Part shown: positions 1-48,148 of the stretch, piece by piece
Layout of the letters: each line of letters begins with the position of its first letter
Numbering within the stretch: the stretch's first letter is position 1
NCBI GenBank assembly: GCA_017560945.1
Contig: JAFZDY010000004.1
Location: 1-48,148, forward strand
From: Bacteroidaceae bacterium
GTDB lineage: Bacteria > Bacteroidota > Bacteroidia > Bacteroidales > Bacteroidaceae
Direction of reading: 5' to 3'
Length of the DNA: 48,148 nt
Translations under genes and position numbers: made by a program
Notes under the pieces: model-generated
What the model was told of the DNA's origin: nothing
The model's input: only the letters and a program-made list of their open reading frames with translations
The model's database searches: none

Positions 1-26
1 ATCTTTAACCTTGAACTTGTAAACAG

Positions 27-506
27 ATGAAAATACGTGTAGGATTTGGTTTCGATGTGCATAAGTTGGTCGAAGGTCGTGAGTTATGGTTGGGTGGAGT
101 ACGCCTTGAGCATGAAATGGGATTGTTGGGCCATTCCGATGCCGATGTATTGATTCATGCTATTTGCGATGCTTTATTAGGTGCTGCCAATATGCGCGAC
201 ATTGGCTATCATTTCCCCGATAATGCCGGTGAATATAAAAACATTGATAGTAAGATTTTGTTGGCTCGTACCATCGAACTCATAGCCTCCAAGGGGTATC
301 GTGTAGGCAATATCGATGCCACTGTATGTGCTGAACGTCCTAAGTTGAAGGCTCACATTCCTCATATTTGTGAAACCTTGGCAGGAGTGATGGGTGTTGA
401 TGTAGACGATGTTTCTATTAAGGCAACCACCACCGAGAAACTTGGCTTTACAGGTCGCGAGGAAGGAATTTCTGCCTATGCGACAGTATTGATAGAGCGC
501 ATCTAA
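27..506 (+). CDS. ispF: 2-C-methyl-D-erythritol 2,4-cyclodiphosphate synthase
   Basis: MECDP synthase of the non-mevalonate (MEP) isoprenoid pathway. It cyclises CDP-methylerythritol 2-phosphate to the cyclodiphosphate with loss of CMP. The 159-aa length is typical of this trimeric enzyme. The metal ligands are visible: D10 and H12 in the FDVH motif, and H44 after the GHSDAD motif (35-40). The signature ATTTEKLGFTGREEGI occupies 134-149. The gene runs convergently into rnhB with a 5-bp gap between stops. Only 26 bp of upstream sequence is present, so its promoter and any upstream operon partner lie outside the window. Identification is secure. Confidence 0.97.
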   Translation: MKIRVGFGFDVHKLVEGRELWLGGVRLEHEMGLLGHSDADVLIHAICDALLGAANMRDIGYHFPDNAGEYKNIDSKILLARTIELIASKGYRVGNIDATVCAERPKLKAHIPHICETLAGVMGVDVDDVSIKATTTEKLGFTGREEGISAYATVLIERI

Positions 507-511
507 AGACG

Positions 512-1120
512 TTATTCTTCAGGAAATAGACTAAGTTGACCGTCACCCAATAGATTGAAACTCATACGGTGATAGGGAGTTGTACCGTGGAGGCGTATGC
601 CTTCGCGGTGTTTTTTTGTAGGATATCCCTTGTTTCCTTTCCAATCGTAGAGGGGGTATTCCTCGTGCAATTTGTTCATATAATCGTCACGATACGTCTT
701 TGCCAAAATGGAGGCTGCTGCTATGGAGAGGAACTTGCCGTCCCCTTTTACTACCGTCGTATGAGGCAAGTCTTGATAGGGCTTGAATCTGTTTCCATCA
801 ATCAATAAGGCTTCAGGACGTACCTTTAAACCATCCACCGCACGGTGCATGGCCAATATTGATGCGTTCAGGATATTTATCTTGTCAATCTCCTGTGGCG
901 ATACAATGCCTACTGACCAGGCTATAGCTTCCTTTTCTATTACTTCGCGTAGCGCGTAGCGTTGTCGTTCGGTCAATTGCTTCGAGTCGTTTAGTAACTC
1001 ATTTTGAAAGTCCTTGGGTAATATTACAGCAGCTGCATATACCGCACCAGCCAAGCAACCACGTCCAGCTTCGTCGCATCCGGCCTCCACTAATTTTTCA
1101 TTCAAGTAAGGTAATAGCAT
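512..1120 (-). CDS. rnhB: Ribonuclease HII
   Basis: RNase HII, which cuts the RNA strand of RNA-DNA hybrids and starts removal of misincorporated ribonucleotides. The 202-aa protein has the full acidic active site: D16-E17 in the GCDEAGRG motif, D108 in LLIDGN, and D145 in the AKTYRDD segment. The [11 protein letters not shown] block typical of type 2 enzymes is at 132-142. The ATG at 1120 gives a normal family N-terminus. Upstream on the minus strand there is only simple repeat and the tRNA terminator, and no convincing -7 box was found. Its 3' end faces ispF with almost no spacer. Confidence 0.97.
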
Positions 1121-1121
1121 A

Positions 1122-1303
1122 AAAGTTCAAGATTCAAAAAATAATATTCAAAGTTCAAGATTCAAAGTTCAAGATTCAAAGTTCAAAGTTCAAAAATCAA
1201 TATTCAACGCTCACTACACATTACTCACTACACATTACTCATTACTCATTACTCACTACTCATTACTCATTACTCACTACTCACTACTCATTGCTCATTG
1301 CTC
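1122..1303. repeat. Simple-repeat tract (AAGTTCAAGATTC and ACTCATT units)
   Basis: Two adjoining low-complexity tracts. About 1126-1207 is built from iterated AGTTCAA/AGATTCAA words. About 1208-1300 is built from iterated ACTCATT/ACTCACT/ACACATT words. It fills the space between rnhB and the tRNA terminator and has no coding potential. A 19-bp piece (1189-1207) recurs exactly at 14351-14369, so the word is dispersed rather than purely local. Confidence 0.9.
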
Positions 1304-1314
1304 GTCGATATAAC

Positions 1315-1344
1315 AAAAAAGGACGCATCTTACGATACATCCTT
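1315..1344 (-). terminator. Intrinsic terminator of the tRNA-Asn unit
   Basis: Read on the minus strand, an 11-bp stem (arms 1334-1344 and 1319-1329) encloses the 4-nt loop GTAA and is followed by six U (from 1320 leftwards). The one non-Watson-Crick position is a G-U wobble only in minus-strand RNA, which supports that orientation. It sits just downstream of the two tRNA genes. Confidence 0.85.
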
Positions 1345-1349
1345 CCTTG

Positions 1350-1423
1350 CGCTTCAGGATGGGCTTGAACCAACGACCCCATGATTAACAGTCATGTGCT
1401 CTAACCAACTGAGCTACTGAAGC
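1350..1423 (-). tRNA. tRNA-Asn (anticodon GTT), distal copy
   Basis: A 74-nt cloverleaf on the minus strand, including discriminator G at 1350. The acceptor stem GCTTCAG pairs with CTGAAGC. The anticodon stem CATGA/TCATG holds loop CTGTTAA with anticodon GTT (complement at 1387-1389). The T loop is TTCAAGC. The T stem has one T-T opposition at the second pair, which the other copy shares. CCA is not encoded. It lies 45 bp downstream of an identical copy and just before a strong terminator. Confidence 0.95.
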
Positions 1424-1468
1424 AATTTAATTCAAAATTTTAATAAGAACGCTTTTGTTAACGTTTGG

Positions 1469-1542
1469 CGCTTCAGGATGGGCTTGAACCAACGACCCCA
1501 TGATTAACAGTCATGTGCTCTAACCAACTGAGCTACTGAAGC
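1469..1542 (-). tRNA. tRNA-Asn (anticodon GTT), promoter-proximal copy
   Basis: Identical in sequence to the tRNA at 1350-1423. Anticodon GTT lies on the complement of 1506-1508, with discriminator G at 1469 and no encoded CCA. The two copies are separated by 45 bp of unrelated sequence and probably come from one precursor transcript. That transcript would start at the promoter at 1576-1606 and stop at the hairpin at 1315-1344. Confidence 0.95.
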
Positions 1543-1575
1543 AGGTGATTTCGTTATTTCTTCCGAAATGCGGTG

Positions 1576-1606
1576 CAAAAGTAATGTATAATTTTGAATT
1601 GTGCAA
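1576..1606 (-). promoter_or_regulatory. Bacteroidetes-type promoter of tRNA-Asn pair
   Basis: On the minus strand, -33 TTG (complement of 1604-1606) is separated by 20 bp from -7 TACTTTTG (complement of 1576-1583). This matches the Bacteroidetes consensus. Transcription would begin about 27 nt ahead of the first tRNA. Confidence 0.7.
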
Positions 1607-1925
1607 CAACTTCAAGGAAAAATTGAAAGAAAAATGTACTTTTTCTCTTGAATGCCTGTTTTTATTCGTCCCTTATGGGGTAATTACTTGCGAATATACC
1701 CAAAATGTGTGTGTAGGTATAGTGTAGTGTTTCCTTTATGGTGTAATTTGGAAGCGCTGGGATCAAGAATCCTTTAAAAAGTTGATCGTTTTTAATTCTT
1801 GCTTAACAATTTGTTTACTTTGATGTATGAAGAAGAATCTGATAATGAACCTATGCTTGCAAATATTGACCACAAAATAAAGTTAAATGTTTCCTGTATA
1901 TGTATCTAATTGGCGGATGTTTCAT

Positions 1926-1933
1926 TACTTTTG
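1926..1933 (+). promoter_or_regulatory. -7 box of the S41 peptidase gene
   Basis: TACTTTTG matches TAnnTTTG and lies 24 bp ahead of the ATG. No good -33 TTTG is seen at the normal spacing, so this rests on the -7 element alone. Confidence 0.5.
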
Positions 1934-1957
1934 TAAGTTGAATATATAATATAAGGT

Positions 1958-3616
1958 ATGAAGAAGACAACTTTAGTGATGGCCTCGGCGTTGGCGCTTT
2001 GCCTTTGCTTGGTAGGTTTCAAACGTGATAATCATAATTTCCAAGTTTCGAAAAATCTGGATGTGTTCAACTCGGTGTATAAGGAGTTGGATATGTTTTA
2101 TGTAGATACGATTGACCCGCAAAAGGTTATACGGGCAGGTATAGATGCTATGTTGGAAGAGATAGATCCTTACACGACTTATTATCTTGAGGACGATATG
2201 GATGAGTTTAAGCAGATGATAACTGGTAAATATGCCGGTATTGGCTCGGTTATTCGTCTGTATAAGAAACGTGATAGGGTGGTAATATATGAGCCCTATG
2301 AGGGTACACCAGCGGCAGAAGCGGGGCTGAAGGTTGGTGATGTGATACTCGAGATTGATGGCAAGGATGTGGGAGGAATGACAACCGACAAGGTGAGTGA
2401 GATGTTACGTGGCGAAGCTGGGACAACTTTTGTATTAAAGGTGGATCGCCCAGGGGAAGAGACACCGCTTGAATTCAAGATTACTCGTCGTAACATTCAA
2501 ACCCCTTCTGTACCTTACTATGGTATATTACCCAATGGTAGTACTGGATATATACAATTGACCAGTTTTACTGATCGATGCGCCAGGGATGTACGCCGTG
2601 CTGTTATTGAGTTAAAAGAACAAGGAGCAAAAGAACTTGTGCTTGACCTGCGTGGCAATGGTGGAGGTTCGTTGAATGAAGCGATAGAAATAGTTAACTT
2701 GTTTGTTCCTAAGGGATTAGAATTGATATCGACAAGAGGTAAATTGCGTCAAGCAAGCAATGTGTACAAATCTACTCGTGAGCCGTTGGATGTGGAGATA
2801 CCTTTGGCTGTATTGGTGGATGGATCGTCGGCCTCTGCTTCGGAGATTGTGGCCGGTTCATTGCAAGACCTTGACCGTGCGGTGATTGTGGGTGCTCGCA
2901 CTTACGGAAAGGGATTGGTGCAAGTTTCGCGTGACTTGCCTTACAACGGACAATTGAAAGTGACCACTTCCAAATATTATATTCCCAGTGGACGATGCAT
3001 TCAGGCACTTGACTATCAGCATCGAGATGCTTCGGGTCGAGCCATACGTACACCTGATAGTTTGACAAACGTGTTTTATACGGCGGCTGGTCGTGAAGTG
3101 CGTGATGGAGGAGGCATCCGTCCTGATGTGGAGGTGAAGGTGGAGGAGCAAACCAATCTGTTGTACTATCTGGCTAACGATGATGTCTTGTTGGAATATG
3201 GTACTGAATATGCCCTCTCGCACGAGACAATTGCCGATGCTCAGAGTTTTATGATTACGGATGAAGACTATGCTGCCTTTAAAAAGATGGTGGTGGAGAG
3301 TGGCTTTAAGTATGATCGTCAAAGCGAAGATGCCTTGAAAAGATTGAAGGATATTGCCGAATTTGAGGGCTATTTGGAGGATGCAAAGGCTGAATTTGAG
3401 GCGTTGGAGAAGAAATTGCAACACAATTTGGAGGCTGAACTTGATCGCTTTGCCGACTATATAAAGCCGTTGATCGCATCCGAGATAGTGAAACGATACT
3501 ATTTCCAACGAGGTGTCATCATTCAACAATTGAAGAAAGACCCTGACCTCGACAAGGCTTTGGAAATATTGGGCGATAGCGAGAGCTATGCTTCAATATT
3601 TGCCGTGAATAAGTAG
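1958..3616 (+). CDS. S41 (C-terminal-processing) family peptidase with PDZ domain
   Basis: Tail-specific serine protease of the CtpA/Prc family, 552 aa, acting outside the cytoplasmic membrane. A hydrophobic leader (about 1-20) is followed by a helical region, a PDZ domain at about 90-165 (GLKVGDVILEIDG) and the S41 core at about 190-390. The catalytic dyad is S293 in SSASASE and K318 in TYGKGLVQ, 25 residues apart as in characterised family members, with E296 three residues after the serine. About 150 C-terminal residues are helical and charged, which is common in Bacteroidetes members. Such proteases trim or degrade periplasmic proteins; the substrate here cannot be told. The gene stands alone and converges on the minus-strand gene at 3627. 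Confidence 0.93.
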   Translation: MKKTTLVMASALALCLCLVGFKRDNHNFQVSKNLDVFNSVYKELDMFYVDTIDPQKVIRAGIDAMLEEIDPYTTYYLEDDMDEFKQMITGKYAGIGSVIRLYKKRDRVVIYEPYEGTPAAEAGLKVGDVILEIDGKDVGGMTTDKVSEMLRGEAGTTFVLKVDRPGEETPLEFKITRRNIQTPSVPYYGILPNGSTGYIQLTSFTDRCARDVRRAVIELKEQGAKELVLDLRGNGGGSLNEAIEIVNLFVPKGLELISTRGKLRQASNVYKSTREPLDVEIPLAVLVDGSSASASEIVAGSLQDLDRAVIVGARTYGKGLVQVSRDLPYNGQLKVTTSKYYIPSGRCIQALDYQHRDASGRAIRTPDSLTNVFYTAAGREVRDGGGIRPDVEVKVEEQTNLLYYLANDDVLLEYGTEYALSHETIADAQSFMITDEDYAAFKKMVVESGFKYDRQSEDALKRLKDIAEFEGYLEDAKAEFEALEKKLQHNLEAELDRFADYIKPLIASEIVKRYYFQRGVIIQQLKKDPDLDKALEILGDSESYASIFAVNK

Positions 3617-3626
3617 GTTTGGTGTT

Positions 3627-4031
3627 TTACCAACCAAGGATGGACATTGTCACTTCGTCTCTCTCTCTTCGTAAAATGATGCGACCAGCTTTTTTGTCGA
3701 GGTTAAAAATGGAGACCGCATCGTCGTGTGAACGGCTTACCATCAATATGTTTTCATCTGCAAAGCGATGGATGTGCAGTTTGGTAGTGTCGGAGGGGAC
3801 GATGTCGTGCCAAATGAGGCTGTCGTTTAGGTAAACTACGGCAGAGTCAGAGGCAAATCCCTTAGCGAATTCTATTTGATAGAGGTCGCGTTCCTTTTCG
3901 CTTTTTTTAGAAAAATCGATGTGAGGGGCTGATAAAAATAGGAATATGACAACTATCGCCATCACGGCAAAAGCCATGGCTGCGGTACCTATGAGGAACT
4001 GTTTGTTGCTATTTTGGGCTCTTCTTCTCAT
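3627..4031 (-). CDS. Hypothetical single-pass membrane protein
   Basis: 134-aa protein of unknown function. The N-terminus is short and very basic (MRRRAQNSNK). One hydrophobic segment follows at about 12-34, then a roughly 100-residue polar domain that would face the periplasm, ending in ILGW. The reading frame is open upstream to 4448, but that extension overlaps rimP on the other strand. A -7 box at 4053-4060 lies just ahead of the ATG at 4031, so the short form is chosen. No family is recognised. It is a neighbour of rimP but divergently transcribed. Confidence 0.7.
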   Translation of the reverse strand: MRRRAQNSNKQFLIGTAAMAFAVMAIVVIFLFLSAPHIDFSKKSEKERDLYQIEFAKGFASDSAVVYLNDSLIWHDIVPSDTTKLHIHRFADENILMVSRSHDDAVSIFNLDKKAGRIILRRERDEVTMSILGW

Positions 4032-4052
4032 GTTTTTTCTTCTTTTATGCGG

Positions 4053-4060
4053 CAAAAATA
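4053..4060 (-). promoter_or_regulatory. -7 box of the 134-aa membrane protein gene
   Basis: The complement reads TATTTTTG, matching TAnnTTTG, 22 bp ahead of the start codon at 4031. It is divergent from the rimP promoter. No clear -33 element. Confidence 0.5.
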
Positions 4061-4079
4061 CTCTTTTTTTTAATAATAC

Positions 4080-4110
4080 TTGGTGGTTCTTTGGTTTATT
4101 TGTATATTTG
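4080..4110 (+). promoter_or_regulatory. Promoter of the rimP-nusA-infB operon
   Basis: TTGG at 4080-4083 and TATATTTG at 4103-4110 are separated by 19 bp, a good match to the Bacteroidetes consensus. The predicted start near 4117 gives a leader of about 68 nt that carries the hairpin at 4132-4153. Confidence 0.75.
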
Positions 4111-4131
4111 CACTCGAAATGATGATTATGT

Positions 4132-4165
4132 GTGGGGCTTGATAAGGCCCCACTTTTGTTTTTAT
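4132..4165 (+). terminator. Attenuator-like hairpin in the rimP leader
   Basis: A perfect 7-bp stem, GTGGGGC (4132-4138) with GCCCCAC (4147-4153), encloses an 8-nt loop and is followed by a U-rich tract TTTTGTTTTTATT (from 4154). It lies downstream of the predicted rimP start site and upstream of the rimP ATG. The neighbouring upstream gene runs the other way, so the hairpin cannot terminate that gene. It therefore looks like a factor-independent terminator inside the operon leader, possibly a site of autoregulation by NusA. The structure is seen in the sequence; the regulatory role is inferred. Confidence 0.6.
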
Positions 4166-4184
4166 TACATTTTAAAAGGCACGC

Positions 4185-4652
4185 ATGATAGAAAAAAGCG
4201 TAGTGAGCCAACTCGTGGAAGAGTGGCTGAAAGAGAAGGATTATTTCTTGGTGGATGTAGTTGTAACTCCCGACAACCGCATTGTGGTAGAGATTGACCA
4301 TGCTGAGGGTGTGTGGATTGAGGATTGTGTAGAATTGAGCCGTTTCATTGAATCGAAACTCGATCGTGAGCAAGAGGACTTTGAGTTGGAAGTAGGTTCG
4401 GCTGGTATCGGACAACCATTCAAGGTGTTGCAACAGTATCTTAACCACATCGGTATGGAGGTGGAAGTGTTGGTGGCTGATGGCCGTAAACTAACAGGTA
4501 TACTGAAAGAGGCCGATGAGACGAACTTTACCGTAACCATCAGTAAGAAGGTGAAATTGGAAGGCGAAAAGCGTCCGAAGATGGTGAACGAGGACGTGAC
4601 CTTTACCTATAATGAAATAAAATATACTAAATACTTAATAAGCTTCAAATAA
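4185..4652 (+). CDS. rimP: Ribosome maturation factor RimP
   Basis: 155-aa factor needed for late 30S subunit assembly. The N-terminal alpha/beta domain runs to about 82, with the hinge SAGIGQPFKVLQQY (72-85) that Bacteroidetes RimP has in place of the SPGLDRPL motif of other phyla. The C-terminal SH3-like barrel holds the GRKLTGIL strand (99-106) and the TFTYNEI region. It heads the conserved rimP-nusA-infB operon, 6 bp before nusA. The leader contains a terminator-like hairpin. Confidence 0.93.
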   Translation: MIEKSVVSQLVEEWLKEKDYFLVDVVVTPDNRIVVEIDHAEGVWIEDCVELSRFIESKLDREQEDFELEVGSAGIGQPFKVLQQYLNHIGMEVEVLVADGRKLTGILKEADETNFTVTISKKVKLEGEKRPKMVNEDVTFTYNEIKYTKYLISFK

Positions 4653-4658
4653 GACATT

Positions 4659-5915
4659 ATGGCTAAGAAAGCAGAAACAATCAGTTTGATTGATACGTTC
4701 TCGGAATTTAAGGAGACGAAGAACATTGACAGAACAACCATGGTGAGCGTGTTGGAAGAAAGTTTCCGTAGCGTGATTGCCAAGATGTTCGGTACAGATG
4801 AGAACTATGACGTGATTGTAAACCCTGATAAGGGTGACTTTGAAATCTGGCGTAACCGTGAGGTGGTTGCCGATGAAGACTTGGTAAACCCCAATATGCA
4901 GATTTCGTTGAGTGAAGCGCAGAAAATTGACGAATCATACGAGGTAGGCGAAGAGGTAACCGAAGAGGTGTTCTTCGAGAAGTTTGGTCGTCGCGCAATC
5001 TTGAACTTGCGTCAGACATTGGCTTCTAAAATCCTTGAGTTGGAAAAGGATAGCCTCTATAGCAAATATGTAGATAAGGTAGGTACTATCATCAGTGCTG
5101 AAGTATATCAGATATGGAAGAAGGAAATTCTGTTGTTGGACGACGAAGGTAATGAGTTGCTTTTGCCTAAGACAGAGCAGATTCCCTCTGATTTTTATCG
5201 TAAGGGTGAGGCCGTACGTGCCGTCATTGCTCGCGTGGACAATGTGAACAACAACCCCAAAATCATTTTGAGCCGTACTTCACCCGTGTTCTTGCAACGT
5301 TTGTTGGAAAATGAAGTGCCCGAAATCAATGATGGTCTTATCACTGTACGTCGTATTGCCCGCATTCCTGGAGAGCGTGCAAAGATTGCCGTAGAGTCTT
5401 ATGACGATCGTATTGACCCCGTAGGTGCATGTGTGGGTGTACAAGGTTCACGTATCCGTGGTATCGTGCGTGAGTTGCGCAATGAGAATATCGACGTAAT
5501 CCCCTACACAAGCAACATTGAACTCTTTATCAAGCGTGCCCTCAGTCCCGCTAAGGTGAGCACATTGGAGTTGGATGCTGAAAATCACAAGGCCGAGGTT
5601 TATTTACGCCCCGAAGAGGTTTCATTGGCCATCGGTAAGCAGGGTATGAACATCAAGTTGGCAAGTATGCTCACCGAGTACACCATCGACGTCTTCCGCG
5701 AATTGGAAGAGGGTGAAGGCGAGGAAGACATCATGCTCGATGAATTCCGCGACGAAATTGACGATTGGGTAATCGATGCTATCAAGAAGTTGGGTATCGA
5801 CACTGCTAAGGGAGTGCTGAATGCTCCGCGTGAAATGCTCATCGAAAAGGCTGACCTCGAAGAGGATACTGTAGATGAGCTGTTGGAGATTTTGAAATCA
5901 GAGTTTGAAGAATAA
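4659..5915 (+). CDS. nusA: Transcription termination/antitermination factor NusA
   Basis: 418-aa NusA, which binds RNA polymerase and nascent RNA and modulates pausing, termination and antitermination. The N-terminal polymerase-binding domain is about 1-125, the S1 domain about 130-200, and the two KH domains about 200-345 (GACVGVQGSRIRGIVREL; LAIGKQGMNIKLASML). An acidic linker and a helical tail (LEEDTVDELLEIL) complete the protein. It lacks the two acidic repeats of the E. coli protein, which is usual outside proteobacteria. It follows rimP by 6 bp. The 169-bp gap before infB contains a dispersed intergenic repeat. Confidence 0.97.
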   Translation: MAKKAETISLIDTFSEFKETKNIDRTTMVSVLEESFRSVIAKMFGTDENYDVIVNPDKGDFEIWRNREVVADEDLVNPNMQISLSEAQKIDESYEVGEEVTEEVFFEKFGRRAILNLRQTLASKILELEKDSLYSKYVDKVGTIISAEVYQIWKKEILLLDDEGNELLLPKTEQIPSDFYRKGEAVRAVIARVDNVNNNPKIILSRTSPVFLQRLLENEVPEINDGLITVRRIARIPGERAKIAVESYDDRIDPVGACVGVQGSRIRGIVRELRNENIDVIPYTSNIELFIKRALSPAKVSTLELDAENHKAEVYLRPEEVSLAIGKQGMNIKLASMLTEYTIDVFRELEEGEGEEDIMLDEFRDEIDDWVIDAIKKLGIDTAKGVLNAPREMLIEKADLEEDTVDELLEILKSEFEE

Positions 5916-6057
5916 GGCATTTACTATTTTAGCAATTTACAATGTACAATCAAAAAAGACGAATGTTGTACGGAGTAAATTAAAAGGATGATAAATTGTA
6001 AATTATTCGGCTATGCCTCATCGAAAACATCTTTTTGATTTTTCATTTTGAGGATGG

Positions 6058-6080
6058 TGTACATGGTAAATTGTAAATGA
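6058..6080 (+). repeat. Intergenic 23-bp repeat, copy ahead of infB
   Basis: This 23-bp string is identical to 11305-11327 and ends 4 bp before the infB ATG. It belongs to a TTGTAAATT/GTACAAT word family also seen at 5931-6004. Confidence 0.85.
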
Positions 6081-6084
6081 AATT

Positions 6085-8988
6085 ATGGCAGTAAGACTGA
6101 GTAAAGTTTTAAGAGAATTGAACGTGGGACTTTCGACAGCAGTTGAGTTCCTACAAAATAAGGGGTTAGGTACTATAGATGACCCCAACACAAAGATAAC
6201 GGACGAACAATACAACGCCCTCGTCAACGAATTTGGCAAGGACGACGCCCTGCGTGGTAAGCCAGTGAAACCCGTTGCCCGTGATTGGCAAAAGAAGGCG
6301 AAGGAAGAGAAACCCGTGGAGAAGAAAGCCGAGGAGGTTGTTCACTTGGGAGTATCGGATGAATTGAAACCGAAATTCAAGCCTGTAGGGAAAATTGATT
6401 TGGATAACCTGGGAAAAAAATCTCCCTCACCTGAGAAAAAAGAGGAGCCTAAAAAGGTGGTTGAAGAACCTAAAATCGTGAAGGTGGAAGAGGTGAAGAT
6501 AGAAGCACCCAAGGCTGCCCCTGTAAAGGTGGAAGAGGTGAAGGCAAAACCTGCTCCCATCGTGGTGGAGAAGGTGGTGAAAGAACCTGTTGATATGGAC
6601 GATGACCAGGATGATGATGACGACAAAACAGAGGGCGTATTCAAGGTACGCACTCCCGAGTTTGTGTCTAAAATCAATGTGGTTGGACAAATCGATTTGG
6701 CCTCTTTGAATCAATCTACTCGTCCTAAGAAAAAGTCAAAGGAAGAGCGCAAGAAAGAACGCGAGGAGAAAGACCGTCAGCGCGTTGAACAACGCAAGCA
6801 GATGAAAGACTCCATCATGAAGGAAATCCGTAAGGATGGAGATGGCAATGCTGTCGACGGCGATGGAAAGAAGAAAAAGAAACGCAACCGTATTGGTAAG
6901 GAAAAGGTAGATATCGCTAAGGAAGGAGCCAATGCGGGCAATGCTTCTCGTCAGCCATCAGGTCAGAAGCAGAACAATGCTGGAGGAGGTTTCCCTGGTG
7001 CTGCTCCTGCGGACAAGAACGACCGCAAGCGCAAGGATCGCGACCGTGATCGTGAACGTAGCAAGAGGCAAGCATTGAAGGCAGAAGTTAGCGACGAGGA
7101 TGTAGCAAAGCAGGTAAAAGAGACATTGGCTCGCCTCACCTCCAAGGGTAAGAACAAGGGTGCCAAGTTCCGCAAGGAAAAGCGCGAAAATGCCTTTAAC
7201 CGTCAGATGGAACTTGAGAAGCAGGAGGAACTCGAAAGCACAGTACTCAAACTTACCGAGTTCGTAACCGCTAACGAACTTGCCAACATGATGGATGTGC
7301 CTGTGACAAAGGTTATTGGTACTTGCATGAGCATTGGTATCATGGTATCTATCAACCAACGTCTGGATGCAGAGACAATCGATATGGTAGCCGAGGAATT
7401 TGGCTTCCAAACAGAATACGTAAGTGCAGAGGTGGCCGAAGCCATTACTGAGGAGGAGGATAGCGAAGAAGATTTGCAACCTCGTGCTCCGATTGTAACA
7501 GTGATGGGACACGTTGACCACGGTAAGACTTCGTTGCTCGACTACATCCGTAAGGCTAACGTAATTGCTGGTGAGGCAGGTGGTATCACTCAGCACATTG
7601 GTGCTTATCACGTCACTTTGGATGATGGACGAAACATTACATTCCTTGACACCCCTGGTCACGAGGCGTTTACCGCTATGCGCGCTCGTGGTGCTAAGGC
7701 TACAGATATTGCAATCATTATCGTAGCGGCCGATGATAGCGTAATGCCTCAGACAAAGGAGGCCATCAACCACGCTATGGCTGCTGGTGTACCCATTGTG
7801 TTTGCCATCAATAAGGTGGACAAGCCCGCTGCTAACCCCGACAAGATTAAGGAGGAGTTGGCTGCGATGAACTTCCTCGTGGAAGAGTGGGGTGGTAAGT
7901 ATCAGAGTCAGGATATTTCTGCTAAGCAAGGTCTTGGTGTTGAAGAACTTCTGGAGAAGGTGTTGCTCGAGGCTGAAATGTTGGAGTTGAAGGCTAATCC
8001 CGATCGTAAGGCTACTGGTTCTATCATTGAATCTTCATTGGATAAGGGCCGTGGATATGTGGCAACTGTACTTGTGTCAAACGGAACTCTCCGTGTGGGC
8101 GACATCGTATTGGCAGGTACTCACTATGGTAAGATCAAGGCCATGTTCAACGAACGTAACCAACGCGTGAAGGAGGCAGGACCTGCTGAACCTGTGTTGA
8201 TCCTTGGTTTGAATGGAGCCCCTGCTGCAGGTGATACCTTCCATGTGATAGATACTGAGCAGGAAGCACGTGAAATTGCAAACAAGCGTGAGCAATTGCA
8301 ACGCGAACAAGGCTTGCGTACTCAGAAGATGCTTACCCTTGATGAGGTGGGTCGTCGCTTGGCTTTGGGTGACTTCCATGAATTGAATATTATCGTGAAG
8401 GGTGACGTGGACGGTTCTGTCGAGGCGTTGAGCGACTCGTTGATCAAGTTGTCTACCGAGCAGATTCAGGTGAATGTATTGCACAAGGGTGTAGGACAAA
8501 TTTCAGAGTCTGATGTAGTATTGGCTTCTGCTTCAGGTGCTATCATCGTAGGCTTCCAGGTACGTCCTTCTGCATCAGCTGCTAAGTTGGCCGAACAAAA
8601 TGGTGTGGATATTCGCAAGTATTCGGTTATTTACGACGCCATCGAAGAGGTGAAGGCCGCCATGGTTGGTATGCTTGCACCTGTTGTAAAGGAAGAGGTT
8701 ACCTCTACCATCGAGGTTCGCGAGGTATTCCGTATTACAAAGGTGGGTACTGTTGCTGGTGCTATGGTGAAGGAAGGAAAGGTGAAGCGTTCGGACAAGG
8801 CTCGCCTCATTCGCGATGGTATCGTTATCTTCACTGGAAACATCAACGCTTTGAAGCGCTTCAAGGATGATGTGAAGGAGGTAGGTACTAACTTTGAGTG
8901 CGGTATCAGTCTTGTAGGATACAACGATATTCAAGTTGGCGACATCATCGAGTCCTTCCAGGAAGTCGAGGTTAAGCAGACATTGTAA
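6085..8988 (+). CDS. infB: Translation initiation factor IF-2
   Basis: GTPase that places initiator tRNA on the 30S subunit and promotes subunit joining, 967 aa. A short IF2N domain (about 1-55) is followed by a long Lys/Glu/Pro-rich low-complexity linker to about 330. The second IF2N-type segment is about 370-450. The G domain carries G1 GHVDHGKT (475-482), G3 DTPGHE (522-527) and G4 NKVD (576-579). Domains II to IV follow and end in EVEVKQTL. It is the third gene of the rimP operon and is followed by a C-rich hairpin repeat and then a CvpA family gene in the same direction. Confidence 0.98.
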
Positions 8989-8998
8989 TATAAATAGT

Positions 8999-9048
8999 GG
9001 ACCCTCCTCCCTTGCCTCTCCCTTGTGGATGGGTAAGGGGGAGGGTCC
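8999..9048 (+). repeat. C-rich palindromic intergenic repeat
   Basis: Imperfect hairpin: arm 8999-9016 pairs with 9032-9048 over 17 bp with one bulged T and one wobble, around a 15-nt loop. It fills the infB-cvpA gap. The sequence style (CCCTCC...GGAGGG) matches the element at 18922-19064. A weak T-rich stretch (TTTAT) follows, so it could also reduce readthrough. Confidence 0.7.
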
Positions 9049-9057
9049 TTTATAGTT

Positions 9058-9570
9058 ATGGCTGTAGTAGATATTGTAATTCTTGTTTTCATCGGTATAG
9101 GTACCGTGTGGGGTATGACAAAAGGGTTTATCCGTCAACTGTCTTCGTTGGTGGGCCTTGTTGTCGGCTTGTTGGTCGCACGTGCCTTGTTTGTAGAGGT
9201 TGGTGATTGGGTGGCTCCTTCTATTGGAGTGTCAGTGACCATTGCACGCGTATTGGCATTCTTTATGTTGTGGATTGTCGTACCCTTGCTATTCTCACTT
9301 TTTGCCTCTTTTCTCACCAAAGCCTTAAAGGTTGTACACTTAGGTTGGATCAATCGTTGGTTAGGTGGTGGATTGGGTGCCATCAAGTTTATGTTGCTTG
9401 TTGGTATGGCAGCCCAATTGTTGGAGTTTGTGGATACTGAACATGAATTGCTCCCCCAATCAGCCAAGGACGAGTCAGTGCTATATATACCTATGTATGA
9501 TTTCGCAGGTACATTTATCCCTGCAATCAAAGGGGTTAGCCAACAGTTTATCGGTAACGGATTACAGTAA
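9058..9570 (+). CDS. CvpA family membrane protein
   Basis: 170-aa polytopic inner-membrane protein of the CvpA (colicin V production) family. It has about four hydrophobic segments (roughly 4-22, 28-47, 62-88 and 102-122) and a polar C-terminus. The N-terminal VDIVILVFIGIGTVWGMTKG, with a conserved glycine-rich turn after the first helix, is typical. Family members are linked to envelope homeostasis, but the biochemical role is unsettled. It lies 69 bp after infB and may belong to that operon. The next gene, sufB, has its own promoter. Confidence 0.87.
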   Translation: MAVVDIVILVFIGIGTVWGMTKGFIRQLSSLVGLVVGLLVARALFVEVGDWVAPSIGVSVTIARVLAFFMLWIVVPLLFSLFASFLTKALKVVHLGWINRWLGGGLGAIKFMLLVGMAAQLLEFVDTEHELLPQSAKDESVLYIPMYDFAGTFIPAIKGVSQQFIGNGLQ

Positions 9571-9644
9571 CTATCCATATTGAATCTTAATCATTTCTTT
9601 AGGGGAAAAAAAGGATGTCAATGGATGAAACGGGCGAAAAAGGG

Positions 9645-9652
9645 TATCTTTG
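9645..9652 (+). promoter_or_regulatory. -7 box of the suf operon
   Basis: TATCTTTG matches TAnnTTTG. No TTTG is present at the usual -33 spacing. Predicted transcription start is about 9659-9661, giving a leader of about 97 nt before sufB. Confidence 0.5.
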
Positions 9653-9659
9653 TGCACTA

Positions 9660-9756
9660 TTTGATGAGAAGATAACCTTCTTGGTGGAAAAATGTAAACT
9701 GTTGCCCGCATTAAGGTGTTTACTTTCCTGTATATAGGCAACTTTTATATATTGAT
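9660..9756 (+). promoter_or_regulatory. Candidate structured 5' leader of sufB
   Basis: A small hairpin, AGAAG (9667-9671) with CTTCT (9677-9681), is followed by two interleaved pairings: GTAAAC (9694-9699) with GTTTAC (9718-9723), and GTTGCC (9701-9706) with GGCAAC (9737-9742). The order A-B-A'-B' is that of a pseudoknot or of two mutually exclusive stems. The pairings are visible. A regulatory role, for example in response to iron or cluster status, is a guess. Confidence 0.35.
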
Positions 9757-11226
9757 ATGGAGGAAAAGAAAGATAACGAAGAAAAGAATAAATACGTAAA
9801 AGAACTTACGCAAGAGAAGTACAAGTATGGCTTCACTACGGATGTTCATACGGAAATCATAGAGAAGGGACTGAGCGAGGATGTTGTCCGACTCATTTCG
9901 GCTAAGAAACAGGAACCGGAGTGGTTGCTCGAGTTTCGTCTAAAAGCATATCGTCATTGGTTGACTATGGAGATGCCCACATGGGCACATCTCGATATTC
10001 CTGAAATTGATTATCAGGCTATTTCGTATTATGCCGACCCTACAGCGCAGAAGAAGGATGCACCTAAGAGTCTCGATGAGGTAGATCCCGAATTGTTGAA
10101 GACATTCGATAAATTGGGCATCCCCTTGGAAGAACAGATGGCTCTGAGTGGTATGGCTGTAGATGCCGTAATGGATTCCGTGTCGGTGAAGACCACCTTC
10201 AAGGAAACACTCATGGAGAAGGGAATTATTTTCTGCTCCATAAGCGAGGCTGTACGCGAGCACCCTGATTTGGTGCAAAAGTACCTTGGTTCAGTAGTGC
10301 CTTATCGTGATAACTTCTTTGCCGCACTGAACTCAGCCGTCTTCAGCGATGGCTCGTTTGTGTATATACCCAAGGGAGTTCGTTGTCCCATGGAGTTGAG
10401 TACCTATTTCCGTATCAATGCTGCAAATACAGGTCAGTTCGAACGTACACTCATTGTGGCAGATGACGAAAGTTACGTGTCGTATCTTGAAGGATGTACA
10501 GCTCCTATGCGTGACGAGAATCAGTTGCATGCTGCTATTGTGGAGATTGTGGTACACGATCGAGCAGAAGTGAAGTATAGTACCGTACAGAACTGGTACC
10601 CAGGTGATGCGGAAGGAAAGGGTGGAGTATATAACTTTGTAACCAAGCGTGGTCATTGCAAGGGCGTAGACAGTAAACTTTCATGGACACAGGTTGAGAC
10701 TGGCTCGGCCATCACATGGAAGTATCCCTCATGTATCCTTTCGGGCGACAATTCTCAAGCAGAGTTCTATAGCGTGGCTGTCACAAACAACTATCAACAA
10801 GCTGATACAGGTACAAAGATGATACACCTTGGACGCAATACCAAGAGTACCATCATCAGTAAGGGTATTTCGGCAGGAAAGAGCCAGAACTCCTACCGTG
10901 GTTTGGTGCGTGTGGCAGAAAAGGCCGATGGAGCGCGTAACTATAGCCAATGTGATTCGCTCCTTTTGGGTAGTCAATGTGGTGCGCATACATTCCCTTA
11001 CATGGATATTCGCAACGAGACGGCTATTGTAGAGCACGAGGCTACAACCTCGAAGATTAGTGAGGACCAACTCTTTTACTGTAACCAACGAGGTATCAGT
11101 ACTGAAGATTCTATTGGCCTCATCGTCAATGGTTATGCCAAGGAGGTAATCAACAAACTACCTATGGAGTTTGCCGTAGAGGCTCAGAAACTCCTCTCCA
11201 TCTCGTTGGAGGGAAGTGTGGGATAA
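9757..11226 (+). CDS. sufB: Fe-S cluster assembly scaffold SufB
   Basis: 489-aa core subunit of the SufBCD scaffold, on which Fe-S clusters are built from sulphur delivered by the SufS system. The beta-helix core carries [16 protein letters not shown] and the conserved Cys408 in [11 protein letters not shown], matching the cluster/sulphur-accepting cysteine of E. coli SufB. The C-terminal helical part ([20 protein letters not shown] to the end) contacts SufC. The N-terminal 15 residues are very acidic/basic. It is the first gene of sufBCD, and no SufR- or IscR-like regulator is adjacent. Confidence 0.97.
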
Positions 11227-11304
11227 GTTCAAGTACAAAGTACCATTTACGAAGTACATTCATGGTGTCGGTAAATGGTATGTAGTATTCGCTAAATTAT
11301 AAAT

Positions 11305-11327
11305 TGTACATGGTAAATTGTAAATGA
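11305..11327 (+). repeat. Intergenic 23-bp repeat, copy ahead of sufC
   Basis: Exact copy of 6058-6080, again ending 4 bp before an ATG (sufC at 11332). The rest of the 105-bp sufB-sufC gap (11227-11304) is made of related AAGTAC/TAAATG/AAATTGTA words. Confidence 0.85.
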
Positions 11328-11331
11328 GACT

Positions 11332-12084
11332 ATGTTAGAAATAAAAGATTTACATGCCAGCATCAATGGCAAAGAGATATTGAAGGGCATCAACCTAACC
11401 ATCCGCGATGGCGAAGTGCATGCCTTGATGGGGCAGAATGGTGCAGGTAAGAGTACACTGAGCAATGTGCTCGTGGGACATCCTGCCTACGAAGTGACTA
11501 AGGGAAGCATCATCTTCAATGGTAAGGATTTATTGGAAATGAGTCCTGAAGACCGTGCACACGAAGGAATCTTCCTCTCATTCCAGCATCCTGTGGAGAT
11601 TCCTGGTGTAAGCATGGTGAACTTTATGCGAGCAGCAGTGAACGAACAGCGTAAATATAAAGGTCAACCCGCCCTTACTGCCAGTGAGTTCTTGAAACTC
11701 ATGCGCGAAAAACGTGCCATCGTGGAGTTGGATGGCAAGTTGGCTAACCGTAGTGTAAACGAAGGCTTTAGCGGTGGTGAGAAGAAACGCAACGAAATCT
11801 TCCAGATGGCTATGTTGGAACCGACTTTCGCCATTCTTGACGAAACAGACTCAGGCCTCGATGTGGATGCCCTCCGCATTGTAGCTGAAGGATTCAACAA
11901 ACTGCGTACTCCACAAACCAGTGCTATGGTCATCACTCACTACCAACGTTTGTTGGATTACTTGAAGCCCGACATTGTGCACGTTCTGCTTAACGGCCGC
12001 ATAGTCAAGACTGGTGGTCCTGACTTGGCCCAAAAGATAGAATCCCGCGGCTTCGATTGGATAAAGCAAGAGGTAAACGGGTAA
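11332..12084 (+). CDS. sufC: Fe-S cluster assembly ATPase SufC
   Basis: 250-aa ABC-type ATPase that drives conformational change in the SufBCD scaffold. Walker A is GQNGAGKST at 34-42, the Q-loop SFQHP at 83-87, the ABC signature FSGGE at 146-150, and Walker B AILDE at 167-171 followed by TDSGLD. The SufC-specific GEKKRNEI stretch is present. It lies between sufB and a GxxExxY cassette that separates it from its partner sufD. Confidence 0.97.
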   Translation: MLEIKDLHASINGKEILKGINLTIRDGEVHALMGQNGAGKSTLSNVLVGHPAYEVTKGSIIFNGKDLLEMSPEDRAHEGIFLSFQHPVEIPGVSMVNFMRAAVNEQRKYKGQPALTASEFLKLMREKRAIVELDGKLANRSVNEGFSGGEKKRNEIFQMAMLEPTFAILDETDSGLDVDALRIVAEGFNKLRTPQTSAMVITHYQRLLDYLKPDIVHVLLNGRIVKTGGPDLAQKIESRGFDWIKQEVNG

Positions 12085-12102
12085 AAAACTTCTTAATAAT
12101 AA

Positions 12103-12133
12103 TTAGGCGCGGATTACGCGGATTACACGGATT
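12103..12133 (+). repeat. Left inverted end of the GxxExxY cassette
   Basis: 31 bp containing GGATTACGC, GGATTACAC and GGATTA in tandem (9-bp period). Its reverse complement matches 12501-12531 at 30 of 31 positions. Confidence 0.92.
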
Positions 12134-12136
12134 AAT

Positions 12137-12520
12137 ATGTTGCATGAAGAATTGACGAGTGATATACTGAAAGCTTTTTACGAAGTGCATAAAGTATTGG
12201 GATTTGGCTTCTTGGAACAAGTTTATCAGAATGCCCTTTATAAAGAGTTGTCTGACAATCGAATGAAAGTAGAATGCCAAAAAGAAATTTTGGTGCACTA
12301 CAAAGGTGAATGTGTTGGTAGATATGTTGCTGATATGGTCGTCAATAATTCTGTTATTTTAGAGTTAAAAGCTGTTCAGACTTTGAAGGTTGAACATGAA
12401 TGGCAACTGATTAATTATTTAAAAGCTACAGGAATTGAAGTGGGATTGTTGTTAAATTTTGGTCATAGTGCAGAATTTAAAAGGAAAGTTTTCACAAGTA
12501 AATCCGTGAAATCCGCGTAA
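12137..12520 (+). CDS. GxxExxY protein (PD-(D/E)XK nuclease-fold)
   Basis: 127-aa member of the GxxExxY family (PDDEXK_3 type). The name motif is intact: G24-x-x-E27-x-x-Y30. The nuclease-fold core is complete, with E27 on helix 1, D66 in VADMVV and the E76-L-K78 dyad in ILELKAV, followed by the usual EWQLINYLKATG helix (88-99). Function of the family is not established; the conserved residues suggest an active metal-dependent nuclease. The last six residues and the stop codon (KSVKSA) are encoded by the right inverted end. The gene sits between sufC and sufD in the same orientation and is read here as an inserted passenger rather than a Suf component. Confidence 0.9.
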   Translation: MLHEELTSDILKAFYEVHKVLGFGFLEQVYQNALYKELSDNRMKVECQKEILVHYKGECVGRYVADMVVNNSVILELKAVQTLKVEHEWQLINYLKATGIEVGLLLNFGHSAEFKRKVFTSKSVKSA

Positions 12521-12531
12521 TCCGCGCCTAA
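12501..12531 (-). repeat. Right inverted end of the GxxExxY cassette
   Basis: Three tandem words of the type AATCCGYGW (9-bp period). It overlaps the 3' end of the ORF and provides its TAA stop at 12518-12520. One mismatch to the left end, at 12509. Confidence 0.92.
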
Positions 12532-12542
12532 AAGAATAATTT

Positions 12543-13883
12543 ATGAATTCAGAAAAACAATATATAGAACTCTTTGAACAGTGTGGAGAGATGATTGCCA
12601 AGCATAGTGCTTCGGCAATGAATACCCTCCGTGCCAAGGCGTTCGAGGACTTCCAACGATTGGGATTCCCCACTCGAAAGGACGAGGCATACAAGTACAC
12701 CGATGTCAGCAAATCATTTGCACCTGACTATGGGTTGAATCTCAATCGGTTGGATATACCCGTCAATCCTTACGATGCTTTCAAGTGTGATGTGCCCAAC
12801 ATGAGTACGTCACTCTACTTTATGGTGAACGATACGTTCTATGTAAAGGAAGAACAACGCCACTTGCCCGAAGGTGTAATTCTCTGTAGTTTGAAAGAAG
12901 CGGCAGAGAAATATTCTGAGATAGTATGCAGGCATTATGGGAAGTTGGCCGACACAAGTACGGATGGTGTGGTCGCTCTTAATACGATGTTGGCACAAGA
13001 TGGCTTATTCCTATATGTACCCAAGGGAAGTGTGGTGGACAAACCCATTCAATTGGTCAACATCCTGCGAGCAGATGTCAACTTTATGGTCAATCGTCGC
13101 GTACTTATCGTATTGGAAGATGGAGCTCAAGCCCGTTTGTTGATGTGCGACCATGCCATGGATAAGGTGGACTTCCTGGCAACACAAGTTGTAGAAGCAT
13201 TTGTGGGTACAGGAGCCACTCTTGACCTCTATGAATTGGAGGAGACCACTACGGCTACTCACCGTTTCAGCCATCTGTATGTACATCAGGAGGCAGATAG
13301 CAACGTCTTGCTTGGAGGCATTACCCTTCATAACGGATTGACTCGCAATACCACACACGTCACCCTTGCTGGACGTGGTGCACACATCGACCTCAGCGGT
13401 ATGGTCATTGCCGACAAGCATCAGCACGTGGATAACCATACATTCATTGATCATCGTGTCAGTGATTGTACCAGTAGCGAACTCTTCAAGTATGTTCTCG
13501 ACGATAGTGCCACGGGAGCCTTTGCTGGTAAAGTGCTCGTTCGCGAAGGGGCGCAACGTACTGCATCCGAACAGACCAACCGCAACCTTTGTGTGACTCG
13601 CGAGGCACGTATGTACACCCAACCCCAATTGGAAATCTATGCCGATGATGTAAAGTGTAGCCATGGAGCCACCGTGGGGCAACTTGACGAGAATGCCCTC
13701 TTCTACATGCGCCAGCGTGGTATCAGTGAGCGCGAAGCCCGCTTGCTCCTTATGTTTGCCTTTGTGGGTGATGTGGTGGATCGTATTCGTCTCGATGCCC
13801 TTCGCGACCGCCTGCACCTACTTGTCGAGAAACGTTTTCGTGGCGAGATGGGTAAGTGTCAAGGATGCACCATGTGTAAGTGA
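12543..13883 (+). CDS. sufD: Fe-S cluster assembly protein SufD
   Basis: 446-aa SufB paralogue that completes the SufBC2D scaffold. It has an N-terminal helical region (PTRKDEAYKYTDV), a beta-helix core (GAHIDLSGMVIADKHQHVDNHT; RTASEQTNRNLC) and the C-terminal block CSHGATVGQLDENALFYMRQRG with the SufC-binding helices. The last ten residues form a C-x2-C-x2-C cluster (C439, C442, C445) that the E. coli protein lacks. The ATG at 12543 is 11 bp after the inserted GxxExxY cassette. A hairpin 80 bp after the stop probably ends the sufBCD transcript. Confidence 0.95.
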   Translation: MNSEKQYIELFEQCGEMIAKHSASAMNTLRAKAFEDFQRLGFPTRKDEAYKYTDVSKSFAPDYGLNLNRLDIPVNPYDAFKCDVPNMSTSLYFMVNDTFYVKEEQRHLPEGVILCSLKEAAEKYSEIVCRHYGKLADTSTDGVVALNTMLAQDGLFLYVPKGSVVDKPIQLVNILRADVNFMVNRRVLIVLEDGAQARLLMCDHAMDKVDFLATQVVEAFVGTGATLDLYELEETTTATHRFSHLYVHQEADSNVLLGGITLHNGLTRNTTHVTLAGRGAHIDLSGMVIADKHQHVDNHTFIDHRVSDCTSSELFKYVLDDSATGAFAGKVLVREGAQRTASEQTNRNLCVTREARMYTQPQLEIYADDVKCSHGATVGQLDENALFYMRQRGISEREARLLLMFAFVGDVVDRIRLDALRDRLHLLVEKRFRGEMGKCQGCTMCK

Positions 13884-13962
13884 TAAATACATAGGAGGAA
13901 ATTCTTCTTATAGTCACTCGTCACTTATTATACCGAATTTACGTTTTGTAGAATAATAGAAA

Positions 13963-14000
13963 AAGAGTCAGGAAGCACCTCACGGTGGCTCCTGACTCTT
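13963..14000 (+). terminator. Hairpin after sufD
   Basis: Arms AAGAGTCAGGA (13963-13973) and TCCTGACTCTT (13990-14000) pair over 11 bp, with an inner ACC/GGT stem around TCAC. A second small hairpin, GTGCA/TGCAC, follows at 14001-14013. There is no long U run, so termination efficiency is uncertain. It separates sufBCD from the separately promoted sufS unit. Confidence 0.6.
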
Positions 14001-14046
14001 GTGCATTCTGCACATAATTAAACTAAAACTCAAAAAAGTATCGACG

Positions 14047-14206
14047 AGTCAACGTTCTCCTAAAATAACGTATCATTCAGTCAACCTCGATTATAAATTA
14101 GGTAAAATGTAGTCAACCAGAATTATCAAACTACATTTTTATTAAAATCTTCAAATTTGACAAAACTCATTGATAGTCAGTCAAAATTAGTACTCCTAAA
14201 AATTCC
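14047..14206. repeat. Degenerate 32-bp tandem repeat (AGTCAAC units)
   Basis: AGTCAAC occurs at 14047, 14079 and 14111, exactly 32 bp apart. AGTCAG appears at 14175, two periods later (the unit at 14143 has decayed). Units 2, 3 and 5 also share ATTA at the same internal offset. No coding potential. Confidence 0.6.
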
Positions 14207-14337
14207 GTTTAAGAGATACTCGAGTACCAGCTAAGTGGTACTCGAGTACCAACGTGACAGTACTACAGTACTTCTTATGTAGTACTGCAGTATCAGTTAA
14301 GTGGGATTCTGGTACTTATTAAGAGTATTCTGATGAC
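14195..14337. repeat. 22-bp tandem repeat array with palindromic cores
   Basis: Units begin at 14195, 14217, 14239, 14261, 14283 and 14305, an exact 22-bp period, with a partial unit at about 14326. The consensus is roughly TACTCGAGTACC followed by nnYTAAGTGG. The first half is a palindrome (TACTCGAGTA, TACTACAGTA, TACTGCAGTA) whose centre varies between units. It lies immediately after the 32-bp repeat and directly before simple repeats. No ORF or recognised protein site. Confidence 0.75.
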
Positions 14338-14694
14338 ACAAAATTTAAAATTCAAAAATCAATATTCAAAGTTCAATACGAGCGAAGCCCTCATCAAGCT
14401 ACGCAAGTCAAAGCTCATGGCTCTGCACTCTTTTATTTTTTAATTCTTAATTAATTTCTCCCCACAAAATTATTGAAACGTAGAAGAAAAATCGAAGAAA
14501 AAATCAAAATCGTATTTTTTGATGCAAATTGTATGATTTCAGGAGACTCGATTTTTGAAAAATGGGATTTTTGCCTGTTTCTTGACAATTTTCAAGAGGA
14601 AGGTTTTCAAAGAAAGAAATGATATGAAATGCTTGGAAGGGGGAATGCAAACCCTAAAAATGGTGTAAAATTATCGAATTACCACATCGGATTG
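14338..14694. other. Non-coding AT-rich spacer before the sufS unit
   Basis: It contains a copy of the 19-bp simple-repeat word (14351-14369, identical to 1189-1207) and A/T-rich sequence with local inverted words such as AAAAATCGA/TCGATTTTT. I see no ORF, tRNA or convincing hairpin terminator here. Confidence 0.6.
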
Positions 14695-14725
14695 TTTGTT
14701 TTTAGGGGACAAACTCTTACCTTTG
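14695..14725 (+). promoter_or_regulatory. Promoter of the unknown protein-sufS unit
   Basis: TTTG (14695-14698), 19-bp spacer, TACCTTTG (14718-14725): a full match to the Bacteroidetes consensus. Start predicted near 14732. It shows that sufS is transcribed separately from sufBCD. Confidence 0.85.
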
Positions 14726-14781
14726 CACAATAGAAAGATGTAGTAATGGGAGATGTTGTCTCTTAAAATGTATCACTATTT

Positions 14782-15288
14782 ATGTTCGCAATTATTATGG
14801 GCTTTTATTTAATGGTATTTGATGTGGACGTTGCACCCAAGACAAAGACGAAATTCTTGCAATGGTTCGAAGAGGTCACAGATTGGAAGGAAGAGGATAT
14901 GTATAATGATATCACCATCTCTACTCCTCCTATCCAACAATGGTTTTATGAGATGATAAAGACCTATCCTCCCATGAATGGAAAGTTCTCTCCCACCGAC
15001 GAAGAACTGGTAGAAATTGAAGGCTTGGAGGAGCGCACAACGGATTACTCCATAGGCGAGTCCTTTATCTATATGGGCTTTGCTTGGTCGGTGGCAGACA
15101 AGGCCTACGATGCTGTCGTCGAAACAGCCTTCAAATTAGGTTTGGGAGTTTTCTATTTGGGTACATCTGAGGAGGACCTGATGATTATGCTGCCCGATGA
15201 TACACTGATGACTGACCCAGAGCCGGAAAGCAAGATACCTGCCAAGAAAAGTCTTTGGGACAGAGTAAAACAATTTTTTAGCAAATAG
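14782..15288 (+). CDS. Conserved protein of unknown function upstream of sufS
   Basis: 168-aa soluble protein with no signal peptide. It resembles a widely scattered bacterial family of about 160 residues with the motif series VFDxxxAPK...F..WF (12-29), TPPIQQWFYEM (48-58), PPMNGKFSP (62-70) and TDYSIGESFIYMGFAWS (87-103). I know no function for that family. A second ATG at 14797 (MGFYLMVFD) matches the usual N-terminus better and may be the true start. A basic tail ends the protein. It is only 8 bp upstream of sufS and shares its promoter, so translational coupling is likely; a role in sulphur transfer is speculation. Confidence 0.8.
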   Translation: MFAIIMGFYLMVFDVDVAPKTKTKFLQWFEEVTDWKEEDMYNDITISTPPIQQWFYEMIKTYPPMNGKFSPTDEELVEIEGLEERTTDYSIGESFIYMGFAWSVADKAYDAVVETAFKLGLGVFYLGTSEEDLMIMLPDDTLMTDPEPESKIPAKKSLWDRVKQFFSK

Positions 15289-15296
15289 AGAAACTG

Positions 15297-16511
15297 ATGT
15301 ACGATATAAACAAGGTAAGAGCAGACTTCCCCATACTTGAACGAGAGGTGTATAAAAAGCCATTGGTATACCTTGATAATGGGGCTACCACACAGAAACC
15401 TCGTGCGGTGGTGGATGCGATGGTGGAGGAGTATTATAGTGTGAATGCCAATGTGCACAGAGGGGTACACTTCCTGAGCCAACAGGCGACGGAGTTGCAC
15501 GAAGCAAGTCGCGAGACGGTGCGTCGCTTCATCAATGCACGCTCGACTAACGAAATCATCTTTACCCGAGGAACTACGGAGAGCATCAACCTGCTTGCCT
15601 TCTCATTCGGAGAAGCATTCTTGGGCGAGGGGGATGAAGTCATCATCTCTACCATGGAGCACCATAGCAACATTGTGCCTTGGCAACTGTTGGCAGCCCG
15701 CAAGGGTATAGGCATCAAGGTCATCCCTATGAACGACCGAGGTGAACTGTTGTTGGATGAATACGAAAAGCTCTTTACCGAACGTACAAAGTTGGTGAGC
15801 GTGACTCACGTGAGCAACGTGCTGGGTACGGTGAATCCTGTGAAGCAGATGATAGAGAAGGCTCATGAGCATGGTGTGCCTGTGCTTGTGGACGGTGCAC
15901 AGGGTGTGCCCCATGCGGCCGTGGATGTGCAGGCATTGGATGCAGACTTCTATGCCTTCAGTGGGCACAAAGTATATGGCCCCACTGGTATCGGTGTACT
16001 CTATGGAAAGGAATATTGGCTCGACCGCTTGCCTCCCTACCAGGGTGGAGGTGAGATGATTCAGACCGTTACCTTTGAGAAGACAACTTTCAATGAACTC
16101 CCATTCAAGTTCGAGGCTGGTACGCCCGACTATATAGCTACTACTGCCTTGGCTCGAGCCCTGGATTATGTAACTGCGCTTGGGATGGAAAACATTGCTG
16201 CACATGAGCACGACTTGACACAATATGCCATGCAACGCTTGAAGGAGATTCCCAATATGCGCCTCATTGGCGAAGCGGCGGAGAAGAGTAGTGTGGTATC
16301 CTTCTTGGTGGGCGACATTCATCCCTTCGATATGGGCACGTTGCTTGACCGACTGGGCATTGCCGTGCGTACAGGTCACCATTGTGCACAACCACTGATG
16401 CAACGCCTCGGGATAGAAGGAACTGTGCGAGCCTCTTTTGGATTGTACAATACTCGTGAGGAGGTGGACACCCTTGTGGCAGGTGTGGAGCGTGTAGCAA
16501 GAATGTTTTGA
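15297..16511 (+). CDS. sufS: Cysteine desulfurase SufS
   Basis: PLP enzyme that takes sulphur from cysteine as a persulfide for Fe-S cluster assembly, 404 aa. The PLP lysine is K225 in SGHKVYGPTG. The persulfide cysteine is C363 in RTGHHCAQPLM, on the short loop typical of group II (SufS/CsdA) enzymes. The conserved TEHHS-like patch is STMEHHSNIVPW. No SufE or SufU partner is encoded in the window. It lies downstream of an unknown 168-aa protein and is separated from sufBCD by about 1.4 kb. Confidence 0.97.
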   Translation: MYDINKVRADFPILEREVYKKPLVYLDNGATTQKPRAVVDAMVEEYYSVNANVHRGVHFLSQQATELHEASRETVRRFINARSTNEIIFTRGTTESINLLAFSFGEAFLGEGDEVIISTMEHHSNIVPWQLLAARKGIGIKVIPMNDRGELLLDEYEKLFTERTKLVSVTHVSNVLGTVNPVKQMIEKAHEHGVPVLVDGAQGVPHAAVDVQALDADFYAFSGHKVYGPTGIGVLYGKEYWLDRLPPYQGGGEMIQTVTFEKTTFNELPFKFEAGTPDYIATTALARALDYVTALGMENIAAHEHDLTQYAMQRLKEIPNMRLIGEAAEKSSVVSFLVGDIHPFDMGTLLDRLGIAVRTGHHCAQPLMQRLGIEGTVRASFGLYNTREEVDTLVAGVERVARMF

Positions 16512-16540
16512 TGTACTTCGCTTGTAATTTCTGCTTTTCT

Positions 16541-16572
16541 TTGTCATTTTGAATAAAAGATACTATCTTTGC
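16541..16572 (+). promoter_or_regulatory. Promoter of proBA
   Basis: TTTG (16541-16544), 20-bp spacer, TATCTTTG (16565-16572). The -7 box overlaps the first ATG of the open frame at 16569. The start site near 16579 therefore forces use of the ATG at 16593 for proB. Confidence 0.85.
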
Positions 16573-16592
16573 GCGACATAAAGTGTAGAAAT

Positions 16593-17675
16593 ATGGTAAA
16601 TCGCTTTACAAGAATAGCAGTCAAGATAGGAAGCAACGTGCTTACTCGTAAGGATGGCACGTTGGATGTTACTCGTATGTCGGCACTTGTTGACCAAGTG
16701 GCAGAACTACGACGTGAAGGCATTGAGGTGATACTCATCTCTTCAGGAGCAGTAGCATCGGGGCGTAGCGAGTTGCACATCGATAAAAAGATGGATAGTG
16801 TAGAGCAACGCCAACTCTATTCGGCCGTAGGACAGGCAAAACTTATCAACAGATACTATGAACTTTTCCGCGAACATCATATCCCTGTAGGTCAGGTGTT
16901 GACCATGAAGGAGAGTTTCGGTACGCGCCGCCATTACCTGAATCAGCGTGGGTGCATGACGGTGATGTTGGAAAACGGAGTAATCCCCATCGTAAATGAG
17001 AATGACACCATTTCGGTAACTGAACTGATGTTTACTGACAATGACGAACTCAGTGGCCTCATTGCGTCCATGATGGATGCACAGGCATTGGTCATCCTCA
17101 GCAATATCGATGGGATCTTTACTGGTTCGCCCAATGACCCGACAAGTCACATTATCCCCGTGGTAGAGTTAGGTAAAGACCTGACCGAGTACATACAGAC
17201 AGAGAAATCAGGTTTTGGTCGTGGTGGTATGATTACCAAGACGAACATTGCCCGTAAGGTGGCTGACGAAGGTATCACCGTGTTTATTGCGAATGGAAAA
17301 CGCGACAATATATTGGTGGAACTGATGCATGATCCTGAAGGAACGGTGTGTACTCGTTTCGAGCCTAACCGTGAGGCGATGGGTAGTGTGAAGAAATGGA
17401 TAGCACACTCTGAGGGATTTGCAAAAGGTGAAATACACTTGAACGAACGTGCCGTGGAGGTGCTCACAGGTGAACAGGCCGTCAGCCTTCTGCCCGTGGG
17501 TGTTGTTCGTATCGAAGGTGAGTTTGAAAAGGACGATATCGTCAGCCTTATGAATGCTCAAGGTGTGCGCATAGGGGTAGGGCGTGTGGCCTACGATGCG
17601 GCTGAAGCCCGTAGTGTAATGGGTAAGCATGGCCAGCGTCCATTGATTCATTACGATTACCTTTATTTAGAATAA
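16593..17675 (+). CDS. proB: Glutamate 5-kinase
   Basis: First step of proline synthesis: ATP-dependent phosphorylation of glutamate. 360 aa with the start at 16593; the frame is open from 16569, but that ATG lies inside the -7 promoter box. The amino-acid kinase domain carries VKIGSNVL (10-17), SSGAVASG (50-57) and IVNENDTIS. The PUA domain fills about 275-360, as in full-length bacterial enzymes. proA follows 2 bp after the stop. Feedback by proline is usual in the family but cannot be read from the sequence. Confidence 0.96.
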
Positions 17676-17677
17676 CC

Positions 17678-18925
17678 ATGGAATTGAAAAATACATTTGA
17701 ACAAGTGCAGGAGGCCAGCCGTGAGTTGGTGATGTTGGAGAATGACCGCATCAATGAAATCCTGTTGGCCGTGGCTGATGAGGCCGTGGCACAAACTGAT
17801 TATATATTGGCGGAGAATGCCAAGGATCTTGCTCGTATGGACGAGGCTGACCCTAAGTATGACCGTTTGAAACTGACTGCTTCACGCATTCATGACATTG
17901 CGAGTGATATGCGCAAGGTGGCCGAGTTGCCCTCGCCTCTTGGCCGAGTGTTGAAGCATCATGTATTGCCCAATGGACTTGAGCTGACTCGTGTGAGTGT
18001 CCCCTTTGGTGTGATAGGCATCATCTATGAGGCTCGTCCTAACGTAAGTTTTGACGTATTCTCCCTTTGCCTCAAGAGTGGCAATGCCTGTGTGTTGAAG
18101 GGGGGGAGTGATGCAGACTGCTCCAACCGCGCTATCGTGGGAGTTATCCATGCGGTACTCTCGCGCTTCGGGGTGAATCCTCATGTGGTGGAGTTGCTTC
18201 CTGCCAGTCGTGAGGCTACGGCCGAAATGCTTCATGCGAATGGATATATAGACCTTATCATACCACGTGGAAGCAGTAATCTGATAAACTTTGTGCGTGC
18301 CAATGCCACCATTCCTGTGATTGAAACAGGTGCGGGCATTTGCCATGCCTATTTTGACAAGTCTGCTGACTTGGAGAAAGGAAAGGCCATTGTCAATAAT
18401 GCCAAGACACGTCGGGTGAGTGTATGCAATGCGCTCGATTGCCTGGTTTTGCACGAAGACCGTTTGGCTGACTTGCCGGCATTGTGCGCACCTTTGGCGC
18501 AAAGCAATGTCCTCATCTATGCGGATGAATCTGCTTATGCAGCTTTGCAAGGAGAATATCCAACAGAATTTTTGAAGCCTGCCACTGAGGAAAGCTTTGG
18601 TACAGAGTTCCTCTCTTATACCATGGCTATTAAGACCGTCACTTCTGTAGATGAGGCTCTTGAACATATTCGCAGAAATAGTTCAAAACATAGTGAGTGC
18701 ATCATTACTGAGGATGAAGTGGTGGCCAATCGTTTCCTTCGTCTTGTGGATGCGGCTTGTGTCTATGCCAATGCTCCTACCTCATTCACAGATGGAGCAC
18801 AGTTTGGCCTTGGTGCAGAGATTGGCATCAGTACGCAGAAACTCCATGCTCGTGGTCCTATGGCATTGGAGGAGATAACCTCTTATAAGTGGATTATCAA
18901 AGGAAATGGACAAGTGAGAGGGTAG
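17678..18925 (+). CDS. proA: Gamma-glutamyl phosphate reductase
   Basis: Second step of proline synthesis: NADPH-dependent reduction of glutamyl phosphate to the semialdehyde. 415 aa, the normal length. The aldehyde dehydrogenase fold is visible, with the catalytic cysteine C250 in [10 protein letters not shown] and the upstream [12 protein letters not shown] segment (about 214-225). [12 protein letters not shown] is the family signature. It is translationally close to proB (2-bp gap). The sequence after its stop is a C-rich inverted repeat that separates it from argF'. Confidence 0.96.
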
Positions 18926-19070
18926 AAGACCCTCCCCCAGCCCCTCCCTCTATGGAGGGGAGTCGTGTGATTTGTAAAATTATATAATAATAGGAATAAT
19001 AATATAGTAATAGTAAAGACTATTCATTCCCCTCTATAGAGGGAGGGGTTGGTGTAAGGTCTACTTTTTT
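18922..19070 (+). repeat. C-rich inverted repeat between proA and argF'
   Basis: GTAGAAGACC at 18922-18931 faces GGTCTAC at 19058-19064, and the arms continue as CCCCTCCCTCTAT / ATAGAGGGAGGGG for about 40 bp with mismatches. Each arm also folds on itself (CCCCTCC...GGAGGGG). The centre (18964-19025) is AT-rich. Six T follow the right arm (19065-19070), so the element could act as a large terminator for proBA. It starts at the proA stop codon and ends 6 bp before the argF' ATG. Confidence 0.65.
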
Positions 19071-19075
19071 AGATT

Positions 19076-20032
19076 ATGAAAAACTTTACCTGTGTGCAGG
19101 ATATAGGCGACCTCAATATCGCTCTGCAAGAAGCCTTTGAAATAAAGAAAGACCGTTTTAAGTATGTGGAATTAGGACGTAACAAGACGCTGATGATGAT
19201 TTTCTTCAACAGCAGTTTGCGTACACGTCTCAGTACACAAAAGGCGGCTTTGAATTTGGGAATGAACGTGATAGTGCTCGATATCAATCAAGGTGCTTGG
19301 AAACTCGAAACGGAACGTGGCGTAATCATGGATGGAGACAAGCCTGAGCATCTGTTGGAGGCCATTCCTGTAATGGGTTGTTATTGCGATGTGATAGGTG
19401 TACGTTCTTTCGCACGTTTTGAGAATCGCGATTATGATTACGAAGAGGTTATCCTCAACCAGTTTATTAAATACTCTGGTCGTCCTGTTTTCTCTATGGA
19501 AGCTGCTACTCGCCATCCGTTGCAGAGTTTTGCCGACCTTATCACCATAGAGGAATATAAAAAGACTGCTCGTCCGAAAGTGGTACTCACCTGGGCTCCT
19601 CATCCTCGTCCGCTTCCACAAGCTGTACCTAACTCATTTGCAGAGTGGATGAATGCGGCTGATTACGATTTTGTAATAACTCATCCTGAGGGCTACGAAC
19701 TTGATCCAAAGTTTGTGGGTAATGCTCGTGTAGAATACGACCAAATGAAAGCATTTGAGGGAGCAGACTTTATCTATGCCAAAAACTGGGCAGCATATAC
19801 CGGTGACAATTATGGACAGATACTTTGTAAAGACCGTGAATGGACAGTAAGTGAACGCCAAATGGCAGTTACCAACAATGCCTACTTTATGCATTGTCTT
19901 CCAGTACGAAGAAACATGATTGTGACTGATGAAGTCATTGAAAGTCCCCAATCAATAGTTATTCCAGAGGCTGCTAATCGTGAAATCTCTGCCACTGTTG
20001 TATTGAAGCGATTGATTGAATCCATTCAGTAA
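19076..20032 (+). CDS. argF': N-succinylornithine carbamoyltransferase (ArgF')
   Basis: Transcarbamylase that uses carbamoyl phosphate and an N-acylated ornithine in arginine biosynthesis. 318 aa, as in the Bacteroides fragilis enzyme. The carbamoyl-phosphate loop SSLRTR is at 46-51, EAATRHPLQS at about 142-151 and FMHCLPVRRN near the C-terminus. Pro90 (DGDKPEH) is the residue that distinguishes succinylornithine enzymes from the acetylornithine enzyme of Xanthomonas, which has Glu there. The preferred substrate is thus predicted to be N-succinylornithine. It follows proBA in the same direction across a hairpin-forming repeat. No other arg genes are in the window. Confidence 0.92.
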   Translation: MKNFTCVQDIGDLNIALQEAFEIKKDRFKYVELGRNKTLMMIFFNSSLRTRLSTQKAALNLGMNVIVLDINQGAWKLETERGVIMDGDKPEHLLEAIPVMGCYCDVIGVRSFARFENRDYDYEEVILNQFIKYSGRPVFSMEAATRHPLQSFADLITIEEYKKTARPKVVLTWAPHPRPLPQAVPNSFAEWMNAADYDFVITHPEGYELDPKFVGNARVEYDQMKAFEGADFIYAKNWAAYTGDNYGQILCKDREWTVSERQMAVTNNAYFMHCLPVRRNMIVTDEVIESPQSIVIPEAANREISATVVLKRLIESIQ

Positions 20033-20098
20033 ATAGCCATAGGTTAGGAAGTAACACACCCTTTCTTGTCGAGTGTTATCAAATTTGATATTTGTCGT

Positions 20099-21937
20099 AT
20101 GAAAACACAACGAGTAATAGCCCTGTGTCTGTGCATATTTAGCATTATTCAGGTAAGGGCACAAATTCGTGAAACCATTTTGGACCTTATTCAAGGCAAT
20201 GCTGATTCTGCCATTGTATTCGATAGTTCACATGTTGAGGCGGAGACAATCAATCAAGACTCATTGCTTGTCATTCAGTTACAACAGTTGCTCGAAGATT
20301 CAAAGCTAAGTGAGGCAAACTTACGAATGGAGTATGAGCAATATAAACTTAATGTGCTGGCGAGTGACTCTATAAAGAGACACAAACAACGACAACGTAT
20401 TGACTCTCTCCGTCATACGACGCAAGGTTCGCCCGTGGTGGTGGATGGTGATACACTCTTTTATCTTTATACCAAGAAGGGTGGGCAATCTGCATTGCAA
20501 CGTGCTCAGGAAACGGGAGAACTGATTGAACTTGTGGGAAAGAAAATCAATCTTGACCCCAATCGTGTATATATCGAACATACTGATATCTTCTCGGATA
20601 TTATGTATGATACTGAGGTGCTTGTCTCTTTTACTGATGCCGATGCTATGTGGGAGGGCATTAGCCGTGACTCTCTCGCTGCTAACCGTAAGCAGATAGT
20701 AGTAAATCAGTTTCATCAGATGAAGAGTCAATATGGTATATGGCGTATGGTGGAGCGTGTGGTTTATTGTTTACTGGTCCTTATAGTGCAATATCTTTTG
20801 TATAGACTCACTTGTTGGGGCTTTGCAAGAATTGAGAAGAAAATATTGGGGCTCAAAGACACAACTCTCAAGCCTATTAGTATTCAATCCTACGAGATTC
20901 TCAATACAGAGAAGCAAGTAGGCCTTTTATTGTTTGCAAACAAGATTGTCAAGTTTATTGTGGTTCTGCTGCAATTGCTGATTTCTCTTCCTATTATCTT
21001 CAGTATTTTCCCAGGTACTAAGGGTATTGCTTTGCAACTGCTTGACTATTTCCTTATACCCATAAAGAAAATAGTCTATGGGGTAATAGGTTACATACCT
21101 AATCTCATTAGTATATTCGTTATTTGGTATGCGGTTAAGTCACTTGTCCGTTTGGCACGTTATGTCGCACTTGAAATTGAGAGTGGGAATCTCAAGTTTA
21201 ATAATTTCTTCCCAGAATGGGCTATGCCGACTTTCAATATTGTGCGCATTCTGCTTTATACCTTTATGATTGCAATGATCTATAACTATCTTCCTGGTGC
21301 TGACTCTGGAGTCTTCCAAGGAATCTCAGTGTTTGTAGGTCTTATTATATCTTTAGGTTCAAGTACCCTTATTGCAAATCTGATGGCAGGATTGGTCATT
21401 ACTTATATGCGTCCTTTCCGTGTGGGTGATCGTATTAAGCTTAATGATACAACGGGTGATATCATCGAGAAGACTCCCCTTGTAACTCGTGTCAAGACCC
21501 CAAAGAATGAGATTGTAACCGTTCCCAATTCTTTTGTGATGTCGTCGCTTACAACTAACTATAGTTCTTCGGCTCAGGAGTACGGACTCATTATTCATAG
21601 CGATGTCTCCATTGGTTATGATACTCCTTGGCAACAGATACATGAACTATTGATACAAGCCGCTCTTACTACACCCTATATTGAGGCAGAACCACGTCCT
21701 TTCGTCTTGCAGACAAAATTAGACGATTGGTACGTTGTATATCAAATCAACGCATATACTCGTCATCCTGAGCATATGGCTGCCATTTTCTCTCACCTCC
21801 ATCAACATATCCAAGATGTGTTCTTTGAGGCAGGTGTTGAAATTATGTCTCCTCATTACATGGGGATACGTAATTCTGATCAGGTATTTATGCCTAATGA
21901 ATATCTGCACAAAGATGGACAAAAGAGCGATTCATAA
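20099..21937 (+). CDS. MscS-family mechanosensitive ion channel
   Basis: Large MscS-like channel that relieves turgor on osmotic downshift. The start at 20099 gives a clean signal peptide (MKTQRVIALCLCIFSIIQVRAQ) and a 612-aa protein; an in-frame start at 20066 would bury it. Residues 25-210 form a soluble, partly coiled periplasmic region. Several membrane helices follow (about 215-240, 275-310, 325-350 and 375-410). The MscS pore and beta domain comes next, with SLGSSTLIANLMAGLVITYMRPFRVGD and VTVPNSFVMSS. The C-terminal alpha/beta part ends near residue 595. It lies 66 bp after argF' and is followed by a strong hairpin terminator. Confidence 0.92.
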   Translation: MKTQRVIALCLCIFSIIQVRAQIRETILDLIQGNADSAIVFDSSHVEAETINQDSLLVIQLQQLLEDSKLSEANLRMEYEQYKLNVLASDSIKRHKQRQRIDSLRHTTQGSPVVVDGDTLFYLYTKKGGQSALQRAQETGELIELVGKKINLDPNRVYIEHTDIFSDIMYDTEVLVSFTDADAMWEGISRDSLAANRKQIVVNQFHQMKSQYGIWRMVERVVYCLLVLIVQYLLYRLTCWGFARIEKKILGLKDTTLKPISIQSYEILNTEKQVGLLLFANKIVKFIVVLLQLLISLPIIFSIFPGTKGIALQLLDYFLIPIKKIVYGVIGYIPNLISIFVIWYAVKSLVRLARYVALEIESGNLKFNNFFPEWAMPTFNIVRILLYTFMIAMIYNYLPGADSGVFQGISVFVGLIISLGSSTLIANLMAGLVITYMRPFRVGDRIKLNDTTGDIIEKTPLVTRVKTPKNEIVTVPNSFVMSSLTTNYSSSAQEYGLIIHSDVSIGYDTPWQQIHELLIQAALTTPYIEAEPRPFVLQTKLDDWYVVYQINAYTRHPEHMAAIFSHLHQHIQDVFFEAGVEIMSPHYMGIRNSDQVFMPNEYLHKDGQKSDS

Positions 21938-21972
21938 ACTTAAATATCATTTGTTTGAATTTCCATAAATAA

Positions 21973-22023
21973 AGAATGGGTAGATGCATATAATAAAATG
22001 CTTCTACCCATTCTCTTTTTGGG
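21973..22023 (+). terminator. Intrinsic terminator between the MscS gene and the fimbrillin-like gene
   Basis: Arms 21973-21989 and 21998-22014 pair over 17 bp with one mismatch around an 8-nt loop, followed by CTTTTT. The minus-strand side is also U-rich, so it may stop transcription from both convergent genes. Confidence 0.88.
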
Positions 22024-22056
22024 GTTTATAAAGTAATGTGGTGAATACTTTTTAGC

Positions 22057-24198
22057 TTATTCATCAGTATGTTCAGTGTTTGTGATGAGATTGTTGGCCT
22101 CCGTGCTATTACCTACCCATGTGGAAGGATAACCCGTGTTACTGCAACAATCGTAAGTATAGGCAAGTTCATCGGTTTTTGTACTATTAAATCCTGTAAT
22201 ACCACCACTGAAGCAATACTCTGCATTGTTTGCACTTGCTGTACCTTTATTAGTACTCATGTGTACAGAAGCAGCATTGATGTTATATCCTACGATGCCA
22301 CCTGCTGCAGATGCACTATCATCTTCTGCCGAACCAGTAACTGTGATGTTTCCACTATTTTCTCCTGATAGAAGTATACCCGCATCATTTATTCCAATTA
22401 ATCCGCCAGCATAGGCCTTTGCTCCAGATGTGAGTGTGATATTTACTAATCCTTTATTATATACCTCTTTTACAGTAGATTTTGTCGCATTTCTGCCTAC
22501 AATTCCTCCTGCTGCTGCTTCGTTGTTGGATTTTTCAATGAGAATCTCACCAAAATTGGTACATCCTGTTACAGAAACTGACTCGCCTGATGCAATGGCT
22601 ACGATGCCACCCATACGTACGTTTCCATTACTTCCTGTTAGTTTTCTCATATTCTCACAATTGGAAATGGTGGCTCCGTTTGATGCGCTTCCTGCGATAC
22701 CACCGATGTGAAGATAGGCATTTGCGTTCGTATTGATGTTTTCTGCAGAGATGGTTCCGTAATTTTGACATGTGTGTATTGCTCCAGTGTTGTCTCCTAC
22801 TATACCTCCAATATATCCAATTGTTTGATTATTAGTTTTATATTTAATATCTGCGTTCATATTGACATTGCTGCGGCATTGCATAATTGTTCCTTTGTTG
22901 ATGCCACATATAGAGCCTAAATAATAGTAAATAGATGATTTGGTATACTCTATATCAAAAATTCCATCTACTTGTACTTGTTGGATTACTCCTTCTGAGA
23001 TTGCAAATAAACCTGCGGTATTTACATTTCCAGTGATAACAGGATTGAGGTTTTTAATCTGGTAATTATTTCCGATGAATGTTCCTTTGAATGATTTTGT
23101 GTCACTAATACCGATAGGTGTCCAAGGTTTATTATTCATATCCAATTCGGCAGACAAATAAATGGTTTTTCCTTCCATACTATTTCCTTCGTTGACCAAT
23201 TGTGCTAATCCTGCCAGATCAGCTGGACGATACAATGTATAGGTAGTGGTTTCATCTGTATACCAGTTGGTGTTGACAGATGTTCCATCCCACATTTGAG
23301 ATGAAGTAACATCTTCTATATCACCTACAACACCATCTGCCCATTTACTGATGGTTGCACTAAGAGTAGCTTCCATCGTATGGTTGGTAAGTAAGACTTC
23401 ATAAGTATATTGGTGGCCTGAAATCCAATGGTTGTTATCCTTTATTGTGAAGAAAAATGTTTTACCCGAAGTTAATGAAATAGTGAAAAATACATTGTTA
23501 CATTCTTGTGGTATCACAATTCCCTCAGCACAGATACCATTCTCTGACGTTCTCGTGGGGATCGTAATATTTTGTTTTTGAGTATTAGGTGTAATGCTAC
23601 CATCAATCAATGAAAAGGTTGCTTTCGTCACGACGTCGTGCATGGTAACTGTTAGTCCCTCTAATTCCTCTGCATTTATTCCGTAACCAGCTTTGATGTC
23701 AAACACAATTTTACTTAATTGATGAGTAAAATTCAAGTTTTGAACAGAACTTGTTGCTGACACATTTTCCAAATTGTTACTATACAGAAAATCTATGGCG
23801 GCAGGGTCATTCTGATGGGTTACATTCAAGTCTATGGAGTATCCATCAGTGTATCCAAAGGGATAATAGGCAATGAAATTGACATTTTCAGTCAAAGGAT
23901 AGTACATTTTGTCCAATTTCGTAGCAGGTGATAATTCGCCTGTGGTTGTTGTAATGTATTTGCTATTAGCCGCTTTGTCGTAAACAGAAGCATCTGACAA
24001 TTGAGTTCCATATTCATACATAAAGATGCCGATTTCATCGTTGGCCTCCCATTGGTCGTTTGATACTCGTGTGAGAATTTGACTTGAAAGTCTGACTTCT
24101 ACTTCACTATACATCTCCGATTCCATATCAGTGTTGTTACACGATACGAACAATGACATTCCTAGCAGGAATGATAAAGAGTTTGTTATTTCTTTCAT
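22057..24198 (-). CDS. Fimbrillin-like (Mfa1-type) lipoprotein with GLUG-like repeats
   Basis: 713-aa exported lipoprotein, with a signal peptide and lipobox LFVSC (Cys20). Residues about 30-300 resemble the Bacteroidales fimbrillin family (QWEANDEIGIFMY; YPLTENVNFIAYYP; LNFTHQLSKIVFDI), the fold of Mfa1/FimA-type pilins and their surface relatives. From about 330 the protein becomes a series of GLUG-like repeats: NYQIKNLNPVI, then repeated GGIVG/GGIAG/GGLIG turns spaced by NxGxI strands. That arrangement suggests a long beta-solenoid stalk or adhesin. It lies 39 bp downstream of the SDR gene and has no clear promoter of its own. Surface attachment is inferred from families. Confidence 0.85.
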   Translation of the reverse strand: MKEITNSLSFLLGMSLFVSCNNTDMESEMYSEVEVRLSSQILTRVSNDQWEANDEIGIFMYEYGTQLSDASVYDKAANSKYITTTTGELSPATKLDKMYYPLTENVNFIAYYPFGYTDGYSIDLNVTHQNDPAAIDFLYSNNLENVSATSSVQNLNFTHQLSKIVFDIKAGYGINAEELEGLTVTMHDVVTKATFSLIDGSITPNTQKQNITIPTRTSENGICAEGIVIPQECNNVFFTISLTSGKTFFFTIKDNNHWISGHQYTYEVLLTNHTMEATLSATISKWADGVVGDIEDVTSSQMWDGTSVNTNWYTDETTTYTLYRPADLAGLAQLVNEGNSMEGKTIYLSAELDMNNKPWTPIGISDTKSFKGTFIGNNYQIKNLNPVITGNVNTAGLFAISEGVIQQVQVDGIFDIEYTKSSIYYYLGSICGINKGTIMQCRSNVNMNADIKYKTNNQTIGYIGGIVGDNTGAIHTCQNYGTISAENINTNANAYLHIGGIAGSASNGATISNCENMRKLTGSNGNVRMGGIVAIASGESVSVTGCTNFGEILIEKSNNEAAAGGIVGRNATKSTVKEVYNKGLVNITLTSGAKAYAGGLIGINDAGILLSGENSGNITVTGSAEDDSASAAGGIVGYNINAASVHMSTNKGTASANNAEYCFSGGITGFNSTKTDELAYTYDCCSNTGYPSTWVGNSTEANNLITNTEHTDE

Positions 24199-24237
24199 AA
24201 TTAATAAGTATTTAGAATTATCTACCAGGACGAATCT

Positions 24238-24981
24238 CTATCTCTTTGTTATTTTTAGCCTTTCCCAAATGAAACGTGGAATGAGTCTCCAAACAGAGAC
24301 AAGAATACGATAACGCCAATCTATTATACGGATTCGATGGTGATGTTTAATGGCTTTCACGATATCTTGTGCAACAGGTTTTGCCTCCATTAACATGGGA
24401 TAATGTGCATCTTTCAAGAAATCTGTGGCTACAAAACCAGGACGAATGTCCGTAAGGTAGATTGGTAGATGTTGCATATTTGCCAATTGGGCAAGTGCTT
24501 GTATATAGGTACTTTGAAAACGCTTTGTCGCGGAATAGGCAGGGGCGACTCCTATACCTTTTGTACCCGCTATGGAACTTATAACAGCTATATGTCCAGG
24601 ATTGTCCTTTGTCGCGTGAAGTTTAAAGTAATTGAAGGCGAAGGTTACCATGCGGACAAATCCTTCACCATTGGTGTGAGCGGTACGTATCTCAATATCA
24701 GGGTCAAGTACCATATTTTGAGAACCAACACCGCTGCAATGGAAGTAAAGATCCATTCCTCCTAATTCTTCTATGAGTACTTGCAATTGTGTCGGAGCAT
24801 TTGCATCAGTTACATCCAACACTGCATACTTAACTTGCTCTGCCGAAAATTCGGATTGTAAGGATTGTAACAATTCTTCTCTACGGCCGGCAATACCTAT
24901 TTGCCAACCCTCGTGAGCCAACTGGATAGCTACTTCACGTCCGATGCCAGAGGTGGCACCAACAATAATTGCTTTTTTCAT
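24238..24981 (-). CDS. SDR family NAD(P)-dependent oxidoreductase
   Basis: 247-aa short-chain dehydrogenase. The cofactor motif GATSGIG is at 8-14. The catalytic Ser136 lies in ISSIAG, and Tyr149-x3-Lys153 in [15 protein letters not shown] follows at about 180. The usual NNAG motif is replaced by HCSGVG (81-86). A basic, tryptophan-rich C-terminal tail (about 215-247) could associate with membrane. The substrate cannot be told. Its ATG overlaps the nadD stop by 4 bp (ATGA), so the two are translationally coupled. Confidence 0.92.
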
Positions 24982-25538
24982 ATATTTTTCAGGTGTTTTA
25001 TTATTTTGTGGGGTAAAAAGAATCTTATATCCTTCCCTTCTTTCAGTGCTTGACGGATGAAAGTGGAGCTGATTTCCAACTGAGGAGTTTCTACCAAACG
25101 CACGTTGGGTGGAAGCGAATCTTTTCGTATCGGATAATTGGGGCGAGGATAGATAATCAATTGGTTTTCTGCAAGAAGTTCCTCATATTTGTACCAACGG
25201 GGGAATAAATCCCAATTGTCGCTACCAATAATGAGGGTGAATTCGTGCTCAGGATAGTTTTCGCGTAGGGCACGCAAGGTGTTTACCATGTAACTTGGAC
25301 GTGGTAAATGGAATTCAAAGTCTGAAGCACGAAATTTTTCATACCCTTCTATCGCTTCTTGTACAAGTTGGAAGCGCAGGTCATCTGGCCACAAATCTCC
25401 ACGTTCCTTTAATGGATTGTGAGGCGAGACGAGAAACCATACTTCGTCCACTTCTCCGTATTCACATAGATAGTTAGCCAGAGCCAAATGTCCGATGTGT
25501 ATGGGATTGAATGAACCTCCAAAAATTCCAATATTCAT
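24978..25538 (-). CDS. nadD: Nicotinate-nucleotide adenylyltransferase
   Basis: Adenylates nicotinate mononucleotide in NAD synthesis. 186 aa with the start at 25538, where [17 protein letters not shown] begins exactly as in the family; a longer frame to 25565 adds nine residues without support. Nucleotidyltransferase motifs: [11 protein letters not shown] (7-17, with H14 and H17) and ISSTFIR near the C-terminus. It overlaps the downstream SDR gene by ATGA and lies 53 bp after gmk. Confidence 0.95.
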
Positions 25539-25591
25539 GATTCTATTTTTTGTTACCAAACACAACGTGCAAAAAAGTTGTACTCTTCCTC

Positions 25592-26155
25592 TTACTTTTG
25601 GAGGAATTCTTGTATAACCCTTAAAGTCTCTGCTTTGGCTACCTCTAAATTGTCATTGACAATGATTACATCGAATTTGGGTGCAAAACTAAGTTCGTAC
25701 TCTGCTTTAGCAATGCGGCTTTCGATTACTTCAGGAGCATCTGTTGCTCGTCCTACCAGGCGTTTGCGTAGTTCTTCAATGGAAGGTGGTTGGATGAATA
25801 CTGAGAGGGCGCGGTCACCATAGAATTGTTTGATGTTGCATCCGCCTACCACGTCTACATCGAAGATGACGTTTTGTCCAGCATTCAATTGATTCTCTAC
25901 TTGTGACTTCAATGTTCCGTAGAAACGGTCTTGGTACACCTCTTCGTATTCCAAAAAATCATCGTTTGCAATACGCTGGCGAAACTCTTCAGGAGTTAGG
26001 AAGAAATATTCTACTCCATGTTGCTCTTGTCCACGTGGAGGACGGCTTGTGGCCGAAATGGAGAAGGCCATATTCAATCCTTGTTCCAACAAATAGTTGA
26101 TGATAGTGGACTTGCCCGATCCTGATGGTGCTGAGAAAATTATAAGTTTGCTCAT
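25592..26155 (-). CDS. gmk: Guanylate kinase
   Basis: Phosphorylates GMP to GDP. 187 aa. The P-loop APSGSGKST is at 9-17, the GMP-binding region [20 protein letters not shown] at about 35-54, and the lid [15 protein letters not shown] after it. It starts 16 bp after the yicC stop. The yicC-gmk-nadD order matches common bacterial linkage of yicC with gmk. Confidence 0.97.
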
Positions 26156-26171
26156 TTTTTATTGTGATTTT

Positions 26172-27044
26172 TTACATTACGTTCAACACCTGTTCTTTGA
26201 TTTGCTCTAATTCATCTTTCATCTTTACTACGATGTTCTGCATCTCGGCTTGATTGCTCTTACTTCCTGTAGTATTGATTTCTCTACCCATCTCTTGAGC
26301 AATGAATCCAAGTTTTTTGCCCTGTCCCTGTCCTTCATTCATTGTTTGGCGGAAATAGGCTAAGTGGTTGGTTAGACGTTGCTTTTCTTCGTTGATGTCC
26401 AATTTTTCAATGTAGTAGATGAGTTCTTGCTCCAAGCGATTCTTGTCATATTCTACGGGCAATTTAGAGAGATTGTCCACGATACGTTCGCGTATCTTTT
26501 GTACGCGCTCCATCTCGTAGGGTTCAATCTCTTTCATCAAATTGGCAATGTTGTTTAACTTCTCGTCAAACTTACGAGCCAATGCTTCTCCTTCTTGTTT
26601 GCGGAAGTCGAGCAATTGATTTACTGCTTCATTTACCACATTATTGACAATTTCCCACTCTTCGTCGGAAAGTTCGGATACTTCTACACGCGTCATTACA
26701 TCGGGCATACGCAACAATGTGCTAAACCAATCTTGGGGTTGTGGTATTCCATATTGCTCGGCAATTCCCTTGATTTGTGCAAAATAGTTGGCTACCAATG
26801 ATGCATTTATGGGGGTGGCCACTTCGCAAGCATCCTTTTCTACCCATAGGTTAAATTCCACTTTACCCCTTTCCAATGCCTTACTGATGAGGGTACGTAT
26901 TTCCATCTCTTTTTCGCGATAGAGTGGGGCAATGCGTGTGCTCAAATCTAACGCTTTGCTATTGAGAGAACGAATTTCAGCAAATATTTTTTTGTTTCCG
27001 TATGTGGACATGGCCTTGCCATAACCAGTCATTGATTGTATCAT
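26172..27044 (-). CDS. yicC: YicC family endoribonuclease
   Basis: 290-aa YicC family protein. The conserved N-terminus MIQSMTGYGKA and the EIRSLNSKALDLS segment are present, with a central coiled region. The C-terminal block (about 210-290) contains KLGFIAQEMGREINT and SNQAEMQ. Work on E. coli YicC shows an RNA endonuclease that affects small-RNA stability; the targets here are unknown. It is directly upstream of gmk, a widespread pairing. A -7 box 27 bp before its ATG suggests an internal promoter in the operon. Confidence 0.93.
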   Translation of the reverse strand: MIQSMTGYGKAMSTYGNKKIFAEIRSLNSKALDLSTRIAPLYREKEMEIRTLISKALERGKVEFNLWVEKDACEVATPINASLVANYFAQIKGIAEQYGIPQPQDWFSTLLRMPDVMTRVEVSELSDEEWEIVNNVVNEAVNQLLDFRKQEGEALARKFDEKLNNIANLMKEIEPYEMERVQKIRERIVDNLSKLPVEYDKNRLEQELIYYIEKLDINEEKQRLTNHLAYFRQTMNEGQGQGKKLGFIAQEMGREINTTGSKSNQAEMQNIVVKMKDELEQIKEQVLNVM

Positions 27045-27070
27045 AACTATATATATTTTTTTGTAGGTTG

Positions 27071-27078
27071 CAAAAATA
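27071..27078 (-). promoter_or_regulatory. -7 box ahead of yicC
   Basis: The complement reads TATTTTTG, matching TAnnTTTG, in the 62-bp gap between lolD and yicC. No clear -33. It may give the yicC-gmk-nadD-SDR genes a separate start. Confidence 0.45.
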
Positions 27079-27106
27079 TTTTTTTCCTGTAGTCTAAAAA
27101 AATGTA

Positions 27107-27757
27107 CTACTTAATCACACCATCTATCATGTGAATTGTACGATCGGTCAGTTGGGCAAGACTCTCATCGTGGGTCACGATGACGAAGGTCTGTTGTAAC
27201 TTGTCGCGTAACTCGAAGAATAGATTGTGCAGTTCTTCTTTATTTTGAGTGTCGAGGCTTCCTGAAGGCTCATCTGCAAAGATTACCGATGGACGATTTA
27301 TCAAAGCGCGTGCTACGGCAACACGTTGTTTCTCACCACCAGATAATTCGTTGGGTTTATGGGTGGCACGATCGCTCAATCCCAAAAGTTCCAATATCTC
27401 CAAGGCTCGTTTGTTTGCCTCTTTAGGAGACACTCCTGCAATAAAGGCAGGAATCATCACATTTTCCAAGGCCGTGAACTCGGGTAATAATTGGTGAAAC
27501 TGAAATACGAATCCGATGTGTTTGTTTCGAAATTCGGACAACTTGCGCTCGTTCAATTTGTTTACTTCTACACCATTGATGACGAGTGTACCAGTATCGG
27601 CTTTGTCCAACGTGCCCATTATCTGTAGCAAGGTCGTTTTACCAGCACCACTGGGTCCTACGATACTTACTACTTCTCCTTTTTCTATAGTGAGATCGAT
27701 CCCTTTAAGTACTTGTAATGAGCCGAAACTCTTGGTGATTCCTTTCAGTTCAATCAT
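27107..27757 (-). CDS. lolD: LolD-type ABC transporter ATP-binding protein
   Basis: 216-aa ATPase of the LolD/MacB class. Walker A GPSGAGKT is at 34-41, the signature [15 protein letters not shown] is present, and Walker [11 protein letters not shown] follows. LolD drives release of lipoproteins from the inner membrane to the carrier LolA, but its permease partners are not adjacent here, so FtsE/MacB-like roles cannot be excluded. The start at 27757 ([12 protein letters not shown]) lies 2 bp after the tcdA stop; the longer frame to 27808 would overlap tcdA. Confidence 0.85.
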
Positions 27758-27759
27758 AT

Positions 27760-28485
27760 TTATTCCTTTTGTGTTATTTCCTTTATCACATATGCGGCTA
27801 AGTAGCATCCGAAAGTTGCAGGCATATAACTGACGGTGCCTGTAGTAGATTTTTTGTTTCGTTCATCGTCCACGCGGATGATGGCTTCAGGACAAGCTTG
27901 CTCTGTACTAAAGACAACAGGAAGGTTGCGTTTCATCCCCATACGTTTTAATCCATTACGCACGGCTTTACTCAATCCGCAATGGTAAGTATCCCAAAGA
28001 TCTGCCATGCGCACTTGTGTGATGTCGCTCTTGGCTCCAGCTCCCATGCTCGATACTATTTTGATACGTCTGTGCCACGCTTCGCAGATGAGGTGACACT
28101 TGGGTTGTATGGTGTCGATTGCATCCACTATGAAGTCGGGCTTTACTTCGTCCAAAAGAGTTGGGATATTTTCAGGTTCAAGGTATTGCACTCGAATGTC
28201 TAAGGATATTTCAGGATTGATGTCAAGGAAGCGTGTGGCCAATACCTCCGCTTTGGGATATCCTATGGTTGAGTGAAGGGCGGGTAGTTGTCTGTTGATA
28301 TTGCTCAGTTGAACAGTGTCAGCATCTACTAATGTCAATTTCCCAATGCCTGATCTACATAGCATTTCGGCGGCATAGGCTCCCACACCACCCACACCTA
28401 CAACCAATACATGAGTTTTGCGGAGGTGCTCAGTTCCTACGTGTCCGAAAAGTTGTTCAGTACGTTGTTGCCAATTATTATTCAT
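27760..28485 (-). CDS. tcdA: tRNA threonylcarbamoyladenosine dehydratase
   Basis: E1-like (ThiF/HesA) enzyme of the TcdA/CsdL group, which converts t6A37 in tRNA to its cyclic form ct6A. 241 aa. The nucleotide-binding motif GVGGVG is at 30-35, the following acidic strand is LVDAD, and SNINRQ follows. SSMGAG and the [15 protein letters not shown] region are typical of TcdA rather than MoeB. The start at 28485 is chosen because it gives an ATGA overlap with the antiporter stop and begins [13 protein letters not shown], the usual family N-terminus; the frame extends five residues further to 28500. Confidence 0.9.
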
Positions 28486-30602
28486 GCTTTGCTCCTCCAT
28501 TTTTCCATCAATTCACTTAACCATCCCTTGTGAGTCTCGTAGCCCTTGTAGTTAGTCGTTGCATGTGGGGTGTAAAGGGTTGGGATGTCTGTGTCTTCAG
28601 CATATTCATCAGGGAAAATCATCATCAAACTTACCTGTGGATGGTATTCGTCGATGAGTTCAGGGATATGCTCAAAGGCTGGTCGATATGAAATACTTCC
28701 CTTGCGGGCAGAAACTACGACCAATAGATGGTCATCATTTACCTCACTTGACATACGCTTCAGTTCGTTTTGCCCTATGGATGGTACATATTCAGCTCGT
28801 ATTTTAGGGGAGTAAGAGTTTAAATAACTCGATAGAATATTCCAAGTGCGCGAATGTGCGTGGAAAATAATTCGACAACCTAAGATGCCAGCCATGCGTG
28901 ACAAACGATTTACCCATCTATAGAATCCTGCTTCATACTCAGCTTTCGCAGGTATTACCACATGGATACGACGCAATGTATTTATGGGCATAGTTGGACG
29001 TACTAAGATGATTTGACGTGAAGTTCCTGCTAATAAGCCCAATGTGACAGGACCGAAGAAAGAATTGTCGTTTCCAATCTCTCGCTTGTGCATACCCAAA
29101 ATAAGTTCCGATGCATCATTCTCACGAAGTGCGTGTACGATACCATTGGAAAGATTGGTGGCTAAACGACTCTGTGTTTGCATTCTTACATCAGCAGATG
29201 TTGCTATCTTTTCTGCTCGTTGCAGACATTTTCGGCCATCTTCTATTTCCTTTTGACTACTATTGTCGTAGACGACATTCAACCCAATAAGACCTCGATT
29301 TAATTTGGGATTGCGCATCATCATGGCAACTTGCATCAAATTCTCCACGTTCTGATTGGCAACCATGGGGATAAGGATTTTTTCGTCATCACCCTTGTCC
29401 AAGGGGGAAGTCGATAACTCATCGTTCAATACCAATTGACGAGAGGCCTTTTCTGTTGCCAATGAACTGATAATGCATGTCATGAGGATGAAGACAAGTG
29501 TAGCATTCAATACATTCTCGTTGAATAACCCCAATTCGTATCCCACCATCACCATCGCTAAAGTGCCAGCCGCGTGAGATTCACTTAAACCAAAGAGCAT
29601 CAATCCCTCATCCTTGTGTAAGCCGAATATCTTTTGTGGAATCCATGCCGCGATAAATTTTCCCAATGTGCCTCCTACCACCATTACTGTTGCTACAATA
29701 ATGGCGTCTATGCCCTTGATGAATACGCTAACGTCAATGAGCATACCCACTCCAATGAGAAAGTAAGGGATGAATATGGCATTGCCTACAAATTCGATAC
29801 GTCCCATTAAAGGGGAACCAGAAGGGATAAGGCGATTAAGTACGATGCCTGCGAAGAATGCTCCCAATAATCCTTCTAATCCTGCGGCATTTGCACCGAT
29901 GGCCGCGAGAAACATCATAGCCATCACGAAAATAAATTGTTGTACAGGATCCTCAAATGTGCGGAAGAAAAAGCGCGCGACGCGTGGAAATAGATAAATG
30001 ACACCAGTAATGAATACGATGACACTGACGGCCATCACAATCCAGAAATGGGAATTATTGTTGCCGTGTGCCAACTGAGATATGATGGCAAGTACAATGA
30101 GGGAGATGGTGTCTGTAATAATGGTTCCCCCCACTGCCATATTGATCGATCTGTTGTGGCTCAAACCATATCGACTGACTATGGCATATGAAACCAACGT
30201 ATGAGAGGAGAACATTGAAGCAATCAGCAACGATCCTGCCCACTCCATCTGTAATAAATAGTGGCATACTAATGCTCCTATGATGAATGGGAAAAGGAAA
30301 GTGGTAAGACCAAATACGACACTTTTATTCTTGTTCTTGTTAAAGTCTGCCAGGTCAATTTCCACTCCTGCAAGAAACATGATGTAAAGCAGACCTACAT
30401 TGCCGAATATTTCAAAACTACTGTCTCTTTGAAGTAAGTCAAGCCCATGTGGCCCTATGAGTACACCTGCTAATAGCATTCCCACAATGTGTGGGATGTG
30501 TAGGCGATTGAGCAATATAGGTGCAAATAGAATGATGCAGAGCACGAGGAAGAAAATCCACGTGGGGTCGGTGATTGGAAATATTGAGTCTATTGGCATC
30601 AT
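28482..30602 (-). CDS. CPA2-family cation:proton antiporter with C-terminal USP-like region
   Basis: 706-aa membrane antiporter. The first 400 residues form about 12 helices of the Na+/H+ exchanger (KefB/CPA2) type. Family landmarks are GMLLAGVLIGPHGL (41-54), SSHTLVSYAIV, and GTIITDTISL with its membrane aspartate. The C-terminal 280 residues are soluble, with two universal-stress-protein-like stretches (GLIGLNVVYDNSS; LRRIHVVIPAKAEYEAGFYRW). The linker peptide SPLDKGDD is encoded by a small palindrome resembling intergenic repeats. It is the first gene of the minus-strand operon, overlapping tcdA by ATGA. The ion specificity is not determinable. Confidence 0.9.
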   Translation of the reverse strand: MMPIDSIFPITDPTWIFFLVLCIILFAPILLNRLHIPHIVGMLLAGVLIGPHGLDLLQRDSSFEIFGNVGLLYIMFLAGVEIDLADFNKNKNKSVVFGLTTFLFPFIIGALVCHYLLQMEWAGSLLIASMFSSHTLVSYAIVSRYGLSHNRSINMAVGGTIITDTISLIVLAIISQLAHGNNNSHFWIVMAVSVIVFITGVIYLFPRVARFFFRTFEDPVQQFIFVMAMMFLAAIGANAAGLEGLLGAFFAGIVLNRLIPSGSPLMGRIEFVGNAIFIPYFLIGVGMLIDVSVFIKGIDAIIVATVMVVGGTLGKFIAAWIPQKIFGLHKDEGLMLFGLSESHAAGTLAMVMVGYELGLFNENVLNATLVFILMTCIISSLATEKASRQLVLNDELSTSPLDKGDDEKILIPMVANQNVENLMQVAMMMRNPKLNRGLIGLNVVYDNSSQKEIEDGRKCLQRAEKIATSADVRMQTQSRLATNLSNGIVHALRENDASELILGMHKREIGNDNSFFGPVTLGLLAGTSRQIILVRPTMPINTLRRIHVVIPAKAEYEAGFYRWVNRLSRMAGILGCRIIFHAHSRTWNILSSYLNSYSPKIRAEYVPSIGQNELKRMSSEVNDDHLLVVVSARKGSISYRPAFEHIPELIDEYHPQVSLMMIFPDEYAEDTDIPTLYTPHATTNYKGYETHKGWLSELMEKWRSKA

Positions 30603-30627
30603 CTTTTTCGGTTTTTTTAATTGAGCG

Positions 30628-30635
30628 CAAAGTTA
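30628..30635 (-). promoter_or_regulatory. -7 box of the antiporter operon
   Basis: The complement reads TAACTTTG, a match to TAnnTTTG, 25 bp ahead of the ATG at 30602. No good -33 at 19-21 bp. Confidence 0.55.
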
Positions 30636-30751
30636 TTGAAAAATCCGTAAAAGATGACATTTTTAGGCTTGAATCTCGACTTGTATGCATTATTTCGTCT
30701 TTATTGAGTGGCAAAAGATTGATATAATGCAAAAAATGATATGTTTTATAT

Positions 30752-30794
30752 ACAAAATTAGCCGTAAGGACGTGAATTTTTCGTTCTTACGGCT
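30752..30794 (-). terminator. Terminator of dgt
   Basis: Arms 30782-30794 and 30760-30772 pair over 13 bp with one G-U wobble, around a 9-nt loop. On the minus strand TAATTTTG follows. It lies 23 bp downstream of the dgt stop. The rest of the 215-bp gap to the antiporter holds only the antiporter -7 box. Confidence 0.75.
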
Positions 30795-30817
30795 ATAGAG
30801 TATAATGCTGATTGGGG

Positions 30818-32149
30818 CTATACTTCTGGCAAACCTCCTCCATTAATTTTTCGATAAAGATCTAAGGCGAAAACATCGGTCATTCCTGAAATGTAATCCA
30901 ATACAGCTTGTATTTTACCATAGGTGGTGGGGGCTTCTATGTCGTATTGGCTAGCCATACGGTTAATTAGTAGACGAGAATAGGCTCGATTGGGATTCAT
31001 TACCGCCTCTGTCATTAGTTCGATAAGTGTGCTGATGACACGATAGCCAGCTAATTCGACATCTAACACATCTTTTGCCCGATAGATACGTTTGATGGCA
31101 ACTTCAGAGCAATGTGTGTAAGCCTCCCTAAGTGGAGAACACATACGTTTGATTAGACTTCCGTCAAATGTGCCTTGTAAAATTTCTTCTTCGTGCTCAA
31201 TGAATACGCGTGTGCACTCTTCTACGAGTAATCCTATGATGGTAGAACGTAAATATGCGATTTGTTCGTTTGTGTCACTCACGGCTTGGGAAACTTCTAT
31301 TGCACGTTGTCGTTTTCGCTCGTTCAGAAATTTCATCAACAAATTTTTGGTTTCTTCGGTGGTCAGTAACTTTAATTTATGTGCGTCTTCTATATCCATC
31401 AGTTGGTAGCAGATGTCATCGGCTGCTTCTACCAAGTAAACCAACGGATGGCGAGCAAAACGTAGAGGCTCACCCTCTTTACTCAGTTGGCGGATTCCTA
31501 ACTCATGTGCGATGCGTAGATAATCGTCTTTTTCACTTTGGAAGAATCCAAATTTTGCTTTCTCACCAGCGAGGCTCGATTCAAAAGGATACTTTACTAT
31601 GCTGGCTAAGGTGGAATAGGTCATTACAAAACCTCCTTGACGGCGACCACGAAACTGATGTGTCAATAAACGGAAAGCATTGGCATTACCTTCGAAATGT
31701 GTCAAATCATTCCACTCACTTTCTGTAAGTAAGGGTTTTAACTCTTTCCCTTTTCCTTCAGAATAATAGGTGCCAATGGCCTGCTCACCTGAGTGTCCAA
31801 AGGGAGGATTCCCCAAATCGTGAGCCAAACAGGCGGCTGATACGATGGCACCAATTTCTTCGATGTGTGTCCCTCTCAATTCTGGATATTTTTCAGTCAA
31901 CGCCTTGGCTATATTGTTACCTAACGATCGTCCTACGCACGAAACTTCCAAACTATGCGTCAATCGGTTGTGTACGAATATGCTTCCAGGTAAAGGGAAA
32001 ACTTGAGTTTTATTTTGTAAACGTCTAAAGGGGGCTGAGAATATCAGTCGGTCATAATCACGTTGAAATTCTGTACGATCGTCTTTGTGTACATCGTGAA
32101 TCTCTTCTAATCCAAGTCGTTTATTCGATATGAGTTTTAGCCAATCCAT
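30818..32149 (-). CDS. dgt: Deoxyguanosinetriphosphate triphosphohydrolase-like HD protein
   Basis: HD-domain dNTP triphosphohydrolase, cleaving dGTP or other dNTPs to nucleoside and tripolyphosphate. 443 aa from the ATG at 32149; the frame is open to 32179, but a -7 box (32177-32184) covers that ATG and MDWLKLISNKRLG is the normal start. Motifs: RDYDRLIFSAPFRRLQNKTQV (30-50), RLTHSLEV with His65, and the H110-D111 doublet in CLAHDLGNPPFGHSGE. It is divergent from dut, another dNTP-pool enzyme. Confidence 0.93.
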   Translation of the reverse strand: MDWLKLISNKRLGLEEIHDVHKDDRTEFQRDYDRLIFSAPFRRLQNKTQVFPLPGSIFVHNRLTHSLEVSCVGRSLGNNIAKALTEKYPELRGTHIEEIGAIVSAACLAHDLGNPPFGHSGEQAIGTYYSEGKGKELKPLLTESEWNDLTHFEGNANAFRLLTHQFRGRRQGGFVMTYSTLASIVKYPFESSLAGEKAKFGFFQSEKDDYLRIAHELGIRQLSKEGEPLRFARHPLVYLVEAADDICYQLMDIEDAHKLKLLTTEETKNLLMKFLNERKRQRAIEVSQAVSDTNEQIAYLRSTIIGLLVEECTRVFIEHEEEILQGTFDGSLIKRMCSPLREAYTHCSEVAIKRIYRAKDVLDVELAGYRVISTLIELMTEAVMNPNRAYSRLLINRMASQYDIEAPTTYGKIQAVLDYISGMTDVFALDLYRKINGGGLPEV

Positions 32150-32176
32150 GTTTAGGGATATTTTGTCTTTTGGCTT

Positions 32177-32184
32177 CAAAGGTA
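32177..32184 (-). promoter_or_regulatory. -7 box of dgt
   Basis: The complement reads TACCTTTG, a match to TAnnTTTG. It overlaps the upstream in-frame ATG at 32179 and so favours the start at 32149. Confidence 0.65.
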
Positions 32185-32281
32185 ATGCTTTCTTGTTACT
32201 TGCCGAAGAATGTTTGCCTATTTTTTCTCTTTTAACTCGTAAAATTCTATAACGTAGTGTGGTAGTTTACCCTATTTTCCT

Positions 32282-32289
32282 TATTTTTG
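32282..32289 (+). promoter_or_regulatory. -7 box of the dut operon
   Basis: TATTTTTG, 18 bp before the dut ATG. It is divergent from the dgt promoter, with about 100 bp between the two -7 boxes. No TTTG at the -33 position. Confidence 0.6.
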
Positions 32290-32307
32290 CACACAAATAG
32301 ATAAAAA

Positions 32308-32742
32308 ATGAAAGTACAGATTATTAATAAGTCGAAGCATGCATTGCCTACTTATGCTACAGTGGCATCGGCAGGTATGGATTTGCGTGCCAATTTAGAT
32401 GAACCCATAGTGTTGAAACCTCTTCAGCGTTGTTTGGTTCCCACGGGACTTTTTATGGCCCTGCCTGTGGGATTCGAAGCTCAGGTACGCCCTCGTAGCG
32501 GATTGGCTATTAAAAAAGGAATCACCGTATTGAATACTCCAGGTACTATTGATGCTGATTATCGAGGAGAGGTTTGTGTTATTTTGGTCAACTTATCTTC
32601 TGAAGAGTTTGTTATTGAAGATGGTGAACGAATTGCTCAGATGGTGATTGCACGTCATGAACAGGTAGAATGGCAATCAGTAGAAGTATTGGATGATACT
32701 GAACGCGGTGCTGGAGGATTTGGACACAGTGGAACTAATTAA
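32308..32742 (+). CDS. dut: dUTP diphosphatase
   Basis: Hydrolyses dUTP to dUMP, keeping uracil out of DNA and feeding thymidylate synthesis. 144 aa, a trimeric dUTPase. All five motifs are visible: SAGMDLRA (21-28), RPRSGLA (61-67), [13 protein letters not shown] (76-88, catalytic Asp82), GERIAQMVI (107-115) and the C-terminal [12 protein letters not shown]. It heads an operon with two lipoprotein genes and an EnvC-like gene, a linkage I recall as common in Bacteroidales. Confidence 0.97.
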
Positions 32743-32801
32743 TTGTTGTAGAAGATAGGTAGAAGGAATCTTTGCTTCTTACTTCTCTTAAACTATATAA
32801 G

Positions 32802-34544
32802 ATGCAGAACCGAACTCTATATTTTTGTTTGTTTGTGGCTCTGTTGTTGGTGACTTCGTGTGCCACAAAAAAAGTGGCGCAGGGAGAGGTGTTGCCTCAG
32901 TTGAGTGAGGAAGAGACTCGCCGACACGATTATTATTTTTTAGAAGCCACTCGCCAGCGTGAGATGGAGAATCATGTTGATGCGTTAGCTTTGTATGAAC
33001 ATTGTTTGGAAATCAATCCGCATTCGGCAGCGGTTATGTATGAGTTGGCACAATACTACGCTTTTTTGCAACAACCAGAACGCTCACGATTTTTGTTAGA
33101 AAAAGCGGTGGAATTAGAACCCGAAAACTTTTGGTATCGCCAAACTTTGGGGGCTTATTATCGTAGTATAAGGGAGATGGGGAAAGCCATTGAAGTGTAT
33201 GAAGATATGAGTCTTCAGTTCCCAGCTCGTGGTGAGTTGTTGATGATGCTTTTGGATCTTTATGCTCAACAAAATGATTATTCGAATCTCATTAAAACTC
33301 TTGACCGATTGGAAGTAAAGGAGGGAAAAAACGAGCAGTTGAGCATGGAGAAGTATCGTATTTATCTACAAATGGGGGACAAGGAAAATGCGTTTCGTGA
33401 GATAGAGAACCTTTCCAATGAATATCCCAATGATCTACGTTATCGTGTAATGTTGGGCGATAGTTATTTAGACAATGAACGAGTGGATGAGGCTTTTTCA
33501 ATCTATCAAGAAGTGTTGAATGAAGATCCTGAGAATGCTCAAGCACAACTCTCTATGGTTTCGTATTACGAATACACAGGACAAGATTCTCTTTTATACG
33601 TTCAGCAAGAGACCTTGTTGATGAATCGTAAATTATCTACCACTTTGAGAGCTGAAGTTATGCGTAGTATTGTCCTTCAAAATGAACGAGAAGGAAAGGA
33701 TAGTGTTCGTGTTTTTCAACTCTTTGATCGTTTATTGGCTCAGCCTCAAGAGGATGCGTCTATGGCTTCGCTTTGTTATAGTTATATGCAGCATAAAAAG
33801 ATGGCTGATGAATTGACAAAACCAGTCTTGGAGAAAATCCTGGAGGTCGAACCTGATAATTTAGCGGCACGTTATAGCCTATTGATGATGGTTGTGCGTC
33901 GCGACGATTATGCTGAAGCTGTTCGTATTTGTGAACCTGCAATTCAATACAATCCTGAAGAACTTTCTTTCTACTATTACCTTGGAATCAGTTATTCTCA
34001 AGTTGAGCGTGATTTGGATGCATTGGAAGTGTTGAAAAAAGGTGTAGGTCAAGTAACTCCAAATAGTGATAAGAAACTAGTGTCGGATTTTTATACTTTC
34101 ATTGGAGATTTGCACCATTCAATGGAAGAACAGGAAGCATGCTATGAAGCATACGATTCCGCCTTGGTGTACAATCCAGACAACATAGGTGTATTGAATA
34201 ACTACGCTTATTTCCTATCATTGGAAGGAACAAATCTCGACAAGGCTGAAGAAATGAGTTATCGTAGTGTAAAAGCAGAGCCCAAAAACGATACTTATTT
34301 AGACACATATGCTTGGATACTTTTTAAGAAAGGACGCTATGCAGAGGCACGTATATACATTGATGAGGCTATGAAAAATGGAGGCAATATGAGCGCAACC
34401 ATTGTAGAACATTGTGGAGATATATACTACATGCAAGGCGAGGAAGAAAAAGGTATTGACTTTTGGATACAGGCCTTTGGTATGGAACATGATTCGAAGA
34501 CATTGGAGAAGAAAATCAAGATGAAGAAATACATTGAAGAATAA
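32802..34544 (+). CDS. Tetratricopeptide-repeat lipoprotein
   Basis: 580-aa lipoprotein from the ATG at 32802, which gives the signal MQNRTLYFCLFVALLLVTSC with lipid-modified Cys20; the frame extends ten residues upstream without a better start. About a dozen TPR units follow through the whole length (for example HVDALALYEHCLEINPHSAA, GKAIEVYEDMSLQFP and EEQEACYEAYDSALVYNPDN). TPR lipoproteins of this sort act as outer-membrane scaffolds. It sits between dut and the DUF4292 lipoprotein. The exact partner is unknown. Confidence 0.87.
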   Translation: MQNRTLYFCLFVALLLVTSCATKKVAQGEVLPQLSEEETRRHDYYFLEATRQREMENHVDALALYEHCLEINPHSAAVMYELAQYYAFLQQPERSRFLLEKAVELEPENFWYRQTLGAYYRSIREMGKAIEVYEDMSLQFPARGELLMMLLDLYAQQNDYSNLIKTLDRLEVKEGKNEQLSMEKYRIYLQMGDKENAFREIENLSNEYPNDLRYRVMLGDSYLDNERVDEAFSIYQEVLNEDPENAQAQLSMVSYYEYTGQDSLLYVQQETLLMNRKLSTTLRAEVMRSIVLQNEREGKDSVRVFQLFDRLLAQPQEDASMASLCYSYMQHKKMADELTKPVLEKILEVEPDNLAARYSLLMMVVRRDDYAEAVRICEPAIQYNPEELSFYYYLGISYSQVERDLDALEVLKKGVGQVTPNSDKKLVSDFYTFIGDLHHSMEEQEACYEAYDSALVYNPDNIGVLNNYAYFLSLEGTNLDKAEEMSYRSVKAEPKNDTYLDTYAWILFKKGRYAEARIYIDEAMKNGGNMSATIVEHCGDIYYMQGEEEKGIDFWIQAFGMEHDSKTLEKKIKMKKYIEE

Positions 34545-34569
34545 GGGGGTGTAGATGATGAGAGGGGGT

Positions 34570-35406
34570 ATGAAGAATTGTTTGTGGATAGTCCAATTAT
34601 TGTTGACTATACTTTTCCTATATTCATGTGGTTCTAAGAAGATTGTTACACAGGATGTAGAGATGAGTACAATCTCAGCCTCTTCTTATTTGAAAACGGT
34701 GATAGAAAATGCTCCAAAATTTGATGAATTCTCTGCTAAAATGCGTCTTTCTTTTTTACAGGGGAAGGAGAGTATCTCAGTAGGAGGATCTATTAAAATG
34801 AAGAAAGACGAGGTAATCCAACTTTCCATAGTGGCTGCAGGTATTGTGGAAGCCGCTCGCATAGAGCTTACTCCTCAACGAATGTTAGTGCTCGACCGCA
34901 TAGGTCGTAGATATGTGGAAATCGGGTACGATGAATTGTCTTTCATTCAACAAAGCAAGTTGGATTTCTATACTTTACAATCCCTTTTCTGGAATGAAAT
35001 ATTTTTGCCAGGAAAACAACATGTGAAGGATAGTGACGTACATAACTTCGACTTTGTTCGTGATGATACTCATATGATAATCACAGCAGAAAAAGGTAAG
35101 CCTTTGAGTTATAGTTTTATGACTACGTTTCCCGATGGATTGTTAGAAGAAACACTTGTTCGTGTGAATGTGATGGGAGAAAGTGAATATAAAATGAATT
35201 GGTGCTATTCTGATTTCTTTCATGTTGCAGAACAAAAGTTTCCTACGAGTATGAATCTTTCATTGCATGGTATGGATCTACAAATGACGGTTGCATTCTC
35301 GTTCTCACGTTGCGAGACTATGGTGGAATATACCCCATTAACAATACCTTCTCGTTACAAACAAGTTGGGGCTTCAGATATATTAAAAAGTCTATTGATA
35401 CAATAA
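34570..35406 (+). CDS. DUF4292 family lipoprotein (LolB-like fold)
   Basis: 278-aa lipoprotein, with a signal peptide ending in LYSC then GSKK. Other in-frame ATGs at 34555 and 34558 only lengthen the leader. The body matches the DUF4292 type: FDEFSAKMRLSFL, GGSIKMKKDEVIQLSI, GIVEAARIELTPQRMLVLDR and FLPGKQ. The family is thought to have a LolA/LolB-like lipid-binding fold, which suggests lipoprotein handling at the outer membrane; this is inference. It is flanked by the TPR lipoprotein (25-bp gap) and the EnvC-like gene (10-bp gap). Confidence 0.83.
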   Translation: MKNCLWIVQLLLTILFLYSCGSKKIVTQDVEMSTISASSYLKTVIENAPKFDEFSAKMRLSFLQGKESISVGGSIKMKKDEVIQLSIVAAGIVEAARIELTPQRMLVLDRIGRRYVEIGYDELSFIQQSKLDFYTLQSLFWNEIFLPGKQHVKDSDVHNFDFVRDDTHMIITAEKGKPLSYSFMTTFPDGLLEETLVRVNVMGESEYKMNWCYSDFFHVAEQKFPTSMNLSLHGMDLQMTVAFSFSRCETMVEYTPLTIPSRYKQVGASDILKSLLIQ

Positions 35407-35416
35407 AGTTTAAATA

Positions 35417-36721
35417 ATGAAACAACGAATCCTTTTGATAATATGGCTGTTGGGTACTTGTCTATGTGTGCCTATTTTTGCTCAAACCAACCAGAAAATT
35501 GAAGAATTGAAGAGCAAACGGGGTGAATTGCAGGAACAAATCAAACAGTCTGAATCGCTTTTGCTTTCTACTCAAAAGGATGTGAAGAGTCAGTTAAGCG
35601 ATTTGTCTTTAATAAATAGTCGTTTGGCTGAACGACGAAAGTTTATTAAGTCAATAGAGCGAGATATGGCGCAATTGGATGCTGAGGTCGTTCGATTAGA
35701 AAAACAAACAAAACAATTACAATCTGAATTGAAGGAGAAACAAGATAATTATGCAAAGTCTATGAGATATTTGCGTAAGACTCGTTCTATTCAAGGACGA
35801 TTGATGTTTATTCTTTCTGCTGAGACTTTCAATCAAATGTATCGTCGTTTGCGCTATGTTACGGAGTATGCTAATTATTTGCGTACGCAAGGTGATCAAA
35901 TTAAGGAGAAACAAGCTCAGATAGAAATCAAGCGACAAGAGCAATTACAAGTAAAGGAAGAGAAAAAATCTTTATTGGCTCAACGAGAAGCCGAACGTGC
36001 AGAAATAGAGAAACAAGAGAAAGAACAACGTGCTTTGGTAGAAAAATTGCAAAAGCGTCAGCGTAATTTGCAGGATGAGTTGAAGAAGCAACGTCAACAA
36101 TCTCAGCAATTAAATGCGCAGATTGACAAATTGATTGAGCAGGAGATTGAGGCGGCCAAACGTCGTGCAGCCGAGGAAGAACGCAAAAAGAAGGAGGCTG
36201 CTCAGAAAACTAATGCAGAGCAAAAGAAAGGGGAAACACCCAAAGAGTCTTCTTCCAAAGAGAAAAAAGAGGTTACGATGATGGCAGAATACACTGGTGA
36301 TCGTCAACTTTCCTCGGTGTTTGAAAAAAATAAGGGAAAATTACCCATGCCTATCACGGGCTCTTATGCTATTGTCAGTAGATTTGGTCAATATGATGTG
36401 GAGGGATTGAAAAATGTAAAACTTGATAACAAAGGTATAGACATTAAGGGGCAGAAGGGAGCCAAAGCTCGTGCCATATTTGATGGTGAGGTGTCTGCTG
36501 TCTTCCAATTTGGTGGTTATACCAATGTGTTGGTGCGTCATGGTAATTATATTTCAGTTTATTGTAATCTTTCGTCTGCTTCGGTGAAACAAGGGCAAAA
36601 ACTGAAGACCCATGACTCTATTGGTGACATTGCAACTGACTCTTCTGGAAATACCATCTTGCACTTCCAACTCCGCAAGGAAACAACCAAATTGAATCCT
36701 GAACAGTGGTTGGGACGTTAA
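35417..36721 (+). CDS. EnvC-like murein hydrolase activator (degenerate M23 domain)
   Basis: 434-aa periplasmic protein: signal peptide (1-22), long Gln/Lys/Glu-rich coiled coil (about 23-250), a low-complexity basic linker to about 285, then a LytM/M23 domain (about 310-434). The zinc site is incomplete. The usual first His is Asn338 (NKGID, Asp342 kept), and in the H-x-H motif the first His is Ile414 (ILHF, His416 kept). This is the pattern of EnvC, whose LytM domain activates amidases rather than cutting peptidoglycan itself. A role in cell separation is inferred. Last gene of the dut operon, converging on the NUDIX gene. Confidence 0.87.
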   Translation: MKQRILLIIWLLGTCLCVPIFAQTNQKIEELKSKRGELQEQIKQSESLLLSTQKDVKSQLSDLSLINSRLAERRKFIKSIERDMAQLDAEVVRLEKQTKQLQSELKEKQDNYAKSMRYLRKTRSIQGRLMFILSAETFNQMYRRLRYVTEYANYLRTQGDQIKEKQAQIEIKRQEQLQVKEEKKSLLAQREAERAEIEKQEKEQRALVEKLQKRQRNLQDELKKQRQQSQQLNAQIDKLIEQEIEAAKRRAAEEERKKKEAAQKTNAEQKKGETPKESSSKEKKEVTMMAEYTGDRQLSSVFEKNKGKLPMPITGSYAIVSRFGQYDVEGLKNVKLDNKGIDIKGQKGAKARAIFDGEVSAVFQFGGYTNVLVRHGNYISVYCNLSSASVKQGQKLKTHDSIGDIATDSSGNTILHFQLRKETTKLNPEQWLGR

Positions 36722-36727
36722 GACTCT

Positions 36728-37273
36728 TTATTCTCTCGGTTGAGCAGCATAAAACTTGATGAATCGTTCTACTCCTTGGCTTATGGAGTGTAAACCGAAG
36801 GATGAGGGATTGACCTCGTTGATAGGTATCCATTGGCTTTCGGCTACATCATCGAGTGCCATTAGTTCCTCATCTTCATTTTTTACTGTACAGAGAAAAA
36901 ATAAATCGAGTGTATGAACTAAAAAGTCGGAGTAGAGATAAGTGTTTGGCAAAGAAAAAAGATATTTTGCGTGAGATACGACCAACCCTGTTTCTTCTTT
37001 GACCTCGCGAGAGATTCCTTCTTCACCTGTTTCGTACATATCTATAAATCCACCAGGAAGATCCAATGTGTCTTTGGCGGGCTCTTTGGCACGACGACAT
37101 ACAAGTAGTTCGCCCCTTTTATTTATGATAAAAGCTACACAGGAAGCACTTGGATTGAAGTAGTATGTGAAATGGCAGTTAGCACATCGCTTTGATTTTT
37201 CATTGTTTACTTCAAAGTGAATAGAACCACATATTGGGCAATAGTGAAATTTTTCTAATGGATGAATCTTCAT
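36728..37273 (-). CDS. NUDIX hydrolase with N-terminal zinc ribbon
   Basis: 181-aa NUDIX protein. An N-terminal Cys4 zinc ribbon (CPIC at 12-15 and CANC at 30-33) precedes a complete NUDIX box: GFIDMYETGEEGISREVKEETGL fits G-x5-E-x7-REUXEEXGU. The ribbon plus NUDIX arrangement recalls NudC-type enzymes, but the protein is shorter than NudC (about 257 aa) and the substrate is uncertain. Its ATG overlaps the helicase stop by 4 bp (ATGA), so it is probably co-translated with the helicase. Confidence 0.9.
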   Translation of the reverse strand: MKIHPLEKFHYCPICGSIHFEVNNEKSKRCANCHFTYYFNPSASCVAFIINKRGELLVCRRAKEPAKDTLDLPGGFIDMYETGEEGISREVKEETGLVVSHAKYLFSLPNTYLYSDFLVHTLDLFFLCTVKNEDEELMALDDVAESQWIPINEVNPSSFGLHSISQGVERFIKFYAAQPRE

Positions 37274-39837
37274 TTTTTATTTTTGGATGTTAGTTCATTA
37301 GCAGCTATAACCATTCGTATTTCTCCATACGAGATATCTTCTCCTAATTTCTCTTTCGCTTCTGTCATGGACGAGACAGGAAGTACGGCTTGGATACGAC
37401 GTATTTTTTCTGTAGGTACAAATTCGTTGAGTGAAAGTTTACCTGTGCTTATATAATGTGCCAAATGTCCTTCGATGGTTCCAGTGGTCAATCCTCGCAA
37501 GTTGGCAATCTCAGCAATGGTTTTACCTCCCTTATATAATACATAAGTTTGTTCTTTTGTTTCTACTTTTAAAGAAGCATTCTTATTACGTTCGGCTTGT
37601 TTTTTTTCTTTTTGTTGTTTCTTTAATTCTGTACGGCTGATTGGAGTGGGGCAATTTGCAAATTTGTCGGGGTGTCTCAATTTAAAACTATTAACGACTA
37701 TCAGTATCTCATCGCCATATTTCTTTGCACTGATTTTCCCGAAATAAGGTGTGTCGATGAGTTGATCCATAGTATTAGGTAATGAATTTGCGATGCAGAT
37801 GAGTGCCTTTTGTTGAAGAATAGTGTATGCGGGTAACCTTAATTCGGCACTTTTTTGTCTGCGCCATTCTTGCAGTTCCTTATAAAGTTGTGGATATTTG
37901 ATGTCTGTGGGAATGCTTTCTGAGATAGTTGTAGTTTCGCTACGTTTCTTCTTCCCTGTTTTAGTGGATTTGGGATTGAATAAGGTGTCACTTCCTTCCA
38001 AGGTTACTACTGCTTTACATTGCAAATACTCTTTGACACAAAAAGGATGGGTACTGAAATGTTTCATCAGTTCACGTTTTAGGTAGAATGATTCGCGCAG
38101 ATTGAACAGTGCCTCGTCCATACGCTTGCGTATCATTTGATTGTCTGTCTCAACTTTGGTCTCTGTTAAGAGTCGTAGAAGCAAGTTGTCAGTTTTTTGG
38201 AAGAAATAGGTTGCAGCTTTTGTAATACGATCTTGCAAATGAGAGTCGTTTGCGTAGCCGTTTCTTTGTTGCATCAAAGTCGTATATTGTTGGCGGAACT
38301 TATCTGCTACATCTATTAGTTGTTCTTTAATGAGTTGATGAGTTTTCTTATACTCCTCAAGTAGAGTCGGATACAACTTATAAAAGTATTCGTCAAGCAA
38401 TCGTGTTGTCAATTCAAAGTCTCGACGTAAAATTTGGAAATTGAAGAGTTCGTTTAAAAGTTTGTAAAAGTAGTCGTATTGCATCTTCTCAATTTGTAGG
38501 GATGCCTCTTGAGTTAAGGTCGCTCCCCTATGCATGAAGTCTGTTATAGTATTGTCATTTATGATGGCTGACGTTGTGACGGGTGAAGCCAATACTAAAC
38601 CTTCCAATGTTTTGCATCTGCTGAGTGCTACATATACCTGTCCGTGTGCAAAAGAGGATGCAGCATCAATAATAGCCTTTTCAAATGTCAGACCTTGACT
38701 TTTGTGAATGGTGATAGCCCATGCTAAACGCAATGGATATTGACGGAATGTACCCTCTACTTCTTCACGTATTTCTTTGGTTGTCTCATCTAATATATAG
38801 CGACTATTTGTCCATTCACTTGGTTCTACATGAAAGCTTTTTCCGTCATCATTACAATGAACAACTATACCATTTTGTGATACTGATTGTACCTGTCCTA
38901 TTTTCCCATTGTAGTAGCGACCTTGCCCAGATTCGTCATTTCGGATGAACATAACTTGTGCCCCTTGTTTTAGGGTAAGAACTGAATCGGCAGGATAGAG
39001 AACTTCGTTGAAGTTTCCTTTTATCTCTGCTTTAAATGAAAATGGTTCGGATGGAAGTATGGCTAATTGTTGCTCGTTATATTGTTGTGCTGTATGGTTG
39101 TGGGTGGTCAGTCGAATGTAGCCTTCCCCTTCTTTAGCTTTGAATCCAGGTATGTATCGTTTGTTAAGCAAGGCCAAAAGATTGTCATCCACACGTCGCT
39201 CGCGAATGGCATTCAAAATGTTTACAAATTGCTCATCTCGTTGTCTGTAGATGTTTTTTAGTTCGATGGTCACATAGTGACTTTGTTTTAATGCGTGGCT
39301 ACTAAAAAAGTAGAAAGTGTCATAATATGTCGAAAGCAGTTGTACCTCTTGCTCCTTGATCACTGGGGATAGTTGTTGGAGATCACCAATCATTAGCAAT
39401 TGTACACCGCCAAAGGGACGAGATGGATCTTTGTAACGACGTAATACCGAATCAATCGCATCTAAAAGATCTGCTCTCACCATACTAATCTCATCAATAA
39501 CTAATAGGTCGAGGCTACGCAATATGTTCTTTTTCTCCTTGCTGAAACTATATTGTTTTCGACCATTTTCACTGAAGGTCATTCCTGGTATGTACGGTGA
39601 TAGAGGGAGTTGGAAGAATGAGTGTATTGTCACTCCTCCTGCATTGATGGCTGCCACACCCGTGGGGGCCACCACTACCATTCGCTTAGGACTATTAGCC
39701 CGTAAATTTTTCAAAAATGTAGTTTTTCCTGTACCTGCTTTTCCTGTAAGGAATACATTTGTGTCAGTTTGTTCAATGAACTGACGGGCCAATTCTAACT
39801 CTTGGTTCGATTCTATCAGATGTCCATTTGTAGTCAT
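37270..39837 (-). CDS. PIF1-type DNA helicase with HRDC and helix-turn-helix C-terminus
   Basis: 855-aa SF1B helicase. Walker A GKAGTGKTT is at 32-40 and Walker B LLVIDEISM at about 111-119. VAPTGVAAINAGGVTIHSFF is motif Ia, and the UvrD_C2-like YPLRLAWAITIHKSQGLTFE and QVYVALSRC are typical of PIF1/RecD2 relatives. After a helical middle there is an HRDC-like module (about 650-715, LPAYTILQQKALICIANSLP) and a C-terminal HTH_40-like module (about 765-850, LYKGGKTIAEIANLRGLTTGTIEGHLAHY). The start at 39837 is set by the promoter at 39856-39886; the open frame to 39969 overlaps it. It likely acts on replication or recombination intermediates. Confidence 0.9.
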   Translation of the reverse strand: MTTNGHLIESNQELELARQFIEQTDTNVFLTGKAGTGKTTFLKNLRANSPKRMVVVAPTGVAAINAGGVTIHSFFQLPLSPYIPGMTFSENGRKQYSFSKEKKNILRSLDLLVIDEISMVRADLLDAIDSVLRRYKDPSRPFGGVQLLMIGDLQQLSPVIKEQEVQLLSTYYDTFYFFSSHALKQSHYVTIELKNIYRQRDEQFVNILNAIRERRVDDNLLALLNKRYIPGFKAKEGEGYIRLTTHNHTAQQYNEQQLAILPSEPFSFKAEIKGNFNEVLYPADSVLTLKQGAQVMFIRNDESGQGRYYNGKIGQVQSVSQNGIVVHCNDDGKSFHVEPSEWTNSRYILDETTKEIREEVEGTFRQYPLRLAWAITIHKSQGLTFEKAIIDAASSFAHGQVYVALSRCKTLEGLVLASPVTTSAIINDNTITDFMHRGATLTQEASLQIEKMQYDYFYKLLNELFNFQILRRDFELTTRLLDEYFYKLYPTLLEEYKKTHQLIKEQLIDVADKFRQQYTTLMQQRNGYANDSHLQDRITKAATYFFQKTDNLLLRLLTETKVETDNQMIRKRMDEALFNLRESFYLKRELMKHFSTHPFCVKEYLQCKAVVTLEGSDTLFNPKSTKTGKKKRSETTTISESIPTDIKYPQLYKELQEWRRQKSAELRLPAYTILQQKALICIANSLPNTMDQLIDTPYFGKISAKKYGDEILIVVNSFKLRHPDKFANCPTPISRTELKKQQKEKKQAERNKNASLKVETKEQTYVLYKGGKTIAEIANLRGLTTGTIEGHLAHYISTGKLSLNEFVPTEKIRRIQAVLPVSSMTEAKEKLGEDISYGEIRMVIAANELTSKNKK

Positions 39838-39855
39838 GAAGATAAATCTTTTAGG

Positions 39856-39886
39856 CAAAAGTAGTATATATTTCCGAAAGAGCCAA
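39856..39886 (-). promoter_or_regulatory. Promoter of the helicase-NUDIX unit
   Basis: The complement shows TTG (39884-39886), 20-bp spacer, TACTTTTG (39856-39863). It lies inside the longer open frame, so it favours the helicase ATG at 39837. Confidence 0.72.
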
Positions 39887-40008
39887 GGCAATAAGTTTTT
39901 TTTAGTTCTTGCATTTGAAATATATCTTTCGAAAATAAGATTGGGATTTTTTCCTTTTCTTTCGACCAATTCTTTTGCTTAAATATGTCAATTAAAAGAA
40001 ATTATCAT

Positions 40009-40016
40009 TACTTTTG
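40009..40016 (+). promoter_or_regulatory. -7 box of glsA
   Basis: TACTTTTG, 20 bp before the ATG at 40037. Its last base is the first base of an upstream in-frame GTG (40016), which is therefore not used. No clear -33. Confidence 0.6.
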
Positions 40017-40036
40017 TGCAGACAAATAACAGGATT

Positions 40037-40951
40037 ATGGATTACCTACAAATTTTAGAAAATATATATCAAGCAATTTTACCATACGCCAAAGAAGGTA
40101 AGCAGGCCGATTACATACCCGAATTGGCAAAGGTGAATCCCGATCAGTTTGGTATGTGCATTCATACTATTTATGGTGAGATTGCATCCATTGAACAGGC
40201 TGATACAAGGTTTTCTATTCAGAGTATCTCTAAGGTGTTTGCACTGGCCATGTGTTTATCCATTAAAGGCGATGACCTTTGGAAAAGAGTTGGTAAGGAA
40301 CCTTCTGGTACAGCATTCAATTCACTTATCCAACTTGAGGTTGAAAAAGGTGTTCCGCGCAATCCGTTTATCAATGCAGGAGCCATCGTAATGGCAGATA
40401 TTCTATTGTCAAATCTTGATGACCCTAAGAATGACTTCTTGCGTTTCGTACGTGCCGTTTCAGGGAATGAGACGATTGATTATAACGAACATGTGGCATC
40501 TTCAGAACGCGAAAATGGATATTTGAATGCGGCTATAGCCAATTTGTTGAAATATCATGGTACTATTGAAAATGATATTGAACGCGTGTTGCATTTCTAT
40601 TTCCTGATGTGTTCGGTGGAAATGAGTTGTCGTGAATTGTCGTTAGCATTTCTTGCCTTTGCGAATCATAGAAGAAAGTTTGATTATGCTGGTATCACGC
40701 TAACGGCTTCTCAGGTAAAACGAATGAATGCCATTATGCAAACTTGTGGATTCTACGATGAGGCGGGTGAATTTGCATATCTCGTAGGTCTTCCAGGTAA
40801 AAGCGGTGTGGGTGGAGGTATTGTCGCAATCTATCCATTACAATACTCGGTGGCAGTATGGAGTCCTCGCCTGAACTCAAAAGGAAATTCGGTAATGGGT
40901 ATAAAGGCTCTCGAATTGTTAACAACAGAAACAAAGGAGTCAATATTCTGA
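40037..40951 (+). CDS. glsA: Glutaminase (serine-dependent, class A)
   Basis: Hydrolyses glutamine to glutamate and ammonia. 304 aa from the ATG at 40037, close to the 308-310 aa of the E. coli enzymes YbaS and YneH. The beta-lactamase-like nucleophile motif is S63-I-S-K66 in FSIQSISKVF. PFINAGAIV (about 108-116), NENGYLNAAIANLL-type ERENGYLNAA and GLPGKSGVGGGI complete the signature. In acid stress such enzymes supply ammonia, but no glutamate antiporter is adjacent. Monocistronic, divergent from the helicase. Downstream sequence is a mobile-like, repeat-rich region. Confidence 0.96.
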   Translation: MDYLQILENIYQAILPYAKEGKQADYIPELAKVNPDQFGMCIHTIYGEIASIEQADTRFSIQSISKVFALAMCLSIKGDDLWKRVGKEPSGTAFNSLIQLEVEKGVPRNPFINAGAIVMADILLSNLDDPKNDFLRFVRAVSGNETIDYNEHVASSERENGYLNAAIANLLKYHGTIENDIERVLHFYFLMCSVEMSCRELSLAFLAFANHRRKFDYAGITLTASQVKRMNAIMQTCGFYDEAGEFAYLVGLPGKSGVGGGIVAIYPLQYSVAVWSPRLNSKGNSVMGIKALELLTTETKESIF

Positions 40952-41011
40952 GTAAGACACACCTCCCATCATCAGAATCAACCTCCCCCACCTAACCCCA
41001 TAATTTATGTG

Positions 41012-41034
41012 AATTTAACGCGAGTTCGATATAA
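41012..41034 (+). repeat. Left terminal inverted repeat of the 713-bp element
   Basis: 23 bp. Its reverse complement matches 41702-41724 except at one C/T position. Confidence 0.88.
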
Positions 41035-41264
41035 GGAATACAAAGAAATGCTATAGTAAATAAGCAAATTGTGTATTTTGAGATGTGTTTTTATGGCTGT
41101 TACACCTAATTCTCTTACAATTTGTTAGTTGAAATAATATATATTAAGAGGGTAAAAGTTATATATATGCAGAAATTTATTGGCTTAATCCCCTGATATT
41201 GTATAATTATTCAGAAAACAAAGCTTTAAAACCTTCTTATAGGAAAGCAAAAAACAGGAGAAAA

Positions 41265-41385
41265 TGAGATTTTGGGCTAAACCTTTATTTGGCCACGCTA
41301 AAGCATTATTTTGGTAACGCTTAAGTGAAAATTTGGTAACGCTTAAGTTTGGCTAAATAATGCTTAAGCGTGGCTAAAAATCTCA
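41265..41385. repeat. Second 22-bp-period palindromic array
   Basis: GCTWAA words start at 41276, 41297, 41319, 41341 and 41362 (steps 21, 22, 22, 21). A 17-bp exact direct repeat (41310-41326 and 41332-41348) shows the 22-bp offset. The whole array is also an imperfect palindrome: 41292-41311 pairs with 41355-41374 at 19 of 20 positions, and TGAGATTTT/AAAATCTCA (41265-41273 and 41377-41385) borders it. Non-coding. Confidence 0.8.
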
Positions 41386-41570
41386 TCAGTTTGCCCCAAC
41401 TACTCTTAATCTTTGTCGGAAAACTCTTGGGGTTGGTTCGATAATGCTCTATTTTTTGCAGTATGATTCACTATTTCAAACAGATAGAGAAGTTTATTTC
41501 CACTCTTCAATTTCTATTTGACTTGAAAAACCGAACAAGAAAAACGGCTTTATCTACTTGCTCGTCTGAT

Positions 41571-41677
41571 AGATATGCGGATTTTGCCCTCAAATCCTTC
41601 GCGTATTCAGAATCTCCCTTGTTCCCCTATGAATATACAGAATTCTTGCATAAGGAATATACAGTTTTGACAAAATG
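41571..41677. repeat. Degenerate 30/24-bp repeats inside the 713-bp element
   Basis: Related words at 41571, 41601, 41631 and 41655 (AGATATGCGG, GCGTATTCAG, GAATATACAG, GAATATACAG), spaced 30, 30 and 24 bp. Only the last two are exact, so the repeat is weakly supported. Confidence 0.4.
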
Positions 41678-41701
41678 TAAGTAGCGAATGCCTTCGCTAA
41701 T

Positions 41702-41724
41702 TTATATCGAACTCACGTTAAATT
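41702..41724 (-). repeat. Right terminal inverted repeat of the 713-bp element
   Basis: Inverted partner of 41012-41034 (22 of 23 identical), 2 bp outside the subterminal hairpin at 41682-41699. Confidence 0.88.
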
Positions 41725-41767
41725 TATTACGATTCTCGAAAGAAAACAATATCTCTGCGGTAGATAA

Positions 41768-41881
41768 ACTAAAGAGCAGACAGTTGTGGAAATAGCCCGC
41801 AACTTAAAATCTTGTGGTGTCGATACGGCAACCATCATCAAGTCCACCGGTCTTACAGTAGAAGAGATTGAAAAGTTGTGA
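41768..41881 (+). pseudogene. 3' remnant of a PD-(D/E)XK (Rpn/PDDEXK_2-type) transposase-like gene
   Basis: An open stretch of 37 codons ending in TGA at 41879-41881 with no start codon; a stop lies just upstream at 41765. It translates to a tail containing EIARNLKSCGVDTATIIKS and TGLTVEEIEKL. This is the characteristic C-terminal end of Bacteroidales Rpn/PDDEXK_2 family proteins (ARxLKxxGVD...IAKSTGLTxEEIExL). The nuclease domain is missing, so only the last exon-like fragment of a once larger gene remains. A strong hairpin follows 5 bp after the stop, presumably its original terminator. It lies 43 bp outside the right end of the 713-bp element. Confidence 0.72.
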
Positions 41882-41886
41882 TAAAT

Positions 41887-41940
41887 ATATCCCCTTTGAA
41901 TGTGGGTGGTGATTCCTGCATTCAAAGGGGATATTCTTTA
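41887..41940. terminator. Bidirectional intrinsic terminator
   Basis: Perfect 16-bp stem (41887-41902 with 41919-41934) around a 16-nt loop, flanked by TTCTTTATTT on the right and an A/T-rich stretch on the left. It can serve the plus-strand pseudogene remnant and the minus-strand gene ending at 41979. Confidence 0.88.
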
Positions 41941-41978
41941 TTTACTGTCACGGCCTTCGCGTTCCAAAGCAAGGGACA

Positions 41979-43841
41979 TTACTTCACCATCACTTTTCCA
42001 CTCTCGCGACTACCATTGGGGTAGGTCACGATGTAGAGGTACGTGGCAGGGGTTTTGTCCACCTTCACCGTGGCTTCACCGTTAGCAAAGGCAGCTTCAC
42101 CCACCTTGATGGCATCCATGGTGTATACTTCTAGCTTCACGGCAGTGGGGGAGGTGCAGAGGAGAGTGGAACCATTTACAAAGAAGTTCACTATTCTTTC
42201 AACTTTTGGTATGCGACCAATTGTTGAAGGAGATGATTTCAAAATCAGTTCTTTACCACTATTTTCAGAGAACATGGGAGCATATTTGATAGCGTAGTCA
42301 CTGGCCTTTATGTTAGGAACTCTTATATCTACATAATATTCACCAGCGCAATCATATTCCTCTCCATAATGAATCTCATCAACTTTTAATAAGATTTCAT
42401 TATCAGTTATGCGACACTCCATCGGATAGCAGTAGCAGTTCATTCCCATATTCCCGTAAATATGTAATGTGTTTTCTTCAAAATTGGCATACAGTTTGTC
42501 GTCTCCTCCATGTTGTTCAATGTATGCCAATTCTTCGGGGGATAATGATTGGATGAAGTTATACTCCTCGTCGCTATCTAAGCGATAGAAATATACAATC
42601 TTGAAATGTTCCGTATTGACATTAAATAGCCAAGGGGTGGTGTCACCCTGCCGACAATATACCAATTGGGGCAATGAACAGCTTCCGCCGAGGTCATCGT
42701 AAGTCAATATGCCTGTGTAGAGCGACCCCACATGCTCCAACCATACATCCTTGATTTCTCCGTCTTCCTTCCCTTTCAGGGTAATCTTCTTTTCTGCCCA
42801 ATCATTGTATTCGGCGGTTTCTTTGATTTTGTCCACAGTCCACACTTCTCCGTCAGGTGTAATGAAGTCATCGCCCACGTTCAGACCAAAGTCAAAGAGA
42901 AGGATGTCCCTCTTCTCCGTTTCGGAGTAACGATATACTTTGTCCCCTTCTTGACGATAGAGCAATGAATCGGTCACAAGACCGTTCTTTTTCCGCTCTA
43001 TCACTTGATACGTTGTACCGTTGTGTATTGAATCTGTATTTACCAAAATGCCCACTTGTGCTTTCTCCATCAAAGTTTGAGGTGCTGCAAAACGAATATT
43101 CCAGTCCTTGGTGTATCTGTGTTCAATCTTATCCCACCCATTTATGGGAATATTGCCTACTGTACATTGTGTAGAGGGGTTCTCTATCTTCGTCCAGTTG
43201 TCTGTTCCCGCGTCCACGTCTTCCGGATTATAAACTATTTCTCTAATGGATTCGGAATCCTTTTGGGGATATAGTTCCTCATCCTCATCAACTGGTTCTA
43301 TAGTGACTTCTATATCAAGATCTGTGTATAATATCAATCCTTTGTCCTCAGCATAATACTCAAAAGGGCTTATACTAAGATTGGCAACTCTGTATCCATT
43401 TGTCATTTCTTCTGATACACAAGTTGCTTTCATGCGATAACAAGTAAGAGGATATGTTACAACTTTATCATCGCTATTTGCGGTCAAAACTGTAGTTCTT
43501 GATGAATTGGGCCTGAGCGTAATGTCGTATCCCCCGAAAGTCATCACATCTTTTACTGAAACTCTGATTTTTTTTATCTTGTAGTTGTCAGGAAGTAGAA
43601 TCTTATAATTGATGAAAGGTAGTTCAGGCTTTAATGTGTCACTTTCCAGTGAAAAATTATATAATGATGAGTCTGGTTGGATATAATCCCATCCATTTTG
43701 ATCCTTTTTAACAGGCAAACTTTCCTTTGAAAATTCAAAAGAAAAAGTCTTTTTATAAGTCTGCGCAACCGTTTCGGTACTCCCTAATAACAAAAATATG
43801 GTAAAGAGTAACCATACTACATGAATCCTTTCAACTTTCAT
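41979..43841 (-). CDS. Secreted protein with T9SS-type C-terminal sorting domain
   Basis: 620 aa with a signal peptide (about 1-27, ending TVAQ). The N-terminal region (about 30-200) resembles the beta-rich propeptide-like domain seen ahead of gingipain-type proteases (ELPFINYKILLPDN; GYDITLRPNSS; NLSISPFEYY). The middle (about 210-540) is of unknown fold. The last 75 residues look like a type A Por secretion tail (VKLEVYTMDAIKVGEA... and ATYLYIVTYPNGSRESGKVMVK), predicting export by the type IX system and surface anchoring. No catalytic motif is recognised. It has its own promoter and follows the C25-like gene. Confidence 0.78.
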   Translation of the reverse strand: MKVERIHVVWLLFTIFLLLGSTETVAQTYKKTFSFEFSKESLPVKKDQNGWDYIQPDSSLYNFSLESDTLKPELPFINYKILLPDNYKIKKIRVSVKDVMTFGGYDITLRPNSSRTTVLTANSDDKVVTYPLTCYRMKATCVSEEMTNGYRVANLSISPFEYYAEDKGLILYTDLDIEVTIEPVDEDEELYPQKDSESIREIVYNPEDVDAGTDNWTKIENPSTQCTVGNIPINGWDKIEHRYTKDWNIRFAAPQTLMEKAQVGILVNTDSIHNGTTYQVIERKKNGLVTDSLLYRQEGDKVYRYSETEKRDILLFDFGLNVGDDFITPDGEVWTVDKIKETAEYNDWAEKKITLKGKEDGEIKDVWLEHVGSLYTGILTYDDLGGSCSLPQLVYCRQGDTTPWLFNVNTEHFKIVYFYRLDSDEEYNFIQSLSPEELAYIEQHGGDDKLYANFEENTLHIYGNMGMNCYCYPMECRITDNEILLKVDEIHYGEEYDCAGEYYVDIRVPNIKASDYAIKYAPMFSENSGKELILKSSPSTIGRIPKVERIVNFFVNGSTLLCTSPTAVKLEVYTMDAIKVGEAAFANGEATVKVDKTPATYLYIVTYPNGSRESGKVMVK

Positions 43842-43880
43842 AATCGTGTGTTGTTATTGGTTAATAAATCAAGTGTTTTG

Positions 43881-43911
43881 CAAAAATATAAATAATCTTG
43901 CACGGCACAAA
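43881..43911 (-). promoter_or_regulatory. Promoter of the 620-aa T9SS cargo gene
   Basis: The complement shows TTTG (43908-43911), 19-bp spacer, TATTTTTG (43881-43888), a full consensus match, 40 bp before the ATG at 43841. It shows that this gene is not only read from the C25 unit. Confidence 0.82.
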
Positions 43912-43919
43912 ATATTTGG

Positions 43920-46238
43920 CTAATTATTAGTGTTTATCTCTACATTTGAGTTAGTTATGGTAGTTCCGGACTGCAATATCACCTCTTTTCCTTGCAATTT
44001 TACATTTGCATTCTGAATGACAACTTCGCCTTGTTCCTTTAATGTAGTGACATTCTTGCCTACCAAGATATTTTCTCCTACGTATGTCCGTTCATCGTTG
44101 ATGTTTTTATTCTGGATGTATACATTCTTGTCACAATTCACGATGAATGGGATGTAGTTATGTTTATTTATGCAGACAATTACACTGTCTGCCGTAGTCG
44201 AGTAATCAATTGTTCTGCCAAAATAAGAATCTACTTGATTTGTTGCAGGAGTATAAAAAGATATTCTTGTACTGTCACAATTCGTATTTACAGAAATGAT
44301 TCCATCCGTTCTTCTTATAGTAGGTGAGAACTTTTGTGGGACTTCTGTACGAATCATCATGGAAGGGTCACCGAAACAGTGAATTAGTTCGCGTGTGTAC
44401 ATACAACTCGAATATCCGCCAATTTCCCACAAATGTGCCATCCCCATATCCAATATTTTACCTAACTCATAAACGGGTTCATCCACTTTATTCCTATCAT
44501 CAGATCCGTATCCAGGCATATCAATTCTTAACACATTACTAGGCCAGATAGCATCAAACATCATTTCGGATAAGGCATCATTATATCCTGAAAAGCTCTG
44601 TTCTGTCGCTGCAAAAATACCAACACATCCTCCATTTGCTTTTTTAAGAAACGTTTCAGCAAAACAATCTCTTACATGGTTAAATTTTCCCGTTAAGCAG
44701 TTGAGGCTAAAAACCACAGGCGATTTGGAACCGTTGTTTAACGAAAGTATGTCATCATCATCAAAAATCGATTCGTTATAATTGTCATACTTGAGCCAAG
44801 AGTAAATACTTCCATGGCCTTTGTGAAGTACGTAGAAACAGCCATTGTTGATGTGTGAAATGACATCACTATTTTCTCCATCCCACGTGAATGTTGGTTT
44901 TCTTAAGTAGTTAGGGACCTCCCCTCCATATGAAAAGTTATCGTTATTCCAATAACGGGGATAAACAGTCGTTTCTGTAGCGTATACACGGTGTATGTTT
45001 TTCCCGATATATTGCTCCATGTAGTTGAGAATTTCTTCCGATGTTAGCACAAATCTGCGATCTTCATGTCCACTGGAATTGTTATCTTTATCTTGAAAGT
45101 AAGAGCAGTGTAATCCTGTATTGTAAAAGATGGAATCTGTAGTAGGATTTTGCTCGTATTGGATTATCTTGTTAAAAATAATCAATGCTTCGTCGTTGCT
45201 TTTGACAGGAATTCGACCTCTGCTGATTTTGAATGAATCAATAAATTCATTGTTGCTATATCCATAATACAAATCAGTTTTGTAACTGCAGTTTTCACCA
45301 TTAATTTCCCTTTCTTTGGTTGCTGATGCTGGTACATCATAATCTTCTCCAACAATCAATAAATAATCAAGATTAACTCCGTCTTGATTGTAGAGGTTTT
45401 GAATGATTGATTTGAGATATGTTCGTCCATAATTTTCTTCCATAACAACATGTACCCTATATCCCATTTTTCTTTTCCATTCAGCAAAATTGTTGACTGC
45501 TTCTTCATATTCGGGTACAGATACTATCAGATAATCCCTGTTATCTTCTATTGCACCACCGTTGGTATAAGCCCTTGTGACAGGTTGGGGCTTTATTATG
45601 TCCGTAGGATTCAAGACCATATTATTGATTATGGGGTCTGTTGGACCAATTTTTACATTTGATACATTTATACCTCTGCTGTTTGTCATATCGAAGTTGA
45701 CCTTGTATTTTATCATAGAATAGTTGCGCACTATACCATTGGTGTGACTGTATTGTATGGGATGTACTTCTATTCGTTGAATGTTCTGTCCCCGATAGTT
45801 CGTTATTCCGCTCATTTCAACAATATCAGCAGGATAAAAACCTGTATACGCTGTTATTGGCGGAACATTTTCTAACGTGTAACCAATGGTATCGCTGTTG
45901 AATAATGCGTGACGGGCAGGAGCCAATACAAAAGCAGTGTCAGTATATTCGCATTCTAACACCTCAACCGAGGCATTTGCTCCATTAGGAATGGCAAAAG
46001 AATCCCAACGTGACAGCGTAGAAGGTTTGCCACTTTCTTCATTTAATCCAAAGTCAGGAATTTTCCAATATTTCGCATTAGGATAAAGCGGATCTTGTTG
46101 ATGTATGCCACCACGGAATCTATACGTGACAATGACTCCATCATTTACAGTTTCCACATTTCGATAAGGAATAAAGTCATTCGCTACTATATTCAGCAAT
46201 AAACATAGGAGCATGTGAATAATAATTATTCGTTTCAT
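43920..46238 (-). CDS. C25 (gingipain-like) family cysteine peptidase
   Basis: 772-aa secreted protein: signal peptide (about 1-19), N-terminal propeptide-like beta domain to about 235, then a C25 peptidase domain from about 240 (NRDYLIVSVPEYEEAVNNFAEWKRKMGY; YLLIVGEDYDVPA). The catalytic pair is visible: His475 in VLHKGHGS and Cys514 in SLNCLTG, 39 residues apart. The end (about 690-772) is a run of short beta repeats without the usual Por secretion tail, so T9SS export is less certain than for its neighbours. It may be a surface protease or a processing enzyme for the T9SS cargo next to it. The upstream S74-like gene ends 20 bp before it. Confidence 0.87.
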   Translation of the reverse strand: MKRIIIIHMLLCLLLNIVANDFIPYRNVETVNDGVIVTYRFRGGIHQQDPLYPNAKYWKIPDFGLNEESGKPSTLSRWDSFAIPNGANASVEVLECEYTDTAFVLAPARHALFNSDTIGYTLENVPPITAYTGFYPADIVEMSGITNYRGQNIQRIEVHPIQYSHTNGIVRNYSMIKYKVNFDMTNSRGINVSNVKIGPTDPIINNMVLNPTDIIKPQPVTRAYTNGGAIEDNRDYLIVSVPEYEEAVNNFAEWKRKMGYRVHVVMEENYGRTYLKSIIQNLYNQDGVNLDYLLIVGEDYDVPASATKEREINGENCSYKTDLYYGYSNNEFIDSFKISRGRIPVKSNDEALIIFNKIIQYEQNPTTDSIFYNTGLHCSYFQDKDNNSSGHEDRRFVLTSEEILNYMEQYIGKNIHRVYATETTVYPRYWNNDNFSYGGEVPNYLRKPTFTWDGENSDVISHINNGCFYVLHKGHGSIYSWLKYDNYNESIFDDDDILSLNNGSKSPVVFSLNCLTGKFNHVRDCFAETFLKKANGGCVGIFAATEQSFSGYNDALSEMMFDAIWPSNVLRIDMPGYGSDDRNKVDEPVYELGKILDMGMAHLWEIGGYSSCMYTRELIHCFGDPSMMIRTEVPQKFSPTIRRTDGIISVNTNCDSTRISFYTPATNQVDSYFGRTIDYSTTADSVIVCINKHNYIPFIVNCDKNVYIQNKNINDERTYVGENILVGKNVTTLKEQGEVVIQNANVKLQGKEVILQSGTTITNSNVEINTNN

Positions 46239-46258
46239 AGCAATCCATTTTAAGGTTG

Positions 46259-47506
46259 TTACTTCGTTAAAATCATTCTCTTTGTATCAATTACTTGTCC
46301 ATCAGCTATGAGTGAATAGAGGTACATTCCTGCAGACAAATTTTCCCCATTGATGGTAATCGATGATTCCCCACGTTCGGTAAGATAGATTTGTTCAATC
46401 TGTTTCCCGTTCATGTCGTAGATATAGATGTTTGCAGTCTGTACACTTTCGGGCAAGGAGTATTCAATTACTGTATTTTCAGTAAAAGGATTGGGATTGT
46501 TTTGTTTCAAAATAGGGATTGTTAGAGCTGTGGATTCTTCAATATCAGTAGTGTTGTATGCTGCACGGGTATTAACGACAGTACCTACATTTTTACCACC
46601 TTGAAGAGTAACGATTTCTGCTTTAAGTTCTTTAATGGATTGCACAAGTAAGGGAATCATTTCAATATAATTGATACAAAGATCTCCTTGTTGGTTTTCA
46701 TATACGAGGTCGGGATAAACCTGTTGAAGTTGTGTGGCAACCAATCCATAATGACTTTTCTCCATAGCTTGTATCTCTGTGTCAGTATAACTTTGGGTAT
46801 CAAGCGTATCTCCTTCAGAAAGCCTTGAGGTCTTAGCAGTTTGAGGGTTTATACTGAATTGGATTGCAGATAACTGAGAAAACTTTTCAGAAACAGTTCC
46901 GTCAGTTGTGTTTGTATTTAATGTGGTAAGTGTTCTGGTATTACTGGAAGATGCAGCAACTGTTGTTAGATATGGAGCATACAATGTGCCTGTTACTTTT
47001 ACGTCACCAGCAAAATATCCGGCATAGCGTCCTGGAACACATGCATCATTTGGATTAAGTGTGCCAAAAATGGCAGCTCCGTTCTTGGTGCCATTTAACT
47101 GACCATATACTCCGTAATTATATCCAGAAGTGGTATTTCCCGCTACTCCATACACACCGAATGCACGTCCTTTGTTGGGGAAATCATCGTTGTGTACTAA
47201 AGCAGAACCTCTTACTCCGACATAAAACTTATTATCATTGGGAGAATTTAATCCTGTAACACCATATGTCCAAGGATCGTGCTCCGTGGTTGTGGTAGGA
47301 ATACCTGTTCTTCGTCCATAAATAGCACTGTTATTTCCTGCTATTGAGGTCGTGTAACTTTCGTTACCTGTATATCCAATCGATAATGTAGAAATTGGAT
47401 TTTCAGTGGTATTTATACTTATATTCCCATTTTCATGGATTTTTAACTGTGCTTGTGCACAAACTGCTGTAAGCATGATGCTTACTAAAATAAAGAATTT
47501 CTTCAT
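46259..47506 (-). CDS. Secreted protein with S74-like chaperone domain and T9SS sorting tail
   Basis: 415 aa with a signal peptide (MKKFFILVSIMLTAVCAQAQ). A low-complexity Gly/Thr/Asn region (about 25-200) has YGVxG-type turns as in phage-like fibres. A peptidase S74 (intramolecular chaperone) segment follows at about 210-310 (KFSQLSAIQF; YGLVATQLQQVYPDLVYE). A type A Por secretion tail ends the protein (about 335-415: NNPNPFTENTVIEYSLP ... SAGMYLYSLIADGQVIDTKRMILTK). This suggests a trimeric fibre exported by type IX secretion. Probably co-transcribed with the C25-like gene (20-bp gap). Confidence 0.85.
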   Translation of the reverse strand: MKKFFILVSIMLTAVCAQAQLKIHENGNISINTTENPISTLSIGYTGNESYTTSIAGNNSAIYGRRTGIPTTTTEHDPWTYGVTGLNSPNDNKFYVGVRGSALVHNDDFPNKGRAFGVYGVAGNTTSGYNYGVYGQLNGTKNGAAIFGTLNPNDACVPGRYAGYFAGDVKVTGTLYAPYLTTVAASSSNTRTLTTLNTNTTDGTVSEKFSQLSAIQFSINPQTAKTSRLSEGDTLDTQSYTDTEIQAMEKSHYGLVATQLQQVYPDLVYENQQGDLCINYIEMIPLLVQSIKELKAEIVTLQGGKNVGTVVNTRAAYNTTDIEESTALTIPILKQNNPNPFTENTVIEYSLPESVQTANIYIYDMNGKQIEQIYLTERGESSITINGENLSAGMYLYSLIADGQVIDTKRMILTK

Positions 47507-47543
47507 GTCTAATAAAGATTAAGTTGGTTAGTGATGTCTTTAT

Positions 47544-47590
47544 GAAGGGCAGACTATTTTTAGATTTATTCATCTGCCCTTCTTTTTTTT
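47544..47590 (+). terminator. Strong hairpin with plus-strand U run between two minus-strand genes
   Basis: A perfect 10-bp stem, GAAGGGCAGA (47544-47553) with TCTGCCCTTC (47573-47582), followed on the plus strand by eight T (47583-47590). It lies downstream of the minus-strand DUF3244-like gene, where it can still act as a 3' stem-loop. The U run, however, faces the plus direction, in which no gene is seen. Confidence 0.65.
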
Positions 47591-47606
47591 AAAATAAAAT
47601 AGTATT

Positions 47607-48002
47607 CTACTCTACATTGAAGTTACCGCTTACGCTTGCACCGCTGACATTGTTGGTGACAGTGATGTTTCCCCATGAGAGACCTGCCACGGGAATGGTG
47701 CTGATTGTACCTGCTGTGGCCGACATGGTCTGTTGGCTGACAGTTGTACCCGTAAGCGCGTTATTCACTGTTACAGTTGCCATGGGCACATTACCCGTGA
47801 ATTGTACGTTTACTACTCCGTTGTTTAATGTGGCGGTGACGGGGACTTGGAGGGCCTTTTCGTCCTGCGTGGAAATTTGGTTGCTAAACTCGATTATCTG
47901 CTCTTCCTTGGGTGTCGTGTTGTCATCATTAGCCACAGCGAGTGAGCAGAACGGCAAGACGCTTGCAAATAACAAGCCTTTTACGAAACTTTTAGTTCTC
48001 AT
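47607..48002 (-). CDS. DUF3244-like secreted small protein
   Basis: 131 aa with a signal peptide (about 1-25, ending AVAN). A single Ig-like beta domain follows, rich in Val and Thr with no charged core (PVTATLNNGVVNVQFTG; ATVTVNNALTG; AGLSWGNITVTN; GASVSGNFNVE). It resembles the small DUF3244-type proteins of Bacteroidales, of unknown function and found near T9SS cargo. The promoter is at 48061-48094 and a hairpin follows the stop. Family assignment is by pattern only. Confidence 0.7.
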   Translation of the reverse strand: MRTKSFVKGLLFASVLPFCSLAVANDDNTTPKEEQIIEFSNQISTQDEKALQVPVTATLNNGVVNVQFTGNVPMATVTVNNALTGTTVSQQTMSATAGTISTIPVAGLSWGNITVTNNVSGASVSGNFNVE

Positions 48003-48060
48003 AGATTTTAGATTTTTAAATTAATAATGTGTGAATAAATTTACTCACGTTTTCTGTTTG

Positions 48061-48094
48061 CAAAGTTACTGGGATAAATTGGAGCTGAATCAAA
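48061..48094 (-). promoter_or_regulatory. Promoter of the DUF3244-like gene
   Basis: The complement shows TTTG (48091-48094) and TAACTTTG (48061-48068) with a 22-bp spacer, one longer than the usual range. It gives a leader of about 50 nt. Confidence 0.6.
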
Positions 48095-48138
48095 AAATTC
48101 TGTAAATTCGTTCTTACTCAAATTGGTATAGCCTTCTC

Positions 48139-48148
48139 GGGGGGGGGG
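48139..48148 (+). other. Poly-G run at contig end
   Basis: Ten consecutive G end the window. No other long G run occurs nearby, so a sequencing or assembly edge artefact is more likely than biology. Confidence 0.6.

Follow-up and report, generated by a model that had tools for sequence, protein, structure and literature searches.

The window analysed here is a 48,148-nucleotide stretch of a Bacteroidaceae genome. Within it, a small cassette is located between sufC (11332..12084, plus strand; TIGR01978), which ends 18 bp before it, and sufD (12543..13883, plus strand; TIGR01981), which begins 11 bp after it, and is co-directional with the suf operon. The left inverted end (12103..12133, plus strand) consists of TTAGGC and three inward-pointing CGGAT words at 9-bp spacing, an arrangement referred to below as type A. 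The right end (12501..12531, minus strand), also type A, is complementary to the left at 30 of 31 positions, exactly as given in a preliminary description of the locus. That description also reported a single open reading frame within the cassette, which is what we find: a GxxExxY gene of 127 aa (12137..12520, plus strand), assigned to TIGR04256 / PF13366 (PDDEXK_3) through profile matches. It starts after an AAT, 3 bp past the left end, and its last six residues and stop (KSVKSA-stop) are encoded by the right end. Searching the window with a 24-mer of the end at up to 3 mismatches returned exactly two matches, the two ends themselves, and 100 shuffles of the window contained no match at all. 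These shuffles, and the control positions at the wide loci described below, rule out a chance origin of the inverted repeat. Separately, an imperfect 17-bp inverted repeat was seen between sufB and sufC (11234-11287), and downstream of sufD (14210-14253) a 22-bp unit is present in tandem and inverted copies with TACTCGAGTACC palindromes, by eye unrelated to the cassette iterons.

The protein matches PF13366 with an E value of 9.2e-41 (139.3 bits, cut-off 22) and TIGR04256 with 3.5e-40 (137 bits, curated cut-off 35). PDDEXK_3 is its sole Pfam match above cut-off, leaving it without a known transposase domain, and no transposase family was found among the Pfam matches of 44 family members at E values up to 1. 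The PD-(D/E)XK core recognized earlier is intact, with E27, D66, E76 and K78 invariant in alignments of 19 and 44 rows. Q90 is invariant in both as well, and Y94 (Q90-xxx-Y94) is invariant across the 19 rows, with conservation of at least 90% across the 44. We take the conserved E, D, ExK and QxxxY of GxxExxY proteins to be the Cas4/RecB motif set. Weak similarity to Pfam Cas_Cas4 is found in 28 of the 44 members (best 3.3e-4). The PADLOC Cas4 profile matched the window protein in part (E 0.013), and the best of three proteins tested reached 3.3e-5, again as a partial rather than a full-profile match. Among solved structures, none is related to the GxxExxY protein by sequence.

Only one copy of the gene was found in its own genome (G000, a 2.35-Mb assembly, 81.8% complete), and gene-positive genomes hold 1 to 8 GxxExxY family members. 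With one relative as tblastn query, the gene was detected in 8 of 72,556 plasmid records and in none of 50,697 phage records, which speaks against a phage or plasmid gene. An IMG/VR scan yielded 600 pattern stretches with no relative among them. The best-matching plasmid record, NZ_OY725952, resembles a chromosomal piece because both thrA and radA are present on it. In the literature searched, which covered few subscription papers and no preprints, we found neither a published role for GxxExxY nor a link between it and repeats. In the excerpts available, the gene table of an algal virus genome contains a GxxExxY protein (PMC12085832), and the name also occurs in print as a pipeline's domain match beside a CRISPR reverse transcriptase.

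A wide scan with one genome per species gave at least 581 confirmed stretches, and the best 80 were taken as the wide loci. These span Bacteroidota, Proteobacteria, Acidobacteria, Planctomycetota, Verrucomicrobia, Chloroflexota, Cyanobacteria, Cloacimonadota and others, and include two archaeal loci, one with inverted ends (L153) and one without (L103). Within 200-bp flanks, an inverted repeat score of at least 26 was reached at 64 of the 80 wide loci (best 80 of at least 581) versus 3 of 242 controls, and a score of at least 34 at 48 of the same best 80 versus 0 of 242, all control positions having been taken from the 80 wide loci at the same spacing as the gene flanks. Including the genus and family loci (30 of 39), GxxExxY genes elsewhere do carry flanking inverted repeats, at 94 of 119 loci; these 119 are not all independent, because L080 and L097 have the same sequence and a few more are near-copies. 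Inverted ends were below threshold at 16 of the 80 wide loci and 9 of the 39 genus and family loci, and at some loci passing the threshold the arms are not iteron-like. Both observations count against the explanation favoured below.

The word shared across the family is an inward-pointing CRCNRAK heptamer. Its orientation at the 94 loci with ends is inward at 76, outward at 7 and tied at 2, with too few words at 9. For the wide loci the corresponding figures are 54 inward, 5 outward, 2 tied and 3 with too few to classify, and for the genus and family loci 22 inward, 2 outward and 6 with too few. Arms in the wide set are mostly made of CRCNRAG heptamers, often with AC in front (e.g. ACCACAGAG) and with a spacing of mostly 8 to 11 bp. 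The 9-bp iterons of the preliminary description therefore fit the ends in the window but not the family as a whole. The basic arrangement is a low-copy chromosomal GxxExxY gene between inverted arrays of a short word.

Such arrays also occur genome-wide, many of them as short gene-less inverted pairs. In the own assembly a 23-mer of the end gave 33 matches with up to 3 mismatches (0 for the reversed-pattern control), and the outer 22 bp of the type A end gave 62 with up to 2 mismatches, the cassette's included. With one gene to 62 end matches in this genome, the gene-less form is the common one. The same 22-bp search returned 77 matches in G002, 164 in G004, 134 in G007, 36 in G008, 108 in G009, 16 in G003, 23 in G005, 1 in G001 and 0 in G006 and G010-G014. 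Eight of the 15 same-genus genomes have 16-164 type A matches, and the reversed control gave 0 in all 15. The 27 loci fetched from the own genome contain 21 convergent pairs, 19 of which span 46-133 bp, and 19 single ends. No Rfam match at gathering scores fell on any unit at the five loci searched, which speaks against a known RNA family there.

Several further repeats were encountered during these searches. An Rfam match to BTnc049, a Bacteroides sRNA (L262:14096-14204, minus strand), shares its stretch with gene-less units without overlapping any of them. In G007 (L198 / L178, G007:C140) the type A gene is next to a tandem series of partial left-end copies that carry a CCATGCGGCAC tail, and the same tail is found at solo or filled ends in G002 and G004. 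On contigs C6, C11, C13, C14 and C15 of G075, paired words such as CGGATCGCACCGATTGCACGGAT are placed at a near-constant start-to-start distance of about 265-270 bp and possibly form a longer unit family; the reversed control also gave 3 matches there.

Co-occurrence of gene and repeat, put forward earlier as a check, is evident across genomes. In a census of 301 family genomes that used one word type only, at least 3 repeat matches were present in 44 of 111 gene-positive genomes (E <= 0.001; 107 over the curated cut-off) versus 8 of 190 gene-negative ones. The odds ratio is 14.9, and within-genus permutation gave p<=2e-4, also when the own genus was left out. A second genus, searched with a second pattern, gave at least 3 matches in 18 of 44 gene-positive versus 4 of 55 gene-negative genomes (Fisher 7.5e-5), gene fragments being scored positive. 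This genus is probably Bacteroides, because L227, which has the same radA locus (see below), is B. finegoldii.

Gene-negative genomes with at least 3 matches are, in the family, G004 (123 matches; 78% completeness), G268 (19), G173 (16), G030 (10), G085 (7), G177 (5), G220 (5) and G249 (4). The second genus adds G339 (32) and G320 (13), both single-contig assemblies, as well as G338 (8) and G374 (6). Because repeats are found without a detected gene, the favoured explanation needs gene loss after spread. Two further results count against it: 67 of the 111 gene-positive genomes have fewer than 3 matches of the one pattern, and in genus g13 the gene is present in 10 of 21 genomes, none of which has 3 repeat matches.

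Between lineages, changes in the word go along with changes in the protein. A protein tree was built from 80 of the 119 loci, namely those with a repeat score of at least 26 and at least 3 classifiable words, at least 80% of them of one kind. On this tree the T or G that ends the word changes 2 times, compared with a mean of 14.9 when shuffled, and 0 of 500 shuffles reached so few. Two other positions in the word require 12 and 18 changes on the same tree. The C-terminal loop between INFN and GIKR is the best separator of word type. The covariation could in part be shared descent, since outside the window's family T-type words turned up only in other Bacteroidota, and a majority of the forks in the protein tree (44 of 74) are open.

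Closer to the window, gene and ends are of matching type within the sufC-sufD gap: both are type A in G000, and both are type B in G002, G009 and G001. The type B genes and L177 form a 98%-supported group, with the G000 gene outside. Ends can also be compared with dispersed copies within type B. In G002 the type B gene has CATCCGC ends, and the dispersed type B matches, counted with the few cassette ends, are CATYCGC in 54 of 60 cases and CAGACGC in 6 of 60. In G009 the ends read AGACGC (CAGACGC on one side), and on the same way of counting 20 of 21 dispersed type B matches are CAGACGC and 0 are CATCCGC, G009 being undercounted because the type B search pattern favours CATCYGC.

Not every relative has the gene between sufC and sufD, and gaps without it were found. 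Among the other 12 same-genus genomes read, the gap holds a nuclease gene with other ends in 3, a gene-less palindrome in 1, a different insert in 3 and none of these in 5. At L052, L053 and L054 (G007, G005 and G003) there is another palindromic insert, CCCTCCCTGTA ... TACAGGGAGGGG, within a sufC-sufD intergenic length of 136-141 bp, so small inserts of several kinds have come to occupy this gap. Of 30 loci fetched at radA in the second genus, 17 are filled and 13 are without the gene. The stop codon of radA is within ~10 bp of the gene unit, and homology to gene-free relatives ends at the unit ends. The filled sites have GAG ends in 12 cases, GAT ends in 4 and mixed ends in 1. The GAG-ended twelve are separate from the other five genes, four GAT-ended and one mixed, which join GAT-type genes of other loci (SH-aLRT 96), and end type changes once on the gene tree. 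At two loci, relatives with different gene types have different end types as well. The gene at the radA site is under strong purifying selection (dN 0.038, dS 1.15 for G256 versus G309). A third comparison, at the L062 locus, shows a type A gene in G002 and G007, a solo end only in G009, G000, G004 and G008, nothing of the kind in G005, G013, G014, G001 and G012, and other or unclear sequence in G003, G006, G010 and G011.

Gene-less units are likewise filled or empty within homologous flanks. The comparison of their interiors covered G339 and G314, both of the second genus, rather than the window's genome. G339, a genome with no detected gene, has six gene-less copies that are alike through most of their interior (72-94% over up to 163 bp) and have TTCACC/GGTGAA borders and different flanks; a seventh copy is located inside a perfect duplication. 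Interiors are shared likewise by 5 of 8 gene-less copies in G314 (73-89%). At 47 gene-less loci, tblastn found no remnant of the nuclease gene in the units, two weak matches being outside them. The gene-less units are what multiplied.

Target-site duplication was assessed on 28 units, two of which carry the gene and which include at least one related pair. Exact direct repeats numbered 0 for 4-mers (shuffled mean 0.15), 1 for 3-mers (shuffled mean 0.68) and 7 for 2-mers (shuffled mean 3.38, largest of 300 shuffles 9), counts with which a duplication of 2 bp would be compatible. Flank pairs were clearly inverted in 4 of the 28, versus 1.09 expected (p 0.02; summed score p 0.06), and in G320 and G381 a small palindrome forms one empty site. 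This flank symmetry and the palindromic empty site provide a suggestive lead towards palindromic targets.

We consider it probable, at roughly 60%, that the cassette belongs, as the gene-bearing unit, to a two-part repeat system resembling REPIN/RAYT, with a Cas4-like PD-(D/E)XK nuclease as its enzyme. The preliminary description had tied the protein to its repeated words much as RAYTs are tied to REP sequences, and that tie is well supported by the family-wide ends, the covariation and the co-occurrence. That the GxxExxY protein itself mobilises the repeats is our inference. The nuclease would bind the heptamers in both arms of a palindromic unit, the bound form probably being an extruded hairpin or cruciform, and its cutting at the heptamers would lead to the unit being copied to new AT-rich intergenic places. 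It would act mainly in trans on gene-less units, as is thought for RAYTs on REPINs, and rarely on the unit of its own gene. The window would then show a type A unit in a sufC-sufD gap that in relatives carries a type B unit, a gene-less palindrome, another insert or none.

A passenger or watchdog role is an unlikely alternative, and the strongest of those considered. Here another enzyme, or replication slippage at hairpins, would move the repeats, and GxxExxY would bind the words so as to process or restrain the repeats, or to regulate transcription of its own gene. Genomes with repeats and without the gene are in line with such a role, the inverted arrays on both sides of the gene could serve as operator sites, and to our knowledge no transposition chemistry has been established for the GxxExxY nuclease family. 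However, neither covariation with the word nor within-genus co-occurrence with repeat load would be expected of a passenger.

Slightly less probable again is an IS-like autonomous element, with the nuclease as transposase, a cassette that jumps, and gene-less units as its decayed MITE offspring. Inverted ends around one ORF and gene-less units with common ends are what such an element would leave, and the type A gene is found at suf in G000 and elsewhere in G002 and G007. Near-identical cassette pairs with different flanks were sought and none was found: L157/L161 and L077/L078 are ~80% identical over some 400 bp around the gene only, a possible relocation, but their flanks are without word-type ends, and no fetched locus pair exceeds 90% identity restricted to the gene unit. 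The gene is held at 1 to 8 copies per gene-positive genome, one here, against tens of ends. It has been retained at radA, where dN is low and dS exceeds 1, and it is rare on plasmids (8/72,556) and absent from the phage records (0/50,697). The 28 units show no clear target-site duplication, and tblastn found in the units at the 47 gene-less loci no remnant of the nuclease gene. An ordinary IS is set aside because the gene is not amplified and there is no clear target-site duplication. The self-moving cassette of the preliminary description is not supported, given the same copy numbers, selection and replicon counts, and it fails the check set out in that description, the ends being mostly without the gene (62 matches, one gene, in the own genome).

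Very improbable is an RNA-level role, raised earlier as an mRNA insulator, in which the 31-bp duplex in the suf transcript would serve in processing or insulation, in the manner of 23S rRNA intervening sequences, and be kept for its effect on sufC-sufD expression: a strong duplex is indeed predicted (cassette RNA fold -130.6 kcal/mol, z -6.8 versus shuffles), the unit is within the operon and co-directional, and neighbours within 400 bp at the wide loci (best 80 of at least 581) are co-directional in 56 of 71 upstream and 55 of 70 downstream cases, but one gene-less unit directly follows a terminator-like hairpin, and as a main role it is set aside because the content of the gap varies among the 12 other same-genus genomes and the same gene and ends are present at other places, which it leaves without explanation.

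Were the GxxExxY protein tied to its own word, hundreds of anonymous GxxExxY genes (at least 581 confirmed stretches) would gain a testable function. The tie would also explain the CACAGAG, CGCAAAG and CGGATTAC repeats dispersed in genomes, and the covariation yields direct specificity predictions for these proteins. The GxxExxY system would then stand as an enzymatically unrelated counterpart of REPIN/RAYT. On whether it amounts to an undescribed class of mobile DNA our judgement is evenly balanced. In such a class a stand-alone Cas4-like PD-(D/E)XK nuclease would read heptamer arrays and spread palindromic units in trans, possibly into pre-existing palindromes, with no need of a DDE, HUH, tyrosine or serine recombinase, and the class would span bacteria and at least one archaeal lineage.

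Homing endonucleases of the I-Ssp6803I type are small PD-(D/E)XK nucleases tied to their own spread, as GxxExxY may be. However, the GxxExxY words would be the element's own ends, present in many copies, and not an intron target site. Cas4 and RecB-type nucleases are similar in the weak Cas_Cas4 matches and in the conserved E, D, ExK and QxxxY, yet the GxxExxY proteins are about 115-127 aa in length, stand alone and are linked to dispersed iterons; no CRISPR gene was present at the two annotated GxxExxY gene loci viewed. MITEs mobilised by a parental IS, for example MITECca01 of Cardinium, are, in the sections of the source available, likewise short gene-less inverted-repeat units that have ends in common with a gene-bearing unit and homologous interiors (PMC9769881). 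The GxxExxY gene-bearing unit differs from a parental IS in lacking a DDE or HUH transposase and in having hardly multiplied, its ends are repeated words, and clear target-site duplication is missing.

The closest known system is REPIN/RAYT, which combines REP doublets with a REP-associated tyrosine transposase (PMC3116915, available sections). As described there, a low-copy chromosomal gene has the repeat on its flanks, many gene-less inverted pairs are dispersed (here 21 pairs and 19 single ends), and repeat type goes with gene type, which is also the case here. GxxExxY is nevertheless not a RAYT, because its enzyme belongs to an unrelated family, a PD-(D/E)XK nuclease where RAYT is an HUH tyrosine transposase (Y1). 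The unit is different as well, a heptamer array in place of a single REP palindrome, and the GxxExxY system extends through many phyla, with one archaeal locus carrying ends (L153).
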